In this document: positions 1 to 64,000 of the stretch, one piece after another
Layout: every line of letters starts with the position of its first letter
How positions within the stretch are numbered: position 1 is the stretch's first letter
Assembly: GCA_944327085.1 (NCBI GenBank)
Contig: CALVGG010000002.1
Span: 248,001 to 312,000, forward strand
Reading direction: 5' to 3'
Length of the DNA stretch: 64,000 nt
Source: an uncultured Elusimicrobiales bacterium
GTDB lineage: Bacteria > Elusimicrobiota > Elusimicrobia > Elusimicrobiales > Elusimicrobiaceae
The notes under the pieces: model-generated
The model's database searches: none
Told to the model about the DNA's origin: nothing
The model's input: only the letters and a program-made list of their open reading frames with translations
Program-made: the position numbers and the translations under genes

Positions 1-408
1 TTCCCCGCCTATTTTTTTGGCGCTAAAAAACGGAATGGGCTGTTTTACTTCACCGGTAAGGCTTTGTGTGGCGTTAAGTACGTCCTGCAAAGTAAAGGGG
101 GGAACGGGCTGTGTTTGGGTTTCTTCGCCATAGGCGTCCCAGGTGTCAGTTTCCACGCCCAGTTGCAGGGTGGCTTCGTAAGTTTTGGTTTGTTTTAAAA
201 AATAGTCTTGCTGTTTGGTGGCTTCCCGCCCGACCAAAAGCAACAACAGGCCGGAGGCCATAGGGTCCAGCGTGCCGCTGTGGCCGATGGTTTTTACGTG
301 CAAGGCTTTGCGCGTCAAAATAATAATATCGTGGGACGCGTAATCTTTTGGCTTATCCACCAAAAACAGCCCGCTGATGAGCGGCTTACCGAATTTCTTT
401 GACGACAT
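1..408 (-). CDS. truB: tRNA pseudouridine(55) synthase TruB, C-terminus cut by window edge
   Basis: This is the N-terminal 136 codons of TruB, which isomerises U55 in the T-loop of elongator tRNAs. I translated it from the minus strand. It begins MSSKKFGKPL, continues GLFLVDKP and contains the family signature GTLDPMASGLL, which carries the catalytic aspartate. Further on, TYEATLQLGVETDT matches the TruB fold. The gene runs off the left edge, so its C-terminal PUA-like part is not visible. The ATG at 408 lies 23 bases inside the end of nrnA, as expected for the last gene of an rbfA-nrnA-truB unit. The product is cytoplasmic. Confidence 0.93.
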   Translation of the reverse strand, partial: MSSKKFGKPLISGLFLVDKPKDYASHDIIILTRKALHVKTIGHSGTLDPMASGLLLLLVGREATKQQDYFLKQTKTYEATLQLGVETDTWDAYGEETQTQPVPPFTLQDVLNATQSLTGEVKQPIPFFSAKKIGGE

Positions 409-1384
409 TTTTCACAACTTCGGCCAGTTCGCTTGTAACGTCTTCCAGCGGTTTGCCTGTTACTTTAAAGCCGGATGCCCGCGCATGCCCGCCGCCGCCG
501 AATTTTTGGGCAATTTGGCTTACGTCCACCGCGTTGCGTGCGCGCAGGTTGACGGATACTTTATCGGCTTCTTCTTTAATCAGGGCGGAAACTTCCACCC
601 CCGGTATCATGGTGGGTTGGCTTACAATACCCTGCGTTTGCGCCGGGGTGGCGCCCAGGGCTTCAAAATCGCGCCGGGTGAGCACTATTTGGCTGTATTT
701 ATTGTCAAAACGCAGTTCCATTTTTTCCAGTGCGCGGCCCAGCAGTTTTAATTCAATATAAGGCTTGGTAAAATAAATCACCTGGTTAATTTGGGCAATA
801 TCGGCCCCCAAGGCTACCAGGGCAGAGGCTACACGCAGCGCTTCGGCCGTAGTGTTGCTGTGCAAAAAGCGGCCGGTGTCCGTCTCCAGGCCGGTGTACA
901 GGCAGGTGGCTTCGTCCGGCGAGGGGAGAAGGCCCTCTTCGTTTGCTTCAAAAAGCTGGAATATAATTTCCGCCGTAGAGCTGGCGGATGAATCTATATA
1001 ATTGATGTGTCCGTATTCGTCGCTAATTAAGTGGTGGTCTATATTAATAATGGTTTTTGCGTTTTTTAATACGCTTTCCAAATCGCCCCCGCGGGTGCGG
1101 TCGGAACATTCCAGGAGGATAACGGTGTCAAAAGCGGGGTTTTGCGGCAATTGATTGACGTGAATATTGTTTAAACCGGGCAAAAATTGCAAGTCCGCCC
1201 CTATAGCCGGTGTGGCGTAAGCATAAGGATTTTTGCCCAGCCGGCTTAGCAGAGAAACCATGGTAAGCGTGCAGCCGAGGGAGTCCCCGTCCGGGTTTTG
1301 GTGCCCGGCAATAAAAAAGTTTTTGCCGTCTTTTATGGCCTGCCAAATGGAGGCAAAGGTGGTTTCTCTAATTTGCTGATTCAT
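386..1384 (-). CDS. nrnA: DHH/DHHA1 family bifunctional oligoribonuclease and pAp phosphatase NrnA
   Basis: This 332-residue protein has the DHH phosphoesterase layout. Motif I HQNPDGDSLG is at about residues 28-37 with metal-binding Asp32 and Asp34. The DHH triplet (INIDHHLISDEYG) is near residue 117, and the DHHA1 substrate-binding motif GGGGHARASG is near 294. The length and motif spacing fit NrnA, which degrades 2-5 nt RNAs and dephosphorylates 3'-phosphoadenosine 5'-phosphate. The gene overlaps rbfA by 17 bases upstream and truB by 23 bases downstream, so the three are translationally coupled. AAGGA precedes the ATG at 1384. Family membership is clear; the exact substrates are inferred. 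Confidence 0.9.
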   Translation of the reverse strand: MNQQIRETTFASIWQAIKDGKNFFIAGHQNPDGDSLGCTLTMVSLLSRLGKNPYAYATPAIGADLQFLPGLNNIHVNQLPQNPAFDTVILLECSDRTRGGDLESVLKNAKTIINIDHHLISDEYGHINYIDSSASSTAEIIFQLFEANEEGLLPSPDEATCLYTGLETDTGRFLHSNTTAEALRVASALVALGADIAQINQVIYFTKPYIELKLLGRALEKMELRFDNKYSQIVLTRRDFEALGATPAQTQGIVSQPTMIPGVEVSALIKEEADKVSVNLRARNAVDVSQIAQKFGGGGHARASGFKVTGKPLEDVTSELAEVVKNVVKEIR

Positions 1385-1730
1385 TTTTTTCCTTCTCTAT
1401 AATTTGGAAAATGGATTCCACCCGGGAGGCTTTTTCCGGGGTGTTGTCATACTCAAAGCTAAAAGAAGGAATGCGTTTTAAATGCAGGCGGTGGCGCAGC
1501 AGGGCGCCGATTTCTTTACGCAGCAGGGATAACGCTTCCTGGGTTTTCTTTTTGTCTTCCGGGCTGCCAAATACGGAAAAGTATACTTTGGCGGAAGACA
1601 AATCTTTAGATACATGCACCGCGGTAATGGTTACAAAGCCGCCCAACTCTCCATTGGCCGACATTTTGGTTACATGCGTGTTTATTTCTTCTAAAAAAAG
1701 GGTTTCCAAACGTTTTATTCTGTCAATCAT
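1368..1730 (-). CDS. rbfA: 30S ribosome-binding factor RbfA
   Basis: This 120-residue protein begins MIDRIKRLE and contains the KH-like RbfA core (VTITAVHVSKDLSSAKVYFSV, then LRHRLHLKRIPSFSFEYD). RbfA binds the 5' domain of 16S rRNA during 30S maturation and cold adaptation. I place the start at the ATG at 1730. An in-frame GTG six bases upstream exists, but a TGCTATAAT extended -10 element ends exactly there, so the ATG would be at or next to the transcript 5' end. No Shine-Dalgarno sequence is present. In many bacteria rbfA directly follows infB; here a pilin gene and a DUF190 gene intervene. Confidence 0.92.
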   Translation of the reverse strand: MIDRIKRLETLFLEEINTHVTKMSANGELGGFVTITAVHVSKDLSSAKVYFSVFGSPEDKKKTQEALSLLRKEIGALLRHRLHLKRIPSFSFEYDNTPEKASRVESIFQIIEKEKNESAN

Positions 1731-1736
1731 ACACAC

Positions 1737-1745
1737 ATTATAGCA
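1737..1745 (-). promoter_or_regulatory. Extended -10 promoter of rbfA-nrnA-truB
   Basis: The minus strand reads TGCTATAAT, a perfect -10 hexamer with the extended TGn element. It ends only six bases before the rbfA ATG. No convincing -35 box or ribosome-binding site is visible, so the transcript is probably leaderless. Confidence 0.7.
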
Positions 1746-1777
1746 TTTTAGCCAAGGGCTTTTGGGTAAATAAAACC

Positions 1778-1806
1778 TTGTTTTTTAGAGTAAACTAAAG
1801 TATATT
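1778..1806 (+). promoter_or_regulatory. Sigma-70-type promoter of the first pilin gene
   Basis: TTGTTT at 1778-1783 and TATATT at 1801-1806 are separated by 17 bases. Transcription from about 1813 would give an untranslated leader of some 78 bases before the pilin ATG at 1891. AGGAGA at 1879-1884 is the ribosome-binding site. Confidence 0.55.
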
Positions 1807-1890
1807 ATTTATAGGGAGGGTTGCCGGTTGGCGGCTCTTTCGGGCTGGTTTGGCAGCTTGTTTAATTTACGTTAGATTAGGAGAATATTT

Positions 1891-2424
1891 ATGAATACGA
1901 AAGGTTTTACCTTAATTGAGTTGCTGGTGGTGGTGCTCATCATTGGTATTTTGGCCAGTGTGGCTTTGCCCCAGTATACCAAAGCGGTGGAAAAATCCCG
2001 CTCTACGGAAGCAATCACCTTGCTTAGCAACTTGGCTAAAGCAGAGGAGATTTATGCCTTGGCTACCAATTCCTATACCAATGATATGAACTCTTTGGAT
2101 ATCCAAATGCCCAATGTGACGGGTACGGGTACGGTAAGCTCTGTGCAAACCAATGCGTTCACCATTACCATTCGCAATACTAACGGGGCAGATGTATTCC
2201 AGGCTACGGCTACCCGCGGCGGAAAAACCAACGCCGGCTCTGCCAATTATAACTATACCATTGTGGCGCGTATGGCACGTGGGGAATCTTTAAAAATGTG
2301 GTGCCAGCCGGATACAGTTACTGCGGTTGCTGACTCAGCCCCGGCTTTAACGGGTACGACTGACGCCGTAAAGATGTGCAAAAGCATTGCCAACGGTAAT
2401 GCCAACGGTTATATTATGCAGTAA
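1891..2424 (+). CDS. Type IV pilin-like protein with N-terminal prepilin methylation signal
   Basis: The 177-residue product has a very short prepilin leader (MNTKG) followed by FTLIELLVVVLIIGILASVALPQY. A prepilin peptidase would cut after Gly5, and Glu5 of the mature chain is present. The rest resembles a pilin or pseudopilin globular domain, with a C-terminal cysteine pair (MWCQPD and KMCKSI) that probably forms the D-loop disulfide. The expected location is the periplasm and inner membrane, as a pilus or type II secretion subunit. The gene stands alone, antisense to its neighbours rbfA and the DUF190 gene, with its own promoter and terminator. Such scattered single pilin genes are typical of Elusimicrobiota. 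Which fibre it joins cannot be told. Confidence 0.9.
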   Translation: MNTKGFTLIELLVVVLIIGILASVALPQYTKAVEKSRSTEAITLLSNLAKAEEIYALATNSYTNDMNSLDIQMPNVTGTGTVSSVQTNAFTITIRNTNGADVFQATATRGGKTNAGSANYNYTIVARMARGESLKMWCQPDTVTAVADSAPALTGTTDAVKMCKSIANGNANGYIMQ

Positions 2425-2440
2425 GTTTTATGGCGTATTT

Positions 2441-2469
2441 AAAAACCCCGCTTGAAAGCGGGGTTTTTT
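2441..2469 (+). terminator. Intrinsic terminator of the first pilin gene
   Basis: The stem AACCCCGCTT / AAGCGGGGTT with a tiny loop is followed by a run of T residues, 16 bases after the pilin stop codon. Confidence 0.85.
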
Positions 2470-2531
2470 ATGTCTTGCTAATTGGATACGGACAACGCCC
2501 ACCCCCGCGCACTAAAAAGACTATAAACAAC

Positions 2532-2565
2532 AAAAACCGCTGCCAAAATAACAGCAGCGGTTTTT
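2532..2565 (-). terminator. Intrinsic terminator after the DUF190 gene
   Basis: A perfect 12-bp stem (AAAAACCGCTGC with its complement) flanks a 10-base loop. It is symmetric and so can work in both directions. It lies 19 bases beyond the DUF190 stop codon. Confidence 0.8.
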
Positions 2566-2583
2566 GCATAACTTAAAGCGTGT

Positions 2584-2958
2584 TTATTGGTCTTGCTGGG
2601 CTTGTTTTTTGGTATCTCCCATTTTTTCCAGGTGCATGTCTACATCTAAGGAATACACCATGCAGCCTTTGGGTTGGGCTTCCAGCAAGGGCAGCAGTTC
2701 TTTTTCCATAAAACTGTTTATTTTTTCCGGTTCGTCCACCATTTCCATCACCACGGGGTATTTTTCCACCAGCTCAAAATAACGTGTATTGCGTAAAATG
2801 CTGCTGGGCCCGTAACCCAACATGGCGCGGCTGGCCGTGGCACCGGAAAGGCCAAAATCTTTGGCTTTTTTGGCTATAATTTCATACAGCAGTACGTGGT
2901 TAATGCGGTCCGTACTGCTTAAATATACTTTTAAAAGCCTCATTTTTTTATGCTGCAT
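2584..2958 (-). CDS. DUF190 (PII-like) family protein
   Basis: This 124-residue protein matches the DUF190 pattern: KVYLSSTDR near the start, LYEIIAKKAKDFGLSGATASRAMLGYGPSS in the middle and VVMEMVDEPEKINSF later. The family adopts a ferredoxin-like fold resembling PII signalling proteins, and its ligand is generally unknown. I chose the ATG at 2958, which is preceded by GGGGG. An in-frame GTG at 2964 and a downstream ATG at 2943 are alternatives. The C-terminus (KKQAQQDQ) is hydrophilic. The gene has its own promoter and terminator between infB and the pilin gene. DUF190 genes often neighbour crcB fluoride channels, but none is nearby. Confidence 0.82.
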   Translation of the reverse strand: MQHKKMRLLKVYLSSTDRINHVLLYEIIAKKAKDFGLSGATASRAMLGYGPSSILRNTRYFELVEKYPVVMEMVDEPEKINSFMEKELLPLLEAQPKGCMVYSLDVDMHLEKMGDTKKQAQQDQ

Positions 2959-2991
2959 AGGCACACCCCCGGGGAAATGTCCCCTTCCTGT

Positions 2992-3000
2992 ATTATAACA
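2992..3000 (-). promoter_or_regulatory. Extended -10 promoter of the DUF190 gene
   Basis: The minus strand reads TGTTATAAT, an ideal extended -10. The leader that follows contains AGGAAGGGG and a small GGGGACATTTCCCC hairpin before the start codon. Confidence 0.6.
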
Positions 3001-3042
3001 GAATTTTACGGTTTTAGCGTTTCATCCTGTCTTGTGCATAAT

Positions 3043-3072
3043 AAAAAAACCCCGGCCTAAAGCCGGGGTTTT
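3043..3072 (-). terminator. Intrinsic terminator of the rimP-nusA-infB operon
   Basis: The stem AACCCCGGC / GCCGGGGTT is followed on the minus strand by seven T residues. It lies 15 bases past the infB stop codon, so infB is the last gene of its transcript and rbfA is separately transcribed. Confidence 0.88.
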
Positions 3073-3087
3073 GGGGTAAGCGTAAAC

Positions 3088-5406
3088 TTACATTTTAATA
3101 CGTCTTGTAATATTATCCTTGCGGAAGCATTCAATGGTGTCTCCTTCCGCCACGCCTTTAAAGCCGGCTACCAAAATACCGCATTCATAGCCTTTTTCCA
3201 CTTCTTTTACATCGTCTTTAAAGCGTTTTAAGCCTTCAATGCGCCCGCGGCCGATTTCTTCCGTGCCGCGTTTAATGCGCACTTCATAGCCGCGCACCAT
3301 TTTGCCGCTTTCCACCAGGGAGCCGGAAATCAAGCCGGAGCTTAATTTCATTACTTTCTTGATGGTGGCGGTGCCGATTAAAGTTTCCACCACGTCCGGC
3401 TCCAGTAAGCCTTCCATAGCGGCCTTAATGTCTTCCAGCAGTTCAAAGATAATGGTGTAGAGGCGTATTTCTATGCCTTCGCGTTCGGCCTCGGCCTGGG
3501 CTTTGTTTTCCACGTCTACGTGGAAACCGATTACCACCGCATTGCTGGCTTTGGCAAGCAGAATGTCGGACTCGTTAATATTGCCCGGGGCGGAAAGGAT
3601 GATGTCCAGTTCCACCTCGTCGGACGGAATACGCAGCAAGGCGTCTTTAATCGCTTCTATGGAGCCTTGCACGTCTGCCTTTAAGATGATTTGCAATTTT
3701 TTAACTTTGCCGTTGCTGTCTTTGCCCAGGTTCATTAAAGAAACCTGTTTGCGGTGTGCCTGGGAATCTTCCTTCTGGGCCAGTTTGCGTTTTTCGGCCG
3801 CGTAGCGGGCTTCTTTTTCGCTTTCCATAATGTAAAGCGTATCGCCCACTTGCGGCGGTTCTCCGTTAATGCCCAAAATTTCGGCCGGCACGCTGGGGCC
3901 TATCTTTTGGTAACGCTGGGAGTTTTCGTCAATCAGCGCGCGGATGCGGCCATAGCTGGTGCCCACAATAAAGGGGTCGCCCACTTTCATGGTGCCTTTT
4001 TGCACAAGCACCGTGGCCACCACGCCGCGTTTATTGTCGCGCTTGGATTCCAAAATAACGCCTACACCCAGGCGGTCCGGGTTGGCTTTTAATTCCATCA
4101 TTTCCGCCTGCAGGGAAATCATTTCCAAGAGTTTATCAATATTGATTTTTTTCTTGGCGGAAATTTCCACAAATATGGTATTGCCCTGCCATTCTTCCGG
4201 CACTAGGCCGCGGGCGGCCAAATCCTGCTTTACACGGTCCGGATTGGCGCCTGGCAGGTCTATCTTATTAATGGCAACAATAATAGGCGCACCGGCGGCT
4301 TTGGCGTGTTCCATGGCCTCAATGGTTTGGGGCATAATGCCGTCCGTGGCGGATACCACCAGCACCACAATATCCGTTGCCTGGGCGCCGCGGGCACGCA
4401 TGGCGGTAAACGCTTCGTGCCCGGGGGTATCCAAGAACGTAAGGGATCCGCGCGGGGTTTTTACCCGGTACGCACCGATGTGTTGCGTAATGGCGCCGGC
4501 TTCTCCTTCGGCCACGTGGGAGCTGCGTATCGCATCTAGCAGGCTGGTTTTGCCGTGGTCCACATGGCCCATGATGGTAATAACCGGGCTGCGCGGTTTT
4601 AAGGAGGCCGGGTCATCCTGCTGTTCCATAATGTGCAGGGTTTCCTGGTCCAAATCTTCCTCGGCCATTTCGGCTTCAAAACCGCATTCGCTCAAAATCA
4701 GTTCAATCATGTCTTTTTCAAGACGTTGGTTGATGGTGGCAAACACGCCCAGGCCCATTAGCTTTTTGATGAAATCGTTAATTTTAAAATTCATCTTTTC
4801 GGCCAGTTCTTTCACCGTGGGGTTGCCCACAATGCGGATTTTTTTGGAATCCTTCACCGGGGCAGCTTGCTGCTGGGGTTTTAAGTGGCCGTGCCTGTCC
4901 AAATGGGCTTGGGGCTGTGCGGGGCGCGGGGCCTGCTGTTGGGCAGGAGCCTGCGGTTTGGCCTGTTGTTGCACCGGGGCCGGCTTGGGCGCAGGCGCAG
5001 GTTGAGCGGGCGCCGGTTTAGGCGCTTCGTGCGCGGGCGCAGGCTGCGGCTTGGGTTGTGCGGGCTGAGCAACCGGGGCCGGCTGCGGGGCCGGTTTAGG
5101 CGTTTGCATAGCCGGTTTTTCCTGCACCGGGGCAGCTGCCTGAGCGGCAGGCTGGGCTTCTTGTTCTTTTACCGGGGCTTTATGTGCCGCACGTGGCGTG
5201 GCAGTTTTTTTGGCGGTTTTGGGTTTTTCTTCCGCCGTTTTTTTTGCCGCGGTTTTGCGTGCAGTGGCTTTTTTGGCGGTTTTGGGTTTGTCTTCCGCCG
5301 TTTTTTTGGCCGCGGTTTTGCGCACAGTGGTTTTTTTAGCCGTTGTTTTTTTAACAGGGGAGGCTTTTTCGTCTTCCGTATTAGTTTGTTTTTTCGTTGT
5401 TGTCAT
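3088..5406 (-). CDS. infB: Translation initiation factor IF-2
   Basis: The 772-residue GTPase delivers fMet-tRNA to the 30S subunit and promotes subunit joining. Residues 1 to about 180 are low complexity: a Lys/Ala-rich stretch with a repeated [10 protein letters not shown] unit, then a Pro/Ala/Gln-rich stretch. An IF2_N-type region follows ([19 protein letters not shown]). The G domain begins near residue 275 with GHVDHGKT (G1), DTPGHEAF (G3), NKIDLP (G4) and SAKK (G5). Domains II to IV complete the protein up to RRIKM. The start overlaps nusA by 26 bases. The basic N-terminus resembles a histone H1 tail and echoes the tail on ribosomal protein S2 in this window. Confidence 0.97.
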
Positions 5407-6769
5407 CCGTTACCTCCTCTTGGGTTTTTTGGGCGGCCTGATGGGAAGCCAAATATTTTTTGGCGCCTTCAATTACTTTGGCGGCCGTCTTTTCGCCCAC
5501 GCCTTGCAGGGTGGCCAGGTGTTCCGGCTCTACGGAAGCAATTTTTTCTACCGTGGTGAACCCGGCTTTCTGTAATACTTCAGCAATTTTTGGGCCAATG
5601 CCTTCCACATCCGCCAGGGCGGTTTGGATTTGCTCGCTGGCTTCTTTTTCTTCCTGCGCTTTTTGAGATTCGCTCTTTACTTCCAAATTCCAGCCCGTCA
5701 GTTTGCAGGCCAATTTAATGTTTTGCCAATCTTTGCCGATGGCAATGGCCAGTTGGTCATCCGGCACAATAATGGTGGCTTTTTTATCGCTCAAGCTGTC
5801 AATTTTTACATAGCTGGCTTTGGCCGGGGAAATGGCATTCATCAGCACGGTGGAAACATCGGCCGAGTAATTGATTAAATCAATGCGTTCACCGGAAAGT
5901 TCGTTCATTACCGCACGAATGCGGATGCCGCGCATGCCCACGCAGGTGCCGATGGGGTCAATTTTATGGTCAATGCTGGAAACCAACACTTTGGCGCGGA
6001 AGCCCGGGTCTCTTTGGATATTTTTAATTTCCACAATGCCTTCGTTAATTTCGGGCACTTCCACTTTAAACAGCTCTTCCATAAATTTGGGGCTGGTGCG
6101 GGATAAAATGATGTACGGCCCGCGCTGCCCTTTATCCATTTTGTAAGCGGCGGATTTATAGCGGGAAAGCACCGGGTCATCACCCACGTTTGCCAAGTCG
6201 TTCTGGCTGAGTACTTTGGTGATGATGGCCTTTACGCGCGAACCGTTTACATAGCGTTCTTTTTTAATTTGTTCGCAATAGGGCAAGATGGCTTCCACTT
6301 TGCCTAAATCCACAATAATGTCCCGGTCGGAAAAGCGGCGTACGGAGCCGGTAATCACTTCGCCTTCGCGGGGTTTATATTCTTTATAAAAGTTTTCGCG
6401 TTCAATGCCGCGCACTTTTTGAATAAGCACCTGTTTGGCAATTTGCGCCGCAATGCGGGAGAAGTCTTCCACGTCCAGCGTGTTGGTTACCACATCGCCC
6501 ACTTTGGGGTTTTTAACATAGGCTTTGGCTTGTTCCACGTCAATTTCCGTTTCCGGGTTGGTTACGGCTTCCACCACGTTTAAGGTTTGAAAAGCTTTAA
6601 TGGAGCCGGCCTCGGTATCAATTTTGGCGCTGATTTGCGCGGTTTTACCCAAATTTTTGCGCAGGGCGGAAACCAGGGCGTCTTCAATGGTTTTTAAAAT
6701 ATCTTCGCGTTTAATGTTCTTTTCTCTTTCCAGGCCTTCTAATGCCATTACTAATTCTTTTGCTTCCAT
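5381..6769 (-). CDS. nusA: Transcription termination/antitermination protein NusA
   Basis: The 462-residue protein binds RNA polymerase and nascent RNA. The N-terminal polymerase-binding domain (1-130) is followed by an S1 domain (GEVITGSVRRFSDRDIIVDLG), then two KH domains with GTCVGMRGIRIR and AIGKDWQNIKLA. The C-terminus has a helix-hairpin-helix segment (DVEGIGPKIAEVLQKAGF and LQGVGEKTAAKVIEGA) of the kind found in many non-enterobacterial NusA proteins. It sits between rimP and infB, the classical order, with a 26-base overlap into infB. Confidence 0.96.
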   Translation of the reverse strand: MEAKELVMALEGLEREKNIKREDILKTIEDALVSALRKNLGKTAQISAKIDTEAGSIKAFQTLNVVEAVTNPETEIDVEQAKAYVKNPKVGDVVTNTLDVEDFSRIAAQIAKQVLIQKVRGIERENFYKEYKPREGEVITGSVRRFSDRDIIVDLGKVEAILPYCEQIKKERYVNGSRVKAIITKVLSQNDLANVGDDPVLSRYKSAAYKMDKGQRGPYIILSRTSPKFMEELFKVEVPEINEGIVEIKNIQRDPGFRAKVLVSSIDHKIDPIGTCVGMRGIRIRAVMNELSGERIDLINYSADVSTVLMNAISPAKASYVKIDSLSDKKATIIVPDDQLAIAIGKDWQNIKLACKLTGWNLEVKSESQKAQEEKEASEQIQTALADVEGIGPKIAEVLQKAGFTTVEKIASVEPEHLATLQGVGEKTAAKVIEGAKKYLASHQAAQKTQEEVTDDNNEKTN

Positions 6770-6830
6770 TTTGTTATTTTCTCCTTAGGTATTAAAATGA
6801 AACGGCCGCATACAATACGGCCGTTTTGGG

Positions 6831-7292
6831 TTAAAATTCAAGTACGGGGTCCAACGTAGCTTTTTTGATGTTGTCGTACTCAAAACGGTAGTTGTTGGTG
6901 CCGTCTGCCAGCACAAAGCCTTTATCGTCCGCCTGGGCGATAATGCCCGTAAAAAAGCCCAAGCCGTTTAACGGGGTTTTTAAAATCACTTTTACCCGTT
7001 CATTAATAAAACGTTTGTAATGCTGGGGTTTTTTTAATACGCGGTGCACACCGGGGGAAGATACTTCCAGCACGTAGGCGCCGTCTATCAAATTTTCCAT
7101 TTCCAAAATAGCGTCTATTTTGTCGCTCAGTTCGCCGCAGTCATCCAGCGTGACTCCGCCGGCTTTGTCTACAAAAAACTGAAGCACCTTTTTATGGCCC
7201 TGGGTTTGAATAACCAAATCCACCAGTTCCACGTCTTGCTGTTCAAGGGCTTTGCTTACGGTTTCTTCTATGGTTTTGGGGTCTCTCATCAT
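6831..7292 (-). CDS. rimP: Ribosome maturation factor RimP
   Basis: This 153-residue protein carries the RimP signature VEVSSPGVHRVLKKPQHYKRF-type block (here AYVLEVSSPGVHRVLKK) and the N-terminal LVDLVIQTQGHKKVLQFFVDK strand pattern. RimP assists 30S subunit assembly. I chose the ATG at 7292 because AAGGA lies eight bases upstream. A reading frame extending to 7355 passes through the leader hairpin and is unlikely to be translated. It is the first gene of rimP-nusA-infB. Confidence 0.92.
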   Translation of the reverse strand: MMRDPKTIEETVSKALEQQDVELVDLVIQTQGHKKVLQFFVDKAGGVTLDDCGELSDKIDAILEMENLIDGAYVLEVSSPGVHRVLKKPQHYKRFINERVKVILKTPLNGLGFFTGIIAQADDKGFVLADGTNNYRFEYDNIKKATLDPVLEF

Positions 7293-7335
7293 AAAACTAA
7301 TCCTTAGGGGGGTAAAATAAATTTCCCTATTAAGT

Positions 7336-7365
7336 AAAGAGCGACTTGTTGCCAAGTCGCTCTTT
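7336..7365 (-). other. Perfect 13-bp stem-loop at the 5' end of the rimP-nusA-infB leader
   Basis: Inverted arms 7336-7348 and 7353-7365 flank a four-base loop (GCAA on the transcript). The predicted start site is near 7372, so the hairpin would be almost the first thing transcribed. On the transcript it is followed by UUUACUUAAU rather than a long U-run. It could be a stabilising cap, a regulatory hairpin or a weak attenuator. Confidence 0.75.
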
Positions 7366-7378
7366 TCAGAACAATTCT

Positions 7379-7407
7379 ATCTTAACATTATGGGGGCCCT
7401 CTGTCAA
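7379..7407 (-). promoter_or_regulatory. Sigma-70 promoter of rimP-nusA-infB
   Basis: The minus strand shows TTGACA (7402-7407), a 17-base spacer and TAAGAT (7379-7384). This is the best -35/-10 pair in the window. Start would fall near 7372, 80 bases before the rimP ATG. Confidence 0.8.
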
Positions 7408-7420
7408 CCCCGGGCGGCTG

Positions 7421-7735
7421 TTAAGAAAACCACTTAACACCCACCACACCTATTACAATCATCACCAGCCCTGCTACTCGGCCGGGGTTTTTGCCTTCAC
7501 CAAATAAAAACATATTGACTAATACTGCCCCTGCCGTGCCTGCCCCTATCCACACCGCATAGGCCGCGCTGACTGGCAAATATTTAAACGCGCGGTACAG
7601 CAACATAAACGATGCCGTAAACCCGCCCACAAACCCCAGCAGCCGGGGCAGGGTTTTGTATTGGCTGAACTTTTTAAGCCCTATCACGCCGGCAATTTCC
7701 GCCGCGGAGGCCGCAAATACCAGGAGCCATTTCAT
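7421..7735 (-). CDS. SMR-family exporter subunit, YkkD/Gdx-like
   Basis: The 104-residue protein has four predicted membrane helices and the SMR hallmarks: a membrane-embedded glutamate in helix 1 (ASAAEIAGVIGLKKF), then SAAYAVWIGAGTAGAVLVNMFLFGE and a final helix GLVMIVIGVVGVKWF. SMR proteins are inner-membrane dimers that exchange protons for cationic compounds, quaternary amines or guanidinium. It overlaps the preceding SMR gene by four bases (ATGA), so the two are probably subunits of one heteromer like YkkCD of Bacillus. The substrate is not determined by the sequence. Confidence 0.88.
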   Translation of the reverse strand: MKWLLVFAASAAEIAGVIGLKKFSQYKTLPRLLGFVGGFTASFMLLYRAFKYLPVSAAYAVWIGAGTAGAVLVNMFLFGEGKNPGRVAGLVMIVIGVVGVKWFS

Positions 7736-8076
7736 AACTCACCTCCCGGCGTTTGGGGCCTGTCTGAAAGTTTTAAAACAACTACACCCGCTACCAGTAT
7801 AACAATAAACAGCAGCTGCAGCGGTTGGAACGTCTCTTTAAAAAGGAACCAATCCATCAGAGCCGTCCCGGCTGAGCCCACCGCCGCAAATACGGCATAG
7901 ACGGTGCCGGTGGGCAGGCCCTGGCATGCTTTGGTAAGGAAATAAAAGTCCGTTACAATTACCAATACTACCAGTGCCCAGTGCCAAAACTTGCTTGCGC
8001 TGTTAAAACCATAGACCCACAATAACTCAAACAAACAAGTAAGGGCAACAAATATCCAAGGATTCACTTTCTTCAT
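7732..8076 (-). CDS. SMR-family exporter subunit, YkkC-like
   Basis: This 114-residue protein has four hydrophobic helices, the helix-1 glutamate in LTCLFELLWVYGF, and GLPTGTVYAVFAAVGSAGTALMDW-type family motifs. The soluble tail (SDRPQTPGGEL) resembles the charged tail of YkkC. The ATG at 8076 is preceded by AGAGG; the reading frame further upstream belongs to tetR in another frame. It follows the tetR stop by 16 bases and overlaps the second SMR gene by four bases, forming a tetR-smrA-smrB operon. Confidence 0.87.
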   Translation of the reverse strand: MKKVNPWIFVALTCLFELLWVYGFNSASKFWHWALVVLVIVTDFYFLTKACQGLPTGTVYAVFAAVGSAGTALMDWFLFKETFQPLQLLFIVILVAGVVVLKLSDRPQTPGGEL

Positions 8077-8092
8077 AAAACACCTCTGGCAG

Positions 8093-8665
8093 TTAGTCCA
8101 TAGGCACCCCCAAAGCGCGTTCAATAAACAAACAGGTTTCTTTTTTTTGAGTAGCAATCTCTTCTTCGTCTACTTGGTTAAACAGGTAAACTTGTTCGGC
8201 CGCTTCTTCTATACAGCCGATTAATATGCGGACCGTCATTTCCGGCCGGGTACCCACGGCCAGCTGGCGGATGTTTTGATTTAAAAAGTTTTTTATCCAC
8301 TCGTAAATGGGGGCGTATAACGCTTCCCACTTGGTAATATGCTGGCTTTGGGTTAAACCGGTATATAAGAAGGCCAATATATCCCGGTATTTGCCAACGG
8401 CATTAAAAACGGCCTCTACTATTTGGTTTAGCTGCTGCCGGAGGGGGGCCTGCGGGTTTACGGTGCGTTTTATTTCTTTTTCCATTTTGGCCACCATATC
8501 CTGCGCAATGGCCGGCATAACGGCCAGTTTGGAAGGAAAATACAAATAAAACGTGCCCTGGGCCACCCCGGCTTCTTTTACAATGTCTGAAACTTTTGTT
8601 TTTTCTAAACCTTGCTTTTTAAACACCGCCATAGCGGCGTGAACCAATTTTGTTTTGGTATCCAT
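8093..8665 (-). CDS. TetR/AcrR-family transcriptional repressor
   Basis: The 190-residue protein begins MDTKTKLVHAAMAVFKKQGLEKTKVSDIVKEAG, and its HTH recognition helix follows in VAQGTFYLYFPSK, a classic TetR DNA-binding domain. The C-terminal half is the variable ligand-binding and dimerisation domain. The ATG at 8665 has AGAGG upstream. A longer frame to 8713 would start inside the operator palindrome and is rejected. It lies directly upstream of the SMR pair and next to a perfect palindrome over its own -10 box, so it probably represses itself and the exporter. Confidence 0.9.
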   Translation of the reverse strand: MDTKTKLVHAAMAVFKKQGLEKTKVSDIVKEAGVAQGTFYLYFPSKLAVMPAIAQDMVAKMEKEIKRTVNPQAPLRQQLNQIVEAVFNAVGKYRDILAFLYTGLTQSQHITKWEALYAPIYEWIKNFLNQNIRQLAVGTRPEMTVRILIGCIEEAAEQVYLFNQVDEEEIATQKKETCLFIERALGVPMD

Positions 8666-8690
8666 TGAACCTCTTTGCTGTAAAAAAGGT

Positions 8691-8717
8691 GAATATGACT
8701 GACTGTCAGTCATATTC
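8691..8717. promoter_or_regulatory. Perfect 27-base operator palindrome for the TetR regulator
   Basis: Two 13-base arms (8691-8703 and 8705-8717, core ATGACTGAC/GTCAGTCAT) surround a single central base. The palindrome overlaps the -10 box at 8714-8719 and precedes the tetR start codon, the usual geometry for TetR autorepression. Confidence 0.88.
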
Positions 8718-8742
8718 TAGCTGTAAAAATGGCCTTTGTCAA
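8714..8742 (-). promoter_or_regulatory. Sigma-70 promoter of tetR-smr operon
   Basis: The minus strand has TTGACA (8737-8742), a 17-base spacer and TAGAAT (8714-8719), with the operator palindrome covering the -10 and start site. Confidence 0.82.
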
Positions 8743-8778
8743 GGGGGATAAAAGAGCCCTTGTTTACCCCAAAAAAGC

Positions 8779-8784
8779 TATAAT
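8779..8784 (+). promoter_or_regulatory. -10 box (TATAAT) of the GNAT gene, probably leaderless
   Basis: A consensus TATAAT ends six bases before the ATG at 8791. No Shine-Dalgarno sequence is present. Confidence 0.6.
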
Positions 8785-8790
8785 AAAACC

Positions 8791-9327
8791 ATGACATTTT
8801 TACTAAGCCCCGCCCCCGCTCTTTTGCGTCCCGCCCAAAAAGGGGAAGAAAAAACCGCTTTTAATATAATAGAAGCGCGGGTAACGTGGCTGGAACAAAA
8901 AGGCATTAGCCAATGGCCCCGGGGGCATTATTTATCCGTATTTAGCCAGGCCTATTTTAAAAAAGCCCAAGAAAAGGGGACTCTGTGGCTGCTTGAGCAA
9001 AACGGACGCACAGCGGCCTGTGCCGTACTATTGGAGCAGGACGAGCGCTGGGGGCAGGACAATACCCCCGCCTGGTACGTACACAATTTAGCTTCTTGGC
9101 CCCATTGCCCGGGGGCCGGTGCGCAGCTTTTGGCACTGGCCGAGCAGGAAGCCGCCCGCCGCGGCAAACGCTACTTGCGGCTGGACTGCCTAACCGGTGC
9201 CCGTAAATTAAATGCCTATTACCGCACCAAAGGCTACCGCTTTGCCGGGTATTGGAAACAGCCGGAATATCATGGCAACTTGCGCCAAAAATTATTGCAG
9301 ACGGAGGACACCTGTGAAACCGCTTAA
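8791..9327 (+). CDS. GNAT-family N-acetyltransferase
   Basis: The 178-residue product has a GNAT-like core. The strand WYVHNLASWP leads into GAGAQLLALAEQEAARRGKRYLRLDC, where the acetyl-CoA pyrophosphate loop would be PGAGAQ, and LNAYYRTKGYRFAGYW is the conserved final motif. The substrate is unknown. It shares the family of the acetyltransferase at 16108-16608 (both have QKGI(S/N)QW near the N-terminus), so the two are probably paralogues. It overlaps the next gene by 14 bases. Confidence 0.83.
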   Translation: MTFLLSPAPALLRPAQKGEEKTAFNIIEARVTWLEQKGISQWPRGHYLSVFSQAYFKKAQEKGTLWLLEQNGRTAACAVLLEQDERWGQDNTPAWYVHNLASWPHCPGAGAQLLALAEQEAARRGKRYLRLDCLTGARKLNAYYRTKGYRFAGYWKQPEYHGNLRQKLLQTEDTCETA

Positions 9328-9967
9328 CCATTTATTGCTTTCCATATTTTTACTGTTACCGGCCTTTGTATCCGCCCAACAATATACCACGGTAAACGGC
9401 CAAAGGCAATTTGACGATCTGGCCGATTGGGGGGCTTACCACGGGGGGGAGTTTTCTTTAGGTATGGGCCTTACCTCTAGCCCCACCCGTCCGCCCGCAG
9501 GAGGTAATTACACTAAGGACGGAACTGCCGTGGGGGGAACTTTGCTTATTACAATGAACCCTTATATTTCCAGCGGGTTTGATTATACTTATGCGGGGTT
9601 TCGCACCCCGGGCGCGGTAAAAAATATACGCTACACGCTGGAAGCGCAGGAAGTTTTTGCCGCTTTTAAATTTAAATGGAATTTAGCCCGCCGTTTCCGC
9701 CTGTATCTGCCGGTGGGGCTGGGGGCGGCCACCCTGCGCCTTACCCAGCGCAAAGACGATATGGAATACATCCGCGATAAATGGGCTTTTGCCGCCTATG
9801 CGGGTGCCGGGGCGGAAGTGGATATTACGCCTACGGTATTTGCGGGGCTGGAGTATCGCTACGTGCAGCCCTTTATCCAAACCGGTGATTTGGACCCGAT
9901 GGGCGGTTCTTCCCGTTACTTTCAGTTCCATCATCTGTTTTTGCGTTTAGGCAAACGCTTTGATTAA
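9314..9967 (+). CDS. Outer-membrane beta-barrel protein
   Basis: I start this 217-residue protein at the GTG at 9314, since GGAGG lies six bases upstream. The N-terminus is a signal peptide (KPLNHLLLSIFLLLPAFVSA) with likely cleavage after VSA. The remainder alternates aromatic and small residues in amphipathic strands (FSLGMGLT, GGTLLITMNP, AFKFKWNLARRFRLYLPVGLG, VFAGLEYRYVQPF) and ends FLRLGKRFD. This looks like an eight-stranded OmpA-like barrel without a peptidoglycan-binding domain. It is translationally coupled to the GNAT gene. The role is unknown. Confidence 0.75.
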   Translation: MKPLNHLLLSIFLLLPAFVSAQQYTTVNGQRQFDDLADWGAYHGGEFSLGMGLTSSPTRPPAGGNYTKDGTAVGGTLLITMNPYISSGFDYTYAGFRTPGAVKNIRYTLEAQEVFAAFKFKWNLARRFRLYLPVGLGAATLRLTQRKDDMEYIRDKWAFAAYAGAGAEVDITPTVFAGLEYRYVQPFIQTGDLDPMGGSSRYFQFHHLFLRLGKRFD

Positions 9968-10031
9968 TTTTTAGATAAAGCCCCCTTTTGGCGTGTAAAC
10001 AAGCGCTTTTAAGCTGGTTAAAAAGAAAAAT

Positions 10032-10061
10032 AAAAACCCCCGGTTTAGTCCGGGGGTTTTT
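10032..10061. terminator. Bidirectional intrinsic terminator between the barrel gene and proS
   Basis: The 12-bp stem AAAAACCCCCGG with its complement surrounds a six-base loop. T-runs flank it on both strands, so it serves the two convergent genes. Confidence 0.88.
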
Positions 10062-10075
10062 TATAGGTAAGTAAC

Positions 10076-11797
10076 TTATTTTTTAATGATTTGCGCCAGT
10101 TTTTCGGCGGCTTCGGCCAGGTTCCAGCGCACGGCTTCTTTGTCGGTGCGTTTTTTGTATTCGCACTGGCCGTCTTTTACGGTGCGGCTGCTTACCACCA
10201 GACGGTTGGGAATGCCGATTAAGTCCGCATCTTTAAACTTAATGCCGGCGCGTTCGTCGCGGTCGTCCATCAGCACGCTAAGGCCTTTGGCTTCCAGCGC
10301 GGCGGAAATTTCGTCCGCGTGTTTTTTAACGTCCGGGTTGGAGTCATAATCAATGGCTACCAGGCACACGTCAAACGGGGCAATCGGCTCGGGCCAGATG
10401 ATGCCGTTATCGTCGTGAGATTGTTCAATGGCGGCGGCCACCACGCGGCTTACACCAATGCCGTAGCAGCCCATAATCATGGGTTGGGCTTTTTGGTTTT
10501 CGTCCAGATAGGTAGCGCCCATGGCGGCGGAATATTTGGTGCCCAGTTTAAACACGTGGCCCACTTCAATACCGCGCGTAAATTGGAAGGGTTTGCCGCA
10601 GCGGGGGCACAAATCGCCGGCGGAGGCAATTTTTAAATCGGCGTATACGTCTACCTTGATATCGCGCAAGGGGGTTACGTTTTTGGTGTGTACGTCTTTT
10701 TCGTTCCCGCCGGAAATGCCGTTTACCACGCCTTTTACGTAATTATCGGCATAGATCATAATTTCCGGATGTTTTTCTTTTAAGCCCTGCGCACCCGCAA
10801 AGCCCACAAAAGAACCCGTAACCTGGGTGTAGGTTTCTTCGTCCGCTTTTACCAGTTCCGTGCATTTAAGCAAGGTGCGGAATTTGGGCTCGTTAAGTTC
10901 GTGATCCCCGCGCACCAGGGCCACCACGGGTTTACCGTCCGCCATAAACAGTAACAGTTTAATCAGCTTGCTGGTGGGAACATGCAACATGTTGGCTACG
11001 TCTTCAATGGTGTAGGCCTTGGGGGTGGAAACTTTTTCCATCGGCAAGAGTTCAGCCTCGTTAATGGGGGCAAACTCGGGGCATTTTACTTCGGCTTTTT
11101 CCGTATTGGCGGCGTAACCGCAGGAGCAGTCCGCAATGGCGTCTTCGCCGTTATCAGCAAGTACCATAAATTCGTGCGAGAAGTTACCGCCAATGGCGCC
11201 GGTGTCGGCCTCTACGGCTTTGAATTTAAACCCACAGCGGGTAAATACGCGCTGGTAAGCGTCGTACATGCGTTGGTACCAGTCCGAGGCGTCCGCATCC
11301 GTGGCGCAGAAAGAGTAGGCATCTTTCATATAAAACTCTCTGGCGCGCATAACGCCAAAGCGGGGGCGGATTTCATCGCGAAATTTAGTGCCAAACTGAT
11401 ACAGGCATTTGGGCAGCTGTTTGTAAGAGGAAATGTCTTTTCTTACTAAATCGGTGATAACTTCTTCGGCCGTGGGGGCTACGCAGAATTCGCCGCCTTT
11501 GCGGTCTTTCAGTTTTAACAGCTGGTCCCCAAAGTGGGCCCAACGGCCGGTTTCTTCCCACAGTTCTTTGGGTTGGATAACGGGCAGCCACAGCTCGCAC
11601 GCGCCGGCGCGGTCCATTTCTTCGCGTATGATTTGCTCCACTTTTTTAAGCACTTTCATACCTAACGGCAGCCATTCATACAGCCCGCTGGCCAGCTTGC
11701 GTATTAAGCCGGCGCGTATCATTAGTTTGGCGGAAATGTTATCGGCGTCTTTCGGCGCTTCTTTTAAAGTGGGGATATAATAATTTGAGAGTTTCAT
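10076..11797 (-). CDS. proS: Prolyl-tRNA synthetase (bacterial type, with editing insertion)
   Basis: The 573-residue class II synthetase charges tRNA-Pro. Motif 1 is around GLYEWLPLGMKVLKKVEQIIREEM, motif 2 is FRDEIRPRFGVMRAREFYMKDAYSF, and motif 3 is GCYGIGVSRVVAAAIEQ. The large insertion between motifs 2 and 3 (about residues 230-390) is the INS domain that edits mis-acylated Ala-tRNA. The C-terminal anticodon-binding domain ends AEKLAQIIKK. AAGGAAAA precedes the ATG. It is the last gene of the cdsA-dxr-rseP-ispG-proS string. Confidence 0.97.
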   Translation of the reverse strand: MKLSNYYIPTLKEAPKDADNISAKLMIRAGLIRKLASGLYEWLPLGMKVLKKVEQIIREEMDRAGACELWLPVIQPKELWEETGRWAHFGDQLLKLKDRKGGEFCVAPTAEEVITDLVRKDISSYKQLPKCLYQFGTKFRDEIRPRFGVMRAREFYMKDAYSFCATDADASDWYQRMYDAYQRVFTRCGFKFKAVEADTGAIGGNFSHEFMVLADNGEDAIADCSCGYAANTEKAEVKCPEFAPINEAELLPMEKVSTPKAYTIEDVANMLHVPTSKLIKLLLFMADGKPVVALVRGDHELNEPKFRTLLKCTELVKADEETYTQVTGSFVGFAGAQGLKEKHPEIMIYADNYVKGVVNGISGGNEKDVHTKNVTPLRDIKVDVYADLKIASAGDLCPRCGKPFQFTRGIEVGHVFKLGTKYSAAMGATYLDENQKAQPMIMGCYGIGVSRVVAAAIEQSHDDNGIIWPEPIAPFDVCLVAIDYDSNPDVKKHADEISAALEAKGLSVLMDDRDERAGIKFKDADLIGIPNRLVVSSRTVKDGQCEYKKRTDKEAVRWNLAEAAEKLAQIIKK

Positions 11798-11813
11798 TTT
11801 TTGTTTTCCTTTT

Positions 11814-12896
11814 TTATTTTTTCCAAGTATTAATTTTGTCTATTAAAAAATCTACCCATTTTTCCTGGGGGAGTTTAAACATGGTTTGGCCTTTTTCAAA
11901 ATACAAACCTTCACCCACGCCGCCGGCAATGCCAAAGTCGGCGTCGCGCGCTTCGCCCGGGCCGTTTACCACGCAGCCCATAACGGCAATTTTAAGGCCG
12001 GTTGCTTTTTGCAGCAGGGCTTTATCGTTATAAATGCGTTCTTCCAGCGCGTGCACGGTGTCTTTTACGTTTACCTGGGTGCGCCCGCAGGTGGGGCAGG
12101 AAATTAAATTGGGCCCGTATTCCCGCAAACCCAACGCTTTTAAAATTTCATACGCGGCGCGTACCTGCATGCGGGGGTCTTCCGTCAAGGATACGCGGAT
12201 GGTGGCCCCAATGCCTTTTTGCAACAGCGTCCCTAACGCAATGGCGCTTTTTACCGTGCCGCTTAAAAAGCTGCCGGCTTCGGTAAGGCCGATGTGCAGG
12301 GGAATATCGCTCTGCGAGGCAAGGAGCTCGTTGGCTTTTAAGGTGCGGTAGAAATTATCGGACTTTAAAGACACCACCACATCGTGGAAATTAAGCTGTT
12401 CCAGCACGTTGGCCTGCTCTAACGCTTCCTGCACCATTACTTCGGCCCATTTGTCGTCCGTCAGTTCCACCTGGCCGGATACGCTTTTTAAATATTTTAC
12501 AGACCCCGCGTTTACCCCAATGCGTATGGCTACTCCGTGGTCCTTACAGGCGCGCACCACTTCTTTGGTGTTTTCGATACTGCCAATATTGCCGGGGTTG
12601 ATGCGCACTTTGTCTACACCTTGTTTTACGGCTTCCAAGGCCAGTTTGTAATCAAAATGAATGTCCGCCACCAGGGGGGAGTGAATGCGTTTTTTAATCT
12701 CGCCAATGGCTTTGGCCGCCTGCATATCCGGCACGGCCACGCGGTTGATTTCACAGCCGGCGTTTTCCAGCAGGTTAATTTGGCGGGCGGTGGCTTGCGC
12801 GTCGCGCGTATCGGTATTGCACATGCTTTGCACGCGCACGGGGTGGCCGGTTCCCAGTGTATAAGGGCCTACTTTTACCAATCTGGTTTTATACAT
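11814..12896 (-). CDS. ispG: 4-hydroxy-3-methylbut-2-en-1-yl diphosphate synthase IspG (GcpE)
   Basis: The 360-residue iron-sulfur enzyme of the MEP isoprenoid pathway converts MEcPP to HMBPP. It starts with VKVGPYTLGTGHPVRVQSM and shows the TIM-barrel repeat pattern. The [4Fe-4S] cysteines are in ISCPTCGRTQVN and in MGCVVNGPGEARDAD. It is adjacent to dxr and rseP, so this operon carries two MEP-pathway steps together with undecaprenyl diphosphate synthase further upstream. Confidence 0.96.
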   Translation of the reverse strand: MYKTRLVKVGPYTLGTGHPVRVQSMCNTDTRDAQATARQINLLENAGCEINRVAVPDMQAAKAIGEIKKRIHSPLVADIHFDYKLALEAVKQGVDKVRINPGNIGSIENTKEVVRACKDHGVAIRIGVNAGSVKYLKSVSGQVELTDDKWAEVMVQEALEQANVLEQLNFHDVVVSLKSDNFYRTLKANELLASQSDIPLHIGLTEAGSFLSGTVKSAIALGTLLQKGIGATIRVSLTEDPRMQVRAAYEILKALGLREYGPNLISCPTCGRTQVNVKDTVHALEERIYNDKALLQKATGLKIAVMGCVVNGPGEARDADFGIAGGVGEGLYFEKGQTMFKLPQEKWVDFLIDKINTWKK

Positions 12897-14036
12897 TTAG
12901 TTTGCCTCTTGGGGTTGTTCGGTTTTTTGGGGGGGGTCGGTCTCCCCGGGGGTGGCGGTAGCCTCGGCCGCGGCCGGCGCTTTGGGCGCAAAGAAAATGC
13001 GCTTTACGTCTGAATAAGACGCATACAGTACCAGCAGTATTAACGCATAGAAGCCGCAGTTCATGGCCGCGTTTACCACCCGCTCACTGGGCAGTTTGCC
13101 GGTTAAGCCTTCCAGCAAAAATACCAGGGCGTAACCGCCGTCCAATATCGGGATGGGAAATAAGTTAAACATACCCACCGCCAGGGATAACATCCCAATT
13201 AAAAATATAAAGTTTACCAGTTCCCCGTGCGCCGTTTTATGGATGATGTTTACTATGCCTATGGGGCCGGCCAAATCCGGCGCTTTTTTATGGGTGAAGC
13301 TTTCCCACAAGGAAACTAAAGAAAATTTGGTCCAATACCAGCACTGGTATACACCCAGCCAGGCGGACTGAAAAAATCCCACGGGCTTCATTACCGGGGC
13401 TACCATAATGCCGATAATATGGGGTTGGTCGGCCAGAAAATCCGCATCTTTTAAGGTAAAGCTGAGGGTGTCTTCCCCGCGTTTTACGCTTAAAGTTAAA
13501 TCGTTCTGGCGGGCCTGCACGGCGGGGGTTAAATCCTTCCAGGAGGAAATTTCCTTCCCGTCCACGGTTAAAATCAGGTCGCCCTCTTTCAGTCCGGCCT
13601 TGGCTGCGGGGTAGTTTTCGCTCACGGCTCCCACCCGGGCCGGCAGCAGGGAGGGGTCCGTCTCCGGCATGCCTTTTACATAAATAATCCCCGCAAAAAT
13701 AACGGCCGCCAACACATAGTTAAACAAAGCGCCGTTTACTACCATAAAAAATTTTGCGTACCAGGGCTTTGCGGCAAATTCATAAGGCTTGGGGCCTTCT
13801 TTGGCGTCTTTGGGGTGAAACATCTGCCCCGCAGGTTCCACAAACCCGCCAAAGGGGATGGCGCGGATTTGGTAGTCCGTATCGCCTTTTTTCTTATGCC
13901 ATAAAATTTTGCCAAACCCAAAAGAAAATTCATTCACGCGTATGCCGGTTAAGCGGCAGGCCAAAAAGTGCCCGAATTCGTGAATAATTACAATGGGGCT
14001 GAGAACAACAATAACAGCTAAAACGGATAAAAGCAT
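12897..14036 (-). CDS. rseP: RseP-type site-2 intramembrane zinc metalloprotease
   Basis: The 379-residue inner-membrane protease carries HEFGH at residues 19-23 in its first helix. A single PDZ domain lies near residues 125-205 (AAKAGLKEGDLILTVDGKEISSW), and the second active-site motif NLFPIPILDGG is near residue 295. Several membrane helices surround the active site. The C-terminal tail is Ala/Pro/Gln-rich. RseP homologues cut anti-sigma factors and clear signal-peptide remnants. GGAGGAAG precedes the ATG. The position between dxr and ispG matches many other bacteria. Confidence 0.94.
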   Translation of the reverse strand: MLLSVLAVIVVLSPIVIIHEFGHFLACRLTGIRVNEFSFGFGKILWHKKKGDTDYQIRAIPFGGFVEPAGQMFHPKDAKEGPKPYEFAAKPWYAKFFMVVNGALFNYVLAAVIFAGIIYVKGMPETDPSLLPARVGAVSENYPAAKAGLKEGDLILTVDGKEISSWKDLTPAVQARQNDLTLSVKRGEDTLSFTLKDADFLADQPHIIGIMVAPVMKPVGFFQSAWLGVYQCWYWTKFSLVSLWESFTHKKAPDLAGPIGIVNIIHKTAHGELVNFIFLIGMLSLAVGMFNLFPIPILDGGYALVFLLEGLTGKLPSERVVNAAMNCGFYALILLVLYASYSDVKRIFFAPKAPAAAEATATPGETDPPQKTEQPQEAN

Positions 14037-14044
14037 TCTTCCTC

Positions 14045-15241
14045 CTAAATAAAGGCTTTGCGGTAGGTTTTAGCCTGCAGCGCGGCCTGGGCGGTTTCGC
14101 GCGCCAGGGCGTCGGCCTCGGCCGCTTGGTTTAAGTTTACCTTTCCGCCGGTGCTGTGCGTATTTTTAAGCACGGTGTAAATTAATTTGGGAATATCCGT
14201 AAATTTAATTTCCTCTTTTAAAAACGCGTCCACGGCCACTTCGTCCGCCGCGCTTAAGGCCGCAGGGTATGTACCGCCCAGGCGGTAAGCCTCAAATGCC
14301 AAAGCCAGGCAGGGAAAGCGTTCAAAATCCGGCTCCATAAATTCCAGCTTGGCCACTTCAAACAGGTTTAATTTTTGGGCCGGGTTGGGTTTGCGCTCCG
14401 GGTATGTGATGGCGTATTGTATGGGCAGGCGCATATCCGGCGCACCCATTTGCGCAAGGATAGACCCGTCCATATATTCCACCGCCGAGTGTATGATGGA
14501 CTGCGGATGAATGACAATTTGCACTTTTTCTTCCGGCAGGTTAAAAAGGTTCATAATTTCAATGGCTTCAAAGCCTTTGTTCATTAAGGTGGCGGAGTCT
14601 ATCGTAATTTTTTTGCCCATCGTCCAGCGCGGGTGTTTGAGGGCTTCCTGCGGGGTTACGGTGGACAGGGCCGCTTTGCGTTTGGCAAAAGGCCCGCCGG
14701 ACGCCGTTAAAAATATGCGGGAAATGCTGGCAGCCATTTTGTTGTAGGAGTGTTCATCCACCCCCGTTAAACATTGGAAAATGGCCGACGGTTCGCTGTC
14801 TACCGGAATGATGGACGCTTCCCAGCGTTCGCATTCTTCCATAATGGTTTTTCCGGCCATTACCATGGGCTCTTTATTGGCCAGGGCAATGGTTTTGCCG
14901 GCTTTAATGGCGCTTACCAAAGGCATAAAGCCCACCGCGCCCACCAGGCCGTTAATTACCAAATCGGCCGACGGCAAAGACGCCAAAAAAGTAAAACTTT
15001 CCATTTCCGGCGGCAAAAGGCGGGTGCCCTTGGGCATTTGGCCTTTGGCCTGCTCGTAGGACTGGGGGTTCATCAAGGCGGCAAAGCGGGGTTTAAAGGC
15101 ATGCACCTGTTTTAAAAACAAGTCCACATTATTATTGGCCGTTAACGCAATTACACGGTATCCGTCCCCCAAACCAGCAATACAGGAAAGGGAGGACGTC
15201 CCGATAGACCCGGTGGAACCTAAAATAACAATGTTTTTCAT
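14045..15241 (-). CDS. dxr: 1-deoxy-D-xylulose 5-phosphate reductoisomerase
   Basis: The 398-residue enzyme makes 2-C-methyl-D-erythritol 4-phosphate, the first committed step of the MEP pathway. The NADPH-binding motif is GSTGSIG at residues 8-14. The catalytic region includes ALANKEPMVMAG, PVDSEPSAIFQCL and TASGGPFA, and MNKGFEAIEIMNLF follows. It overlaps the end of cdsA by four bases. Confidence 0.97.
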   Translation of the reverse strand: MKNIVILGSTGSIGTSSLSCIAGLGDGYRVIALTANNNVDLFLKQVHAFKPRFAALMNPQSYEQAKGQMPKGTRLLPPEMESFTFLASLPSADLVINGLVGAVGFMPLVSAIKAGKTIALANKEPMVMAGKTIMEECERWEASIIPVDSEPSAIFQCLTGVDEHSYNKMAASISRIFLTASGGPFAKRKAALSTVTPQEALKHPRWTMGKKITIDSATLMNKGFEAIEIMNLFNLPEEKVQIVIHPQSIIHSAVEYMDGSILAQMGAPDMRLPIQYAITYPERKPNPAQKLNLFEVAKLEFMEPDFERFPCLALAFEAYRLGGTYPAALSAADEVAVDAFLKEEIKFTDIPKLIYTVLKNTHSTGGKVNLNQAAEADALARETAQAALQAKTYRKAFI

Positions 15242-16056
15242 AACGTGTACAGCACCGTATAATAAAACACGGGGGCCAGCAAAAGGTAGGAGTCAAACCG
15301 GTCCAAAAAACCGCCGTGGCCGGGGAGCAGGTTAGAAGAGTCCTTCACCCCCATGGAGCGTTTAAGCACGGATTCGGCCAAGTCAGACACTTGCCCGATA
15401 ACCGCCACCAATAACCCCATCAGCACCGCAGTTTGCACGCTGAACAAAGTGGGCAGCAGCAGTTTTTGCATAACAATGGCTGCCACTACGGCCAGCACGG
15501 TGCCGCCGATGGCGCCTTCCCAGGTTTTTTTGGGGCTTACTTCCTGGTTTAATTTATGGCGGCCCAAAAAGCGGCCGGTAAAATAGGCGCCCGTATCACA
15601 CACCCAGACGGTGATGAACATAAAGAAAGTTAAATATTCGCCGTAGTGGGCAATTTCGCGTATATTAATTAAATGGGCTAAAGACCACGGAATTAAAAAC
15701 ACGCCCGTAAACGTATTGCAAACCCGTTCCCAAGAGCGGTGCGGGGTTAAAATTTCCACAAATAAAATGCCAAATATAATAATGCTTACGGCCAGCGGAT
15801 AGAGGTTATCGGGCATATCCAGCCCTTCCAAATGGGTGCGCCCCAATACGGCGGCCACCGCCATTAACAGACCGAAAAACAACAGGCTGAAACGATGCAC
15901 CGGCTGTTTGCCGGCGGTAAGCGCAAGCCCGTATTCATACAGGCACAGCGCAATGATACAGGCCACCAGGGCCATATAGAAAAAACCGCCGTAATGAATG
16001 GCGGGAAGTATAACGCCTAAGCCGATAACGGCGGTGATCACTCTGGGTAATAGCAT
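15238..16056 (-). CDS. cdsA: Phosphatidate cytidylyltransferase CdsA
   Basis: The 272-residue multi-pass inner-membrane enzyme converts phosphatidic acid and CTP to CDP-diacylglycerol. The C-terminal signature is clear: VCDTGAYFTGRFLGRHKLNQEVSPKKTWEGAIGG, then SVLKRSMGVKDSSNLLPGHGGFLDRFDS. An extended -10 box ends six bases before the ATG, so a leaderless promoter probably drives cdsA-dxr-rseP-ispG-proS. Confidence 0.95.
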   Translation of the reverse strand: MLLPRVITAVIGLGVILPAIHYGGFFYMALVACIIALCLYEYGLALTAGKQPVHRFSLLFFGLLMAVAAVLGRTHLEGLDMPDNLYPLAVSIIIFGILFVEILTPHRSWERVCNTFTGVFLIPWSLAHLINIREIAHYGEYLTFFMFITVWVCDTGAYFTGRFLGRHKLNQEVSPKKTWEGAIGGTVLAVVAAIVMQKLLLPTLFSVQTAVLMGLLVAVIGQVSDLAESVLKRSMGVKDSSNLLPGHGGFLDRFDSYLLLAPVFYYTVLYTL

Positions 16057-16062
16057 ATATTT

Positions 16063-16071
16063 ATTTTAGCA
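16063..16071 (-). promoter_or_regulatory. Extended -10 promoter (TGCTAAAAT) of the cdsA operon
   Basis: The minus strand reads TGCTAAAAT followed by six bases and the cdsA ATG, with no ribosome-binding site. The transcript is probably leaderless. Confidence 0.62.
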
Positions 16072-16107
16072 TAATTCCCGCAGGGGCGCAGACGCAAAAA
16101 TGGCAGA

Positions 16108-16608
16108 TTAAACCAGTTTTTCAAAAGCGGAGCGTTTGCCGTGTTTGCGCACAAAAATGGTGCCGCAGGGGGTAAAGCCGCTTTTTTGCAGCAAAGTGCG
16201 GGTGGGAAGGTTTTGTTCGTGCGTGTCTACCCGTATGGAACGCATGCCTTGTTTGCGGGCTTCTTGCTCGGCATATTCCAGCACGGCCGTGGCCAGGCCT
16301 TTGCGGCGCATGGAGGGCAAAACCGCCAGGCGGTGTACCACGCCGTACGGGCCGGAACAAAGCCAGGCGCCGTTATAAATGGCGGTATAAAAAGGGTCAT
16401 CGCAAAAGCAGAGGGCAAAATAACCCACGGGTTGTTGGGCTTGCTCAATAATATAGGCGTAGCCGCGGGAAAGGTCTTTTTCCAAATCGCTCAGGGCGGG
16501 GTAGCCGTCTTGCCATTGGTTAATGCCTTTTTGGCGGAATTCTTCCCGTACTTGGCAGATGATATCAAAAGCGGGGGCAATATCTGCCCGGGTACAGGGG
16601 CGTATCAT
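16108..16608 (-). CDS. GNAT-family N-acetyltransferase
   Basis: The 166-residue protein begins MIRPCTRADIAPAFDI and contains the GNAT acetyl-CoA site as VHRLAVLPSMRRKGLATAVLEYAE. It ends with RTLLQKSGFTPCGTIFV. GGAGAA upstream supports the ATG at 16608, immediately after the alkD-like stop. A frame opening further upstream lacks such a signal. The substrate is unknown. It shares an N-terminal QKGINQW-type motif with the acetyltransferase at 8791. Confidence 0.87.
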   Translation of the reverse strand: MIRPCTRADIAPAFDIICQVREEFRQKGINQWQDGYPALSDLEKDLSRGYAYIIEQAQQPVGYFALCFCDDPFYTAIYNGAWLCSGPYGVVHRLAVLPSMRRKGLATAVLEYAEQEARKQGMRSIRVDTHEQNLPTRTLLQKSGFTPCGTIFVRKHGKRSAFEKLV

Positions 16609-16610
16609 AT

Positions 16611-17303
16611 TTATATTCTCCGTTTGGCTTTTTGGGGGGCAAGCGTTAACTTGGCATTGTTTGCCACCCATAATGCGGTGCGGCTATTTTCAAAAAGGTA
16701 GCATATTTCTTCGGCACAAGCCAGCGCTTTTTTGGTTAAGGCGGGGGTTTTGGCGCCAATGGTGCGCAAGGCTTTGTTTACGGCTTTGTATACGGCGGGG
16801 CGTTCGTCCGCCGCGCCGTTTTTTATAAGGGGCAGCATTTTTTGCAAATCGGCCGCCGGGGTTTTGGCCCGGGGTGCCGCCAGGGAACACAGCAGCATAA
16901 ACCCCGCGCGGCGGGTAAGTTCCCGCTCTTGTTTTATCCAGCGTTCGGCCAGTTTTAAGGGGTTTTTTGCTTTGGGGAACAGCTCCGCCGCGCACAAATC
17001 ACACACGTCTTGGGTTTGTATGTCCTGCACCCAGGCGGTTAGGGCGGCTTGCGTCATATTGGGGGCGTCCGCCAGCAAGGCGGCCATCAGCCGTGCGCCG
17101 CGGCGGCCCGTTTGCCAAAGTGCGCAGGCCAGTTCCTGGTCCGGCCGGGGAAGCGCTTTTGAAAGGCCCCGAATGGTGCCCAGGGTGGCGCCGTCCGCCA
17201 ATGCGCCGGAGCGGGAGGCCTGGCGTTTTTTTGCGCCGGAGGTGCTGTGGCGTTCTATGCGGCGAAGGAGTTCCTCGGCCCGGGCTCGGGTGATAGGGTC
17301 CAT
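16611..17303 (-). CDS. AlkD-like DNA alkylation repair protein
   Basis: The 230-residue protein matches the HEAT-repeat DNA glycosylase family AlkC/AlkD: ELACALWQTGRRGARLMAALL, then WVQDIQTQDVCDLCAAELF, then ERELTRRAGFMLLCSLA and AVNKALRTIGAK. AlkD removes bulky or cationic alkylated purines without base flipping. The Asp in the QDVCD segment lines up with the catalytic Asp of AlkD. The gene overlaps the uppS stop by one base and is read in the uppS transcript. A C-terminal basic tail (KLTLAPQKAKRRI) is present. Confidence 0.82.
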   Translation of the reverse strand: MDPITRARAEELLRRIERHSTSGAKKRQASRSGALADGATLGTIRGLSKALPRPDQELACALWQTGRRGARLMAALLADAPNMTQAALTAWVQDIQTQDVCDLCAAELFPKAKNPLKLAERWIKQERELTRRAGFMLLCSLAAPRAKTPAADLQKMLPLIKNGAADERPAVYKAVNKALRTIGAKTPALTKKALACAEEICYLFENSRTALWVANNAKLTLAPQKAKRRI

Positions 17304-17995
17304 TATATACTCCCAAAGCGGCGGGTGCGGCGGGAAAAGTCCTCTAAGGCTTTTTTAAAGTCTTCTTCCGAAAAGTCCGGCCAAAGGGTGGGGGTAAAAT
17401 AAAACTCCGTATAGGCGCATTGCCATAATAAAAAATTGGAAAGGCGTTCCTCACCCGAGGTTCTGATCAGCAAATCCGGGTCCGGCAGGGCGGGCTGGTA
17501 TAGGCAGCGTTGCACGTCGGCCTCGGTGGGATGGGTGATGCCTTGGGAGATGAGTTTGGAAAACGCGTCCAAAAGTTCCGCGCGCGAGCCGTAATTTAAA
17601 GCCAAATTTACCGTAAGCCCCGTTTTTTGCGCGGTGGCTTGGGTAACGCGGGCAATTTTATCCAGTATAGAGGGGGGAAGCGGCTCTTTGCGCCCGCTTA
17701 CCAAAAGGCGCACGTTGTTTTTTTCGGCGTTTTTGGCGTATTTGTCCAAGGTTTGTTCCAAAAGCTTCATTAATCCGTCTATTTCTTCTTTCGGGCGGGA
17801 CCAGTTTTCCGTTGAAAAAGCATAAAAAGTTAAAAATTCCACCCCGTACTTTTGCGCGGCGTTGATGACACGCTCCACCGCTTTGGCCCCGGCGTTGTGC
17901 CCGGCCTGGCGCGGCAAGTTTTTTTGTTTGGCCCAGCGGCCGTTTCCGTCCATAATAATGGCAACGTGACGGGGAATGGAAAGTTCTTTTAACAT
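17303..17995 (-). CDS. uppS: Isoprenyl transferase / undecaprenyl diphosphate synthase
   Basis: The 230-residue cis-prenyltransferase builds the C55 carrier for peptidoglycan and O-antigen. IIMDGNGRWAKQ gives catalytic Asp16. TFYAFSTENWSRPKEE follows, and the C-terminal signature is DLLIRTSGEERLSNFLLWQ. The carrier is needed by the glycan locus in this window. The start lies six bases after a TAAAAT box, so the message is probably leaderless. Confidence 0.96.
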   Translation of the reverse strand: MLKELSIPRHVAIIMDGNGRWAKQKNLPRQAGHNAGAKAVERVINAAQKYGVEFLTFYAFSTENWSRPKEEIDGLMKLLEQTLDKYAKNAEKNNVRLLVSGRKEPLPPSILDKIARVTQATAQKTGLTVNLALNYGSRAELLDAFSKLISQGITHPTEADVQRCLYQPALPDPDLLIRTSGEERLSNFLLWQCAYTEFYFTPTLWPDFSEEDFKKALEDFSRRTRRFGSI

Positions 17996-18001
17996 AGATA
18001 A

Positions 18002-18007
18002 ATTTTA
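18002..18007 (-). promoter_or_regulatory. -10 box (TAAAAT) of uppS, probably leaderless
   Basis: TAAAAT on the minus strand ends six bases before the uppS ATG, and there is no ribosome-binding site between. Confidence 0.5.
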
Positions 18008-18109
18008 TCTTTTTTGGGCTTTTTTGCCAAAAGGTTATTAATAGGGGTTGTTTTGTTTTTTTTGATAAATTTGATTGTAAACAAAATTTATTCTTTTTGG
18101 AGGCCGGAA

Positions 18110-18556
18110 ATGGAAAACCGTTCTAATTGCAAATTAAGCGGGTTTACGTTGATTGAGCTTTTGGTGGTGGTTTTAATTATTGGTATTTTGGCGGCAGTGG
18201 CGCTGCCGCAATACCGCATTGCGGTGGAAAAAGCACGCGTGGCAAAAGCCATCCCGTTATTTAAAAGCATTATTAATGCCATGAATGCTTATGAAATGGC
18301 TAACGGTACCATTAGCGCAGATGTGGATGATTGGGATATTTCCTTCCCGTATAAAACCAAACAGGCTGCCTCTTTAAGCGGCAGTGATTATGGGGTACGT
18401 TATACTGGAACGCCGGTGGGTAACTTTTCCGTTTCTGCCGTTCAAAAAGCCATTTGGTACGGCGGCCCCAGCGGCGGATATGTAATTGATTTCTTTGGCC
18501 GCCCGGATTTGTTGGCCAAATGTTATTCTTCCCCCCGCCGGGAACGACTTTGGTGA
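18110..18556 (+). CDS. Type IV pilin-like protein, reading frame broken near its C-terminus
   Basis: The ATG at 18110 follows GGAGG by six bases and gives leader MENRSNCKLSG, then FTLIELLVVVLIIGILAAVALPQY, the prepilin N-methylation signal. As read, the protein stops after 148 residues with the atypical end CYSSPRRERLW. A run of six C (18531-18536) is the likely break. With five C the frame continues as CYSSPAGNDFGERVCKAFG and ends VAGEKVYIFY at 18632, a 173-residue pilin with the usual second C-terminal cysteine. It is therefore a frameshifted pilin, a phase-variable one, or a sequencing error. It lies antisense between uppS and frr. Confidence 0.85.
   Translation: MENRSNCKLSGFTLIELLVVVLIIGILAAVALPQYRIAVEKARVAKAIPLFKSIINAMNAYEMANGTISADVDDWDISFPYKTKQAASLSGSDYGVRYTGTPVGNFSVSAVQKAIWYGGPSGGYVIDFFGRPDLLAKCYSSPRRERLW
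18531..18536 (+). repeat. Six-base C homopolymer at the pilin frameshift
   Basis: Six consecutive C residues sit exactly where the normal pilin C-terminal frame is lost; one C fewer restores it through to 18632. Confidence 0.8.
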
Positions 18557-18643
18557 AAGAGTTTGCAAAGCCTTTGGTAGAGAAACCACATCCACCAGTG
18601 TAGCCGGGGAAAAAGTGTACATCTTTTATTAAACGAAAGCCAT

Positions 18644-18674
18644 AAAAAAACCCGCTTTTAAAAGCGGGTTTTTT
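18644..18674. terminator. Bidirectional terminator between the second pilin gene and frr
   Basis: The stem AACCCGCTTTT / AAAAGCGGGTT has A- and T-runs on both sides. It lies downstream of both the restored pilin end (18632) and the convergent frr gene. Confidence 0.85.
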
Positions 18675-18690
18675 ATTTGGTAAGCGCGGG

Positions 18691-19254
18691 TTAAATTTTC
18701 ATGATTTCGGCTTCTTTGGCTTTGATGGTTTGGTCAATTTCCGCAATAAAACCGTCGGTCGCTTTTTGTACGTCGGTTTCGTAGCGTTTCAAATCATCTT
18801 CGGTAATTTCGCCTGCTTTTTGGGCTTTTTTCAGCTTTTCCAGCACGTCGCGGCGGTTATTGCGCACGGCTACTTTAAAATCTTCGCTCATTTTGGCAAT
18901 ATTTTTGGCCAATTGTTTGCGGCGCTCTTCCGTCATGGAAGGCAAGGTGATGCGGATAACTTTGCCGTCGTTTACGGGGCTGGCGCCCAAATCGGCTTTT
19001 TGCAGGGCTTTGTCAATATCGTTCAAGGCGCTCATATCCCAGGGCTGCACTTCCAGGGTTTTGGCGTCCAACACGTTAATCATGGCCATTTGTTTAATGG
19101 GGGTGGGGGTGCCGTAATAATCTACACGGATGTTTTCCAGCAAGGCGGCGCTGGCACGGCCGGTGCGGATGGTGGCCAAGTCGCGGGACAGGCGGGTTAC
19201 ATGGCCGGCCATTTCGGTTTTGGTTTTGCTGATTAGGGCGCTGATTCCTTCCAT
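18691..19254 (-). CDS. frr: Ribosome recycling factor
   Basis: The 187-residue protein has the RRF pattern: MAGHVTRLSRDLATIRTGRASAALLENIRVDYYGTPTPI near the start, and LPSMTEERRKQLAKNIAKMSEDFKVAVRNNRRD in the middle. With EF-G it splits post-termination ribosomes. In most bacteria frr follows pyrH; here the glycan locus lies between them and frr has acquired its own promoter. Confidence 0.97.
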   Translation of the reverse strand: MEGISALISKTKTEMAGHVTRLSRDLATIRTGRASAALLENIRVDYYGTPTPIKQMAMINVLDAKTLEVQPWDMSALNDIDKALQKADLGASPVNDGKVIRITLPSMTEERRKQLAKNIAKMSEDFKVAVRNNRRDVLEKLKKAQKAGEITEDDLKRYETDVQKATDGFIAEIDQTIKAKEAEIMKI

Positions 19255-19296
19255 AAAAATCCTCTTTGTTATTGGGTTTTGGTTAAAATATATTCT

Positions 19297-19305
19297 ATTA
19301 TAGCA
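19297..19305 (-). promoter_or_regulatory. Extended -10 promoter of frr
   Basis: The minus strand reads TGCTATAAT (hexamer at 19297-19302). The leader to the frr ATG is about 35 bases and contains AAAGAGGA as ribosome-binding site. Confidence 0.6.
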
Positions 19306-19331
19306 ATTCTTTAAAATACTGTGTACATTAT

Positions 19332-19392
19332 TATAGGGTCGCCATCATAAAATTACATTGATTTAGGCGAATCCTTCAGCTTGACCCCTATA
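19332..19392. other. Intergenic inverted-repeat element between frr and the glycan locus
   Basis: TATAGGGTC (19332-19340) and GACCCCTATA (19383-19392) are complementary apart from one extra C. A nested GCC/GGC pair lies inside (19341-19343 and 19366-19368). It could be a structured RNA, a protein-binding palindrome or a scar of the locus insertion. No gene is seen in it. Confidence 0.4.
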
Positions 19393-19409
19393 GGCTTATT
19401 TGGTAAACT
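19381..19409 (+). promoter_or_regulatory. Candidate promoter of the glycan locus
   Basis: TTGACC (19381-19386), a 17-base spacer and TAAACT (19404-19409) form the best -35/-10 pair upstream of rfbF. A second -10 candidate, TATAAT at 19511-19516, has no -35 box and would depend on an activator. Confidence 0.45.
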
Positions 19410-19500
19410 ACTTAAATGGTAAACACTTATCATAAAACAAGTAAAAAGTAGCTTGATTTTTTGTTTTTTAATCTTTTTGCATTATGGTAATAAGTGTTTA
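19401..19500. promoter_or_regulatory. Repeated TGGTAAAC-type sites, candidate regulator-binding array
   Basis: TGGTAAACTACTTA (19401) and TGGTAAACACTTA (19417) are direct repeats 16 bases apart. The segment TAAACACTTAT (19420-19430) recurs inverted as ATAAGTGTTTA (19490-19500), next to GTAATAA/TTATTAC arms. The spacing suggests an operator array upstream of rfbF. Confidence 0.4.
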
Positions 19501-19551
19501 TTACTAAGAATATAATAACTCTAATTATTTAATAAAAGGGGATCTTTCCTT

Positions 19552-20328
19552 ATGAAAGTTGCTATCTTGGCTGGCGGCCTTGGCACACGTTTAAGCGAAG
19601 AGACGGACTTAAAACCAAAACCCATGGTGGAAATTGGCGGTTATCCCGTCTTATGGCATATTATGAAGATTTATTCTTCTTACGGGTATAACGATTTTGT
19701 TATTCTTACCGGCTATAAATCCCACGTGATTAAAGATTTTTTTGTTAATTACTATCAGCGCTATTCCGATATTACGGTAGACATGGTGCATAACACCGTG
19801 CAAGTGCATAAAACCCGCCACGAACCCTGGACGGTTACCATGCTTTATACCGGCCAGGATACCATGACAGGGGGGCGTATTAAACGCGCGCAAAGCTATC
19901 TAGGCAACGAACCCTTTATGCTTACTTATGGGGACGGCGTAAGCGATATTAATATCCCGGATTTATTGGCCTCCCATAAAGCCAGCGGAAAAACCGTTAC
20001 CATGACGGCTGTTAAACCCTTGGGCCGCTTTGGTGCCTTGCAGTTGGACGGGGCCGATAATATTACCTCTTTTATAGAAAAACCGCAGGGAGACGGCGCC
20101 TGGATTAACGGAGGCTTCTTTGTGTGTGAGCCGGAAGTGTTTGATTTTATACCGGACGGGGATAACGTGATTTTTGAACGCGCCCCGCTGGAAAATTTAG
20201 CCACATCCGGCAAACTGCACGCCTATAAACACACCGGTTTTTGGCGTCCGATGGATACCCTGCGCGACAAGAACGACCTTACTGCCCTTTGGAAAGAAGG
20301 CAAAGCCCCCTGGAAGGTGTGGGATTAA
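19552..20328 (+). CDS. rfbF: Glucose-1-phosphate cytidylyltransferase
   Basis: The 258-residue enzyme forms CDP-glucose from CTP and glucose 1-phosphate, opening the CDP-3,6-dideoxyhexose pathway. The nucleotidyltransferase motif GGLGTRLSEETDLKPKPMVEIGG-type N-terminus is present (split here as AGGLGTRLSEET and KPKPMVEIGG), and YGDGVSDIN gives the metal-binding Asp. The C-terminus HTGFWRPMDTLRDKNDL is characteristic of RfbF. It is the first gene of the locus and is followed after two bases by rfbG. Confidence 0.96.
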   Translation: MKVAILAGGLGTRLSEETDLKPKPMVEIGGYPVLWHIMKIYSSYGYNDFVILTGYKSHVIKDFFVNYYQRYSDITVDMVHNTVQVHKTRHEPWTVTMLYTGQDTMTGGRIKRAQSYLGNEPFMLTYGDGVSDINIPDLLASHKASGKTVTMTAVKPLGRFGALQLDGADNITSFIEKPQGDGAWINGGFFVCEPEVFDFIPDGDNVIFERAPLENLATSGKLHAYKHTGFWRPMDTLRDKNDLTALWKEGKAPWKVWD

Positions 20329-20330
20329 TT

Positions 20331-21398
20331 ATGTTTAACGATATTTATAAAAACCGCCGGGTACTGGTTACCGGGCATACCGGTTTTAAAGGAACATGGC
20401 TTTGTACTTGGTTAAAGCGTTTAGGGGCGCAAGTATGCGGTTACGCACTGGCGCCGGAAACAAACCCGGCTATGTTTGATGTTGTCCACGCACAGGAAGG
20501 CATATCCCACCATATTGGCAACTTGCTGGACGAAGAACATCTAAACCAAACGGTAAAAGATTTTCAGCCGGAAATTATCTTTCATTTGGCAGCGCAGCCT
20601 TTGGTGCGTTTGTCTTATAAAGAACCTGTACTTACCTATAAAACCAATGTAATAGGCACTTTAAACGTGCTGGAAGCCGCCCGCGCGGTGCCCAGCGTAA
20701 AAGCTTTTGTAAACATCACTACAGATAAATGCTACGAAAATAAAGAAACCACCCGCGGTTATAAAGAGGATGACCCCATGGGCGGCTATGATATGTATTC
20801 TTCCTCCAAAGGCTGTGTGGAAATTATGAGCGCCTCTTATCGGCGTTCTTTCTTGCAGCAAAGCGGTTACGCCTTGGCCACTGCCCGCGCCGGGAACGTG
20901 ATTGGCGGGGGGGACTGGGCGCTGGACCGCTTGTTGCCTGATTGTATGCGTGCTTTAAGTGCTGGGAAAGAAATTGAAATACGCTGCCCGGATGCGGTTC
21001 GCCCTTGGCAGCACGTGCTGGAGCCGCTTTCCGGCTATTTGTTGCTTGGGCAGAAACTTTTGGAAGAAGGCCGCGCCTATGCGGAAGGTTTTAATTTCGG
21101 CCCTGATGAAAAAAGCACTTTTACCGTAGGTGAAATGGCCCAGCTGGCGGTGGACTGCTATGGCAAGGGTTCCGTGCGGGTACACCGTAAAGACAACTTG
21201 CACGAGGCCACTTTGCTTACGCTGGACATTACCAAAGCGCGCGAGCGTTTGGGTTGGATACCCACCTACAGCGCTGCCCAGGCGGTGGCTGCCACGGTGG
21301 AGTGGTATAAACGTTTTTACGCCGGGGAAGATATGCTGTCTTTTACCGAAGAGCAAATTAAAAATTTTGAAGGAAGTTTAGTATGGAAAAAGAATTAA
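20331..21398 (+). CDS. rfbG: CDP-glucose 4,6-dehydratase
   Basis: This 355-residue short-chain dehydrogenase/reductase of the extended type converts CDP-glucose to CDP-4-keto-6-deoxyglucose. The NAD-binding motif is GHTGFKGTW near residue 17. The catalytic YxxxK appears as YSSSKG, and RAGNVIGGGDWALDRLLPD is typical of the family. The ATG at 20331 begins MFNDIYKNRRVLVTGHTG; a longer frame reaching into rfbF is rejected. It overlaps rfbH by 16 bases. Confidence 0.96.
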   Translation: MFNDIYKNRRVLVTGHTGFKGTWLCTWLKRLGAQVCGYALAPETNPAMFDVVHAQEGISHHIGNLLDEEHLNQTVKDFQPEIIFHLAAQPLVRLSYKEPVLTYKTNVIGTLNVLEAARAVPSVKAFVNITTDKCYENKETTRGYKEDDPMGGYDMYSSSKGCVEIMSASYRRSFLQQSGYALATARAGNVIGGGDWALDRLLPDCMRALSAGKEIEIRCPDAVRPWQHVLEPLSGYLLLGQKLLEEGRAYAEGFNFGPDEKSTFTVGEMAQLAVDCYGKGSVRVHRKDNLHEATLLTLDITKARERLGWIPTYSAAQAVAATVEWYKRFYAGEDMLSFTEEQIKNFEGSLVWKKN

Positions 21399-22735
21399 GA
21401 AAAGCTGTGCAAGACGCCGCGCGCGCCTATTACCGCGCCGTATACGGGGAACCGAAGGATTTAAACTATATCCCCGCTTCCGGCAAATTGTTGGACGAAG
21501 ATGACCTGGCCGGTATGATAGACGCCACCTTGGATATGTGGCTTACGGCCGGGCGTTTTAATGACCAGTTTGAAAAAGATTTTGCCGCCTACTTGGGGGT
21601 TCCCTTTGCGCTGTCCACCAATTCGGGCTCGTCGGCCAATTTGCTGGCGCTCAGCGCGCTTACTTCCCACAAATTGGGGGACAGACGCCTTAAAAAAGGC
21701 GATGAGGTGATTACCGTCGCGGCGGGTTTCCCTACCACGGTAAACCCCATTATTCAGCAAGGTTTGGTGCCGGTGTTTGTGGATTGTGAAATAGGCACCT
21801 ATAACATCAACGCTTCCCAGATTGAGGCTGCCCTTACCTCTAAAACCAAAGCCATTTTTGTAGCCCATACTTTGGGCAATATGTTTGATATGCAGGCCAT
21901 TTTGGATATTTGCAAAAAACATAATTTATGGCTGATTGAAGACTCCTGCGACGCATTGGGCGCCCAATGGAACGGCAAAAAAGCCGGTACCATCGGGCAT
22001 ATTGGCACATTCAGCTTTTACCCGGCCCACCATATGACGATGGGCGAAGGCGGCGCCGTGGTAACGAGTGACCCCGTGCTTTACCGTATTTTGCTTTCTT
22101 TTAGAGACTGGGGGCGAGACTGCTGGTGCAAACCCGGTGTAGATAACACCTGCAAAAACCGTTTTAATATGCAGCTTGGTAAACTTCCTTTTGGGTATGA
22201 CCATAAATATACCTATTCTCACGTGGGGTTTAACTTAAAAATTACGGACTGGCAAGCCGCCCTGGGCGTAAGCCAATTAAAAAAACTGCCCGGTTTTTTG
22301 CTTAAGCGCAAGCAAAATGCAGAATTTCTGGCCGAAAAGCTGGCCGATTTAACCGACTATTTAATCCTGCCCAAAGTGGCTGAAAATGTACGCCCCTCTT
22401 GGTTTGGGTTTTTGATTTCCGTTAAAGAGGACGCTCCTTTCACCAAGCAGCAGTTGGTGGAATTTTTGGAGCAGAACGGTGTGGGCACCCGCCAGCTGTT
22501 TGCGGGCAACCTGCTGCGCCAGCCGATGATGACGGAAAACGATATTGCGCTTCGCATTAAAAATTCCGGCTTATTAAACTCCCGCAACTTAACCGAGAAG
22601 GACTTTGCCCTCCTCCCCAATACGGATTTTATTATGAACCACACCTTCTGGGTGGGCACGTTCCCGCGTTTGGGTAAAAAAGAATTGGAAAAAACGGCCG
22701 CTTTAATCCACCGTTTTGCCGGGGCCTTGAAATGA
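21383..22735 (+). CDS. rfbH: CDP-4-keto-6-deoxy-D-glucose 3-dehydrase (PLP and [2Fe-2S])
   Basis: The 450-residue RfbH/DdhC enzyme removes the C3 hydroxyl, leading to CDP-4-keto-3,6-dideoxyglucose. It has the aminotransferase fold, but the usual Schiff-base lysine is replaced by His in SFYPAHHMTMGEGG, the mark of this dehydrase. A cysteine cluster for the [2Fe-2S] centre appears in DWGRDCWCKPGVDNTCKNRF. Together with rfbF and rfbG it commits this locus to a 3,6-dideoxyhexose intermediate. The separate reductase partner (DdhD) is not visible here. Confidence 0.96.
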   Translation: MEKELRKAVQDAARAYYRAVYGEPKDLNYIPASGKLLDEDDLAGMIDATLDMWLTAGRFNDQFEKDFAAYLGVPFALSTNSGSSANLLALSALTSHKLGDRRLKKGDEVITVAAGFPTTVNPIIQQGLVPVFVDCEIGTYNINASQIEAALTSKTKAIFVAHTLGNMFDMQAILDICKKHNLWLIEDSCDALGAQWNGKKAGTIGHIGTFSFYPAHHMTMGEGGAVVTSDPVLYRILLSFRDWGRDCWCKPGVDNTCKNRFNMQLGKLPFGYDHKYTYSHVGFNLKITDWQAALGVSQLKKLPGFLLKRKQNAEFLAEKLADLTDYLILPKVAENVRPSWFGFLISVKEDAPFTKQQLVEFLEQNGVGTRQLFAGNLLRQPMMTENDIALRIKNSGLLNSRNLTEKDFALLPNTDFIMNHTFWVGTFPRLGKKELEKTAALIHRFAGALK

Positions 22736-23616
22736 AAACAATCCTGCTTACGGGCGGTAACGGCTTTATAGGCAAGAATATACAAGAAAGCTATTTAGCC
22801 AAAAAATACGCTATTACCGCCCCGCGCAGTTTTGAATTAAACCTGGCCGATACGGACGCGGTGGACGCTTACTTTGCCACGCATCAGTTTGATGTTGTTC
22901 TTCACGCGGCCACCAAGCCCGGCCATCGCAACGCCAAAGACCCTACCAACCTGTTTTACACTAACGTAAGAATGTTTGAAAATTTGGAACGTAACAAGCA
23001 CCGCTTTGGCAAATTAATTAACTTCGGTTCCGGGGCCGTGTATGACGTGGCAGCCGATAACCGCCGCGTGCCGGAAACGCAAATTGGTCAGCGTATGGGT
23101 AAGGACGACCACAGCTTTTGCAAATATGTGGTTCATAAACAAATTGAACATTTGGATAATTTTGTTGATTTAAATATTTTTGGCATTTTTGGCAAGTATG
23201 AAGATTGGCAGATCCGCTTTATTTCAAACGCTATCTGCAAAACCTTGTTTGATTTGCCCATCACCTTGCGCCAAAACCGCCGTTTTAGTTATTTGTACGT
23301 TGATGATTTAATGCCCGTTTTGGAGTATTTTATAGAAAATAATCCCCGTTATAAAAGCTATAACGTGGTGCCGGACGAGGAAACCGAACTTTTGTCCGCC
23401 GCCCAGGCGGTGGCCGAGGTAAGCGGCAGCCGGGCCGGCGTACAGGTGGCCCAAGAGGGCTACGGCTTAAATTACAGCGGGGACAATGCTCGCCTGCGGG
23501 GGGAAATACCTTCCCTGCGTTTTACCCCGTTTAAACAGGCCGTGCAGCAGTTGTACCGCTGGTATGCGGAAAATAAAAATATATTACAACGGGAATTATT
23601 ATTGAGGGATAAATGA
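22732..23616 (+). CDS. NAD(P)-dependent nucleotide-sugar epimerase/reductase
   Basis: The 294-residue protein has the Rossmann motif TGGNGFIGKNI at the N-terminus, LHAATKPGH and the active-site pair in FGSGAVYD (Ser/Tyr region) and FCKYVVHK (catalytic YxxxK). RFSYLYVDDLMPVLEYF is common to sugar-nucleotide reductases such as fucose and CDP-abequose synthases. It overlaps rfbH by four bases. The likely job is 4-keto reduction or epimerisation of the CDP-dideoxy sugar; the stereochemical outcome cannot be read from the sequence. Confidence 0.85.
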   Translation: MKTILLTGGNGFIGKNIQESYLAKKYAITAPRSFELNLADTDAVDAYFATHQFDVVLHAATKPGHRNAKDPTNLFYTNVRMFENLERNKHRFGKLINFGSGAVYDVAADNRRVPETQIGQRMGKDDHSFCKYVVHKQIEHLDNFVDLNIFGIFGKYEDWQIRFISNAICKTLFDLPITLRQNRRFSYLYVDDLMPVLEYFIENNPRYKSYNVVPDEETELLSAAQAVAEVSGSRAGVQVAQEGYGLNYSGDNARLRGEIPSLRFTPFKQAVQQLYRWYAENKNILQRELLLRDK

Positions 23617-24290
23617 AGAGATTGTTTTTATTAGGCGGAGGGGGAGAGATTGGTTCCGCCATAAAAGAAAAATTTCAATCATGCGGGTATGAAGTGGTTG
23701 CTCCCCGCAGCCGTGAGCTGGACCTGGGAGACTTGCCTGCAGTGGAAAAATATATGACTACGTTTACCGGCCCGGTGGACGCACTTATTTATTGTGCCGG
23801 CCATAATGACCCGGCCGAATTAGGACGTCTTTCTTTGCAAGAAATGGAGCGTACCTGGCATATTAATACGCTTAGTTTTGCGTGGATCGTTTCTAAATTG
23901 CGCCCCGTGTTTGAACAGCAAAAACAAGGGCATATTTTGGGGATATCCTCTCTTTATGGTACGGTTAGCCGGGAAGGACGTGCCGCGTATGCCATGTCCA
24001 AACACGCTATGAATGGGTTGATACAAACCATGGCGTTGGAACTGGGCCCTCACGGGGTGTTATGCAATACGCTTTCCCCGGGTTTTGTGCTTACCAAAAT
24101 GACGGTAAAGAACAACACCCCGCAAACGCTGGCCGCTTTTGAGCGCAAAATACCGCTTGGGCGCTTGGCTTCTACGGCGGATATTGCGCAAGTAGCTTTC
24201 TTTTTGTGCAGTGACCAAAACAATTATTTAACCGGCCAAGACATTGTGGTGGACGGTGGATTTATGGCAGGAGGATTTCAACACTCATGA
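23613..24290 (+). CDS. Short-chain dehydrogenase/reductase (classical SDR)
   Basis: The 225-residue protein shows the nucleotide-binding GGGGEIGSAI, NTLSF and ISSLYGTVSREGRAAYAMSKHA with catalytic Ser, Tyr and Lys. The C-terminal NYLTGQDIVVDGG is typical of FabG-like reductases. It overlaps the genes on both sides by four bases, so it belongs to the sugar pathway and not to fatty-acid synthesis. The substrate is unknown; a keto group produced by the neighbouring cyclase or TPP enzyme is the natural candidate. Confidence 0.87.
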   Translation: MKRLFLLGGGGEIGSAIKEKFQSCGYEVVAPRSRELDLGDLPAVEKYMTTFTGPVDALIYCAGHNDPAELGRLSLQEMERTWHINTLSFAWIVSKLRPVFEQQKQGHILGISSLYGTVSREGRAAYAMSKHAMNGLIQTMALELGPHGVLCNTLSPGFVLTKMTVKNNTPQTLAAFERKIPLGRLASTADIAQVAFFLCSDQNNYLTGQDIVVDGGFMAGGFQHS

Positions 24291-25435
24291 GTAATTTTCA
24301 ATTTTCCGTAGAAGGGGAAAATTTCTCCTTTGATGCTTCGTTTTTAAAACAATCCCAATTTACTGTTCATTCCGTTCCGCGCGATTATGACGTGCTTTGG
24401 AAAGAGGCGGTTCCCCCGGCCCGTTTAATTGAAGAATTGCTGGCAAAAAAACCCAAAAATTTACTGCTTATTGATAAAAATGTGTGGGATTTGCACTGCC
24501 GTGATTTACAAATTGACCCGAAACGTGTAATGTTTGTGCGTGCCGATGAAGAATTTAAAACCTTTCATAACGGGGTGGAACAGGTCTTGGGGTTTTTGGA
24601 AGGAAATCACTTCGGCAAAGGGGAAACCCTTGTTGTTGTGGGGGGCGGAATTACGCAGGATATAGGTGCCTTTGTGGGGGCGGTATATAAACGCGGAATA
24701 GCATGGGTATTTTTCCCTACTACTTTGTTGTCTATGTGCGATTCTTGCATAGGCGGTAAAACGGGAATTAATTTCCATAAAGCCAAAAATCAGCTGGCTT
24801 TGTTTTCCGCCCCGCGGCAGGTGGTATTGTGTGCGGAATTTTTGCGCACGCTGCACGCGCGAGAAATTAAATCCGGCCTAGGTGAAATCTTAAAACTGTT
24901 TGTAACAGGTGGGAAAGAATTGTTGGCCTTGTTTCCCAAGTTGGTCACGAAAGAGGGCAAAGTAAAAGATTTTGCCTCTTTTAAGCAACTTATTTTAGGG
25001 GCTTTGGGTGTTAAAAAACAGATTGTAGAAAAAGACGAGTTTGAATTAAACATCCGCAAGAGCCTTAACTACGGGCATACTTTGGGCCATGCCATTGAAG
25101 TCCTGTCCGACTATCAAATTCCGCATGGGCAGGCTGTTACCATGGGCCTTTTAGTGGTAAACGAAATGAGCCGCCGGCGCGGTATGTTAAGCCAGGAAGA
25201 GTGTCAGTACGTCAAAAATTTGGCGGCGGATTTGTTTCAAACAGCCCAATTATCTAAAAATATTGTGCAGGAATTGCCCCAGTTATTGTTGAAAGATAAA
25301 AAAAGTGTGGGCAATGCCGTTAATTTTGTTTTTATCCGCAGTATAGGGGATACGGTATTTGTAAAGCTGGAAGTTACCCCGCAACTGGTGGAAGAATTAA
25401 TAGAAGTGATGCATAAGGAATTCCATGTCTGTTAG
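24287..25435 (+). CDS. 3-dehydroquinate-synthase-like sugar-phosphate cyclase
   Basis: The 382-residue protein belongs to the AroB superfamily of NAD- and metal-dependent cyclases. VVGGGITQDIGAFVGAVYKRG replaces the GGGVxGDLAG loop of true AroB. FPTTLLSMCDSCIGGKTGINF and SGLGEILKLF follow, and metal ligands lie in LNYGHTLGHAIE and HGQAVTMG. The family includes 3-dehydroquinate, 2-epi-5-epi-valiolone and 2-deoxy-scyllo-inosose synthases. The locus setting and the altered GxxxD loop argue against housekeeping shikimate synthesis. With the adjacent FGGY kinase it may form a carbocycle from a phosphorylated heptose. That product is inference. Confidence 0.85.
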   Translation: MSNFQFSVEGENFSFDASFLKQSQFTVHSVPRDYDVLWKEAVPPARLIEELLAKKPKNLLLIDKNVWDLHCRDLQIDPKRVMFVRADEEFKTFHNGVEQVLGFLEGNHFGKGETLVVVGGGITQDIGAFVGAVYKRGIAWVFFPTTLLSMCDSCIGGKTGINFHKAKNQLALFSAPRQVVLCAEFLRTLHAREIKSGLGEILKLFVTGGKELLALFPKLVTKEGKVKDFASFKQLILGALGVKKQIVEKDEFELNIRKSLNYGHTLGHAIEVLSDYQIPHGQAVTMGLLVVNEMSRRRGMLSQEECQYVKNLAADLFQTAQLSKNIVQELPQLLLKDKKSVGNAVNFVFIRSIGDTVFVKLEVTPQLVEELIEVMHKEFHVC

Positions 25436-26729
25436 TTTATTGTTAGATTTTGGCGCAACCCGTATTAAATCCGCCTTGGTAAATGAGGAAACGGGCGAAC
25501 TCTCGTGTATAGAAAGCCGTGGGTGTACTGCACCTGTTAACAAACAAGGGCGTTTTGAAATACCGTTAAAAAATTTAACGGCGGATTTTTTGTCCATTTG
25601 CACCAATTATGCACAAAGGGAAAGCTTTTCCCGCGTGTTGGTATGCAGCCAAATGCATGGTTTTGTGTTGGCCGATAAAGACGGCCGCGCTTTGACGGAT
25701 TACATCAGCTGGCAGGATGAAAGCGTTTTTTTACCTTGCGAAGGTAAAGAAAGTTCGTGGAGCCTGTTTTCCTCTCAGTTTGGCGAGCCCTTTAAAGACA
25801 TTACGGGTATGCGGCTTCGGGCGGGGTTCCCTGCTGTTAAAATTTTGGATTTTGTGCGCCGTAATCCGGGTGGATATATCAAAGTATTATCTCTGCCGGA
25901 AGCCCTGTTGTTGTCCGGTAAACCCTACCATAAAGCCCATATTACCATGGCGGCCGGAAGCGGGTGTGTGGATTTTTCTTCTCAGGAGCCATCAGCAGAT
26001 ATGATTCGCTTTTTTAGCCGCATGGGTGGCGGGGTGGAAGTTTCCTTTAATGAAATTTGCCGGGATGTAGTGCCTGCCGGGGAAATAAATGTTTCCGGCA
26101 GATGGCTGATGGTATATACCGGGGTGGGGGATCATCAATGTGCCGTTTTAGGGGCAGGGAACAACCAAGATAGCCTATCTTTTAATATTGGTACGGGTTC
26201 ACAAGTTTCTGCCGTGTGCGGGCGCGCCCCTGTAACGCCTGATACGGAGCGCCGCCATTTTTTTGCCGGACAGGAGCTGCAAACCATTACGCATATCCCG
26301 GCCGGGCGGGTACTGGCGGCTTTAACAGGATTTTTCACGACTTTAACAGGTAGAGATGGCTGGGCTTCTTTTAATGCAGTTAGCCTGGAGGATATAAAAA
26401 ATGTCTCCCTGCATTTTAACTTAGCCTTCTTTCCGGATGCCTGGGGGTTTAACAAAGAAGGGGGCAGTGTGACGGGGTTAACCACGTCCGGCCTGACGGA
26501 AAAGAATTTTTGGGCTTCTTTATTTGCTTCTTTTGCTGTGCAGTATGTAAAAGCGGCCCGTTTGTTTACACCGGCCAGAAAATATGCCGTTTTAAGCGGT
26601 GGAAAACTGGCAAAAAACCCGGTGCTTGCGCAATTTTTGCAACAGCAGTTGCAAATGCCGGTGAAAATTGCCGATGTGTCAGATGAAACGCTTATAGGGT
26701 TAGCCTTGTTGGCTAAAGAAATTAGATGA
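25425..26729 (+). CDS. FGGY-type carbohydrate kinase
   Basis: The 434-residue protein has the actin-like ATPase fold of FGGY kinases: phosphate-1 motif LLLDFGATRIKSALV, substrate segment CSQMHGFVLADKDG then SWQDES, and phosphate-2 motif FNIGTGSQVSAVC. It also has an adenosine-type AVLSGGKLAKNP. QMHGF and SWQD resemble sedoheptulokinases and xylulokinases. It overlaps the cyclase gene by 11 bases, so its product (a ketose phosphate) probably feeds the cyclase. The true substrate cannot be decided from sequence alone. Confidence 0.85.
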   Translation: MSVSLLLDFGATRIKSALVNEETGELSCIESRGCTAPVNKQGRFEIPLKNLTADFLSICTNYAQRESFSRVLVCSQMHGFVLADKDGRALTDYISWQDESVFLPCEGKESSWSLFSSQFGEPFKDITGMRLRAGFPAVKILDFVRRNPGGYIKVLSLPEALLLSGKPYHKAHITMAAGSGCVDFSSQEPSADMIRFFSRMGGGVEVSFNEICRDVVPAGEINVSGRWLMVYTGVGDHQCAVLGAGNNQDSLSFNIGTGSQVSAVCGRAPVTPDTERRHFFAGQELQTITHIPAGRVLAALTGFFTTLTGRDGWASFNAVSLEDIKNVSLHFNLAFFPDAWGFNKEGGSVTGLTTSGLTEKNFWASLFASFAVQYVKAARLFTPARKYAVLSGGKLAKNPVLAQFLQQQLQMPVKIADVSDETLIGLALLAKEIR

Positions 26730-26739
26730 GGAGAAAAGA

Positions 26740-27822
26740 ATGAAAGACAAAATTTTTGAGGATTTATTTGTATTGGAGCTGGCCAACAACCACTGGGGAA
26801 AGGTTGAACGCGGCCTGAAAATTGTGGAGGATTTTGCACAAATTGTACGTTTTAACAATGTCCGCGCCGCCATTAAATTACAATTTAGAGATGTAGACTC
26901 TTTTATTCATAATGATTTTAAAAACCGTCAGGATATCCGCTATATTAAAAAAACCATGGCTACTAAAATGGATATTAAAGATTATCAAATTTTGGTAGAT
27001 TCTATTCGCACCCATAATTGTATTACCATGGCTACCCCATTTGATGAAAAGTCCGTGGATATGTGCGTAAAATTAGGCGTACAGATTATTAAGATTGCTT
27101 CTTCTGACTTAAACGATTGGATTTTAATAGAAAAAATTGCCACCACCCGTAAGCCGGTTATTGTGTCTACTGGTGGCTCCTCGTTAAAAGATATTGATGA
27201 TTTGGTAACGTTTTTTGATCATCGTTCCATTCCTTTGGCCATTAACCATTGCGTTAGTGTCTACCCGTCTGAAAAGAATGAACTGGAACTGAATCAAATA
27301 GACTTTTTAAAAAACCGCTATCCGGATCATGTAATCGGGTTTTCTACTCATGAACGCAACGAGGATATAGAAGATGCCATTATGATGGCTTATGCCAAAG
27401 GGGCACGCACATTTGAACGCCATATTGATATTAATGCAGACGGTATTGCCGTATCCCCTTATTGCTCTTTGCCGGAGGATTTGGACCGCTGGATAAAAGG
27501 TTATAAAAAAGCTGTTGTGGCGTGTGGACACAGCGCGGAAACCAAAGTTGTGGCACCCCGTAAGGAAGTAACCTATCTGGACGCGCTGGTGCGCGGCGTA
27601 TATGCACGCTGGGATTTGCCCAAAGGTCATAAATTAACGGAAGATGATATTTACCTTGCCATTCCTTTGCAGAAAGGGCAAATTTCCTGCCGGGAATTTA
27701 TGAAAGGGGAAGTGTTATTGTGCGATATTAAAAAAGACGCTCCCATTAAAATAGATGATATTGACAGCCCTTATGCTAAAAATAAAGATTTAAAACAGCT
27801 TATTTATGACCGGGGGCTTTAA
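26740..27822 (+). CDS. NeuB/SpsE-family PEP-dependent condensing enzyme with SAF domain
   Basis: The 360-residue protein matches N-acetylneuraminate synthase-like enzymes: LELANNHWGKVERGLKIV at the N-terminus, ATPFDEKSVDMCVKLGVQIIKIASSDLN, IVSTGGSS and AKGARTFERHIDI in the TIM barrel. The C-terminal SAF/antifreeze-like domain follows from about residue 280 (RGVYARWDLPKGHKLTEDDIYLAIP). Such enzymes join phosphoenolpyruvate to an aldose to make nonulosonic acids. No neuC or CMP-sugar synthetase homologue is nearby, so classical sialic acid synthesis is not supported. Eleven bases separate it from the kinase. Confidence 0.86.
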   Translation: MKDKIFEDLFVLELANNHWGKVERGLKIVEDFAQIVRFNNVRAAIKLQFRDVDSFIHNDFKNRQDIRYIKKTMATKMDIKDYQILVDSIRTHNCITMATPFDEKSVDMCVKLGVQIIKIASSDLNDWILIEKIATTRKPVIVSTGGSSLKDIDDLVTFFDHRSIPLAINHCVSVYPSEKNELELNQIDFLKNRYPDHVIGFSTHERNEDIEDAIMMAYAKGARTFERHIDINADGIAVSPYCSLPEDLDRWIKGYKKAVVACGHSAETKVVAPRKEVTYLDALVRGVYARWDLPKGHKLTEDDIYLAIPLQKGQISCREFMKGEVLLCDIKKDAPIKIDDIDSPYAKNKDLKQLIYDRGL

Positions 27823-27825
27823 TTT

Positions 27826-29604
27826 ATGATTAAAACATCGGATTATTTGGTTCAAAAATTGGAAGCGCTGGGCGTGGATACGGCTTTTATGGTATCCGGC
27901 GGCGGCGCCATGCACTTAGACGACAGCTTTGGCAAGAGCCAAAAAATCCGCCTTATTTGCAATCATAACGAGCAAGCCTCCGCCATGTGTGCAGAAGGCT
28001 ATGCCCGCGCCAACCAAAAACTGGGTGTGGCTTGCGTTACCACCGGGCCGGGAGGATTAAACTGTTTAAACGGGGTGTTTGGTTCCTGGACGGACAGCGC
28101 CCCCGTATTATTTATTTCCGGCCAGGTAAAGTTTACCACCACCATGGCTTCCTGCCCGCAAATTCCCTTGCGCCAACTGGGGGACCAGGAAGTAAACATC
28201 ATCAGCGTGGTGCGCCCGCTTACCAAATATGCCCGTATGGTAACAGACCCGTATGATATTGACGCCGCTGTGGAAGAGGCCGTTTACTTGGCCACTTCCG
28301 GCCGCCCGGGCCCCGTATGGCTGGATATACCGCTTAACGTGCAGGCCGCGCCTATTGACCCGGCCAAATTAAAAAAATTCATCCGGCCGGCCCTTCACAA
28401 ACAAGACATTTCCGGTTTAGTAGATCAAGCTGCCGCGCTTTTGCAGCAGGCCCGGCGCCCCTTAATTGTAGCCGGGAACGGTATCCACTGTGCCAAAGCA
28501 CAGCAGGCCCTGCGTGCTTTTTTGGATAAAACCCAAATACCGGTAGTTACCACTTTTAACGGGTTTGATTTACTCCCTTCAGAAGACCCGCTTTTTGCCG
28601 GGCGCATTGGCACCGTGGGGCAGCGTGCGGGCAATTTTGTTTTGCAAAATGCCGATGTTATTTTATTTATGGGCACCCGCAATAATATCCGCCAGGTAAG
28701 TTATAACTGGGAAAATTTTGCCAAAAACGCCAAAAAAATTGTGGTGGATATAGACGCGGCTGAGCTGCAAAAGCCCACCGTCCGCCCGGATGTGGCCATC
28801 TTGGCGGACGCGGGGGACGTGCTTGCCCGGTTAACTGCAAAGATGAACTGCGCGGAAGTTGCCCCTTGGCTGGCATATTGCCGCCAAATGAAGGCCAAAT
28901 ATCCGCCCTTGCGGGAGTTTTCTGTCCGGGAGCAGGACAAAGTACACCCTTATTTCTTTGCCCAGCAATTAAGCCATATTTTGCCTGAAGGCGCCAAAGT
29001 GGTTGCCTCTAACGGCACGGCTTGTGTGGCGTTTTTTCAGGCGTTTGAATCCAAAAGAGGGCAACGGTTGCTATTAAACTCGGGCGATGCGTCCATGGGG
29101 TATGGTTTGCCGGCGGCTATTGGCGTGTGTGCGGCCGAAAAAAATACTCCAGTGGTATGTTTGGAGGGGGACGGCAGTTTAATGATGAATATTCAAGAAC
29201 TCCAAACCCTTAAAACCAATCGCCTGCCTGTTAAACTGTTTGTGATTAAAAACGGGGAGTATATTTCCATCATTCAAACCCAGCGCAACTTTTTTGAGGG
29301 ACGTTTAACCGGTTGCAATAAAACCAGCGGGGTGGAAGTGCCTGATTTTGTACAGGTAGCCCAGGCTTTTGGCTTGCCGGCGGTGCGCATTAATACTAAT
29401 GACGAGTTGGCTGGCAAAATACAGGAAGCATTAAACACTCCCGGCCCGGTATTGTGCGAGCTTGACTGTACGGAAAATTATACTTTTGCGCCCAAACTTT
29501 CCGCCCGCAAGCTGGAAGACGGAACGATGATCAGCCCGTCTTTGGAAGATATGTTCCCTTTCTTAGACCGTAAAGAAATGGAAGAAAATATATTTACTAA
29601 ATAG
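27826..29604 (+). CDS. Thiamine-diphosphate-dependent enzyme, acetolactate-synthase-like
   Basis: The 592-residue protein has the three-domain layout of acetohydroxyacid synthases. The PYR domain has the activating Glu in NHNEQASAMCAEGYAR. The central domain binds nucleotide, and the PP domain carries the ThDP-Mg motif GDGSLMMNIQELQTLKTN ending in KNGEY. The tail SARKLEDGTMISPSLEDMFPFLDR is unlike biosynthetic AHAS. In Yersinia the ThDP enzyme YerE adds a two-carbon unit to the same CDP-3,6-dideoxy-4-ketohexose that rfbF-rfbG-rfbH make. A YerE-like role is therefore attractive but unproven. Confidence 0.88.
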   Translation: MIKTSDYLVQKLEALGVDTAFMVSGGGAMHLDDSFGKSQKIRLICNHNEQASAMCAEGYARANQKLGVACVTTGPGGLNCLNGVFGSWTDSAPVLFISGQVKFTTTMASCPQIPLRQLGDQEVNIISVVRPLTKYARMVTDPYDIDAAVEEAVYLATSGRPGPVWLDIPLNVQAAPIDPAKLKKFIRPALHKQDISGLVDQAAALLQQARRPLIVAGNGIHCAKAQQALRAFLDKTQIPVVTTFNGFDLLPSEDPLFAGRIGTVGQRAGNFVLQNADVILFMGTRNNIRQVSYNWENFAKNAKKIVVDIDAAELQKPTVRPDVAILADAGDVLARLTAKMNCAEVAPWLAYCRQMKAKYPPLREFSVREQDKVHPYFFAQQLSHILPEGAKVVASNGTACVAFFQAFESKRGQRLLLNSGDASMGYGLPAAIGVCAAEKNTPVVCLEGDGSLMMNIQELQTLKTNRLPVKLFVIKNGEYISIIQTQRNFFEGRLTGCNKTSGVEVPDFVQVAQAFGLPAVRINTNDELAGKIQEALNTPGPVLCELDCTENYTFAPKLSARKLEDGTMISPSLEDMFPFLDRKEMEENIFTK

Positions 29605-29615
29605 GAATATATACG

Positions 29616-31316
29616 ATGAAATTTACTTTTATTCTTTCAGTACATAACGCAATGCCCCATATTCAAGCCTGTGTGCAAAGCATTTTAGCACAGTCTTATC
29701 CAAATTTTAATGTTGTTATTTTGGAAAATAAAAGTACGGACGGAACAGCAGAATATTTACACACGTTAACTACCTCTCCCAAAGTGCATATTGTATATTC
29801 TCAGAAGCTATTATCAATAGAAGATACCTGGAAACAAATACATACTTTGCAAAAAAATGAATATATGGTTGTGGCTAACGCCAAAGCTATTTATCACAAA
29901 GACTTTTTGCCTCGTCTTAAGGAATTGATAAATAACAACCCAGATAGTTCTGTTTATTGTGCCAATATTGTTTCTAATGGGGATAATAAGCCAACGGGAT
30001 TGAAGGAAAAGAACTCCATTTATGATTATTTAAAAGCTCGTTTAAGAGGGCGTGTCCCGGCAAATATGGCCAGTTTTGTTATTAAAACGCAATCTTATCA
30101 TAACTTAAATGAAGTGGGGGGAACGTTCTATTCTTTTGATCAATTAGTCATGAAACTAATTGGCACTTCGTATCTACCGCTTGAGCCCCAAGTTTTGGTT
30201 CAGCAATCATGTATTTCCCAAAAGGAATATTTGTCTGAACATGACGAAATATTTAAATCTTTTAAGAAATTTTGCCAATGGATGATTTCTACTGGTGACA
30301 GCCGCCTTATTTCAATAGTAAAAGATTACTTGCCATTTCATTTGCATACAATGCAAGCAGTGTTAACGCCTTTGTTGTTAAAAGAATATCAAAGCTTATA
30401 TTCTTGCTTTAATATAGACCCGCATCGAGTAAAAGATATCCATATCTGTTTTGCTTCGGATAAAAACTATCTGCCTTTTATGGCTACTGCGATGTTATCG
30501 GCTTTGCTTTCTTCGGATCCTGACGAACGATTACATTTTTATGTTTTATGTAATAATATTTCTGATCAAGACAAAAAAAATGTATCTTTTATTAAAAAAT
30601 ATAAGAAGAGTGAAATCCATTTTATCGATTTAGATGAGAATGCTTTTTCTCAATTCCCAGCGGGTGGAGCTCACATTACTAATACCACATATTACCGTTA
30701 TAAAATACCAGAATTATTAGGAAATTTAACAAAAGTGATTTGGTTGGATTGTGATGTAATCGTGAAAGATAGCTTATGGGAGTTGTACCAAACGGATATA
30801 ACAAACTTCCCGATAGCAGCGGTAGAAGATGTTGGTTATACATATTGGAGAACTAGAAATTCTAAACTTATTTATCAGGGCTTTTATATTAATGCTGGCG
30901 TTTTATTAATAAATGCTGCTTTGTGGAGAAAAGAGAAGGCAGGAGACGCCTTAATGGAATACACACTTCTTCATAAAGATGAGATTTCTATCGGAGATCA
31001 AGACGTAATAAATGCTGTTTTTAAGGACCGTATTAAGCCATTAGATTATAAATGGAATGTACAGGATAGTTTCCTGCGTGCCACCCTGGAAAGAGCTTTT
31101 AATAATCATGAAAAGGATATATTACTTGCTTCTCTTTCCCCGGCAGTTATTCACTATACTACGGCTAATAAACCTTGGAATAATTATAAATGTCCTTTGG
31201 CTAAAGAATGGTTCTATTATAATGCTTTTTTGCCTTCCGTATACCGTAAAAATTTATGGTTGCGTAAGATGTTTAATCATAAATTTTGGCGACGTTTAGG
31301 TATTAAATTTAAGTAA
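29616..31316 (+). CDS. Two-domain glycosyltransferase (GT2 fused to GT8)
   Basis: The 566-residue protein has an N-terminal GT2-like domain beginning FTFILSVHNAMPHIQACVQSILAQSYPNF with ENKSTDGT. From about residue 274 a second domain follows: IHICFASDKNYLPFMATAML, then the GT8 DxD-type motif VIWLDCDVIVKDSLW, YINAGVLLIN and GDQDVINAVF. GT8 enzymes are retaining galactosyl- or glucosyltransferases such as LgtC. The fusion suggests two successive sugar additions. The gene is clearly more AT-rich than the sugar-synthesis genes before it, suggesting separate acquisition. Confidence 0.87.
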   Translation: MKFTFILSVHNAMPHIQACVQSILAQSYPNFNVVILENKSTDGTAEYLHTLTTSPKVHIVYSQKLLSIEDTWKQIHTLQKNEYMVVANAKAIYHKDFLPRLKELINNNPDSSVYCANIVSNGDNKPTGLKEKNSIYDYLKARLRGRVPANMASFVIKTQSYHNLNEVGGTFYSFDQLVMKLIGTSYLPLEPQVLVQQSCISQKEYLSEHDEIFKSFKKFCQWMISTGDSRLISIVKDYLPFHLHTMQAVLTPLLLKEYQSLYSCFNIDPHRVKDIHICFASDKNYLPFMATAMLSALLSSDPDERLHFYVLCNNISDQDKKNVSFIKKYKKSEIHFIDLDENAFSQFPAGGAHITNTTYYRYKIPELLGNLTKVIWLDCDVIVKDSLWELYQTDITNFPIAAVEDVGYTYWRTRNSKLIYQGFYINAGVLLINAALWRKEKAGDALMEYTLLHKDEISIGDQDVINAVFKDRIKPLDYKWNVQDSFLRATLERAFNNHEKDILLASLSPAVIHYTTANKPWNNYKCPLAKEWFYYNAFLPSVYRKNLWLRKMFNHKFWRRLGIKFK

Positions 31317-31391
31317 TTTCAGCAGATAAAAAGATAAAAAATAACAAATTTTTATTGTTGCTTGATAGATACATAGTTTTGAGGTATATAT

Positions 31392-31808
31392 GTGCTAAAA
31401 AATTTTTTCTATAAATTAGTAAATGTAATGGCCCTTTTAACGGGGCTGCCGGAACAGTTTGTGAGTTTTTTATTTGTGGGCGTGTTAAATACCCTGGTTG
31501 GGTATGGGTTGTATGCTTTTTTTGTATGGGTGGGGTTTAACTATATTTGGGCGCCGTTTTTTTCCACCGTGCTGGGGATACTATTTAATTTTAAAACCAT
31601 TGGCGTGATTGTTTTTCAAAGCCATAATAACCGCCTGATAGGCAAGTTCTTTGGTGTATACGGCATAGTATATGTGTGCAATGTGTTGGGACTAAAAATT
31701 TTTGCCTTATGCGGTGTGGAAAATATGTATATTTCCGGGGCGGTGCTGGTTTTGCCGCTTGCTTTGCTGTCTTTTATATTAAATAAAAAATGGGTGTTTA
31801 AAAAATAG
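31392..31808 (+). CDS. GtrA-family membrane protein (putative lipid-linked sugar flippase)
   Basis: The 138-residue protein starts at a GTG (31392) preceded by GAGG. It has four membrane helices with the GtrA pattern: FVSFLFVGVLNTLVGYGLYAFFVW, FKTIGVIVF near the middle and the C-terminal FILNKKWVFKK. GtrA-like proteins are thought to flip undecaprenyl-phosphate-linked monosaccharides across the inner membrane. It is followed one base later by a GtrB-like gene, so the pair probably makes and flips Und-P-hexose for decoration of the surface glycan. Confidence 0.87.
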   Translation: MLKNFFYKLVNVMALLTGLPEQFVSFLFVGVLNTLVGYGLYAFFVWVGFNYIWAPFFSTVLGILFNFKTIGVIVFQSHNNRLIGKFFGVYGIVYVCNVLGLKIFALCGVENMYISGAVLVLPLALLSFILNKKWVFKK

Positions 31809-31809
31809 T

Positions 31810-32751
31810 ATGAAGAAAAAACTATCTATTGTTTCCAGTGCTTATAATGAAGAGGGCAACATACGCGAATTATATGAACAGGTAAAAGCGCAAATGGCTT
31901 TATTGGGGGATAAGTATGATTATGAACAAATTGTACTTGATAATGCTTCTACCGACGGAACATTAAATGAACTGCGCAAAATTGCCGCACAGGATAAAAA
32001 TTTTAAGGTAATTGTAAATGCGCGTAATTTTGGGCATATACGCTCTCCTTATTACGGCATTTTGCAGTGTGAGGGGGACGCGGTGATTTATATGGCGTCA
32101 GACTTGCAAGATCCGCCTGCCTTGATCCCCCAGTTTATTGCCAAGTGGGAAGAAGGGTATAAAGTGGTGCTGGCACAGAAAAAGCAAAGTAAGGAGTCTT
32201 GGCTGTTTTTTGCCGTGCGCCGTTTATATTATTGGCTTTTAAATTTGGTCAATGACTCCGGTGCCGAATTACTTTCCAATTGTACAGGGTTTGGCCTCTA
32301 TGATAAATGCGTGGTGGATGAACTGCGCAAGCTGGATGAGCCTTACCCTTACTTGCGCGGTTTGGTGTGTGAGCTGGGTTACTCCCGCGCGCTGATTCCG
32401 TTTATGCAACCGGCCCGTAAGCGTGGGTTTACTAAAAACAATTTTTATACGCTATATGATAATGCCATGATTGGGTTTACCAATCATTCCAAGGTGCCGC
32501 TTCGTTTGGCTGCGTTTGGAGGGTTTGCACTGGGTATTTTTAGCTTTATTTTGGCGCTGATATATTTAGTATTAAAGTTATTGTATTGGGATTCTTTTCC
32601 TATGGGGACTGCGCCTATTTTGCTGGCGGTATTGTTTTTTTCTTCCGTGCAGTTATTTTTTATCGGCATTATTGGGGAGTATATTGGTGCCATTCTTACC
32701 CAGGTGCTTAAGCGCCCCTTGGTAATAGAAAAAGAAAGAATTAATTTTTAA
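31810..32751 (+). CDS. GtrB-like polyprenyl-phosphate glycosyltransferase (GT2)
   Basis: The 313-residue protein begins LSIVSSAYNEEGNIRELY and contains DNASTDGT, ARNFGHIRSPYYGILQCEGDAVIYMASDLQDPP and KRGFTKNNFYTLYDNAM. Two C-terminal helices anchor it in the inner membrane. This is the GtrB/DPM-like layout, transferring a sugar from a nucleotide donor onto undecaprenyl phosphate. The stop codon overlaps the next start (TAATG). Confidence 0.92.
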   Translation: MKKKLSIVSSAYNEEGNIRELYEQVKAQMALLGDKYDYEQIVLDNASTDGTLNELRKIAAQDKNFKVIVNARNFGHIRSPYYGILQCEGDAVIYMASDLQDPPALIPQFIAKWEEGYKVVLAQKKQSKESWLFFAVRRLYYWLLNLVNDSGAELLSNCTGFGLYDKCVVDELRKLDEPYPYLRGLVCELGYSRALIPFMQPARKRGFTKNNFYTLYDNAMIGFTNHSKVPLRLAAFGGFALGIFSFILALIYLVLKLLYWDSFPMGTAPILLAVLFFSSVQLFFIGIIGEYIGAILTQVLKRPLVIEKERINF

Positions 32752-35261
32752 TGAGTGAGTCTATGCCTAGTTTTATTAATAACATGGAAAAGTTTGTTAA
32801 GAAGTTTTTTACAACGCCTGTGTTACTGGCTCTTTTTTTCCTGCTTATGTCGCATCCTTTGTTCTATAGTGTTGTATCGTTGGCACAGGAGCTACAGCCG
32901 CGTCCTTTGTCTTTCTTACCGGGGGTTATTTATTATTATCCTGAAACAGGTATAAAAATATTAACTTATATTTTAGCGGTGCCTACTTTTTTCTTATATT
33001 ATGGCTTTTTCTTTTGGTTAATTAATCATCCAAATAAAAAAATTACTAAAATTTACATCCGTATTTTACGCTCTTGGAAAAAAACCCTTCTTTGGTTCAT
33101 TGTGGCAGGGACAATGTTTGCAATTAGTAGATATTCTGCAAATGTGATCGTACGTGTATTGGCTTTTCTCTTTGTGTTTTTATTTCCACTATTAAAGAAT
33201 ATGGTATCGGGATACAAAATATTGCCCATATTGCCCATTATATATAAGCTGTCTGTCATATTTGCGGTTCTGTGGTTTTGCTATATTGTGTTTCCCCCCA
33301 TTTTATTTCCTTTAAAAGTAGCTAATGAATATTTAAATATTCCCACTCATTTTACTTGGACGCGCGTCAAGAAAAAAGCCCAAAAAAATGGAGAAAAAGA
33401 ACTCTTGGCTGTTTTGCCGGATACGGAAAGTACATTTTTTAAAAATTATAACCCGCTGCTTAATCCCAAAGATCGCTTATCCCTGTGTATGGAAGTTTCT
33501 GATATAAATCCATTTGTGCGTGCGGAGAACAATAAACCTCTTAATGGGGATCATTCTTTTTTTGTAAAAGACAATCAGTTGTGTTTTTCTTGGATTATGG
33601 AAGAAAAGACGGAAAATTTTATTAGCGGTTTATTGAATAAAGAGGAAGAACAAAAATTTAGAAATATTTTATCTCGCTTGGAACTGGAATACAACTCTTT
33701 GGTCAATGTCACATTTAAAAATAAACCGCAAATAGAAGTGTTAAAGAAAATATGGCCACAACTGCATTGGCAGGTTCTTTCACGCGGGTTTATTCATCAT
33801 CACAATCATTTATTTGGGCCGGCTCATGCCTATTTAAAAGGCCAGCCGATACGTGAGTTATTTATGCAGTATGGATTTTTAAATACCATTGGCTTAGCTT
33901 GGGTATTAGATCATACTGTGGGTTTTAATTACTCTACTTATATTCACTTTTATTATTTGTTTTATCCTTTGTATTATATTTGCTTATTTTGGTTTGCCTG
34001 GATATTATTTAGAGACAAAAATTATTTGACTTCTCAGTTATTCCTATCTGTAGGGGCTTTGTCTGGCATGACCTATTTGTCTATTATATTAGGCCCAGGA
34101 ACAAATCCTGCCCGGCATTTTTTTGATATTTTTTCCGTTATTACGTTTTACCTATATTTAACAAAACAATCCAAACGGTGGTTAGTCTTATCTTTAATAA
34201 CTGTATGGCTGGGAATTTTAAATAATATGCACTTTGGGGCTTTTATGTTTATTTCTTTAGCGGGTGTATTATTTATTAAAAACATCAGTAATTGGAAAAA
34301 TAAGAATGTTTTTGAACTGGCAGCTTTGGGGGTATTAACAATAATTTCTTTGGCGCTTTTTGGAATATACAGCGTGGGCAACCGTTCTGTAGAAGGATAT
34401 TTTTTGCATGGTTTATTGGCTTTTCCCTTTAGAAATACGTTAATTGCTTGCATATTTTTATTAATCAGTTTAATTTATTTATTGCTGGCATATCATTGGA
34501 AAAAACATCTTCCTAAGGTTTATGTATTGCTGTTATTGGTTTTTTATAGCCAAGGGGTATTGTTGTACTTTTTACGTAGCGCAGCGTCAGTGCATTTATA
34601 TGCTATGTTGCCGGTGTTTGCATTAACTGTATTACTGGCTTTGCAGTTGTTTTTTGAAACCATTTATTCCAATAGCCGCAAAAAACAACGTTTGGCTTCC
34701 TGGGTGATAGTAGTTTTCTCTTTTATTTTCTTCTTGGGTAATTTATATCCGTTTGAACATTCCCGCAAAGAAACTATTGGGCGCTTACAAGACCGGCAGT
34801 CCTATTATTGGACATTACCTAATACCTTTTTTGAAACAACTATGCCCCAGGCTCCCTTTGCCGAAGCCGCCAATCTTATTAATAAATATGTTTCCGGACC
34901 GGCTATTTATTTAATATCCCAATACGATAATATCTTACCCATTGTGTCGGACAAATATAACAAAATGCCTTTTGTGGATATGCAGTGGTATTTGTTTACA
35001 CCTAAAGAGTTTAATTTGGCGGTAGATACTATTAAAAAAGATAAGCCGGAATATTTGTTTGTAGATGCGGATATACAGCGCAATTTCTTTTTAGATATTA
35101 TTCGAAAAGAAACGCCTGTTATCGGTTATTTGTACGAAGAATCTATTTGGCGTGCTGAGCGTTTAACCCAAATGCAAAATATTTTTAAAGAAATTCAGAA
35201 TGATTATGAACCGATTGAATCCGGAGAATTAATTACTGTTTATAAACGTAAGACAGTTTAA
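32751..35261 (+). CDS. Large multi-pass membrane protein, probable GT-C-type glycosyltransferase of the gtr module
   Basis: The 836-residue protein has many hydrophobic helices in two blocks (about residues 20-200 and 385-660), a soluble stretch between them (about 205-380) and a soluble C-terminal part (about 690-836). No short catalytic motif is certain. Its position after GtrA and GtrB matches the third gene of O-antigen glucosylation modules, whose product is a serotype-specific membrane transferase that uses the flipped lipid-linked sugar. Like the gene at 29616, it is very AT-rich. An alternative start is the ATG at 32763. The function is inferred mainly from context. Confidence 0.72.
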   Translation: MSESMPSFINNMEKFVKKFFTTPVLLALFFLLMSHPLFYSVVSLAQELQPRPLSFLPGVIYYYPETGIKILTYILAVPTFFLYYGFFFWLINHPNKKITKIYIRILRSWKKTLLWFIVAGTMFAISRYSANVIVRVLAFLFVFLFPLLKNMVSGYKILPILPIIYKLSVIFAVLWFCYIVFPPILFPLKVANEYLNIPTHFTWTRVKKKAQKNGEKELLAVLPDTESTFFKNYNPLLNPKDRLSLCMEVSDINPFVRAENNKPLNGDHSFFVKDNQLCFSWIMEEKTENFISGLLNKEEEQKFRNILSRLELEYNSLVNVTFKNKPQIEVLKKIWPQLHWQVLSRGFIHHHNHLFGPAHAYLKGQPIRELFMQYGFLNTIGLAWVLDHTVGFNYSTYIHFYYLFYPLYYICLFWFAWILFRDKNYLTSQLFLSVGALSGMTYLSIILGPGTNPARHFFDIFSVITFYLYLTKQSKRWLVLSLITVWLGILNNMHFGAFMFISLAGVLFIKNISNWKNKNVFELAALGVLTIISLALFGIYSVGNRSVEGYFLHGLLAFPFRNTLIACIFLLISLIYLLLAYHWKKHLPKVYVLLLLVFYSQGVLLYFLRSAASVHLYAMLPVFALTVLLALQLFFETIYSNSRKKQRLASWVIVVFSFIFFLGNLYPFEHSRKETIGRLQDRQSYYWTLPNTFFETTMPQAPFAEAANLINKYVSGPAIYLISQYDNILPIVSDKYNKMPFVDMQWYLFTPKEFNLAVDTIKKDKPEYLFVDADIQRNFFLDIIRKETPVIGYLYEESIWRAERLTQMQNIFKEIQNDYEPIESGELITVYKRKTV

Positions 35262-35274
35262 TAAGTTTTAAGTT

Positions 35275-36327
35275 ATGTTATTTGCTTCTAAATTTACTTT
35301 TAGCATTATCATTCCCGTTTATAATGCGGAACAATACTTGCCACAGGCCTTGGCCAGCACGGAAGAATATTTGCAAAACGGGGCCGAAGTAATTGCCGTG
35401 GACAATATGTCTTCTGATGGCAGTTGGAACATTTTGTGTGATTTTGCCGTAAAGCACCCGGCTTGTGTAAAAGTATTTCAGCATGCAGGCGGCATGGCGG
35501 GGGGAGCCAGAAACAAAGGCTTGCAACACGCCGAGGGCGACTATGTGTTTTTTATGGACGCGGATGATATGCTTGCCCCGGGTGCATTGCATTCTTTTTA
35601 TCAAACCGCTTTGCAGGAACAGGCTGATATTGCCATAGGGCAGTTTCTTTCTTTTAAACAAAACCCGCCGGAGTTTATTTCAGACAAAACCCCTAAAGAA
35701 ACGGTGAAAATTTGGGATAGAAAAAAATTTTCACTTACAGAATTTTTTCAATTATCCCAATCTTATAATGTTCCGTGGAATAAGTTTATCCGTCGGAAAC
35801 TTTTAACCCAGCATCAGTTGGCCTTTCCGGAGGGAATGCCACACGAAGATTTGCCGTTTATTAGTACGGTTTTTGTTTGTGCCAGGCGTGTGATTTTGTA
35901 TCCGGGGGTTACATATTTGTACCGTTTAACGCCTAATTCTCTTTCCAGAAGAGACCCGGAAAAGAAACTGATTTATTTTATGCAAAGTTTTTCCGTAATG
36001 CGTGACAAATTAACGGGGGTAGGGTGCTATGCCCCCTTGCAGGAAGAATATGAATATTATTTGTTGCAAATGATTATTGGCAATGAAGGCCCCGGCAACG
36101 GCAACTTAAAATTATTAACCATTGCCCAGTTGCGCTCTTTTTTAAAGTATGCGGCAGCATTTTATTTGGCTCTGCCTAAAGGCTTATTTAATAAACGCTC
36201 TTGGCTGTTTAGATGGAAATTTTTTGCTTTCCGGCAGGCGCTTAAACACCAATCCCCCGCGGTGGTAAAAACAGCTAAATATATAACGGATATTTTAGGA
36301 TTATTTACTCATAAACAAGCCCGGTAA
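35275..36327 (+). CDS. Glycosyltransferase family 2 protein
   Basis: The 350-residue protein has a GT-A fold: FSIIIPVYNAEQYLPQALAS, AVDNMSSDGSW, GGARNKGLQHAEGDYVFFMDADDML with the metal-binding DADD, and NVPWNKFIRRKLL plus PHEDLPFI downstream. It is typical of capsule and O-antigen transferases acting at the cytoplasmic face. It is the last gene of the plus-strand locus, and its final codons form one arm of the terminator. Confidence 0.9.
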   Translation: MLFASKFTFSIIIPVYNAEQYLPQALASTEEYLQNGAEVIAVDNMSSDGSWNILCDFAVKHPACVKVFQHAGGMAGGARNKGLQHAEGDYVFFMDADDMLAPGALHSFYQTALQEQADIAIGQFLSFKQNPPEFISDKTPKETVKIWDRKKFSLTEFFQLSQSYNVPWNKFIRRKLLTQHQLAFPEGMPHEDLPFISTVFVCARRVILYPGVTYLYRLTPNSLSRRDPEKKLIYFMQSFSVMRDKLTGVGCYAPLQEEYEYYLLQMIIGNEGPGNGNLKLLTIAQLRSFLKYAAAFYLALPKGLFNKRSWLFRWKFFAFRQALKHQSPAVVKTAKYITDILGLFTHKQAR

Positions 36328-36350
36328 TTATTGCCGGGCTTGTTCTTTTT
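36314..36350. terminator. Bidirectional terminator embedded in two convergent coding ends
   Basis: AACAAGCCCGG (36314-36324) and CCGGGCTTGTT (36334-36344) form an 11-bp stem followed by T-runs on the plus strand. The left arm encodes the last residues of the plus-strand transferase and the right arm those of the minus-strand transferase. Confidence 0.82.
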
Positions 36351-37326
36351 TAGCTTGGATAGCAGCCATTACTTTTTTGCGGTATTCCTTACGCATCTTG
36401 TTATAACGTAAGTATTTAAAAGGCAGCTTGATTAAAAAGAAAAACAACACGTTTATTGCGTAACGTACCCGTTGCCAAGAAGACATAACGTTCCAGGGAT
36501 CAGCTATGTTTCTGAAAAAATTTTCGCTGAAAATAAAATTCTTTTTCAGCATTTTTTGCACGCCATAGCTAAACCCTTTTTCCATTGCAAAAGCTTCCAC
36601 CGCTTGCGTGCGGAAGGGTTTATCCGTAAAAAGTTCCAAAGAATTAAGATAGGACGGATCCCACTTGCGGTATTTGTATGTGGGGGGAAGGGGTTGGGTT
36701 TCTTGCCACCAAATGGCGGGGTTATTGTCATTTTTGCCAAAAGTAACCAGGTTGTGTTGGGAAATGTAAATAGAGCCGTTATTATTAAATACTTGTGCGG
36801 CGGGGGCTAATTGCGGAAAGTGATTCTGAACATTAAAATGCATACGCATAAGGGTAAGGCTGTCCAAGTATTTGCTTTTGTGTATACCGGCCGGAACAAA
36901 GGTTAAAATTAAAGGCAAGTGTGCTTTTTGAACTTGAGGGGAAAAAATTTGCGTAGTAGTAATAATTAAATCAATATCTTCTTTCAATGCTTTTTGTACT
37001 TCGGGCCAATGCTCCCAATGAAAGTCATCATCATCGCAGACAATCCAATAGCGGGGGTAAGTTACTTCTTCAAAAGCGCGGGCAATGTTGGCGTCCCCAC
37101 CGATATTGCGGTTGTGGCGGATAATGCGTATATTGGGGTGCTGGGCCGCATATTGGGCCAACAGGCGGGGGGTGTCGTCGGTGGAGGCGTTGTCCAAAAA
37201 CGTCATATGGCAATTTTTTACCGGGCTGTTAGGCGCAAATAATTGTTCCAGCGTATTTTTTAAAAACGGGGCGCGGTTATAGGTGGGGCATAAAATTTCT
37301 AGTGTATTTTCTAAATTAATCGTCAT
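36328..37326 (-). CDS. Glycosyltransferase family 2 protein
   Basis: The 332-residue protein begins LEILCPTYNRAPFLKNTLEQLF and contains FLDNASTDDTPRLL, NIGGDANIARAFE and IVCDDDDFHWE as the acidic metal-binding segment. This is a GT-A inverting transferase. The basic C-terminus (RYNKMRKEYRKKVMAAIQAKKEQARQ) may contact membrane or partner proteins. It overlaps the upstream membrane-protein gene by 11 bases and is probably transcribed from pyrH onward, opposite to the main glycan locus. Confidence 0.88.
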   Translation of the reverse strand: MTINLENTLEILCPTYNRAPFLKNTLEQLFAPNSPVKNCHMTFLDNASTDDTPRLLAQYAAQHPNIRIIRHNRNIGGDANIARAFEEVTYPRYWIVCDDDDFHWEHWPEVQKALKEDIDLIITTTQIFSPQVQKAHLPLILTFVPAGIHKSKYLDSLTLMRMHFNVQNHFPQLAPAAQVFNNNGSIYISQHNLVTFGKNDNNPAIWWQETQPLPPTYKYRKWDPSYLNSLELFTDKPFRTQAVEAFAMEKGFSYGVQKMLKKNFIFSENFFRNIADPWNVMSSWQRVRYAINVLFFFLIKLPFKYLRYNKMRKEYRKKVMAAIQAKKEQARQ

Positions 37327-38332
37327 TTAAATCCTCTTGCATATATTGGTTTAGTTTTTCTTCTATTTTTCTGCGTTTGTAATCTGGGCTGCGATGGGTT
37401 TTAACTTCTTGCAGCACGGTCTGTAGTTTTGCCAGTGTTTCCTTTAGGGCGGCTACTTTTTTATCAGACAGGTTGTTTTCTTTTGCATTTTGTATTTGCT
37501 TTTGAGCCTGCTTCACTTGCATCTGTAAAAGCATCGTCATTGTGTTCAGGCGGATAAAGGGCGGTTGTGGCTGTTGAACTAATTTGCGTTGGTTGGGGGA
37601 TAACAGCGGATAAATAGCCTGTGTGTCTTGTTGGAATATTTCTTTATTTACCTCATTTAAGGCCCGGTCATATTCGGGGTGAAGGGTTAACGGGTCAGGC
37701 CGCCTGTCTTGATTTGGGCGGGCTTTTTCCTCTTCTTGGGCAATTTCTTTTTGAAATTCGGCCGATTCTTTGGCTGTTAGTTTGCGGATATTGCCAGGCT
37801 GTTTCGCCTGCGGCAACAAGTGGCCGGACGGCTGCGGGCTGCCTTTCGCAGGGGTAGCGGCTTGGAGTTTTTCCTCCTCCGGAGGCAACGGGAATTGGCT
37901 GAATTGTCTATCAATGGGGTTAGTGTCTTGTTCTAATTCTTGCTGTGATAGTTGCCGGGAGGGTGTTTCCAAATCCGGTTCGGCTGGTGCCGGTTGTGGC
38001 TGCAAGTTGGTTTGCTTGCTGGCAAGTGGGTTAGGCCCGGCCTCCTCTTGCGTGGCGATTTTGGGGGGGATTTGCGGGTTTAACATGCGTTCCAGCGGAA
38101 ACAGCCTCCATATAGCCCATGTAAACAGCAACACAAGCAGGGCCTGCGCAAGAAATAACAGCAGCTTGAAAGATATACTGGTTTTGTATGGTTTGGGGTT
38201 GAATGGCAGCCAAAGCAATACAATCAGCCACGCCCCCAGGCACGCCAAATAAAAGGTAATAAAATTCCAAGGTATCACAGCCAGGCAAATCACGTAGCCC
38301 AGACTAATAGGGATTTTTATTTTTTGAAGCAT
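37316..38332 (-). CDS. Membrane-anchored protein with long Pro/Gln-rich linker, function unknown
   Basis: The 338-residue protein starts with hydrophobic helices (about residues 8-45 and 54-75), then has a Pro/Gln/Glu-rich disordered stretch (about 85-200) and a charged, helical C-terminus (MLLQMQVKQAQKQIQNAKENNLSDKKVAALKETL). I do not recognise the family. The soluble part probably lies in one compartment as a flexible tether plus coiled coil. GAGGGAG precedes the ATG. It starts 46 bases after the pyrH stop and overlaps the following glycosyltransferase, so it may serve envelope or glycan assembly. Confidence 0.75.
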   Translation of the reverse strand: MLQKIKIPISLGYVICLAVIPWNFITFYLACLGAWLIVLLWLPFNPKPYKTSISFKLLLFLAQALLVLLFTWAIWRLFPLERMLNPQIPPKIATQEEAGPNPLASKQTNLQPQPAPAEPDLETPSRQLSQQELEQDTNPIDRQFSQFPLPPEEEKLQAATPAKGSPQPSGHLLPQAKQPGNIRKLTAKESAEFQKEIAQEEEKARPNQDRRPDPLTLHPEYDRALNEVNKEIFQQDTQAIYPLLSPNQRKLVQQPQPPFIRLNTMTMLLQMQVKQAQKQIQNAKENNLSDKKVAALKETLAKLQTVLQEVKTHRSPDYKRRKIEEKLNQYMQEDLNDD

Positions 38333-38377
38333 ACTCCCTCTTTAAAAGGCCGTTTACATAGGGCTAGCGCTTGGTTT

Positions 38378-39106
38378 TTAGTAAATAACGGTGCCGATGT
38401 CTTCCCCGCACAACGCGCGTTTAATATTGCCTTTTTTATGCAAATTAAATACCTGTATGGGCAATTTATTTTCCATACACAGGGCCAGGGCGGCGGTATC
38501 CATAAATTGCAGTTGTTTGGCTATGGCATCGGCATAAGTGATTTTATGGATGAGCTGTGCATGGGGGTTTTTGCGCGGGTCACTGTCGTACACGCCGTCC
38601 ACCTGGGTAGCTTTTAAGAGCACATCTGCATTAATTTCAGAGGCGCGCAGCGCGGCGGCACTGTCCGTAGTAAAGAAAGGGTTGCCTGTCCCGCCGGCAA
38701 AAATAACAATGCGGCCTTTTTCCAAATGGCGCAGGGCTTTGCGGCGCACAAACGGTTCGGCCAACTGATAAATATTAATAGAGGTTAAAACCCGGGTGGG
38801 CACGCCTGCGTCTTCCAGGGCCGATTGCAAGGCCAACGCGTTAATTACGGTGGCCAGCATGCCCATATTGTCTGAATTTACGCGGTCAATTACACCGCCC
38901 CCGTCGCGCAGGCCGCGCCAAATATTGCCGCCGCCCAGCACAATGGTCAGCTCGCAATTGCCGCAGCGGTAAGCGTCGGCAATTTCTTCGGCAATTTCTT
39001 TTAGGGCCTGGGGGTTAATGCCCCGGTGGCCTTCGTTAATTAAGGCTTCACCGGAAAGTTTCAGTAAAACTCTTTTTTTAGTATGCGGATCGGCGGCGTT
39101 TGTCAT
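38378..39106 (-). CDS. pyrH: UMP kinase
   Basis: The 242-residue amino-acid-kinase-fold enzyme phosphorylates UMP to UDP. KRVLLKLSGEALINEG is at the N-terminus. IVLGGGNIWRG, DRVNSDNMGMLATVINALAL, IFAGGTGNPFFTTDSAAALRA and DGVYDSDPRKNP are diagnostic. It follows tsf as in the canonical rpsB-tsf-pyrH-frr order, but frr has been separated by the glycan locus. Confidence 0.97.
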   Translation of the reverse strand: MTNAADPHTKKRVLLKLSGEALINEGHRGINPQALKEIAEEIADAYRCGNCELTIVLGGGNIWRGLRDGGGVIDRVNSDNMGMLATVINALALQSALEDAGVPTRVLTSINIYQLAEPFVRRKALRHLEKGRIVIFAGGTGNPFFTTDSAAALRASEINADVLLKATQVDGVYDSDPRKNPHAQLIHKITYADAIAKQLQFMDTAALALCMENKLPIQVFNLHKKGNIKRALCGEDIGTVIY

Positions 39107-39135
39107 AAACTAACCTCTCATAAAATCTTTTATTT

Positions 39136-39144
39136 ATTCTAGCA
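39136..39144 (-). promoter_or_regulatory. Extended -10 promoter of pyrH
   Basis: The minus strand reads TGCTAGAAT 29 bases before the pyrH ATG; GAGAGG forms the ribosome-binding site. It lies downstream of the tsf terminator, so pyrH has its own start. Confidence 0.55.
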
Positions 39145-39213
39145 CAAAAAATACAAACAGGCACTGCTTTTTAGCGGGTGCTTTTTCCTTTCCGCCCGCT
39201 GTACGGACGGACA

Positions 39214-39239
39214 GAAAAAAGCCCCTCCGAAGAGGGGCC
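39214..39239 (-). terminator. Intrinsic terminator after tsf
   Basis: The stem GCCCCTC / GAGGGGC with a four-base loop is followed on the minus strand by a run of T residues, just after the tsf stop. Confidence 0.85.
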
Positions 39240-39244
39240 CTAAA

Positions 39245-40072
39245 TTAGAAACGTACGAAACGAACAACCTTTAATTCGCAACCCAAAGCGTTGGATTCTT
39301 CTTTCAAATAATCCAACACGCTTTTTTTGTTGTCTTTAATGGTCATTTGTTCCAAGAGGCAGTTTTCTTTGGCGAATTTTTTAATTTTGCCGGGCAGCAT
39401 TTTTTCAATAGCGGCTTCCGGTTTGCCTTCGTTTAAAGCCTGGGTTTTGTAAATTTCCAATTCTTTGTCAATTACTTCCTGAGGAATGTCTTTCGCGTCC
39501 ACCCAGCAGCTTTGCATACCAACGGTGTGCATGGCCAGCCCGCGGGCAATTTCTTTCACTTTGGCGGCGTCTTTAGCATTGCCTACGACGGCTAATTCCA
39601 ACAAGGAAGCTTTTTTGTTGTCGGCATGAATGTAATATTCAATTACGGAGCCTTCGGCCGGAGTCCAGTTATAAGCGCCTTTTAAAGTGGTGTTTTCACC
39701 AAATTTGGGGGCTTTTTCGGCAATCATGGCTTTGATGTGTTCATCGTTGGCGTAATCGGTAATTTCAGGGTGGGCCAAAACATAGTCGGCCAATTCGTCG
39801 GCCAATTTGATAAAATCTTCGGTTTTGGCCACAAAGTCGGTTTCGCAGCCTAAATATACCATGGCATAGTTTTTACCGTTGGTTTTAACGGATACCCGGC
39901 CTTCTTTGGTTTCGCGGTCGGAGCGTTTGGCCATATCCGCCAAGCCTTTTTTGCGCAGGAAAACGATGGCTTGTTCCATATCGTTTTTGGTTTCCAAGAG
40001 GGCTTTTTTGCAGTCCATCAGGCCCGCGCCGGTTTTTTCTCTTAACACTTTAATATCTTCTGCTAAAGACAT
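39245..40072 (-). CDS. tsf: Translation elongation factor Ts
   Basis: The 275-residue nucleotide exchange factor for EF-Tu begins MSLAEDIKVLREKTGAGLMDCKKALLE, the UBA-like signature. YLGCETDFVAKTEDF and LAMHTVGMQ follow, and the C-terminal dimerisation core is intact. AGGAGAG precedes the ATG. It follows rpsB by 86 bases. Confidence 0.97.
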   Translation of the reverse strand: MSLAEDIKVLREKTGAGLMDCKKALLETKNDMEQAIVFLRKKGLADMAKRSDRETKEGRVSVKTNGKNYAMVYLGCETDFVAKTEDFIKLADELADYVLAHPEITDYANDEHIKAMIAEKAPKFGENTTLKGAYNWTPAEGSVIEYYIHADNKKASLLELAVVGNAKDAAKVKEIARGLAMHTVGMQSCWVDAKDIPQEVIDKELEIYKTQALNEGKPEAAIEKMLPGKIKKFAKENCLLEQMTIKDNKKSVLDYLKEESNALGCELKVVRFVRF

Positions 40073-40158
40073 GTTCTCTCCTGTACAACTAATGAGGTAA
40101 ATCTGTTTAAAGTCCGTTTCCGCCTGCGTGCAAGCGGAAACGGACGTATTGAAACAAT

Positions 40159-41253
40159 TTATTTGGCTTCTTCTGCCTTGGGGGCTTCTTCTGCCTTGGG
40201 GGCTTCTTCGGCCTTGGGGGCTTCTTCGGCTTTTACTTCTTCTTCAGCTTTAGGAGCTTCTTCCTTGGCAGCTTTTTTGGTTCTGGTCGTTTTTTTGGCG
40301 GCCGGTTTTTTAGCAGCGGTCTTTTTTACTTTCTTTTCCGCGGCTTCTTCGGCGGCCGGTTCTTCGGCCTTGGCTTCTTCTGCTTTAGGGGCTTCTTCGG
40401 CTTTTACTTCTTCAGCCTTAGGGGCTTCCTTGGCAGCTTCGGCTTTGGCTTCTTCTTCCTGGGCGGCTTTTTCGCTGGCCAGCATAGCGCTTTCAAAAGC
40501 TTGCGCCATTACCGGGTTTTCGGCCGGTTTGCCTTCTTCAGCCGCTTCAGCCGGTTTGTTTACGGCTTCCATTTCGGCTCTGGCTTCCAGGATAGAGTCC
40601 GCAATTGCACCGCAGAACAATTTGATAGAGCGGGCAGCGTCGTCGTTACCGGGTATCGGTACATCAATCATATCCGGGTCGGCATTGGTATCGCACACGG
40701 CCACCACGGGAATACCCAACGCATGGGATTCGCGCACGGCGCCGGCGGTGTCCACAGGGTCAATTACAAAAACGACGTCCGGCAATACTTTCATATCGCG
40801 GATGCCGCCCAGCAATTTCTGCAGGCGCAGCATTTCTTTGGTCAGTCTGCTGGCTTCTTTTTTGGAAATGGCCTTGAAGACGCCCGAAGATTCCCATTTT
40901 TCCAATTCGTTCAGTCTTTCTACAGACTTTTTAACAGTTTGGAAGTTGGTTAACGTACCGCCCAGCCATTTTTCGTGAATGCAGTAAGCGCCGCAGCGGG
41001 CAGCTTCGGCCTGGATGGCTTCCTGGGCTTGTTTTTTGGTGCCAACGAACAAGAATTTGGAACCTTTTTTGGTTTCTTCTTTAATAAAAGCGCAGGCTTT
41101 TTTAAGTTCTTTGGCGGTTTTTTGAAGGTCCAAAATATGTACGCCGTTTCTTTCTCCGAAGATAAAGCGTCCCATTTTGGGGTTCCAGCGGGAAGTTTGG
41201 TGCCCAAAGTGCACACCGGCTTCCAGCATGGCTTTCATAGATACATTGCTCAT
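40159..41253 (-). CDS. rpsB: 30S ribosomal protein S2 with long acidic/basic low-complexity tail
   Basis: Residues 1 to about 222 are a normal S2: [53 protein letters not shown] and [36 protein letters not shown]. The remaining 140 residues are an Ala/Glu/Lys extension with repeated EEAPKAEE units, interrupted by a basic block [18 protein letters not shown]. Usual S2 is about 230-260 residues, so the tail is unusual. It resembles the N-terminal region of IF-2 in this window. AGGAG precedes the ATG. Confidence 0.96.
40162..40265 (-). repeat. Tandem 24-base-type repeat encoding EEAPKAEE units of S2
   Basis: Near-identical blocks of the pattern GGGGGCTTCTTC(G/T)GCCTT repeat several times on the plus strand and encode the acidic S2 tail; a second cluster lies at about 40372-40450. 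Such DNA is prone to length changes between strains. Confidence 0.75.
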
Positions 41254-41383
41254 GTTTTCTCCTGTAAGCGTCCGCCCAAATTAGGGAAGGGGCTTCCCCG
41301 GCGGCGGCTCGCTTCGGGTGTTGTCGGGACAGGCTTTGATTTACGAACTTTTTCGCTCTCCCGCTCAAATACACCCTATGCTA

Positions 41384-41392
41384 ATTATACCA
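41384..41392 (-). promoter_or_regulatory. Extended -10 promoter of rpsB-tsf with a long leader
   Basis: The minus strand reads TGGTATAAT. Transcription from about 41376 gives a leader of roughly 120 bases that is rich in GC-paired segments (for example CCGCCGCCGG with downstream complements). An S2 autoregulatory structure is possible but not shown. Confidence 0.6.
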
Positions 41393-41401
41393 TAAATAAA
41401 C

Positions 41402-41437
41402 AAAAACCGCATTCCCCTTGCGGGAAACGCGGTTTTT
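41402..41437. terminator. Terminator after the surface-repeat protein gene
   Basis: Stem AAAAACCGC..TTCCC / GGGAA..GCGGTTTTT with T-runs on both sides lies 19 bases past the stop codon at 41456, just upstream of the rpsB promoter. Confidence 0.8.
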
Positions 41438-41455
41438 GCTGTGCTTTGCAAAAGG

Positions 41456-41977
41456 TTAAAAACGTCCGTTCACCAGCACCATGGCGGGGAACCAGCCGTT
41501 TTCGGCAATGTTTAAAATGCCGATTTGCAAACCGTAAATTTGTTTGGCATAGTTTACAAAACCAAATTGCAAGCCGTTCATATTTTCGGCCTGGTTGTAA
41601 AAACCAATTTGCGCACCGGTAACCTGGCGGGTGGAGATGTTAATAAGACCCATCTGGGCACCGGTTAAATGGGTGTTCTTGGCAAAAGCGGCCCACTGGG
41701 CGCCGGTTACGTCTTCGGCCAAGCTGATCAGCCACGCCGCGCTTACGCCGCGCAAGTCATAGCGGGTTTGAGCCATTACCAAGTCCAACTGCACGCCGTA
41801 TACTTCATCGGTGCTGGAACCGATACCGAAATCAATCCCGTGCACTACCTGTGTATTGGCGGGGGCGGCAATAGCCAGTTTGTCCCATAACGAAAGTTTA
41901 AAAACCCCCGTGCTGCCGGCAGCAAAAGAAGCGCTGGCACCAAACAGACACAAAACCAACAATACTACTTTTTTCAT
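41456..41977 (-). CDS. Exported protein with GxQxGxxN surface repeats
   Basis: The 173-residue protein has a signal peptide (MKKVVLLVLCLFGASASFA) and a periodic C-terminal half: VTGAQMG-like units LTGAQMGLINIS, VTGAQIGFYNQAE, MNGLQFGFVNYA and YGLQIGILNIAE, each about 20 residues. This resembles the LA_2272-type surface repeat found in various Gram-negative bacteria, probably a small beta structure in the outer membrane. AGGAGGG precedes the ATG. It is transcribed alone and divergently from nadE. Its function is unknown. Confidence 0.78.
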   Translation of the reverse strand: MKKVVLLVLCLFGASASFAAGSTGVFKLSLWDKLAIAAPANTQVVHGIDFGIGSSTDEVYGVQLDLVMAQTRYDLRGVSAAWLISLAEDVTGAQWAAFAKNTHLTGAQMGLINISTRQVTGAQIGFYNQAENMNGLQFGFVNYAKQIYGLQIGILNIAENGWFPAMVLVNGRF

Positions 41978-42008
41978 GAACCCTCCTTTTTATTTTTACA
42001 GATAGTTT

Positions 42009-42017
42009 ATTCTAGCA
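42009..42017 (-). promoter_or_regulatory. Extended -10 promoter (TGCTAGAAT) of the surface-repeat gene
   Basis: The minus strand reads TGCTAGAAT 31 bases before the ATG at 41977. It is the same extended element as at pyrH. Confidence 0.6.
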
Positions 42018-42063
42018 CTTTCTAACACCAAAAAGGCAAAAAACTGCATAAATTGGTAAAATA

Positions 42064-42078
42064 TATAATAATAATGAG
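42064..42078 (+). promoter_or_regulatory. -10 box and ribosome-binding site of nadE
   Basis: TATAAT (42064-42069) lies 17 bases before the nadE ATG with GAGG (42075-42078) between. The leader is only about 10-13 bases. Confidence 0.45.
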
Positions 42079-42086
42079 GTATATTT

Positions 42087-43583
42087 ATGAAAATAAATTT
42101 GGCGTCTTTTAATCCTTTAACTGCAGATATCCGCGGTAATAAAGAACATATTATCGCCTTATTAAAAGCACCCGCTCCCAAGGCGGACGTATTGGTTCTG
42201 CCCGAGGCCGCCCTTTGCGGCTGCCCCATGATGGATTTGTTTGAAGATGAACGCCTGTTGAAAGAAACCGCTTTAGCTTTAAAAGAAATTGCCAAAGAAA
42301 CCAAAGAAACCGCCTGCGTGTTGGGATTTCAGGATAAATCCGGAAAGGATTTTGTCAGCGCGGCGGCTTTTATATATAAAGGTAAAATTACCAAAATTTA
42401 TGACAGTGAGGTTGTTTCCCTTTCCGGCAAAGACGTGCAAATTGTGCTGGGGGACCTGCAAGACGCTCCCGCTTTGGATGCGGACGTTATCATCCACCTT
42501 TCCGCCCGCCCTTATGAAAAAGGCAACGTAACCGAACGTTTGGACGCGCTTAAAAAGTTTGCCAAAAAACGCGGCGTGCCCACGCTCAGCTGTAACTTGC
42601 TGGGCGGAGGGGACGGCTTAATTTTTGACGGCCTTTGCGCTGCTGCCGGCAAAAAAGGAGAGCTGACCCTCTTGGGCGAACTCTTTCGCGAGCATATCAA
42701 CACCTGGGACAGCGAAGAAAAAACCTCTGCCCTTACTTATAAGGCGGATCCGCGCGGGGAAGTATTGGATGCACTTTCCTTCGGCTTGGGGGATTTTGTA
42801 CAAAAAGCCGGTTACAGCAAAGTGATTTTTGGTTTAAGCGGCGGGTTGGATTCCGCCGTAACGGCTGTTTTGGCCGCCAGCGCGTTAGGGGGGGAAAGCG
42901 TATATGCCGTGTCTTTGCCTTCTTACTGCACCAGCGATTTAAGCAAATCTTTGGCCGGCCAGTTAGCGCGCAACCTGGGCATTAATTTAGAAGAAGTAGC
43001 CGTTAAGCCGGTGCTGGACGGTATGAAGCACGCGGTGGGGCATATTGTGTCTCATTTAAAAGACATTACGGAGCAGAAGTTGCAGTCCCGCCTGCGCGCC
43101 AATATTTTGTTTACCTTGGGCGGGGAATACGGCGCTATGCCCATTTCTACCGATGATTTGAGCGAGCTTTCCGTAGGCAGCTGCGTGTTGTACGGCGATA
43201 CGGCCGGCCGCCTGCTGCCTATTGGGGACGTGTTTAAAACGGAACTGTATGACCTGGCCGCCTATATCAATAAAACCCGGGAAATTATCCCCCAGGGTAT
43301 TATAGACCGGGCTCCCACGTCCGAACTGCGCCCCAATCAAACCGATGCAGACACCCTGCCCCCGTACCCGGTGCTGGATAAAATTATCCCGCTTTACGTG
43401 GCCGAGGGGTTAACCCCGCAGGAAATTGCCCGCAAATGCAAAGCCCCGCTGGAAACGGTATCTGATGTGTGCCGCCGTATAGACACGGCCGATTATAAAC
43501 GCGCGCAAACCGCGCCTATCTTAAAAGTAACCCGCCTGTTTACCGATTTGCAGCGCCCCGTTACAAAAAAAATAAATCTTTAA
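42087..43583 (+). CDS. nadE: NAD+ synthetase with degenerate N-terminal glutaminase domain
   Basis: The 498-residue protein has a C-terminal NAD+ synthetase domain with the PP-loop FGLSGGLDSAVTAV near residues 248-260, PISTDDLSELSVG and PTSELRPNQTDADTLPPYPVLD, all diagnostic. The N-terminal part (1 to about 215) is nitrilase-like and keeps the glutamate in VLPEAALCG. The usual nucleophile motif CED(L/I)W is absent; the corresponding place reads VLGDLQDAP, and the lysine motif is also unrecognisable. Ammonia rather than glutamine is therefore the likely nitrogen source, unless the domain partners with another glutaminase. Confidence 0.92.
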   Translation: MKINLASFNPLTADIRGNKEHIIALLKAPAPKADVLVLPEAALCGCPMMDLFEDERLLKETALALKEIAKETKETACVLGFQDKSGKDFVSAAAFIYKGKITKIYDSEVVSLSGKDVQIVLGDLQDAPALDADVIIHLSARPYEKGNVTERLDALKKFAKKRGVPTLSCNLLGGGDGLIFDGLCAAAGKKGELTLLGELFREHINTWDSEEKTSALTYKADPRGEVLDALSFGLGDFVQKAGYSKVIFGLSGGLDSAVTAVLAASALGGESVYAVSLPSYCTSDLSKSLAGQLARNLGINLEEVAVKPVLDGMKHAVGHIVSHLKDITEQKLQSRLRANILFTLGGEYGAMPISTDDLSELSVGSCVLYGDTAGRLLPIGDVFKTELYDLAAYINKTREIIPQGIIDRAPTSELRPNQTDADTLPPYPVLDKIIPLYVAEGLTPQEIARKCKAPLETVSDVCRRIDTADYKRAQTAPILKVTRLFTDLQRPVTKKINL

Positions 43584-43598
43584 TAATACTGCGCCTGT

Positions 43599-43627
43599 AA
43601 AACCGGGCTGGAAGTTCGCCCGGTTTT
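43599..43627 (+). terminator. Weak intrinsic terminator after nadE
   Basis: AAAACCGGGC and GCCCGGTTTT form a 10-bp stem with a nine-base loop; the T-run is only four long, so read-through into the MATE gene is likely. Confidence 0.6.
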
Positions 43628-43643
43628 GGCGCGTGCCAAAATT

Positions 43644-45002
43644 ATGACTAAATGGTTAAAAAATAAGCCTTTGCGCCGGCAGCTGTTTACCCTTACCAGC
43701 CCTATTTTTGTGGAAACACTGCTGATTATGCTGTTAGGGGCCATTGACGTGGTAATGCTCAGCCGCTATTGTGAAGATACCGTAGCGGCCGTGGGGGTGG
43801 TGAACCAACTGCTTAACCTGGTATTTATTCTATACGGCATAACCACGTTGGGCACCTCGGTTTTGTGTGCGCAATACTTAGGGGCAAAGCAAAACAGCAA
43901 TGTAATGCAGACGATTGGCGTCTCCATTACTGCCAACTTGGTGATGGGGCTGATTGTAAGCCTGGGGCTTTATTTGCTGGCGCCGCAGCTTTTGGGTTTA
44001 ATGGGTTTGACGGACGATTTAATCGCCCGCGGCAAAACCTATATGCAAATTGTGGCGGGGTTTTCGTTTATTCAGGCGGTAGCGATGACGATGTCCTCCG
44101 TATTAAGAAGCCATAACAAGGCTTATTACCCCATGTACGTTACCCTGCTGATGAACATCTTAAACATTTTTGGCAATTACCTGCTTATTTTTGGCAAGTG
44201 GGGTTTCCCGGCACTGGGTGCGCCGGGCGCGGCCATATCCACGGCCGTGTGCCGGTTTATTGCGCTTATGTTGCTTGGCTACATTTTGTTTAAAAAAGTA
44301 GTGCCGCAGTTCAGCCTTTCTTATTTAAAGCCTTTCCCGTGGGATAAAGTAAAAAACTTAATGATTATCGGCCTGCCGGCGGCGGGGGAACAGGTTTCTT
44401 ACAATTTATCTCAGGTAGTAATTACCTATTTTTCCGTTATGATAGGAACCGCCGCCTTAACCGCACGTACTTATGCAATGAATATTGTAATGTTTTCTTA
44501 CGTGTTTGCCATAGCGCTGGGGCAGGGGGCGGCCATATCCATTGGGCATTTAATCGGGGCGGATAGGGATAATGCCGCATTCTCGGTAGAGAAATATTCT
44601 ATTAAGCTTTCGGTTATCATTAGCGTAATGATTTCCATTTTAACGGCTCTGGCGGGTACCAATATTTTTAAAATGCTATCAGCCAACCCGGACGTTATTA
44701 AAATAGGCGCGGTGGTATTGTATATTGACATTGTGCTGGAAATAGGCCGCGCGGTAAATATTACTTCCGTCAATTCGCTCAATGCGGCGGGGGATGTGTT
44801 CTACCCTTTTATGACGGGTGTGATTGTAATGTGGGGCGTGGCCACGCTGTGCGCTTATATATTGGGCGTGTGGTGGGGTTGGGGGTTGGCCGGTATTTGG
44901 CTGGCTATGGCCCTGGACGAAAACATCCGCGCCGTGGTGTTTGAGCGCCGCTGGAAGAGCCGCAAATGGCAAAGCAAGGCCTTCACGCGGCGGAAAGCTT
45001 AA
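43644..45002 (+). CDS. MATE-family multidrug/toxin exporter
   Basis: The 452-residue protein has about 12 hydrophobic helices in two related halves. LTSPIFVETLLIMLLGAIDVVMLSRY starts the first, and GLPAAGEQVSYNLSQVVITYFSVMIG starts the second. Both show the MATE pattern of a proline-containing first helix followed by a small-residue-rich turn. MATE proteins are inner-membrane Na+- or H+-coupled antiporters. The ATG at 43644 is preferred to an upstream TTG inside the nadE terminator, although no clear ribosome-binding site precedes it. The cargo is unknown. Confidence 0.9.
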   Translation: MTKWLKNKPLRRQLFTLTSPIFVETLLIMLLGAIDVVMLSRYCEDTVAAVGVVNQLLNLVFILYGITTLGTSVLCAQYLGAKQNSNVMQTIGVSITANLVMGLIVSLGLYLLAPQLLGLMGLTDDLIARGKTYMQIVAGFSFIQAVAMTMSSVLRSHNKAYYPMYVTLLMNILNIFGNYLLIFGKWGFPALGAPGAAISTAVCRFIALMLLGYILFKKVVPQFSLSYLKPFPWDKVKNLMIIGLPAAGEQVSYNLSQVVITYFSVMIGTAALTARTYAMNIVMFSYVFAIALGQGAAISIGHLIGADRDNAAFSVEKYSIKLSVIISVMISILTALAGTNIFKMLSANPDVIKIGAVVLYIDIVLEIGRAVNITSVNSLNAAGDVFYPFMTGVIVMWGVATLCAYILGVWWGWGLAGIWLAMALDENIRAVVFERRWKSRKWQSKAFTRRKA

Positions 45003-45006
45003 AATT

Positions 45007-45015
45007 TGCTAAAAT
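45007..45015 (+). promoter_or_regulatory. Extended -10 promoter (TGCTAAAAT) of the yceD-rpmF-plsX-fabG-acpP-rnc cluster
   Basis: TGCTAAAAT ends six bases before the ATG at 45022, with no ribosome-binding site. It overlaps the end of the MATE gene. The message is probably leaderless. Confidence 0.6.
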
Positions 45016-45021
45016 ATAATT

Positions 45022-45510
45022 ATGAACGATTTTTACCGTGATTACGACGTGCCGCAGGATTTAAAATTTAAAACGGCCGACATTTTGCGCATGGGCGGGC
45101 TGGAGTGTTCCGCCCGCTTAAGCCCCAAGTATTTTGCGCAGGTGTTCACCGCGCCCAATAAAATTACGGAAGTTACGGCGGAGTTGTCTTTTTCCGTGGC
45201 GGACAAGAACATATTGGTGCGCGGGCGCGTGTGGGGGAAAAGAGAAGTGCAGTGCGCGCGCTGTTTAAAAATGACGTCGCAAGACTTTGATGAAGAATTT
45301 GTAGAAACATATAGCACGAAATCAGAAATAATTGATATAATGTTACTTGTGGAACAAACGCTGGCTTTGACCGAAGAAATCCGCTTTCTTTGCAAGCCGG
45401 ACTGCAAGGGGCTCTGCCCCGTATGCGGGCAAGACTTGAACGCCGCCCAGTGCGGCTGCAAGCCGGAGCGTTTGTCGCCTTTTGCTGAATTAAAAGGTAA
45501 ATTCAAGTAA
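45022..45510 (+). CDS. yceD: DUF177/YceD family protein
   Basis: The 162-residue protein matches DUF177, which in most bacteria is encoded just before rpmF and is linked to 23S rRNA or ribosome assembly. GKREVQCARCLKMTSQDFDEEFVE and the cysteine-rich CKPDCKGLCPVCGQDLNAAQCGC are family marks, suggesting a metal-binding knuckle. The position next to rpmF-plsX-fabG-acpP is the conserved one. Confidence 0.88.
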   Translation: MNDFYRDYDVPQDLKFKTADILRMGGLECSARLSPKYFAQVFTAPNKITEVTAELSFSVADKNILVRGRVWGKREVQCARCLKMTSQDFDEEFVETYSTKSEIIDIMLLVEQTLALTEEIRFLCKPDCKGLCPVCGQDLNAAQCGCKPERLSPFAELKGKFK

Positions 45511-45552
45511 GAATTAATTGATTTTTACTGATGTATACAGGAGTAATAAAAC

Positions 45553-45765
45553 ATGCCGAATCCGAAGAAAAAACACACTCGTTCCCGCCGGGATTTGAGA
45601 AGATCGCACAACTCTGTGATTGAAGTGGCCCAGTTGGTGGAATGCCCTAACTGCAAATCCGCCCGCTTGCCGCACAACGTTTGCCCGAAATGCGGTTTTT
45701 ATAAAGACCGGGTGGTTGTGGCTCCCAAAGCGGCCAAAACCGAAGATAATACCGAAGCCAAATAA
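45553..45765 (+). CDS. rpmF: 50S ribosomal protein L32
   Basis: The 70-residue protein begins MPNPKKKHTRSRRDLRRSHN. It carries a zinc ribbon CPNCKSARLPHNVCPKC with all four cysteines. A short Lys/Ala/Glu tail extends the C-terminus. CAGGAG lies upstream of the ATG. Confidence 0.96.
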   Translation: MPNPKKKHTRSRRDLRRSHNSVIEVAQLVECPNCKSARLPHNVCPKCGFYKDRVVVAPKAAKTEDNTEAK

Positions 45766-45774
45766 CTTTTTCTT

Positions 45775-46821
45775 ATGAAAATAGCCCTGGACGCCTTAGG
45801 CGGAGATTACGGTGCTAAACCCAATGTGTTGGGCGCGTTAAAAGCGGCAAAAACCCTGGGTATCCATGTGATACTGGTGGGGGATGAAGCCGTAATTAAG
45901 CGTGAGCTGGCGGAGCTGGGATATACCCATGCTTTACCCGCCGGTATTTCCATTGTGCATGCACCCGATACCATTGACATGGGTGCCGAACCCGCCAAAG
46001 AGTGCCGCCATAAAAAAGGCGCAAGCATTATTGTATGTGCTGATTTGGTGCACAAAGGCGAGGCCGACGCATTTGTTTCCGCCGGCCACTCCGGGGCGGC
46101 TATGGTAGCGTCGCTCTTTCGCATAGGGCGCATTAAAGGGGTGGTTCGCCCCGCTATTGCCACGCCTATGCCCACGTATAAAGGCGTAAGCCTTTTGCTG
46201 GACGGCGGCGCCAACGCAGACTGCAAACCCATTCATTTGCTGCAGTTTGCCGTTATGGGTTCGGCCTATATGGAAAAAGTGTTTGATTTAAAATCCCCTT
46301 CCGTGCGTATTCTTTCCATCGGGGAAGAAGAAACGAAGGGGAATTTTTTGGTTAAACACACCATTCCCCATATGCGCGAAATTGGGGTAAACTTCCAGGG
46401 TACCCTGGAAGGGCGCGATGTAAACACCGGCGAAACGGACGTAATTATTTGCGACGGGTTTGTGGGAAACATTGTGCTTAAAATGGCCGAAGGGTTGGCC
46501 AAAACCATGATTCATATGATTAAGCGGGAAATTAAAAAACGCCCGCTGGCCATATTGGGCGCTTTATTGGCGCGCGGCGCTTTTAAAGCGGTTAAAGACC
46601 ATACCAACCCCGATTGCTACGGCGGTGCCCCGTTGGTGGGGGTAAACGGCGTGGCCATTATTTCCCACGGTAAATCCAACGATACGGCCATTTTCCACGC
46701 GCTTAAAACGGCCAAACGGTTGGTGGAAAAGAACTTTGTGGGGGATATTGCCGCCCGCATAGCTTCGCTGAAAGACACTTTCTCCGCCATTGAAACGGAA
46801 ATGCAGGAGGAAGATAAATAA
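45775..46821 (+). CDS. plsX: Phosphate acyltransferase PlsX
   Basis: The 348-residue enzyme makes acyl-phosphate from acyl-ACP for phospholipid synthesis. MKIALDALGGDYGAKPNVLGA, SAGHSGAAMVAS and TGETDVIICDGFVGNIVLKMAEG are the family signatures. It overlaps the fabG start by one base, linking phospholipid and fatty-acid synthesis. Confidence 0.96.
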   Translation: MKIALDALGGDYGAKPNVLGALKAAKTLGIHVILVGDEAVIKRELAELGYTHALPAGISIVHAPDTIDMGAEPAKECRHKKGASIIVCADLVHKGEADAFVSAGHSGAAMVASLFRIGRIKGVVRPAIATPMPTYKGVSLLLDGGANADCKPIHLLQFAVMGSAYMEKVFDLKSPSVRILSIGEEETKGNFLVKHTIPHMREIGVNFQGTLEGRDVNTGETDVIICDGFVGNIVLKMAEGLAKTMIHMIKREIKKRPLAILGALLARGAFKAVKDHTNPDCYGGAPLVGVNGVAIISHGKSNDTAIFHALKTAKRLVEKNFVGDIAARIASLKDTFSAIETEMQEEDK

Positions 46822-47561
46822 TGAATTTTCAAAATAAAAATGTTATAGTTACTGGTGCCACCCGCGGCATTGGTTTGGCCATTGCCAAAGCCTTTGCCCA
46901 ACAGGGCGCCAACTTGGCCATTTGCGGCACGCATGAAGAGGCCGTTAATAAAGCGGTGGAAAAATTAACCGCTTTGGGCGGCAAAGTGTATGGCCAGGCG
47001 GTAAACATTTCCCACGCGGCCGAATGTGATGCTTTTGTTTCCAATGCCGTAAAAGAATTGGGCTCTGTGGACGTGCTGGTAAACAATGCCGGCATTACCA
47101 AAGATAATTTAGCCGTGCGTATGAGCGAGGAAGACTGGCGCGCCGTTATTGACGTAAATTTAACGGGTACGTTTTTTATGTCTAAGGCCGCTTTAAAAGT
47201 AATGTTTAAAAAACGCACCGGCAATATTGTAAACATTTCTTCCGTAGTGGGGGAAATGGGCAACGCGGGCCAGGCCAATTATGTGGCCAGCAAAGCGGGC
47301 ATTATCGGCCTTACCAAAACTTTAGCTAAGGAGTTTGGCTCCCGCAACATTCGCGTGAATGCGGTGGCGCCCGGTTTTGTGCGTACAGCCATGACGGACG
47401 CCTTACCCCAGGACGTAAAAGAAAAAGCCCTGGAAAACGTACCGCTTAAAAGATTTGCAGAAACGCAAGACATTGCCAAAGCCGTGTTGTTTTTGGCAAG
47501 CGAAGATGCCTCTTACATAACGGGGCATATTCTGTCCGTCAACGGCGGACTTTATATTTAG
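46821..47561 (+). CDS. fabG: 3-oxoacyl-ACP reductase FabG
   Basis: The 246-residue classical SDR has TGATRGIGLAIA for NADPH binding, NNAGITKD, and the catalytic NISSVVGEMGNAGQANYVASKAG (Ser, Tyr, Lys). The C-terminal YITGHILSVNGG is typical of FabG. It sits between plsX and acpP, which fixes its fatty-acid role, unlike the SDR in the glycan locus. Confidence 0.96.
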   Translation: MNFQNKNVIVTGATRGIGLAIAKAFAQQGANLAICGTHEEAVNKAVEKLTALGGKVYGQAVNISHAAECDAFVSNAVKELGSVDVLVNNAGITKDNLAVRMSEEDWRAVIDVNLTGTFFMSKAALKVMFKKRTGNIVNISSVVGEMGNAGQANYVASKAGIIGLTKTLAKEFGSRNIRVNAVAPGFVRTAMTDALPQDVKEKALENVPLKRFAETQDIAKAVLFLASEDASYITGHILSVNGGLYI

Positions 47562-47603
47562 TTGGGATAAGGGGTTACCCTTTTTAAAACATCGGAGGAC
47601 AAA

Positions 47604-47846
47604 ATGTCTGAAAATATACAAGAAAGAGTCAAAAATATCATCGTTGAACAGTTGGGCGTAGAAGCCGACCAAGTAAAACCGGAAGCCCAGTTTGTAAACG
47701 ACTTGGGTGCCGATTCTTTGGACACGGTGGAACTCATCATGGCTTTGGAAGAAGAGTTTGACATCGAAATTCCTGACGAAAAAGCCGAAAAGATTAAAAC
47801 CGTGGGCGAAGCTATTGAATACATTGAAGCCAACGCCAAAAAATAA
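47604..47846 (+). CDS. acpP: Acyl carrier protein
   Basis: The 80-residue acidic protein carries the phosphopantetheine attachment site in [28 protein letters not shown] (the Ser of GADSLD). CGGAGGA precedes the ATG. Confidence 0.97.
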
Positions 47847-47848
47847 TC

Positions 47849-48514
47849 GTGTTTACGGAAATTGAGCGTATCATAGGATACAGCTTCAAGAATAAAGACG
47901 TTTTAAAGGAAGCACTCACTCACAAGTCTTTCGCCGGGGAACACCGCAGCGCAAAACATAACGAGCGCTTGGAATTCTTGGGGGACAGCATACTGGGGGC
48001 CATTGTGGCAGATTATATCTATAACCAATGCCCGCATGTGGAAGAAGGAGTGCTTTCTAAAATTAAATCCAACCTGGTATCCAGGCATAATCTTTATTTT
48101 TGGGGCAAAGAAATGGACCTGGGGTCCTTTATTGCCCTGGGCCACGGCGAAATTGCCACCGGCGGCCGCACGCGCGACAGCATTATCTCCAACGCGGTGG
48201 AGGCGGTTATCGGCGCTGTATATATAGACGGCGGATACGCCGCCGCCGAGCAGGTAGTTTTGCCTTGGGTTAAAACCCAACGTTTAACGCAAGACAGCGG
48301 TGACTTTAAAAGCCTGTTGCAGGAGTTTGTGCAAAAACGCAGCAAACATACACCCCTGTACGAGGTTATACAAACCGTAGGGCCTGAGCACGACAAAGTG
48401 TTTACCGTGCGTGTAACTTTAGACGGTAAAGAACTGGGTGTGGGCAAGGGCCGCAACAAAAAACAGGCCGAACAAAGCGCCGCCGAAAATGCGTTTGAAC
48501 GCTTAAAAAAATAA
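47849..48514 (+). CDS. rnc: Ribonuclease III
   Basis: The 221-residue double-strand-specific RNase starts at a GTG two bases after the acpP stop. The signature NERLEFLGDSILGAIVADYIY carries the catalytic acidic residues, EAVIGAVYIDGGY contains the second acidic pair, and the C-terminal dsRNA-binding domain ends GKGRNKKQAEQSAAENAFERLKK. Confidence 0.96.
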   Translation: MFTEIERIIGYSFKNKDVLKEALTHKSFAGEHRSAKHNERLEFLGDSILGAIVADYIYNQCPHVEEGVLSKIKSNLVSRHNLYFWGKEMDLGSFIALGHGEIATGGRTRDSIISNAVEAVIGAVYIDGGYAAAEQVVLPWVKTQRLTQDSGDFKSLLQEFVQKRSKHTPLYEVIQTVGPEHDKVFTVRVTLDGKELGVGKGRNKKQAEQSAAENAFERLKK

Positions 48515-48518
48515 GTTT

Positions 48519-49859
48519 ATGGATAAAAAAAGCACCGCCAAAATCACTGCTCCTATAGGTAAGATACAGGTAAAAGTGCAGGAATCTTTACTTCGTAAAC
48601 CGCTTATGTGGGTAGGGGTTTTGGCGGCGCTTCCGGTTTTGGTGCTGTTTGCGTTTACGTTTAAAAGCGGGTTTACGCCTGCTTCCGGCAAAAGCAAGGT
48701 GGAAAAAATCATCGTATCCAAAACCCCTATGCAAATGGCCGAGGAAGCCACCCAGGCCCTGCAGCGCAAAGATGCGCAAACTTTTTTTGATATTATTGAA
48801 AAAGCCAAAGATTATAATTTGGTTAACAGCAAGGGGGACTCCATGCTGTTAGTGGCGGTTTCTTTGGGTGATTTAGACAGCGTATTGCGTTTGCTTTCAC
48901 TGGGGGCGGATGTAAACAAACAAAACTCTTACACGCGCGATACGCCTATCCTGCGCAGTTTGTATACCAATCACGACGACATCACCCGCCTGTTGGTGGA
49001 AGCGGGCGCCAATTTAAATTTAGAAAACAACTATCATCATTCCCCTATGTTTGTGGCCGTGGAGCGCCAAAAAGGGGAATTTGTGGACTTATTTATTACA
49101 GCCGATGCCCAAGCCGGTATTAATTCAGATAATCTTTTCCGCTGGGTAACCAAACGCAATTTAATTGGCATTTTGGCTATGTTAAAAGGCGGTGTAAACC
49201 CCAACGTAAAAAATGAACAGGGCAATACCCCGCTGATTATTGCCGCGTCTATCGGGGATGTGGAGTCCGTGCGCAATTTGCTGGCTTACCGTGCAGACCC
49301 CAACGCCGCCAATAATGACGGCAACACCGCCCTTATTTACGCCGCGCGTTACAATCACCCTCAAATTATTTATGAACTGATGCGCCCCTATTCTTTGGTG
49401 GCGCCGGTGGATGTGAATATTCAAAATAAAGAAGGCCAAACGGCTTTGTATTGGGCTGCTTCCCGCGGGTATGAAGAAGCGGTAAAACGCTTGCTGGCCG
49501 CCAATGCCCAGCGGGATTTAAAAGCCAAAGACGGGCTGACCGCACGTGATATTGCCGCCAAAAAAGGCCGCCGCAATATTGTGGCTTTGTTTGATATGGA
49601 CCCTGTACAGCTGAAAAATTCCGTTATTGAAATGGATAATGCCCGCATTGCCGAGCGCAAACGCAAAGAGGCCGAAGCCAAAGCCAAAGAAGACGCCGAA
49701 AAACAAAAGCGGGATGCCGCCCAGGCTCAGGCCCAGCAGCAGGCGGGTTATATCGGCCGGCGCCGCCGTCAGGCCAATAAGCAAATGGTGCAGCCTTCCG
49801 CCGCGCTGGACCAGCAAGCCCCTACGCGCAATGCGTTTTCCCGCCGCAACAGGCAATAA
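48519..49859 (+). CDS. Membrane-anchored ankyrin-repeat protein
   Basis: The 446-residue protein has a single transmembrane helix (about residues 28-50, LMWVGVLAALPVLVLFAFTF). It is followed by some eight ankyrin repeats from about residue 105 to 355 (for example GDSMLLVAVSLGDLDSVLRLLSLGADVN and GNTALIYAARYNHPQIIYELM). The C-terminus is a charged helix (AERKRKEAEAKAKEDAEKQKRDAAQAQAQQQ) and a Gln/Arg-rich tail. The orientation puts the repeats probably in the periplasm. It follows rnc by four bases. The partner is unknown. Confidence 0.87.
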   Translation: MDKKSTAKITAPIGKIQVKVQESLLRKPLMWVGVLAALPVLVLFAFTFKSGFTPASGKSKVEKIIVSKTPMQMAEEATQALQRKDAQTFFDIIEKAKDYNLVNSKGDSMLLVAVSLGDLDSVLRLLSLGADVNKQNSYTRDTPILRSLYTNHDDITRLLVEAGANLNLENNYHHSPMFVAVERQKGEFVDLFITADAQAGINSDNLFRWVTKRNLIGILAMLKGGVNPNVKNEQGNTPLIIAASIGDVESVRNLLAYRADPNAANNDGNTALIYAARYNHPQIIYELMRPYSLVAPVDVNIQNKEGQTALYWAASRGYEEAVKRLLAANAQRDLKAKDGLTARDIAAKKGRRNIVALFDMDPVQLKNSVIEMDNARIAERKRKEAEAKAKEDAEKQKRDAAQAQAQQQAGYIGRRRRQANKQMVQPSAALDQQAPTRNAFSRRNRQ

Positions 49860-49879
49860 ACATATTTTTGCTTTTATAA

Positions 49880-49908
49880 AGCCCCGGTTTAGGCCGGGGC
49901 TGTTTTTT
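49880..49908 (+). terminator. Intrinsic terminator after the ankyrin gene
   Basis: AGCCCCGG (49880-49887) and CCGGGGCT (49894-49901) form an eight-bp stem followed by GTTTTTT. It closes the yceD-to-ankyrin unit. Confidence 0.86.
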
Positions 49909-50075
49909 ATCCAAACATCAGGGCGGAAAATCAAACGGATGCGCATTGAGCGCCTGTTTCGGCGGGTTTGGTTACTGCTGCGCCGTTTGGAGGTTCGTGT
50001 TTGGGCGTTTCCCTTTAAAATCAGTTTTAACAAACTATAAATATATGCTGGCATAGCCCCGGGGAGTGGATAAAC

Positions 50076-50106
50076 AAAAAGCCCGCATATTGAATGCGGG
50101 CTTTTG
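50076..50106 (-). terminator. Intrinsic terminator after asnS
   Basis: AAAAGCCCGCAT and its complement form a 12-bp stem with a five-base loop; a T-run follows on the minus strand. Confidence 0.84.
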
Positions 50107-50122
50107 TGTGTTTTTAAAACGC

Positions 50123-51421
50123 TTACGGATGGATTTTATCCATCATACGCGGGAAAGGAATGGTTTCGCGTACGTGTTGCAAACCGCAAATCCAGCGCAC
50201 CATACGCTCAATCCCCATACCAAAGCCGGAGTGCGGCACACTGCCGTAGCGGCGCAGGTCCAGGTACCAGTCGTAACCTTTGGGGTCTAAACCCTGTTCT
50301 TTAATGCGGGCAAGCAGGGCGTCGTAATCGGCTTCTCTTTCACTGCCGCCGATAATTTCACCCGCGCCTTCCGGCCCGATTACGTCCACCGCCAGTACCA
50401 CTTTGGGGTTTTTGGGGTCGCGCTTCATATAGAAGGCCTTGATGGCGGTGGGGTAGCGGTGAATCATAATGGGGGTGTCGTAATCTTCACCCAGCAGGGT
50501 TTCTTCATCTCCGCCGATATCTCCGCCCCAGGGGGTGTTGTTGCCTTTTTTGTGCAGTATTTCAATGGCGTCAGTATAATCAATGCGGGGGAATTTTTTG
50601 TCCACCGTGGCCTGCAGTTTGGTGGTATCGCGCCCCAAGGTTTTTAAATCGTCTGCGCGGTTTTTAAGCACTTGGGCCACAATGTACTTAATAAAATCTT
50701 CGGCCAGGTCCATATTATCGTCTAGGTCGTTATAGGCCACTTCGGGTTCCACCATCCAAAATTCGGTTAAATGGCGGCGGGTTTTGCTTTTTTCCGCACG
50801 GAAAGTGGGGCCAAAACAATAGGTGCGCCCCAAAGCCATGGCCGAGGCTTCCCCATACAGCTGCCCGCTTTGGGACAGGAAGGCCTTTTCGCCAAAATAA
50901 TCGGTTTCAAACAAGGTGCTGGTGCCTTCGCAGGCGGCCGGGGTTAAGATAGGGGAATCGGACAAAATAAACCCGTTTTTGTGCAAATATTCGCGGATGG
51001 CAAAAATAATTTCATCGCGTATGCGCAAAATGGCGGTTTGCTTGGCCGAGCGCAGCCATAAGTGGCGGTAATGCATTAAAAATTCGGGGCCGTGTTCTTT
51101 GGGGGAGATGGGGTAATCCTTGGCCATTTGCACAACTTCCAAATTTTTTACGCCCAGCTCATAACCCAAGGGGGAGCGTTTGTCTTCACGCACCGTACCG
51201 GTGATGATGATGGAAGATTCCTGGGTTACTTTGTCGCCCAGTTCAAATTGCTCGGGGGAAACATCCCCTTTAAACATAACGCATTGGATAATGCCGCTGC
51301 CGTCGCGCAATTGCAAAAAGTGCAGTTTGCCGCTGGAGCGTTTGTTATATAACCAGCCTTTTAAAGTGATTTCCTGGCCCAAATATTGGCCCACGTCTTT
51401 CACGCGATATTTGCTAGACAT
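50123..51421 (-). CDS. asnS: Asparaginyl-tRNA synthetase
   Basis: The 432-residue class IIb synthetase has an N-terminal OB fold ([34 protein letters not shown]), motif 2 in [21 protein letters not shown] and motif 3 as [21 protein letters not shown]. It ends [17 protein letters not shown]. The [15 protein letters not shown] and VRETIPFPR blocks identify it as AsnRS rather than AspRS. AGAGGA precedes the ATG. Confidence 0.96.
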
Positions 51422-51460
51422 AAATTCCTCTTTGAAAGTGTTAAATAAAGGTACTGTTAT

Positions 51461-51466
51461 ATTTTA
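51461..51466 (-). promoter_or_regulatory. -10 box (GCTAAAAT) of asnS
   Basis: TAAAAT on the minus strand, preceded by GC as in the recurring TGCTAnAAT element, lies 39 bases before the asnS ATG. Confidence 0.45.
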
Positions 51467-51488
51467 GCTTTTTCATACGGAAAATTAA

Positions 51489-51549
51489 ACTCCGCCCCGG
51501 GCGCCGCGGGGTATATTTTAAGGGGCGTGTAACTTTGGGCCCGACGGAG
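51489..51549. other. GC-rich imperfect inverted repeat between asnS and tRNA-Ala
   Basis: CTCCG and CGGAG at the ends enclose CGCCCC and GGGGCG, then further GC-rich pairs. It lies upstream of both the asnS and tRNA promoters, so it may be an unrecognised small RNA or a binding site. No gene is seen. Confidence 0.35.
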
Positions 51550-51584
51550 AAATCATAATAAATTTTTCTTTTTGTTTTTGTATA

Positions 51585-51593
51585 TGCTATAAT
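51585..51593 (+). promoter_or_regulatory. Extended -10 promoter (TGCTATAAT) of tRNA-Ala
   Basis: TGCTATAAT lies 47 bases before the mature tRNA 5' end, leaving a leader of about 40 bases for processing. Confidence 0.6.
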
Positions 51594-51640
51594 AAATATG
51601 TTCTTAGAAGTTCCCGCACTAAGAAATTAAAAAGATTTTT

Positions 51641-51716
51641 GGGCGTGTAGCTCAGCTGGGAGAGCGCCTCGTTCGCAACGAGGAGGTCGTCGGTTCGATC
51701 CCGATCACGTCCACCA
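51641..51716 (+). tRNA. tRNA-Ala (anticodon CGC)
   Basis: The 76-base cloverleaf is complete. The acceptor stem is GGGCGTG/CACGTCC with the G3:U70 alanine identity pair. D arm GCTC..GAGC, anticodon stem CCTCG/CGAGG with loop TTCGCAA and T arm with GGTTCGATCC follow. CCA is encoded. The anticodon CGC reads GCG alanine codons. Confidence 0.97.
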
Positions 51717-51725
51717 TTTTAAATG

Positions 51726-51748
51726 CCACGCTTAAGCGTGGTTTTTTT
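51726..51748 (+). terminator. Intrinsic terminator after tRNA-Ala
   Basis: CCACGC-TTAA-GCGTGG followed by seven T residues begins 10 bases after the tRNA CCA end. It is part of the first copy of the tandem repeat. Confidence 0.85.
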
Positions 51749-51921
51749 ATGTGTGCAAAGCGCTGTAACGCTTCCGACGTGAGCGGAGGAGGCGGGCGTG
51801 TAAGTTCCGCTCAGGCCACAATTTTGCCTTATACGCTTAAGCGTGGTTTTTTTATGTATGCAAAGCGCTGTAACGCTTCCGACGTGAGCGGAGGAGGCGG
51901 GCGTGTAAGTTCCGCTCAGGC
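51728..51921 (+). repeat. Two tandem 89-base repeats downstream of tRNA-Ala
   Basis: Copy 1 (51728-51816) and copy 2 (51833-51921) differ at about one base and start 105 bases apart. Each contains the terminator hairpin, CAAAGCGCTGTAACGCTTCC and an internal GAGCGGA/TCCGCTC stem. The 105-base period keeps frame across both copies, giving a 64-codon reading frame that lacks a ribosome-binding site and looks spurious. Confidence 0.88.
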
Positions 51922-52021
51922 AACTGTTTTAGGCTTTGCTTAAGCCTTGTCTTTATGGGGGTATGGTGGGGCCGGCAGGCTTTTTCTATAAGGGCTGAAG
52001 GTGTCTTCTTCCCTCTTAAAA

Positions 52022-52030
52022 TGCTAAAAT
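52022..52030 (+). promoter_or_regulatory. Extended -10 promoter (TGCTAAAAT) of hisS-aspS
   Basis: TGCTAAAAT ends eight bases before the hisS ATG, with no ribosome-binding site, so the message is probably leaderless. Confidence 0.6.
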
Positions 52031-52038
52031 AAAACTAT

Positions 52039-53268
52039 ATGGCAAAACTAGTACGTGGGTTTAGAGACATTTTTGAACCCCAATCCAAAAATTTTACTGA
52101 ATTGGAAAACTGCGCCCGCGGCGTATTTTCCTTATACGGCTTTGGCGAACTGCGCCTGCCTACCGTGGAACTGAAAGAACTGTTCGTTAAATCCACGGGC
52201 GAAACGACTGACATCGTTCAAAAAGAGATGTACGCGTTTGAAGACGCCGGCCACCGCCAGCTGGCCATCCGCCCGGAGGGAACCCCCGGCGTGGTGCGTG
52301 CTTATTTGGAAAATAATTTTGTGCAGGCCGCGCCCGTGCAAAAATTTTACTACATTGGCAATATGTTCCGGGCCGAACGCCCCCAGGCGGGCCGCTACCG
52401 AGAGTTTGAACAAATCGGCGCGGAATACATCGGCAACTCGGCCCCGGCGGCTGATGCGGAAGTCATTTTAATGTTAAAAGACATTGTTTCCCGCTTTGGC
52501 GCCAAAAACTATTGCGTTAAAATCAACAGTTTAGGGTGCGACAAATGCCGCCCGCTTTACCGCCAGGAATTGATAGACTTTTTATCCAAAGAAAAAGACA
52601 CCTTGTGCGAAAATTGCCAAACCCGCTTGGAAAAGAACCCGCTTCGCGTGTTGGACTGCAAGATTGACGGCCCCCGTTTTGCCGGCCGCGTGCCCACCAT
52701 GCACCTCTGCCCGGACTGCCAAGCCCACTTTGACGAAGTACAAGCCCTTTTAAAAGGCAAAATAGATTTTATTGTAGACCCTATGCTCGTGCGCGGGTTG
52801 GATTATTATTCCCGCACCGTGTTTGAATTCCAAGCGGGGGACGTATCCCAAAACGCCATAGCGGCCGGCGGCCGTTATGACACCTTGGTCAAAAACATGG
52901 GCGGCCCCGCCACGCCGGCCATCGGCTGGGCCATGGGGGCCGAACGCGTTATTGCCGCCCGCGGGGAAGTGGCCCGCCCGCAGCAAAAAAGCGTTTGTGT
53001 CATATCCATGGATAAACAATGCAATGAAACCGCTTTTAATATTATGCAGTCTTTACGTGCGGCCGGTATCCGCACGGAAGGCGGTTTGTTTGACAAAAAC
53101 ATCAAAGGCCAAATGAAACAGGCCGACCGCTGCCACGCCGCCTATGCCATTATTTTAGGCACGGACGAGCTCGCCCAGCGCCAGGCCACGTTTAAAAACC
53201 TGGCCACCGGGGAACAACAAAAAATTTCGTTTGACGTATTAACCCAAGAGGTACAAAAAGTATTATGA
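52039..53268 (+). CDS. hisS: Histidyl-tRNA synthetase
   Basis: The 409-residue class IIa synthetase has RGFRDIFEPQSKNF, motif 2 as YIGNMFRAERPQAGRYREFEQIGAE, the histidine-specific LVRGLDYYSRTVFEF and motif 3 as AIGWAMGAERVI. The C-terminal anticodon-binding domain ends TQEVQKVL. It overlaps aspS by four bases. Confidence 0.97.
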   Translation: MAKLVRGFRDIFEPQSKNFTELENCARGVFSLYGFGELRLPTVELKELFVKSTGETTDIVQKEMYAFEDAGHRQLAIRPEGTPGVVRAYLENNFVQAAPVQKFYYIGNMFRAERPQAGRYREFEQIGAEYIGNSAPAADAEVILMLKDIVSRFGAKNYCVKINSLGCDKCRPLYRQELIDFLSKEKDTLCENCQTRLEKNPLRVLDCKIDGPRFAGRVPTMHLCPDCQAHFDEVQALLKGKIDFIVDPMLVRGLDYYSRTVFEFQAGDVSQNAIAAGGRYDTLVKNMGGPATPAIGWAMGAERVIAARGEVARPQQKSVCVISMDKQCNETAFNIMQSLRAAGIRTEGGLFDKNIKGQMKQADRCHAAYAIILGTDELAQRQATFKNLATGEQQKISFDVLTQEVQKVL

Positions 53269-55010
53269 AAAGAACCAATTATTGCGGGGAGGTAACCTCC
53301 AAATTTTTAGGCACCCGCCAAACGCTGTGCGGCTGGGTAAACAGTTACCGCAACCACGGCGGCGTATTGTTTATAGACCTGCGCGACCGCAGCGGCATTT
53401 GCCAGGTAGTGGTGGAACCTGCCAAACCGTTTTTTGCAGAAGCGTCTGCCGTGCGTAACGAATACGTAATAGAAGTTACCGGCACCGTACAAAGACGTAT
53501 TGAAGGCGCCGTAAACAAACATATGAAAACCGGCGAGATTGAACTGGTGGCGGAAGAATTTAAAGTATTAAATACTTCCATTCCTCTTCCGTTTGATGTG
53601 GAAAAATCCCGCTCGGTAGCGGAAGAAATCCGCCTTAAATACCGCTATTTGGATTTAAGAAACCCCAAAATGTACGCCAATTTGCTTTTGCGCCATCGTT
53701 TATCCCAGGCGGCGCGCCGCTATTTGGACGGGCAGGGCTTTTTGGAAGTGGAAACCCCTATTTTAACCCGTTCCACGCCGGAAGGCGCGCGCGATTATTT
53801 GGTTCCGTCCCGCGTGCACCACGGGGAATTTTACGCCCTGCCGCAAAGCCCGCAAATGTTTAAACAAACGTTAATGGCCAGCGGCATTGACCGTTACTTC
53901 CAACTGGCGCGCTGCTTTCGCGATGAAGACTTGCGCGCGGACCGCCAGCCCGAACACACGCAGATTGATATGGAAATGTCCTTTGTCACCATTAACGATA
54001 TTCACGAAGTGGTGGAAGGCCTGATGAAAGAACTTTTTGCCACCGCGGGCGAAACCATTCAAACCCCTTTCCCCAAATTGCCGTATAAAGACGCCATGGA
54101 CAAATACGGTTCCGACAAGCCGGACCTTCGCTACGATTTGCAAATGCAAAACGTTTCCGAAGTATTTAAAAACACAGGCTTTAAAGTATTTGCCGATGTG
54201 CTTGCCAACGGGGGGGAAGTGCGCTCCCTGGTGGCACAAGGCGGGGCCGGTATGTCCCGCGGGCAGATTGACAAACTGACGGAACTGGCCAAAAAGAACG
54301 GCGCTAAGGGCCTGGTGTGGCTTAAGTATAAAGACGGCAAATTGGAAAGCCCGTCCGCCAAGTTCTTTACCCCGGCGGAGCTGGACGCTTTAATTGCCAA
54401 AAGCGGCGCCCAGGAAGGCGATTTGATTTTGCTGGGTAGCGATAAATTCTCCACCGTATGCACCTTTATGGGGGCACTGCGCAAAGAACTGGTTAAAAAC
54501 TTAACCCCCAAATGCAAATGGGCCTTTGCCTGGATTACGGACTTCCCGCTTTTGGAATACATCCCGGAAGAAGACCGCTGGGACGCCGCCCACAACCCCT
54601 TTACGGCCGCGCATGAAGAAGACTTGGACAAACTGGAAACGGACCCGGGTTCCGTGCGTTCCTATCAGTTTGACCTGGTATTAAACGGCAACGAGCTGGC
54701 CTCCGGCTCCGTGCGTAACTGCCGCAGAGACGTGCAGGAACGCATCTTGGCTTTAATGAAACACCCCAAGGAAGAAGCCGCCCGCCGCTTTGGCATGTTG
54801 TTAAACGCGCTGGAAGCGGGGGCCCCGCCTCACGGCGGCATTGGCCTGGGGATGGACCGCATCACAGCGCTACTAGCGGGTGAAGAATCCATCCGCGAAG
54901 TAATTGCCTTCCCCAAAACGGCGCAGGCAATCTGCCCGCTGACGGACTCCCCCAACGTGGTGGACGATATCCAGTTAAAAGAGTTGGCTTTAGCCATTAT
55001 CAAAGATTAA
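53265..55010 (+). CDS. aspS: Aspartyl-tRNA synthetase
   Basis: The 581-residue class IIb synthetase has an OB fold (LCGWVNSYRNHGGVLFIDLRDRSGICQVVVEP), motif 2 as ARCFRDEDLRADRQPEHTQIDMEMSF, a bacterial GAD insertion (about residues 280-420) and motif 3 as GIGLGMDRITALLAGEESIREVIAFPKT. Since asnS is also present in this window, a misacylation route to Asn-tRNA is not required, although AspRS specificity itself is not evident from sequence. Confidence 0.97.
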   Translation: MKRTNYCGEVTSKFLGTRQTLCGWVNSYRNHGGVLFIDLRDRSGICQVVVEPAKPFFAEASAVRNEYVIEVTGTVQRRIEGAVNKHMKTGEIELVAEEFKVLNTSIPLPFDVEKSRSVAEEIRLKYRYLDLRNPKMYANLLLRHRLSQAARRYLDGQGFLEVETPILTRSTPEGARDYLVPSRVHHGEFYALPQSPQMFKQTLMASGIDRYFQLARCFRDEDLRADRQPEHTQIDMEMSFVTINDIHEVVEGLMKELFATAGETIQTPFPKLPYKDAMDKYGSDKPDLRYDLQMQNVSEVFKNTGFKVFADVLANGGEVRSLVAQGGAGMSRGQIDKLTELAKKNGAKGLVWLKYKDGKLESPSAKFFTPAELDALIAKSGAQEGDLILLGSDKFSTVCTFMGALRKELVKNLTPKCKWAFAWITDFPLLEYIPEEDRWDAAHNPFTAAHEEDLDKLETDPGSVRSYQFDLVLNGNELASGSVRNCRRDVQERILALMKHPKEEAARRFGMLLNALEAGAPPHGGIGLGMDRITALLAGEESIREVIAFPKTAQAICPLTDSPNVVDDIQLKELALAIIKD

Positions 55011-55013
55011 CCG

Positions 55014-55040
55014 AAACCCCGGGTATTTCCCGGGGTTTTT
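55014..55040 (+). terminator. Intrinsic terminator after aspS
   Basis: AAACCCCGGG (55014-55023) and CCCGGGGTTT (55029-55038) form a stem with a five-base loop, followed by TTT. Confidence 0.84.
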
Positions 55041-55062
55041 AGTAGCAAAAAGTTTGTTTTTT

Positions 55063-55071
55063 TGGCATAAT
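55063..55071 (+). promoter_or_regulatory. Extended -10 promoter (TGGCATAAT) of the repeat lipoprotein gene
   Basis: TGGCATAAT ends nine bases before the ATG at 55081; no ribosome-binding site lies between. Confidence 0.5.
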
Positions 55072-55080
55072 AAGCATATT

Positions 55081-56106
55081 ATGAAAATCACTCGTTTATG
55101 TGTTCCCGTGTTACTTGTTTTGGCGGCGTGTTCTCCTGCCCCGCAGGAGGAGGAAGCCGTTTCCGCCCGCCCCACGCGTGAAGAAAACGTGGCGCGTTAT
55201 TTGGCCAAAGCCAAGCAAAACGGCCGCCTGGCCCAAGAGCGCCGCCGGCCTATCAAGGCCCCTGCCCCGGTAAACGTGGCGGAAATAAAACCCCATCCGG
55301 ATGAAATGTTTTTTCCCGCTCTGCCGGCGGAAATGGCCGCCGTTAAAGCCAATTTAGAGCGCCGCGTGCGCCAGGAATACGGCGAAACGGCCGCCGCACA
55401 GGCCGGCGCCATCATTATGGAGTATCACGAAGCGGCGCAAGCCGCGGCCAAAAAAGCGCACAGCCCGGCCGAAATGGCCGCCGCCCTAAGAGAGCTGGAC
55501 CAACAATATGAACAAAAATTAAACGTGTTTTTGGACGACCAAGCCGCCCTTAAATGGGTGCCCCCTACGCAAAAACAATTAAAAATAGCCCGTGCGGAAA
55601 TGGACGCCAAAAACAAAGAGATGTTAAAAAACATAGCAGATTTATACGGCCCCGTATGTGCGGAGAAAGCGGCCCCGGTGTTAAACGAAGCCGTGGAAAA
55701 TTATATGCAGGTGTTTAATACGGCAAAAGACGGGCCAGATATGCAAAAACGCAGCCGGGAAGCGGTAGAACAGTCCGACGCTAAACTGGCCGCTGTGGTG
55801 GCCCGGTACGGGGACCCCAAAGGCCCCATGAGCGAAGAAGACCTGCAAGCCATGCGGGCGGAAATGATAGCCGCTTACCAGGAAGTGGAAAAAAAGTTTA
55901 ACCGCCTTTACGGTAAAGAAGCCGTGTTGGAAATACGCCCGTTTTTTAACCAAATTTTAAAAAATGCGGCGGCGGTGGGCGCGGCCGATACCCGCCAAAG
56001 TTATAAGCGCGAGGAACTGGCCCGCTTAAACAAAATTTACCAGCAGCAGCTGGCCGATATGCAAAAACGTTTTAATGCACGCATAAAACAAAAAGCCAAA
56101 CGCTAA
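55081..56106 (+). CDS. Lipoprotein with three long helical repeats
   Basis: The 341-residue protein begins MKITRLCVPVLLVLAACSPAP, a lipoprotein signal with lipobox LAAC. The mature part is almost entirely charged alpha-helix and contains three units, each opening with a YG-type motif: YGETAAAQAGAIIMEYHEAA, YGPVCAEKAAPVLNEAVENY and YGKEAVLEIRPFFNQIL. The same motif recurs in the following gene. I do not recognise the family. It probably extends from a membrane into the periplasm as a coiled coil. The ATG at 55081 is preferred; an upstream frame starts inside the promoter. Confidence 0.82.
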   Translation: MKITRLCVPVLLVLAACSPAPQEEEAVSARPTREENVARYLAKAKQNGRLAQERRRPIKAPAPVNVAEIKPHPDEMFFPALPAEMAAVKANLERRVRQEYGETAAAQAGAIIMEYHEAAQAAAKKAHSPAEMAAALRELDQQYEQKLNVFLDDQAALKWVPPTQKQLKIARAEMDAKNKEMLKNIADLYGPVCAEKAAPVLNEAVENYMQVFNTAKDGPDMQKRSREAVEQSDAKLAAVVARYGDPKGPMSEEDLQAMRAEMIAAYQEVEKKFNRLYGKEAVLEIRPFFNQILKNAAAVGAADTRQSYKREELARLNKIYQQQLADMQKRFNARIKQKAKR

Positions 56107-56108
56107 AC

Positions 56109-56139
56109 AAAACCCCGGGCTTGCAGGCCCGGGGTTTTT
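56109..56139 (+). terminator. Intrinsic terminator between the two repeat-protein genes
   Basis: AACCCCGGGC and GCCCGGGGTT form a 10-bp stem with loop TTGCAG, followed by TTTTT. The second repeat-protein gene therefore has its own promoter. Confidence 0.86.
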
Positions 56140-56140
56140 G

Positions 56141-56146
56141 TACAAT
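56141..56146 (+). promoter_or_regulatory. -10 box (TACAAT) of the second repeat-protein gene
   Basis: TACAAT lies nine bases before the ATG at 56156 with no ribosome-binding site, immediately after the terminator. Confidence 0.42.
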
Positions 56147-56155
56147 AATTATAAT

Positions 56156-58003
56156 ATGAAAAACAAAATATTGGTTTATTTGCTCGTTTTAATTATTTTA
56201 ATGTTGCTATTGGCCGGGGTACTGGCCTTTAAACCGGTGTCTAAAAGTGCTTTGGGCCCGCAAACTGCGCAAGCGGACGGCTCTTACACGCCCGTGCAAG
56301 AAGAACTGCCCGCGCGGGATCCGGCCTTGGCTGATTTAAAACGGCAGGAAATTTTAGGCCTGCCCGCCGCGGCCCCGGTAAACACGGGGTATCGCCCGCA
56401 GGCAGTTTCTGCTCCGTATCGCCAAGCTGTGCGGCCGGGCGCGGCCCCTGCGGTTGCGGCCGGTAATTTACAGCAGGCTTATGTGCGCCGCAACGGGCAA
56501 AATCCCGCGTTAAAAGGGCGGCTTGTGGGCGGGTCCGCTTCGGCTTCTAGCGCCGGCAAAGGTGGGTCTTCCTCCGCGCCGGAAGGCACCGGCGGTTTTA
56601 TGCCGGGCAACCGGGCCGGTGCGGCCGGGGGAAACGAAGATTCTTATAAAGCCGCTAATAATACCCTGTTATCTTACCTGGGCCCTAAAGACCGCAAACA
56701 ACAGGAAGCTTTATTTAGGCAGATGGACGGTTTAAACAGTGCGCTGGATAATGCCATCGCACGCGCCATGGCCCCCAAATCCAAGCGCCAGGCCATGCTG
56801 GAAAAATACACCCGCCGCTCGGGCCCGGAAGCTTTAAAAAGGACTTCAAACCCGTTTGCAGATGTAATTTCTCAAATTGCTTCGCAAAAATCTTCCGTTG
56901 TGCAAAGCATGAGCGATAATTTCGGCTCTTCCGCCGGCCGCCAGGCGGGGAAAATTATGGATAACTTCCAAAAGGAAGCCTCTGCCGTAGCCAACCGCAG
57001 CGATTTAACCCAACAGCAAAAAGGCGATGAAATACGCAAATTAAACAATAAATATCAACGCCAGTTAAACAATTTGGCACAGGCGGGTACTTTGCAAAAA
57101 ATGGAAGAAGAACAACGCAAAGAAAACGAAGAATACCTGGCCTTGCTTAGCGATAAATTTAACCCGGAAACGGCCGCCGCCGCGCGGGAAGTGCTGGACC
57201 GGTTTACCACCCAAAAAATGCAGTTGGTAAAACAGGGGCTGCCGGCGCCGCAGTTTCAGGAAGAGTATTTAAAGATGAAGCAAGCTGCCGACGATAAAGT
57301 AAAAGAAGCCGTTTTCAAGGCCAACCCCGGCCGTATGGATACGGGCGAATTGTTGGACGAAGTAAACCGCCAAAGTGCGCACGCCCAAATGCAGCGCGAT
57401 AAAGAAGCCGTGGAGGCCGGTTTAAAGCAGGACCAGCGTGTGTATGTGTCCGACGAAGTAAAACAAAAATACCGCGAAAATTTTGCCGCTCAGCGCGCCA
57501 AAGATTTAAAAGCCGTTAAGGAAGCTTACGGCCCGGAAGTGGCCGCCCAGTTTGAGCAAATTGACCAGGCCTATGAACAAGAAGTAATGGAAAATTTTGA
57601 CTCTCAGGAAGGGCGTTTAACCGTGAACGAGAAAAACCAGGCCGCCGTGGAAAAGCGCAATAAAGCTGTGCAGGCCTTGCTGGAAAAAGCCAAGAACGAC
57701 CCGCAAATACAAGAAAAACAAGCGGCGCAAATGGAAACGGAAATTAAAAAACAGAACGAACAAACCCTTTCCCAAATTATGCAAAGCGAAGAAATGCGCC
57801 AGTGGCCATCTGCCGCCAAGAAGGACTATGAAAAACAGGCCCGCGCCATTTTGGACGATATGGCCCAACAACTGGCCCAGGCGGCCGTAAAAGCCCAAGA
57901 CCAAAAATCCTACGAGCAGGAAACCCGGCGCATTCAACAGGCCGCCCAGCAGAAACTGCAAAATATTCAGGTATCTGTTCCGCAGCTGCAGCCCGCGCAG
58001 TAA
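56156..58003 (+). CDS. Membrane-anchored coiled-coil repeat protein, paralogue of the preceding lipoprotein
   Basis: The 615-residue protein starts with a signal-anchor (KNKILVYLLVLIILMLLLAGVLAF), then a Gly/Ala/Pro-rich stretch (about residues 35-160) and a long charged helical body. Its units begin FGSSAGRQAGKIMDNFQKEA, FNPETAAAAREVLDRFTTQ and YGPEVAAQFEQIDQAYEQ, the same pattern as the lipoprotein at 55081. The C-terminus is Gln/Ala-rich. No catalytic motif is visible. The two neighbours probably arose by duplication and may interact across the periplasm, one anchored in each membrane. Confidence 0.82.
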   Translation: MKNKILVYLLVLIILMLLLAGVLAFKPVSKSALGPQTAQADGSYTPVQEELPARDPALADLKRQEILGLPAAAPVNTGYRPQAVSAPYRQAVRPGAAPAVAAGNLQQAYVRRNGQNPALKGRLVGGSASASSAGKGGSSSAPEGTGGFMPGNRAGAAGGNEDSYKAANNTLLSYLGPKDRKQQEALFRQMDGLNSALDNAIARAMAPKSKRQAMLEKYTRRSGPEALKRTSNPFADVISQIASQKSSVVQSMSDNFGSSAGRQAGKIMDNFQKEASAVANRSDLTQQQKGDEIRKLNNKYQRQLNNLAQAGTLQKMEEEQRKENEEYLALLSDKFNPETAAAAREVLDRFTTQKMQLVKQGLPAPQFQEEYLKMKQAADDKVKEAVFKANPGRMDTGELLDEVNRQSAHAQMQRDKEAVEAGLKQDQRVYVSDEVKQKYRENFAAQRAKDLKAVKEAYGPEVAAQFEQIDQAYEQEVMENFDSQEGRLTVNEKNQAAVEKRNKAVQALLEKAKNDPQIQEKQAAQMETEIKKQNEQTLSQIMQSEEMRQWPSAAKKDYEKQARAILDDMAQQLAQAAVKAQDQKSYEQETRRIQQAAQQKLQNIQVSVPQLQPAQ

Positions 58004-58033
58004 CGGTGCTAATAGTTTCCCTGTTCTTTATTT

Positions 58034-58058
58034 ACCCCGCTTAACGGCGGGGTTTTTT
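58034..58058 (+). terminator. Intrinsic terminator after the coiled-coil gene
   Basis: ACCCCGC and GCGGGGT form a stem around TTAACG, followed by six T residues. The remaining bases up to 58199 hold nothing I can recognise. Confidence 0.82.
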
Positions 58059-58199
58059 ATGGCCTTAGCGACGGTTTTTGCCTTGTATAAAAGGGGCGTT
58101 TTGTGGGTTGTTATGCAGTGGTTTATTAAAAGCCCCGGTAAGCAGGACACGAAAAAACGGGACTGCAAAATAAGGCAGGCCCGGGTGAGGGTAAAAGAT

Positions 58200-60290
58200 T
58201 TATTTGTCTTTATTTAATTTAGTCTTTGGAAAGTAATGATACAGAATGGTTTTGTAATCTTGCCCGGCTTCCGCCCGGCCGGCCGCGCCCGTTTGGCAAA
58301 AGCCCACCCCGTGGCCCCAGCCGCCGCCGTAAAACACAAAGTTTTTCAGCTTTTTATTTTCGTAATTGGGCTGAACGATAAAATAACTGCTTCTAAGCAT
58401 ACCGGGGCCTAAATTGCCGCGGATGACGTTTTCTTTATTTAAAATCACACTGCCCTTGGTGCCTTTTACCTGCACGCGGTTTACGTAACCGGAGCGCCCG
58501 CGCCGAAGCGGAATAATGGCGGTAATGCGGCCGATGTCTTTGCGGCGTTTGCGGCGGATGACTTGGCGCAGGTCTTCTTCTTCCACCACGCGGGTCCAGC
58601 GGTAGGCCGCCCGGCTGACGTGCTTGTCATAGCGGCTGTAAGCGTCGTGCGCGTATTGCAGCAAATCTTTAAAATGATAGGGCTGCAGGGTATTAAAATC
58701 AAAGTCTTTATAGTCAGAAACCGGGTGCAGGTAGGCGTGTTCAAACCAGCCAGCGTCTTTGGCGCTTTGCGTAATGCCGCCGCAATTGGCCGAAAATACC
58801 GCTTCTATGGGTTTTTTGTTATAAACCATAATCTCACCCATGGTGGACTCTACCGACGCGTTTCCGCGTTCGCTCTCCGCGCTTACACCTTTATACACCT
58901 GGCAGTTTTGCGTATCGCATAAATCATAGCCGTAGGCGCGGTGTTTGCCTTTGTGTTTTAAGGCATAGGTGCGGGCCAGCACCGCCTGCGCGCGCAGGGC
59001 GTTGATGGGGAAGGGAATGGGCATTTCGGACGAGATGACCCCTTCCAAATATTCTTCCAGCATCAGCACGTTGACGGGTACCAGCGTGTTTAAAGCCGTG
59101 TTGTGCAAAATTTCCAAATCCCCGCGAAATTCCTTATCGTCCACGCTGGCCCAGGTCATACCGGCGCCGCTCATTAAGGCGCGCACGATAATGGTGGGGG
59201 CGTCCTCGCCGGAGGGTACGTCCACCGTTATGCGTATGCCTTTTTTAAAGGGATATTTTTTGCCTTTGGGGGATATTAAAAAGGCTTTGCCGTTTTTTAA
59301 CTCGGCGGTCCATTCTTCCTTGGCTTTGCCGCGCACCAGCTTTTTGCCGCTTGGCAGTTCCTTTACCGTAAAATTGTGGGAGGGGGAAAACTTAACCGTT
59401 TTGCGCGCACTGGGCCGCCCGCTGGAGCGGGTACCCAGGCCGATGCGTATTTCCTGCGCATCCTGCGGGGGGATTAAAAATTTTTTTACAAAAGTGTGTG
59501 TGCTTAGTTTTTTGCTGGCAGTCAGTTCTTTTTCCGTTTTGGTCAGGCGGGGGCGCAAATCCGCCATGGCTTTGTTTACGGAAGGCAAGTTCTTTTCTAA
59601 GGAATAAATCATACGGTACTGGCGGTAGGCTTCGTTATAGTCTTTCAGCTTGGCTAAAGCGGCGGCATAATGTTCTTTGGCTTCCAGGGCTTGGTGGTCA
59701 TAGGTAGACGCTTTTTTAAAATATTTGGCCGCCTGGGCATAATTTTTTTGTTTTTCATACAAAAGGCCCAGTAAATAGTTGGATAGCGCCTGATGATTTT
59801 TGCCTTTGGCGGCCGTTTGCAAATTGTAAATGGCCAGTTTGTCTTCCCCCATGCCCATTTGGGCGCGGGCCAGGTTGATGTATAAAAACTCCGCCCGCCC
59901 GGGCTGGGCTACCAGTAAAGAAAGCAGCATTTCCGCGGCGGAGTATTGGCCGTCGGCCAGGTAGGCCTCGGCCATAAATTCGGTTATGGTGTCGTCGTTA
60001 GGGTAGTATTTGTGGGCAGCGCTCATAATGTCCACTGCCTGCTTGGGGGAGCCTTGCTCCATGGCAATAAAGGCGGCGTTTAAAAAAGCGTCTTTATTGT
60101 GGGTATCTTTGGAAATTTGCAAATATTTTTTTAAGCTTTCCTGCGGCTGGTAAGCAAAATACAAATCCGCCGCTTGCTGCAGTTGTTCGGTTACGGTGGG
60201 GGTGGCAGGATTCTCGGCGGCTAACAGCCGGGGCGCCGCCAGCAACATCAACATACCGCATAAAACAATTTGTTTAACACGTAAAGCCAT
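58200..60290 (-). CDS. TPR-containing SpoIID/LytB-domain protein
   Basis: The 696-residue protein has a signal peptide (VKQIVLCGMLMLLAAPRLLA) and TPR-like repeats over about residues 40-260 (DAFLNAAFIAMEQGSPKQAVDIMSAAHKYYPND, ALSNYLLGLLYEKQKNYAQAAKYFKKA). A SpoIID/LytB domain fills the C-terminal half. LEEYLEGVISSEMPIPFPINALRAQAVLARTYAL carries the Glu expected to be catalytic in SpoIID lytic transglycosylases. VFSANCGGITQSA and GGGWGHGVGFCQTGAAGRAEAG complete the domain. It probably cleaves denuded peptidoglycan in the periplasm. The ATG at 60290 has GGGGCGG upstream and is preferred to a longer frame overlapping lipA. Confidence 0.88.
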   Translation of the reverse strand: MALRVKQIVLCGMLMLLAAPRLLAAENPATPTVTEQLQQAADLYFAYQPQESLKKYLQISKDTHNKDAFLNAAFIAMEQGSPKQAVDIMSAAHKYYPNDDTITEFMAEAYLADGQYSAAEMLLSLLVAQPGRAEFLYINLARAQMGMGEDKLAIYNLQTAAKGKNHQALSNYLLGLLYEKQKNYAQAAKYFKKASTYDHQALEAKEHYAAALAKLKDYNEAYRQYRMIYSLEKNLPSVNKAMADLRPRLTKTEKELTASKKLSTHTFVKKFLIPPQDAQEIRIGLGTRSSGRPSARKTVKFSPSHNFTVKELPSGKKLVRGKAKEEWTAELKNGKAFLISPKGKKYPFKKGIRITVDVPSGEDAPTIIVRALMSGAGMTWASVDDKEFRGDLEILHNTALNTLVPVNVLMLEEYLEGVISSEMPIPFPINALRAQAVLARTYALKHKGKHRAYGYDLCDTQNCQVYKGVSAESERGNASVESTMGEIMVYNKKPIEAVFSANCGGITQSAKDAGWFEHAYLHPVSDYKDFDFNTLQPYHFKDLLQYAHDAYSRYDKHVSRAAYRWTRVVEEEDLRQVIRRKRRKDIGRITAIIPLRRGRSGYVNRVQVKGTKGSVILNKENVIRGNLGPGMLRSSYFIVQPNYENKKLKNFVFYGGGWGHGVGFCQTGAAGRAEAGQDYKTILYHYFPKTKLNKDK

Positions 60291-60319
60291 ACCCGCCCCA
60301 TAAATGAAATTTTGTAATA

Positions 60320-60325
60320 TATAAT
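60320..60325 (+). promoter_or_regulatory. -10 box (TATAAT) for lipA
   Basis: TATAAT lies 28 bases before the lipA ATG; a second candidate, TATATT (60338-60343), lies 10 bases before it. Neither leader has a ribosome-binding site. Confidence 0.4.
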
Positions 60326-60353
60326 ATCTTACTTTTTTATATTTTACTAAACT

Positions 60354-61247
60354 ATGACGCAACAACTGCCACAATGGTTAAAAGATTTAGTAGGTAAAAA
60401 TAAAGCCGCCCTGCGCACGCAGACGGCTTTAAATGCCCAGCATGCGCTGGATACGGGCTCCCTGCATACCGTATGCGTGGAAGCCAAATGCCCCAACCGG
60501 GGGGAATGTTTTAACTGCGGGGATGCTACCTTTATGATTCTGGGGGACACCTGCACCCGCAACTGCCGCTTTTGCGCCGTGCATAAAGGCCGCCCCGCCG
60601 CGGTGGACGTGGGGGAAGCCCGGCGCATTGCCCAAACGGTGAAAGACTGGCATTTGCGCTATGTGGTGCTTACCTCACCCACCCGTGATGACTTGGCAGA
60701 CGGCGGCGCCGGCCATTTTGCCGCCGTTATACGTGCCATAACCTCCCTAAACCCCGGCGTATTGTGCGAGCCGCTCATCCCGGATTTTAAAGCCAACCCG
60801 GCCGATATTCAAACCGTGTTGGACGCAAAACCCGCCGTGCTGGCACATAATATAGAAACGGTGGAGGCACTTTCTAAACAAATACGCGGGGGGGCGGAAT
60901 ACCGCCGTTCTTTAAAAGTATTGGAAACGGCTAAAAAGCTGGCCCCGGCCGTATTAACCAAAAGCGGCATTATGGTAGGCCTGGGGGAAACGGACGAACA
61001 AATAAAAACCACCCTGCAAGATTTAAGAACAGCCGGGGTGGATTTGCTGACGATCGGCCAGTATTTAAGCCCGTCTTCTTCCCATCACCCGGTGGAAAGA
61101 TACCCCTTGCCGGCCGAGTACCAAGCCTGGGAAGATTATGCCCTTTCCATTGGCTTTAAAGGCGCGGCCTGCGGCCCCTTGGTGCGCAGCAGCTACCGGG
61201 CGGGCGCTTTGTACAGCCGTGCAACGGGGCGTTTAAACGCCAAATAG
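60354..61247 (+). CDS. lipA: Lipoyl synthase
   Basis: The 297-residue radical SAM enzyme inserts sulfur into octanoyl groups on 2-oxoacid dehydrogenases and the glycine cleavage system. The auxiliary [4Fe-4S] cluster cysteines are in CVEAKCPNRGEC and the SAM cluster in CTRNCRFC. VVLTSPTRDDLADGGAGHF and SGIMVGLGETDEQI follow. The terminal RSSYRAG supplies the serine ligand. The first two codons overlap the region divergent to the SpoIID gene. Confidence 0.96.
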   Translation: MTQQLPQWLKDLVGKNKAALRTQTALNAQHALDTGSLHTVCVEAKCPNRGECFNCGDATFMILGDTCTRNCRFCAVHKGRPAAVDVGEARRIAQTVKDWHLRYVVLTSPTRDDLADGGAGHFAAVIRAITSLNPGVLCEPLIPDFKANPADIQTVLDAKPAVLAHNIETVEALSKQIRGGAEYRRSLKVLETAKKLAPAVLTKSGIMVGLGETDEQIKTTLQDLRTAGVDLLTIGQYLSPSSSHHPVERYPLPAEYQAWEDYALSIGFKGAACGPLVRSSYRAGALYSRATGRLNAK

Positions 61248-61249
61248 TA

Positions 61250-61255
61250 TATAAT
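61250..61255 (+). promoter_or_regulatory. -10 box (TATAAT) of the small lipoprotein gene
   Basis: TATAAT, just beyond the lipA stop, ends eight bases before the ATG at 61264 with no ribosome-binding site. Confidence 0.5.
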
Positions 61256-61263
61256 ATATAAAT

Positions 61264-61632
61264 ATGAAAAGAGTGTTTTTTATGCTTTTTGCTGCGGGCT
61301 TAACGGCTGCCTGTGCCGGAACCCCGCCCCAGTGGTGGAACCCAAGCGGAACTTATGGTAATGAAAGTGCTTCCGCCATGCCTGCCGCCGGCCAAACACA
61401 GCCCACGGCGCGCCCTGTAACTGCCCAGGAAACACCCGTGGTGCAGGAAGAAAATATAGCTTCCGTCATGCCGGATGATTCTTACGAAGAAATGATTTTA
61501 ACCCCCATGCAAGACGAAGAAACCGAAGAACCCGCCCAGGGGGAAGCCGCTTCTCAAAACACAATGGATATTACTCCGTCTGCGCCGGATGCTTCCAGCA
61601 CTTTGCCGGTACCCAGCGTGCTGCTGGAGTAA
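61264..61632 (+). CDS. Small low-complexity lipoprotein, function unknown
   Basis: The 122-residue protein begins MKRVFFMLFAAGLTAACAGTPP, a lipoprotein signal with lipobox LTAAC. The mature part is short, acidic and rich in Pro, Ala, Glu, Thr and Gln, without predicted folded domain (PQWWNPSGTYGNESASA near the start). It resembles a disordered periplasmic or surface tether. I cannot assign a family. Confidence 0.75.
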   Translation: MKRVFFMLFAAGLTAACAGTPPQWWNPSGTYGNESASAMPAAGQTQPTARPVTAQETPVVQEENIASVMPDDSYEEMILTPMQDEETEEPAQGEAASQNTMDITPSAPDASSTLPVPSVLLE

Positions 61633-61657
61633 AAACAATTATTTTTAACCCAAAAAG

Positions 61658-61689
61658 GAACCCCCCGGTTTAACTAAACCGAGGGGTTC
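61658..61689 (-). terminator. Strong intrinsic terminator closing the candidate non-coding RNA
   Basis: The arms of an imperfect 14-bp stem (GAACCCC and GGGGTTC at the base, GGTTTA and TAAACC at the top) carry one mismatch. On the minus strand CTTTTTGG follows. It can also terminate the lipoprotein gene from the other side. Confidence 0.82.
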
Positions 61690-62170
61690 ATTTTGACGTC
61701 TCCATTATTACCTTCCTTCATTAGTCAGCGCCTCTTAAACGCAAGGACTTACTGTTACCCATTTTGCCGCCGTAGGCCGAACCAATACATCAACCCAACG
61801 CCCGGCAAACAACCGTCAACCGCTTTACTACCGGTGCCGCCTACTTCACGGTGCAGCGTATGTAACCCACCGCTCCTTCGGCTGAGCACGGATACAACCC
61901 ACTTCATCCGTTACGTATTTCAAGCTCCCGTTCACCCGGTACGGACGGCCGCCCGGCGGGCACAACGTCAAACAACCATTATCAATAACAGCCTGTGTTC
62001 CACTTCTATCCGCTGCCGGCTTACCCGACACCGAACCCAACCACACACACTGCCATAACAACTGCTCTACGCCGCTTGAAATGCGTTCCGTACAGCCAAG
62101 CACTTCACAGTTTTCTCGCATTCCGCTGGTAACAACCTTACGCCCAAGGACGCCTTGGGCTTTACTTCAT
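61658..62170 (-). ncRNA. Candidate structured non-coding RNA of about 510 bases, unassigned family
   Basis: This 500-base block lacks any convincing protein-coding frame but has a sigma-70-type promoter upstream on the minus strand and an intrinsic terminator at its end. Read on the minus strand it is dense in complementary segments. GCCCAAGG-CGT-CCTTGGGC is near the 5' end, GAATGCG pairs with CGCATTTC, ACGGAT with ATCCGT inside GTAAC/GTTAC, and GTAGGC pairs over distance with GCCTAC. I tested it by eye against RNase P RNA, tmRNA, 4.5S/SRP RNA, 6S RNA and group I/II introns and found none of their conserved cores. It may be a novel or strongly diverged RNA. Confidence 0.5.
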
Positions 62171-62176
62171 ACTTAC

Positions 62177-62204
62177 AGTATAAGCACAAAAGGGGAAAAA
62201 TCAA
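62177..62204 (-). promoter_or_regulatory. Promoter of the candidate non-coding RNA
   Basis: The minus strand has TTGATT (62199-62204), a 16-base spacer and TATACT (62177-62182). A start near 62170 leads into the structured region. Confidence 0.55.
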
Positions 62205-62249
62205 GGGGTGTTTTGCCCGTCGGCGTGTGTATTTTTGGGGAAAATAAAC

Positions 62250-62276
62250 ATAAAAAACCCGGCTGTTTGCCGGGTG
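62250..62276 (-). terminator. Intrinsic terminator after the exported hypothetical gene
   Basis: ACCCGGC and GCCGGGT form a stem with a five-base loop; six T residues follow on the minus strand. Confidence 0.83.
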
Positions 62277-62291
62277 TGGAAAGCTTTGTGT

Positions 62292-62900
62292 TTACCAAAG
62301 CCGGTAAGAGCGGCCTTTAAGGGCTTGGCGATCAAATTGCGGGTCCGAGTAGATAAATTCCACCGTTTTGGTTTTGGGATTTACAATCAAATACATAGAA
62401 ATTTGGTATTGGGATTGCGGGTTTACCAGGTGGAAGAATACGGTGCCGTTTTCATAATGCAGGGCTTCCTGCGGAAGATAGCGGGAGTTTAAATCTTTCA
62501 CTGTATGGGAAGAAGTAAAAAAATGATATAAATATTCAAAATCTTCTTCTTTTAAATTGGGGCCCAAATCCGCCGCGAATTGTACCGTAAACACATACCC
62601 TTTAAATACCGGGTTTTTGGATAGGGCGTCATTCAACTGCCGTGCACGGTGCAGAAACAACTCCGCCTGGGGGGAAATGGACACCTGCTTTTGCAGCTTG
62701 CGGTATACTTCGGCAAAAGTGGGGCGTTTGTTTTGCGTTTTAAAGACGGATTTTATTTTATACATCAAATCCGCGGTTTGGGTTTCCTCTATAATGGACT
62801 GTGCCCACGGAAACCAGGTAATTTCTTCCTCTGCGGCTTGCAGGCCGGCCGGGAAAATAAGTGCCAAAACTGGCAAAATAAATATAAGAATATGTTTCAT
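62292..62900 (-). CDS. Exported protein of unknown function
   Basis: The 202-residue protein starts MKHILIFILPVLALIFPAGLQA, a signal peptide cleaved after LQA. The mature protein is mixed alpha/beta without a motif I recognise; it contains LFLHRARQLNDALSKNPVFKGYVF and a strand-rich end (TVFFHLVNPQSQYQISMYLIVNPKTKTVEFIY). It is likely periplasmic. The ATG at 62900 is chosen; an upstream frame would start inside the promoter. It is a single-gene unit with its own terminator. Confidence 0.8.
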   Translation of the reverse strand: MKHILIFILPVLALIFPAGLQAAEEEITWFPWAQSIIEETQTADLMYKIKSVFKTQNKRPTFAEVYRKLQKQVSISPQAELFLHRARQLNDALSKNPVFKGYVFTVQFAADLGPNLKEEDFEYLYHFFTSSHTVKDLNSRYLPQEALHYENGTVFFHLVNPQSQYQISMYLIVNPKTKTVEFIYSDPQFDRQALKGRSYRLW

Positions 62901-62908
62901 ATTAGTGT

Positions 62909-62914
62909 AATATG
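62909..62914 (-). promoter_or_regulatory. -10 box (CATATT) of the exported hypothetical gene
   Basis: CATATT on the minus strand ends eight bases before the ATG, with no ribosome-binding site. Confidence 0.38.
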
Positions 62915-63016
62915 AATACATTATAAAAACTTTAGCTTTCCGACGACAGGGCCCTTAGACCCACTATCCAAATGGGCCTTTTGGCACCGTTTATTGTTTA
63001 CTTTTTGTATACGGCA

Positions 63017-63049
63017 ATAAAAAACCCGCCCGTTTGCATGCGGGCGGGT
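63017..63049 (-). terminator. Intrinsic terminator after glyS
   Basis: ACCCGCCCG (63024-63032) and CGGGCGGGT (63041-63049) form a nine-bp stem followed on the minus strand by a T-run. Confidence 0.86.
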
Positions 63050-63068
63050 ATCAGTACGGCAATTTGTT

Positions 63069-64000
63069 TTACAGCTTGGTAATGTCTGCCACGGTTTGTG
63101 TTAAATAACGCCGCACCCGCGCCAGCAAAGCCAGGCGGTTGTTGCGCACGGCCGGTTCCGGGGCGTTTACCATTACGTCCGTAAAGAAGCGTTCCAAAGG
63201 TTCTTTAAACGAAGCGTAGGTTTTTAAAACAGCCAGGTAATCATCGGCCGTTTTGGCGGTGTTTACACGGCAGCCTAAAGAAGAATCCACCTGATGAATT
63301 TGGTTGTATAATTCTTTTTCGGCCGGTAAATCCAGCAGGTTTTCGCTTACGTTTTCGTTCACTTCACCCGCTTTTTTAAGGATGTTGCATACGCGTTTGG
63401 CCGGTTCCAATACGGAGATAAAATCTTCCCCGTTTTTAACCGTTTCCAACGCGCTTACCAAGGCTTCCACCTGCGGCAGGGGCATTTCGTACCAGTTGGT
63501 TACCGCGTTAATTACGCCCGGGGTATGCCCGCGCTGTTCCAATACCAAAGCCAAACGCTGGAACAGGAAACCCGGCAGTTGGGCAAGGCCTTTATCCGGC
63601 GTGCCCTGCGGGTATTCTTTGGCGGAGGCTTCCACCAGTTCCTTAACGCTTACGTTAAGGCCTTTTTCCAGCAAAATGCGCACCACGGCAAACGCCTGGC
63701 GGCGCAGGGCAAAGGGGTCTTCGCTTCCGCTGGGAATTTGGCCTATTAAAAAGTTACCGCATAAGGTATCCATTTTGCCGGCCAGGGCCACCAGGTTGCC
63801 TTCCAGCGTGGAGGGCAATGCAGAGGTGGAGGTTAAGGGCAAATAAAAGTCCCGCATGGCGGCCGCTTCTTGCGTTTTGCCTTCCAGGGCGGCGTATTCT
63901 CCACCCATATAACCCTGCAATTCCGGGAATTCATACACCACGTGGCTGGTTAAATCCGCATAGGCGTGCAAGGCGGCATACTGTACCACCGGGCGCAAAG
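63069..64000 (-). CDS. glyS: Glycyl-tRNA synthetase beta subunit, N-terminus beyond window edge
   Basis: The visible C-terminal part (about 310 residues) matches GlyS: FPELQGYMGGEYA, LAGKMDTLCGNFLIGQIPSGSEDPFALRRQA and the C-terminal FFTDVMVNAPEPAVRNNRLALLARVRRY. The beta subunit binds tRNA-Gly and partners with the catalytic alpha subunit GlyQ, which should lie to the right of the window. It is a class II synthetase of the alpha2beta2 type. Confidence 0.95.
   Translation of the reverse strand, partial: LRPVVQYAALHAYADLTSHVVYEFPELQGYMGGEYAALEGKTQEAAAMRDFYLPLTSTSALPSTLEGNLVALAGKMDTLCGNFLIGQIPSGSEDPFALRRQAFAVVRILLEKGLNVSVKELVEASAKEYPQGTPDKGLAQLPGFLFQRLALVLEQRGHTPGVINAVTNWYEMPLPQVEALVSALETVKNGEDFISVLEPAKRVCNILKKAGEVNENVSENLLDLPAEKELYNQIHQVDSSLGCRVNTAKTADDYLAVLKTYASFKEPLERFFTDVMVNAPEPAVRNNRLALLARVRRYLTQTVADITKL

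Follow-up and report, generated by a model that had tools for sequence, protein, structure and literature searches.

RNA-1, a large structured RNA of an Elusimicrobiaceae gut genus with a putative five-codon minigene at its terminator

Dual-function regulatory RNAs such as RNAIII, SgrS and SR1 combine an RNA function and a short ORF in one transcript, and the peptides they encode are conserved and tens of residues long. Other small coding units are classed as minigenes, among them lambda bar and the E-peptide ORF of 23S rRNA. A two-codon minigene is also carried by axe-txe (PMC8708949). Such minigenes pair a Shine-Dalgarno (SD) sequence with an ORF of 2–6 codons and affect the stability or translation of RNA in cis. 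They are found in leaders, phage transcripts or rRNA, and either affect a neighbouring gene or act through toxicity. OLE, GOLLD and ROOL represent a further group, that of large ornate bacterial RNAs whose function is largely unknown (PMC12286853). The RNA described here, RNA-1, resembles each of these in part. With OLE, GOLLD and ROOL it shares a length of hundreds of nucleotides and an intricate covarying fold, but neither RNA-1 nor RNA-2, another RNA that ends in such a tail, matches any of them in Rfam, and whereas OLE has known protein partners, RNA-1 has none known and its usual neighbour is glyS. We know of no five-codon minigene abutting the terminator in OLE, GOLLD or ROOL and, to our knowledge, a 3′ minigene of this kind is present in no described RNA. 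In contrast to RNAIII, SgrS and SR1, the predicted RNA-1 peptides are 4–8 residues long and have no conserved sequence. The RNA resembles tmRNA (RF00023) in being structured and in having a short ORF that is proposed to engage ribosomes, but differs in its SD-like site and ATG, in the location of the ORF at the extreme 3′ end, and in having no visible tRNA-like domain or ALAA-type tag. Unlike the minigenes of axe-txe, lambda bar and the E-peptide, that of RNA-1 is the 3′-terminal part of a structured RNA that stands alone, and two RNA families share it. No account of RNAs of this type in Elusimicrobia came up in a literature search. Large RNAs whose function is not known had been described before; what is new is the RNA class and its tail.

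The window, by which we mean the whole 64,000-nt stretch that was analysed (G000:C2:248001-312000), is part of a 1.67-Mb genome that is 95% complete, and its relevant features are collected in Table 1. The 5′ end of RNA-1 was placed ~6 nt past the −10 box and its 3′ end at the T-run of the terminator. A preliminary description of this DNA had proposed a promoter with 16-nt spacing and a strong terminator, and both lie where it had placed them. As a single sequence the promoter pattern is no rarer than expected by chance (2 found vs 2.1 expected from shuffles); among relatives, the −35/−10 pair recurs at the head of RNA-1, often as CCCCTTGACA-N16/17-TATACT. At the level of patterns, RNA-1 is therefore a unit with its own promoter and terminator, both of which are kept in relatives. 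The 209-aa protein gene on its upstream side adjoins RNA-1 here and in G005; at the other syntenic loci searched, tblastn did not find it. On the other side, the putative lipoprotein gene is convergent with RNA-1 and hence not controlled by read-through.

Table 1. Features of the RNA-1 locus, in window coordinates
Feature	Position	Strand	Basis
lipA-like radical SAM gene, syntenic anchor	60354..61247	+	synteny, Pfam search
122-aa putative lipoprotein gene, convergent with RNA-1	61264..61632	+	ORF, synteny, Pfam search
RNA-1, ~520 nt	61650..62171	-	no Rfam match, fold z, covariation in relatives, 58/66 genus genomes
Intrinsic terminator, strong; 14-pair stem 61689-61658 plus T-run	61650..61689	-	sequence
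Minigene ATG GAG ACG TCA AAA TGA (METSK*)	61688..61705	-	sequence, relatives
SD-like GAAGGAAGG	61711..61719	-	AAGGAG/AGGA at same place in RNA-1 relatives
Conserved AGTAAGTCC, between core hairpin and P1′	61745..61753	-	sequence, relatives
Core hairpin, outer stem TTGCC...GGCAA around GGTTGA-TGTATTGGT-TCGGCC	61764..61808	-	sequence, alignment
Most conserved RNA-1 element GGTTGATGTATTGGTTCGGCC	61775..61795	-	invariant columns, 35-sequence alignment
5′ local hairpin GCCCAAGG-CGT-CCTTGGGC, alternative to long-range P1 pairing	62142..62160	-	sequence
Promoter, sigma-70-type: TTGATT (62204-62199), 16 nt, TATACT (62182-62177)	62177..62204	-	sequence, relatives
209-aa protein, no Pfam family, between glyS and RNA-1	62292..62921	-	sequence, Pfam
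glyS (glycyl-tRNA synthetase beta), upstream syntenic neighbour, runs off window	63069..63998	-	Pfam PF02092, PF05746

No family in Rfam 15, which includes OLE, GOLLD, ROOL, RNase P and group I and II introns, reached its gathering cut-off at the RNA-1 locus, and in a relaxed search of syntenic relatives none reached it either, in agreement with the earlier remark that the cores of RNase P RNA, tmRNA, SRP RNA, 6S RNA and self-splicing introns are not seen here. The sole Rfam match above cut-off within the window is a tRNA gene (51641-51713, plus strand). Direct BLAST with the whole of RNA-1 returned one copy at 94% (G005) and short matches to the 3′ end in other genomes. The resulting impression that RNA-1 is absent from relatives was rejected, as synteny at glyS showed it to be present but diverged. 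The gene order glyS - RNA - 122-aa lipoprotein - lipA is kept among relatives, and many genomes of the genus have, 3′ of glyS, a promoter of the form (CCCC)TTGACA-N16/17-TATACT, 350–540 nt of structured sequence, the core hairpin GGTTGAT-N-TTCGGC, TAAGTCC and a terminator. Model R1, a covariance model that covers the 3′-most 150 nt of RNA-1, identified homologues below an E value of 1e-14 in 56 of the 66 genomes of this Elusimicrobiaceae gut genus. G069 and G009, which score more weakly with R1 yet have the promoter and the tail, bring the count to 58 of 66. RNA-1 is single copy and lies mostly downstream of glyS, with some genomes having it elsewhere; it was not found in G001, G063 and G076 (each >90% complete), reflecting loss, divergence or an assembly gap. 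A scan of 341 genomes of the phylum gave no convincing match in any other genus (at most ~30 bits). Where these weak R1 matches were opened they resemble terminators without the minigene module, and among other genera of the same family, 20 glyS loci were inspected and none has the combination of promoter and tail. An exact pattern search for the core element over 84,980 species placed 24 of 27 contigs in the same Elusimicrobiaceae lineage; the three matches in other phyla, in Colwellia, Gemmatimonadales and Hymenobacter, look like chance. A phage origin was considered and rejected, the core pattern having no match in IMG/VR.

The minus strand of the locus folds better than its shuffled counterparts (z −3.89, with 0 of 100 shuffles as stable), and the excess on the plus strand is smaller (z −2.14). 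Covariation was measured on RNAalifold structures of full-length clade alignments, using pair-by-pair counts and controls in which the partners were slid. In clade A (14 sequences, 76 pairs), 92.5% of cells are paired and 26 of the 76 pairs have changed on both sides, giving a covariation score of 0.298 compared with 0.035–0.110 for slid partners. The corresponding values for clade B (13 sequences) are 97.8% of cells paired, 28 of 135 pairs changed on both sides, and a score of 0.180 compared with 0.036–0.060. A long closing helix, P1, joins the two ends of RNA-1 in both clades. The outer stem of the core hairpin carries compensating changes between clades, and GGTTGAT and TTCGG are nearly invariant. 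Clade A6, to which the window belongs, is represented by 5 sequences that are too uniform to be informative, so that the detailed fold of this particular copy is less certain; the 5′ local hairpin is retained in shortened form in G062 and G088 of the same clade. Compensatory changes exceed the controls in the two alignable RNA-1 clades as well as in RNA-2, the pattern of a structured RNA under selection. The earlier proposal, that the locus encodes a large structured RNA outside the known classes, is thus supported by genus-wide synteny, by the abundant compensatory changes, by the lack of an Rfam family and by the presence of RNase P RNA and tmRNA genes at other places in the genome. Two outcomes that would have counted against it, an Rfam match and drift without covariation, did not occur, and RNA-1 is almost certainly a real large structured RNA.

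It had also been claimed that the region has no plausible coding frame. For ordinary genes the claim stands, since the candidate on the minus strand, an ORF of 91 aa, is frameshifted by indels in the nearest relatives (clade A6) and was rejected as protein coding. It does not extend to the five-codon ORF METSK* (61705-61688), which is preceded by an SD-like site. The tail in the window reads GAAGGAAGGTAATA ATG GAG ACG TCA AAA TGA ACCCC, and its stop codon shares 2 nt with the start of the terminator stem. A purine run resembling an SD, an ATG, a short frame and a stop against or overlapping the terminator stem are present in 58 of 58 RNA-1 tails, 51 of them confirmed by script and 7 by eye where the script had extended the stem upstream or missed the terminator. 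Such a tail was absent from 388 of 388 other terminators in the same DNA, with four flagged background terminators being family members that the core pattern had overlooked, and it arises in ~1.3% of composition shuffles. Because model R1 includes the ATG region, the homologues it retrieved do not count as wholly independent support for the ATG; the frame and the stop are unmodelled. The SD and ATG are predicted to be more unpaired (means of 0.62 and 0.66) than the RNA as a whole (0.36). Conservation of SD, start and in-frame stop exceeds chance across lineages, and comparison of the tails makes it likely that the minigene is truly used by ribosomes.

The length of the ORF is nearly fixed, at 5 codons in 48 of the 51 script-confirmed tails (two have 8 and one has 4). 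All three stop codons are used, TGA being the commonest (37 of 51). The peptides, by contrast, vary, with at least 33 different sequences within the genus and no conserved peptide among them. They are composed mostly of T, S, K, E, N, Q, H, R and C, with one L and no F or W. Even close relatives differ by nonsynonymous changes (METSR, METLR, MDTAR, MQTSR), start and stop remaining unchanged. Based on the fixed length, the use of three stops and this variety of peptides, it appears that the frame is kept and the peptide is not. One set of genomes (G069, G066, G070, G017, G026, G074 and G009; loci L122, L180, L172, L176, L127, L119 and L184) has minigenes with cysteine codons, some of them longer: MHSCC, MHSCN, MHSCK, MYSCC, MGCCSGAV, MSSCKIEQ and MVCSGCGC.

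Weak R1 matches, which in G000 span C2:117268-117398 on the minus strand, led to a second RNA, RNA-2, at G000:C2:117268-117466 on the minus strand (L201, L208), outside the window. RNA-2 measures ~400 nt from −10 box to ORF stop, has its own promoter, matches no Rfam family, and ends in this genome in a 6-codon 3′ minigene, MEQSTN*, against the terminator. It is present in 45 of the 66 genomes of the genus and in no other genus of 100 tested, with a helix-turn-helix gene upstream at 29 of 30 loci. Covariation is pronounced: across 30 sequences, 66 of 100 pairs have changed on both sides, and the score is 0.405 compared with 0.096–0.121 for slid partners. All 30 loci that were read, 24 of which had not been used in building the RNA-2 model, end in an ORF of 5–6 codons against the terminator (for example MEESTR*, MEQSTN* and MNMSAN*; for G028 the inner ATG was taken, giving MNQTK*). 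The ribosome-binding site, GAGAG or GTGAG, is weaker than that of RNA-1. Beyond the tail, a non-exhaustive comparison of RNA-1 with RNA-2 revealed no sequence homology. Nine clade A genomes have RNA-1 and no detectable RNA-2 (G008, G016, G020, G034, G068, G079, G086, G087 and G080), so the two do not always co-occur. The search for further minigene-tailed RNAs used model R1 only.

The anatomy of RNA-1, with a predicted promoter, a covarying fold closed by P1, a core hairpin, and a constant SD-like site, ATG, frame and stop, is well supported by sequence comparison. From it we infer transcription of RNA-1, translation of the minigene and a function for the RNA. The reading we put forward, to which we give an even chance, is that RNA-1 is a standalone unit, a folded RNA ending in a ribosome-binding site and a five-codon minigene, that serves as a ribosome-docked regulatory RNA. 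A ribosome would initiate at the minigene, make a mostly polar peptide of 4–8 residues with no fixed sequence, stop against the terminator hairpin, and then be released or restart. The act of translation and not the peptide would matter, keeping RNA-1 docked on ribosomes with its 3′ end shielded, while the folded domain would act as a ribosome-associated regulatory RNA whose lifetime depends on free, active ribosomes. Because frame and stop are conserved and the peptide is not, the function under selection is most likely the act of translation at the 3′ end. That the minigene serves specifically in ribosome docking or protection falls slightly short of an even chance. A precedent has been suggested in axe-txe, where ribosomes on the minigene were proposed to protect the mRNA from RNase (PMC8708949).

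Several other explanations were weighed. The peptide itself could be the product of a dual-function RNA, the fold controlling the timing of a signalling or toxic peptide of five residues. A strongly polar ORF, retained in every case at a length close to 5 codons, would suit such a role, as would the sharing of METS[KRN] by two clades and the cysteine-containing set in another. The variety of peptides within one genus, their nonsynonymous divergence between close relatives, and the different peptides again of RNA-2 all weigh against it, and we consider it unlikely; in some clades that keep particular features (MHSCC, MHSCN, MHSCK, MYSCC), the peptide may nonetheless have a role. An attenuator or riboswitch-like leader, in which the fold gates ribosome entry to the minigene and thereby terminator formation versus read-through, has the attraction of a familiar order. 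Leader-peptide attenuators have a ribosome-binding site, a short ORF and then a terminator, and in RNA-1 these follow a closed aptamer-like domain (P1). This reading sits badly with the glyS locus, where the gene that follows RNA-1 is convergent. The gene downstream of RNA-2 is on the same strand at two loci and convergent at four, and neither the glyS locus nor the RNA-2 loci revealed a conserved same-strand target, which makes attenuation improbable.

Alternatively, the minigene could be a translational brake or sensor that sequesters ribosomes or tRNAs through peptidyl-tRNA drop-off or rapid re-initiation, tuned by the fold. In E. coli, very short ORFs behind strong SDs do cause drop-off and re-initiation toxicity (PMC8708949), and METSR and MEESTR tails have AGA or AGG as their final sense codon. 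But drop-off toxicity reportedly grows as ORFs shorten, whereas five codons are kept here, many tails end in AAA or AAC, and the commonest stop is TGA, not TAA, to which the greatest toxicity is ascribed; we regard a brake as distinctly improbable. A diverged housekeeping RNA is very improbable. Small SRP RNA (RF00169) and 6S RNA (RF00013) were indeed not found in G000 with the Rfam models, but relaxing the thresholds brought no match to either in the loci of RNA-1 and RNA-2, and the length and 3′ minigene fit neither; RNA-1 and RNA-2 do not resemble them. The genome's SRP RNA may be divergent or sit in the missing part. RNase P RNA and tmRNA are encoded elsewhere (C8:7755-8100, 194 bits, and C1:115609-115955, 133 bits), with no RF00010 or RF00023 match at the RNA-1 locus. 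That a gene-free spacer folds by accident around an accidental short ORF has virtually no chance of being correct, for although patterns resembling promoters and terminators often arise by chance in any one sequence, the idea is refuted by synteny, covariation and the universal tail.

To return to the ribosome-docked RNA, the shared ending of RNA-1 and RNA-2 suggests a mode of linking an RNA to the ribosome that has not been described before. We propose, tentatively and with somewhat less than even confidence, that the two are the first members of a new class in which translating a meaningless peptide anchors the RNA or controls its lifetime. Large, intricately folded bacterial RNAs are rare and most have no known function, and two of them occur here in one genus. 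Mutation of start or stop would give an immediate test handle on what such RNAs do, and the minigene tail can be used as a search key for more of them. If the minigene is translated, these bacteria would have a simple means of coupling an RNA to the ribosome with no protein as product.
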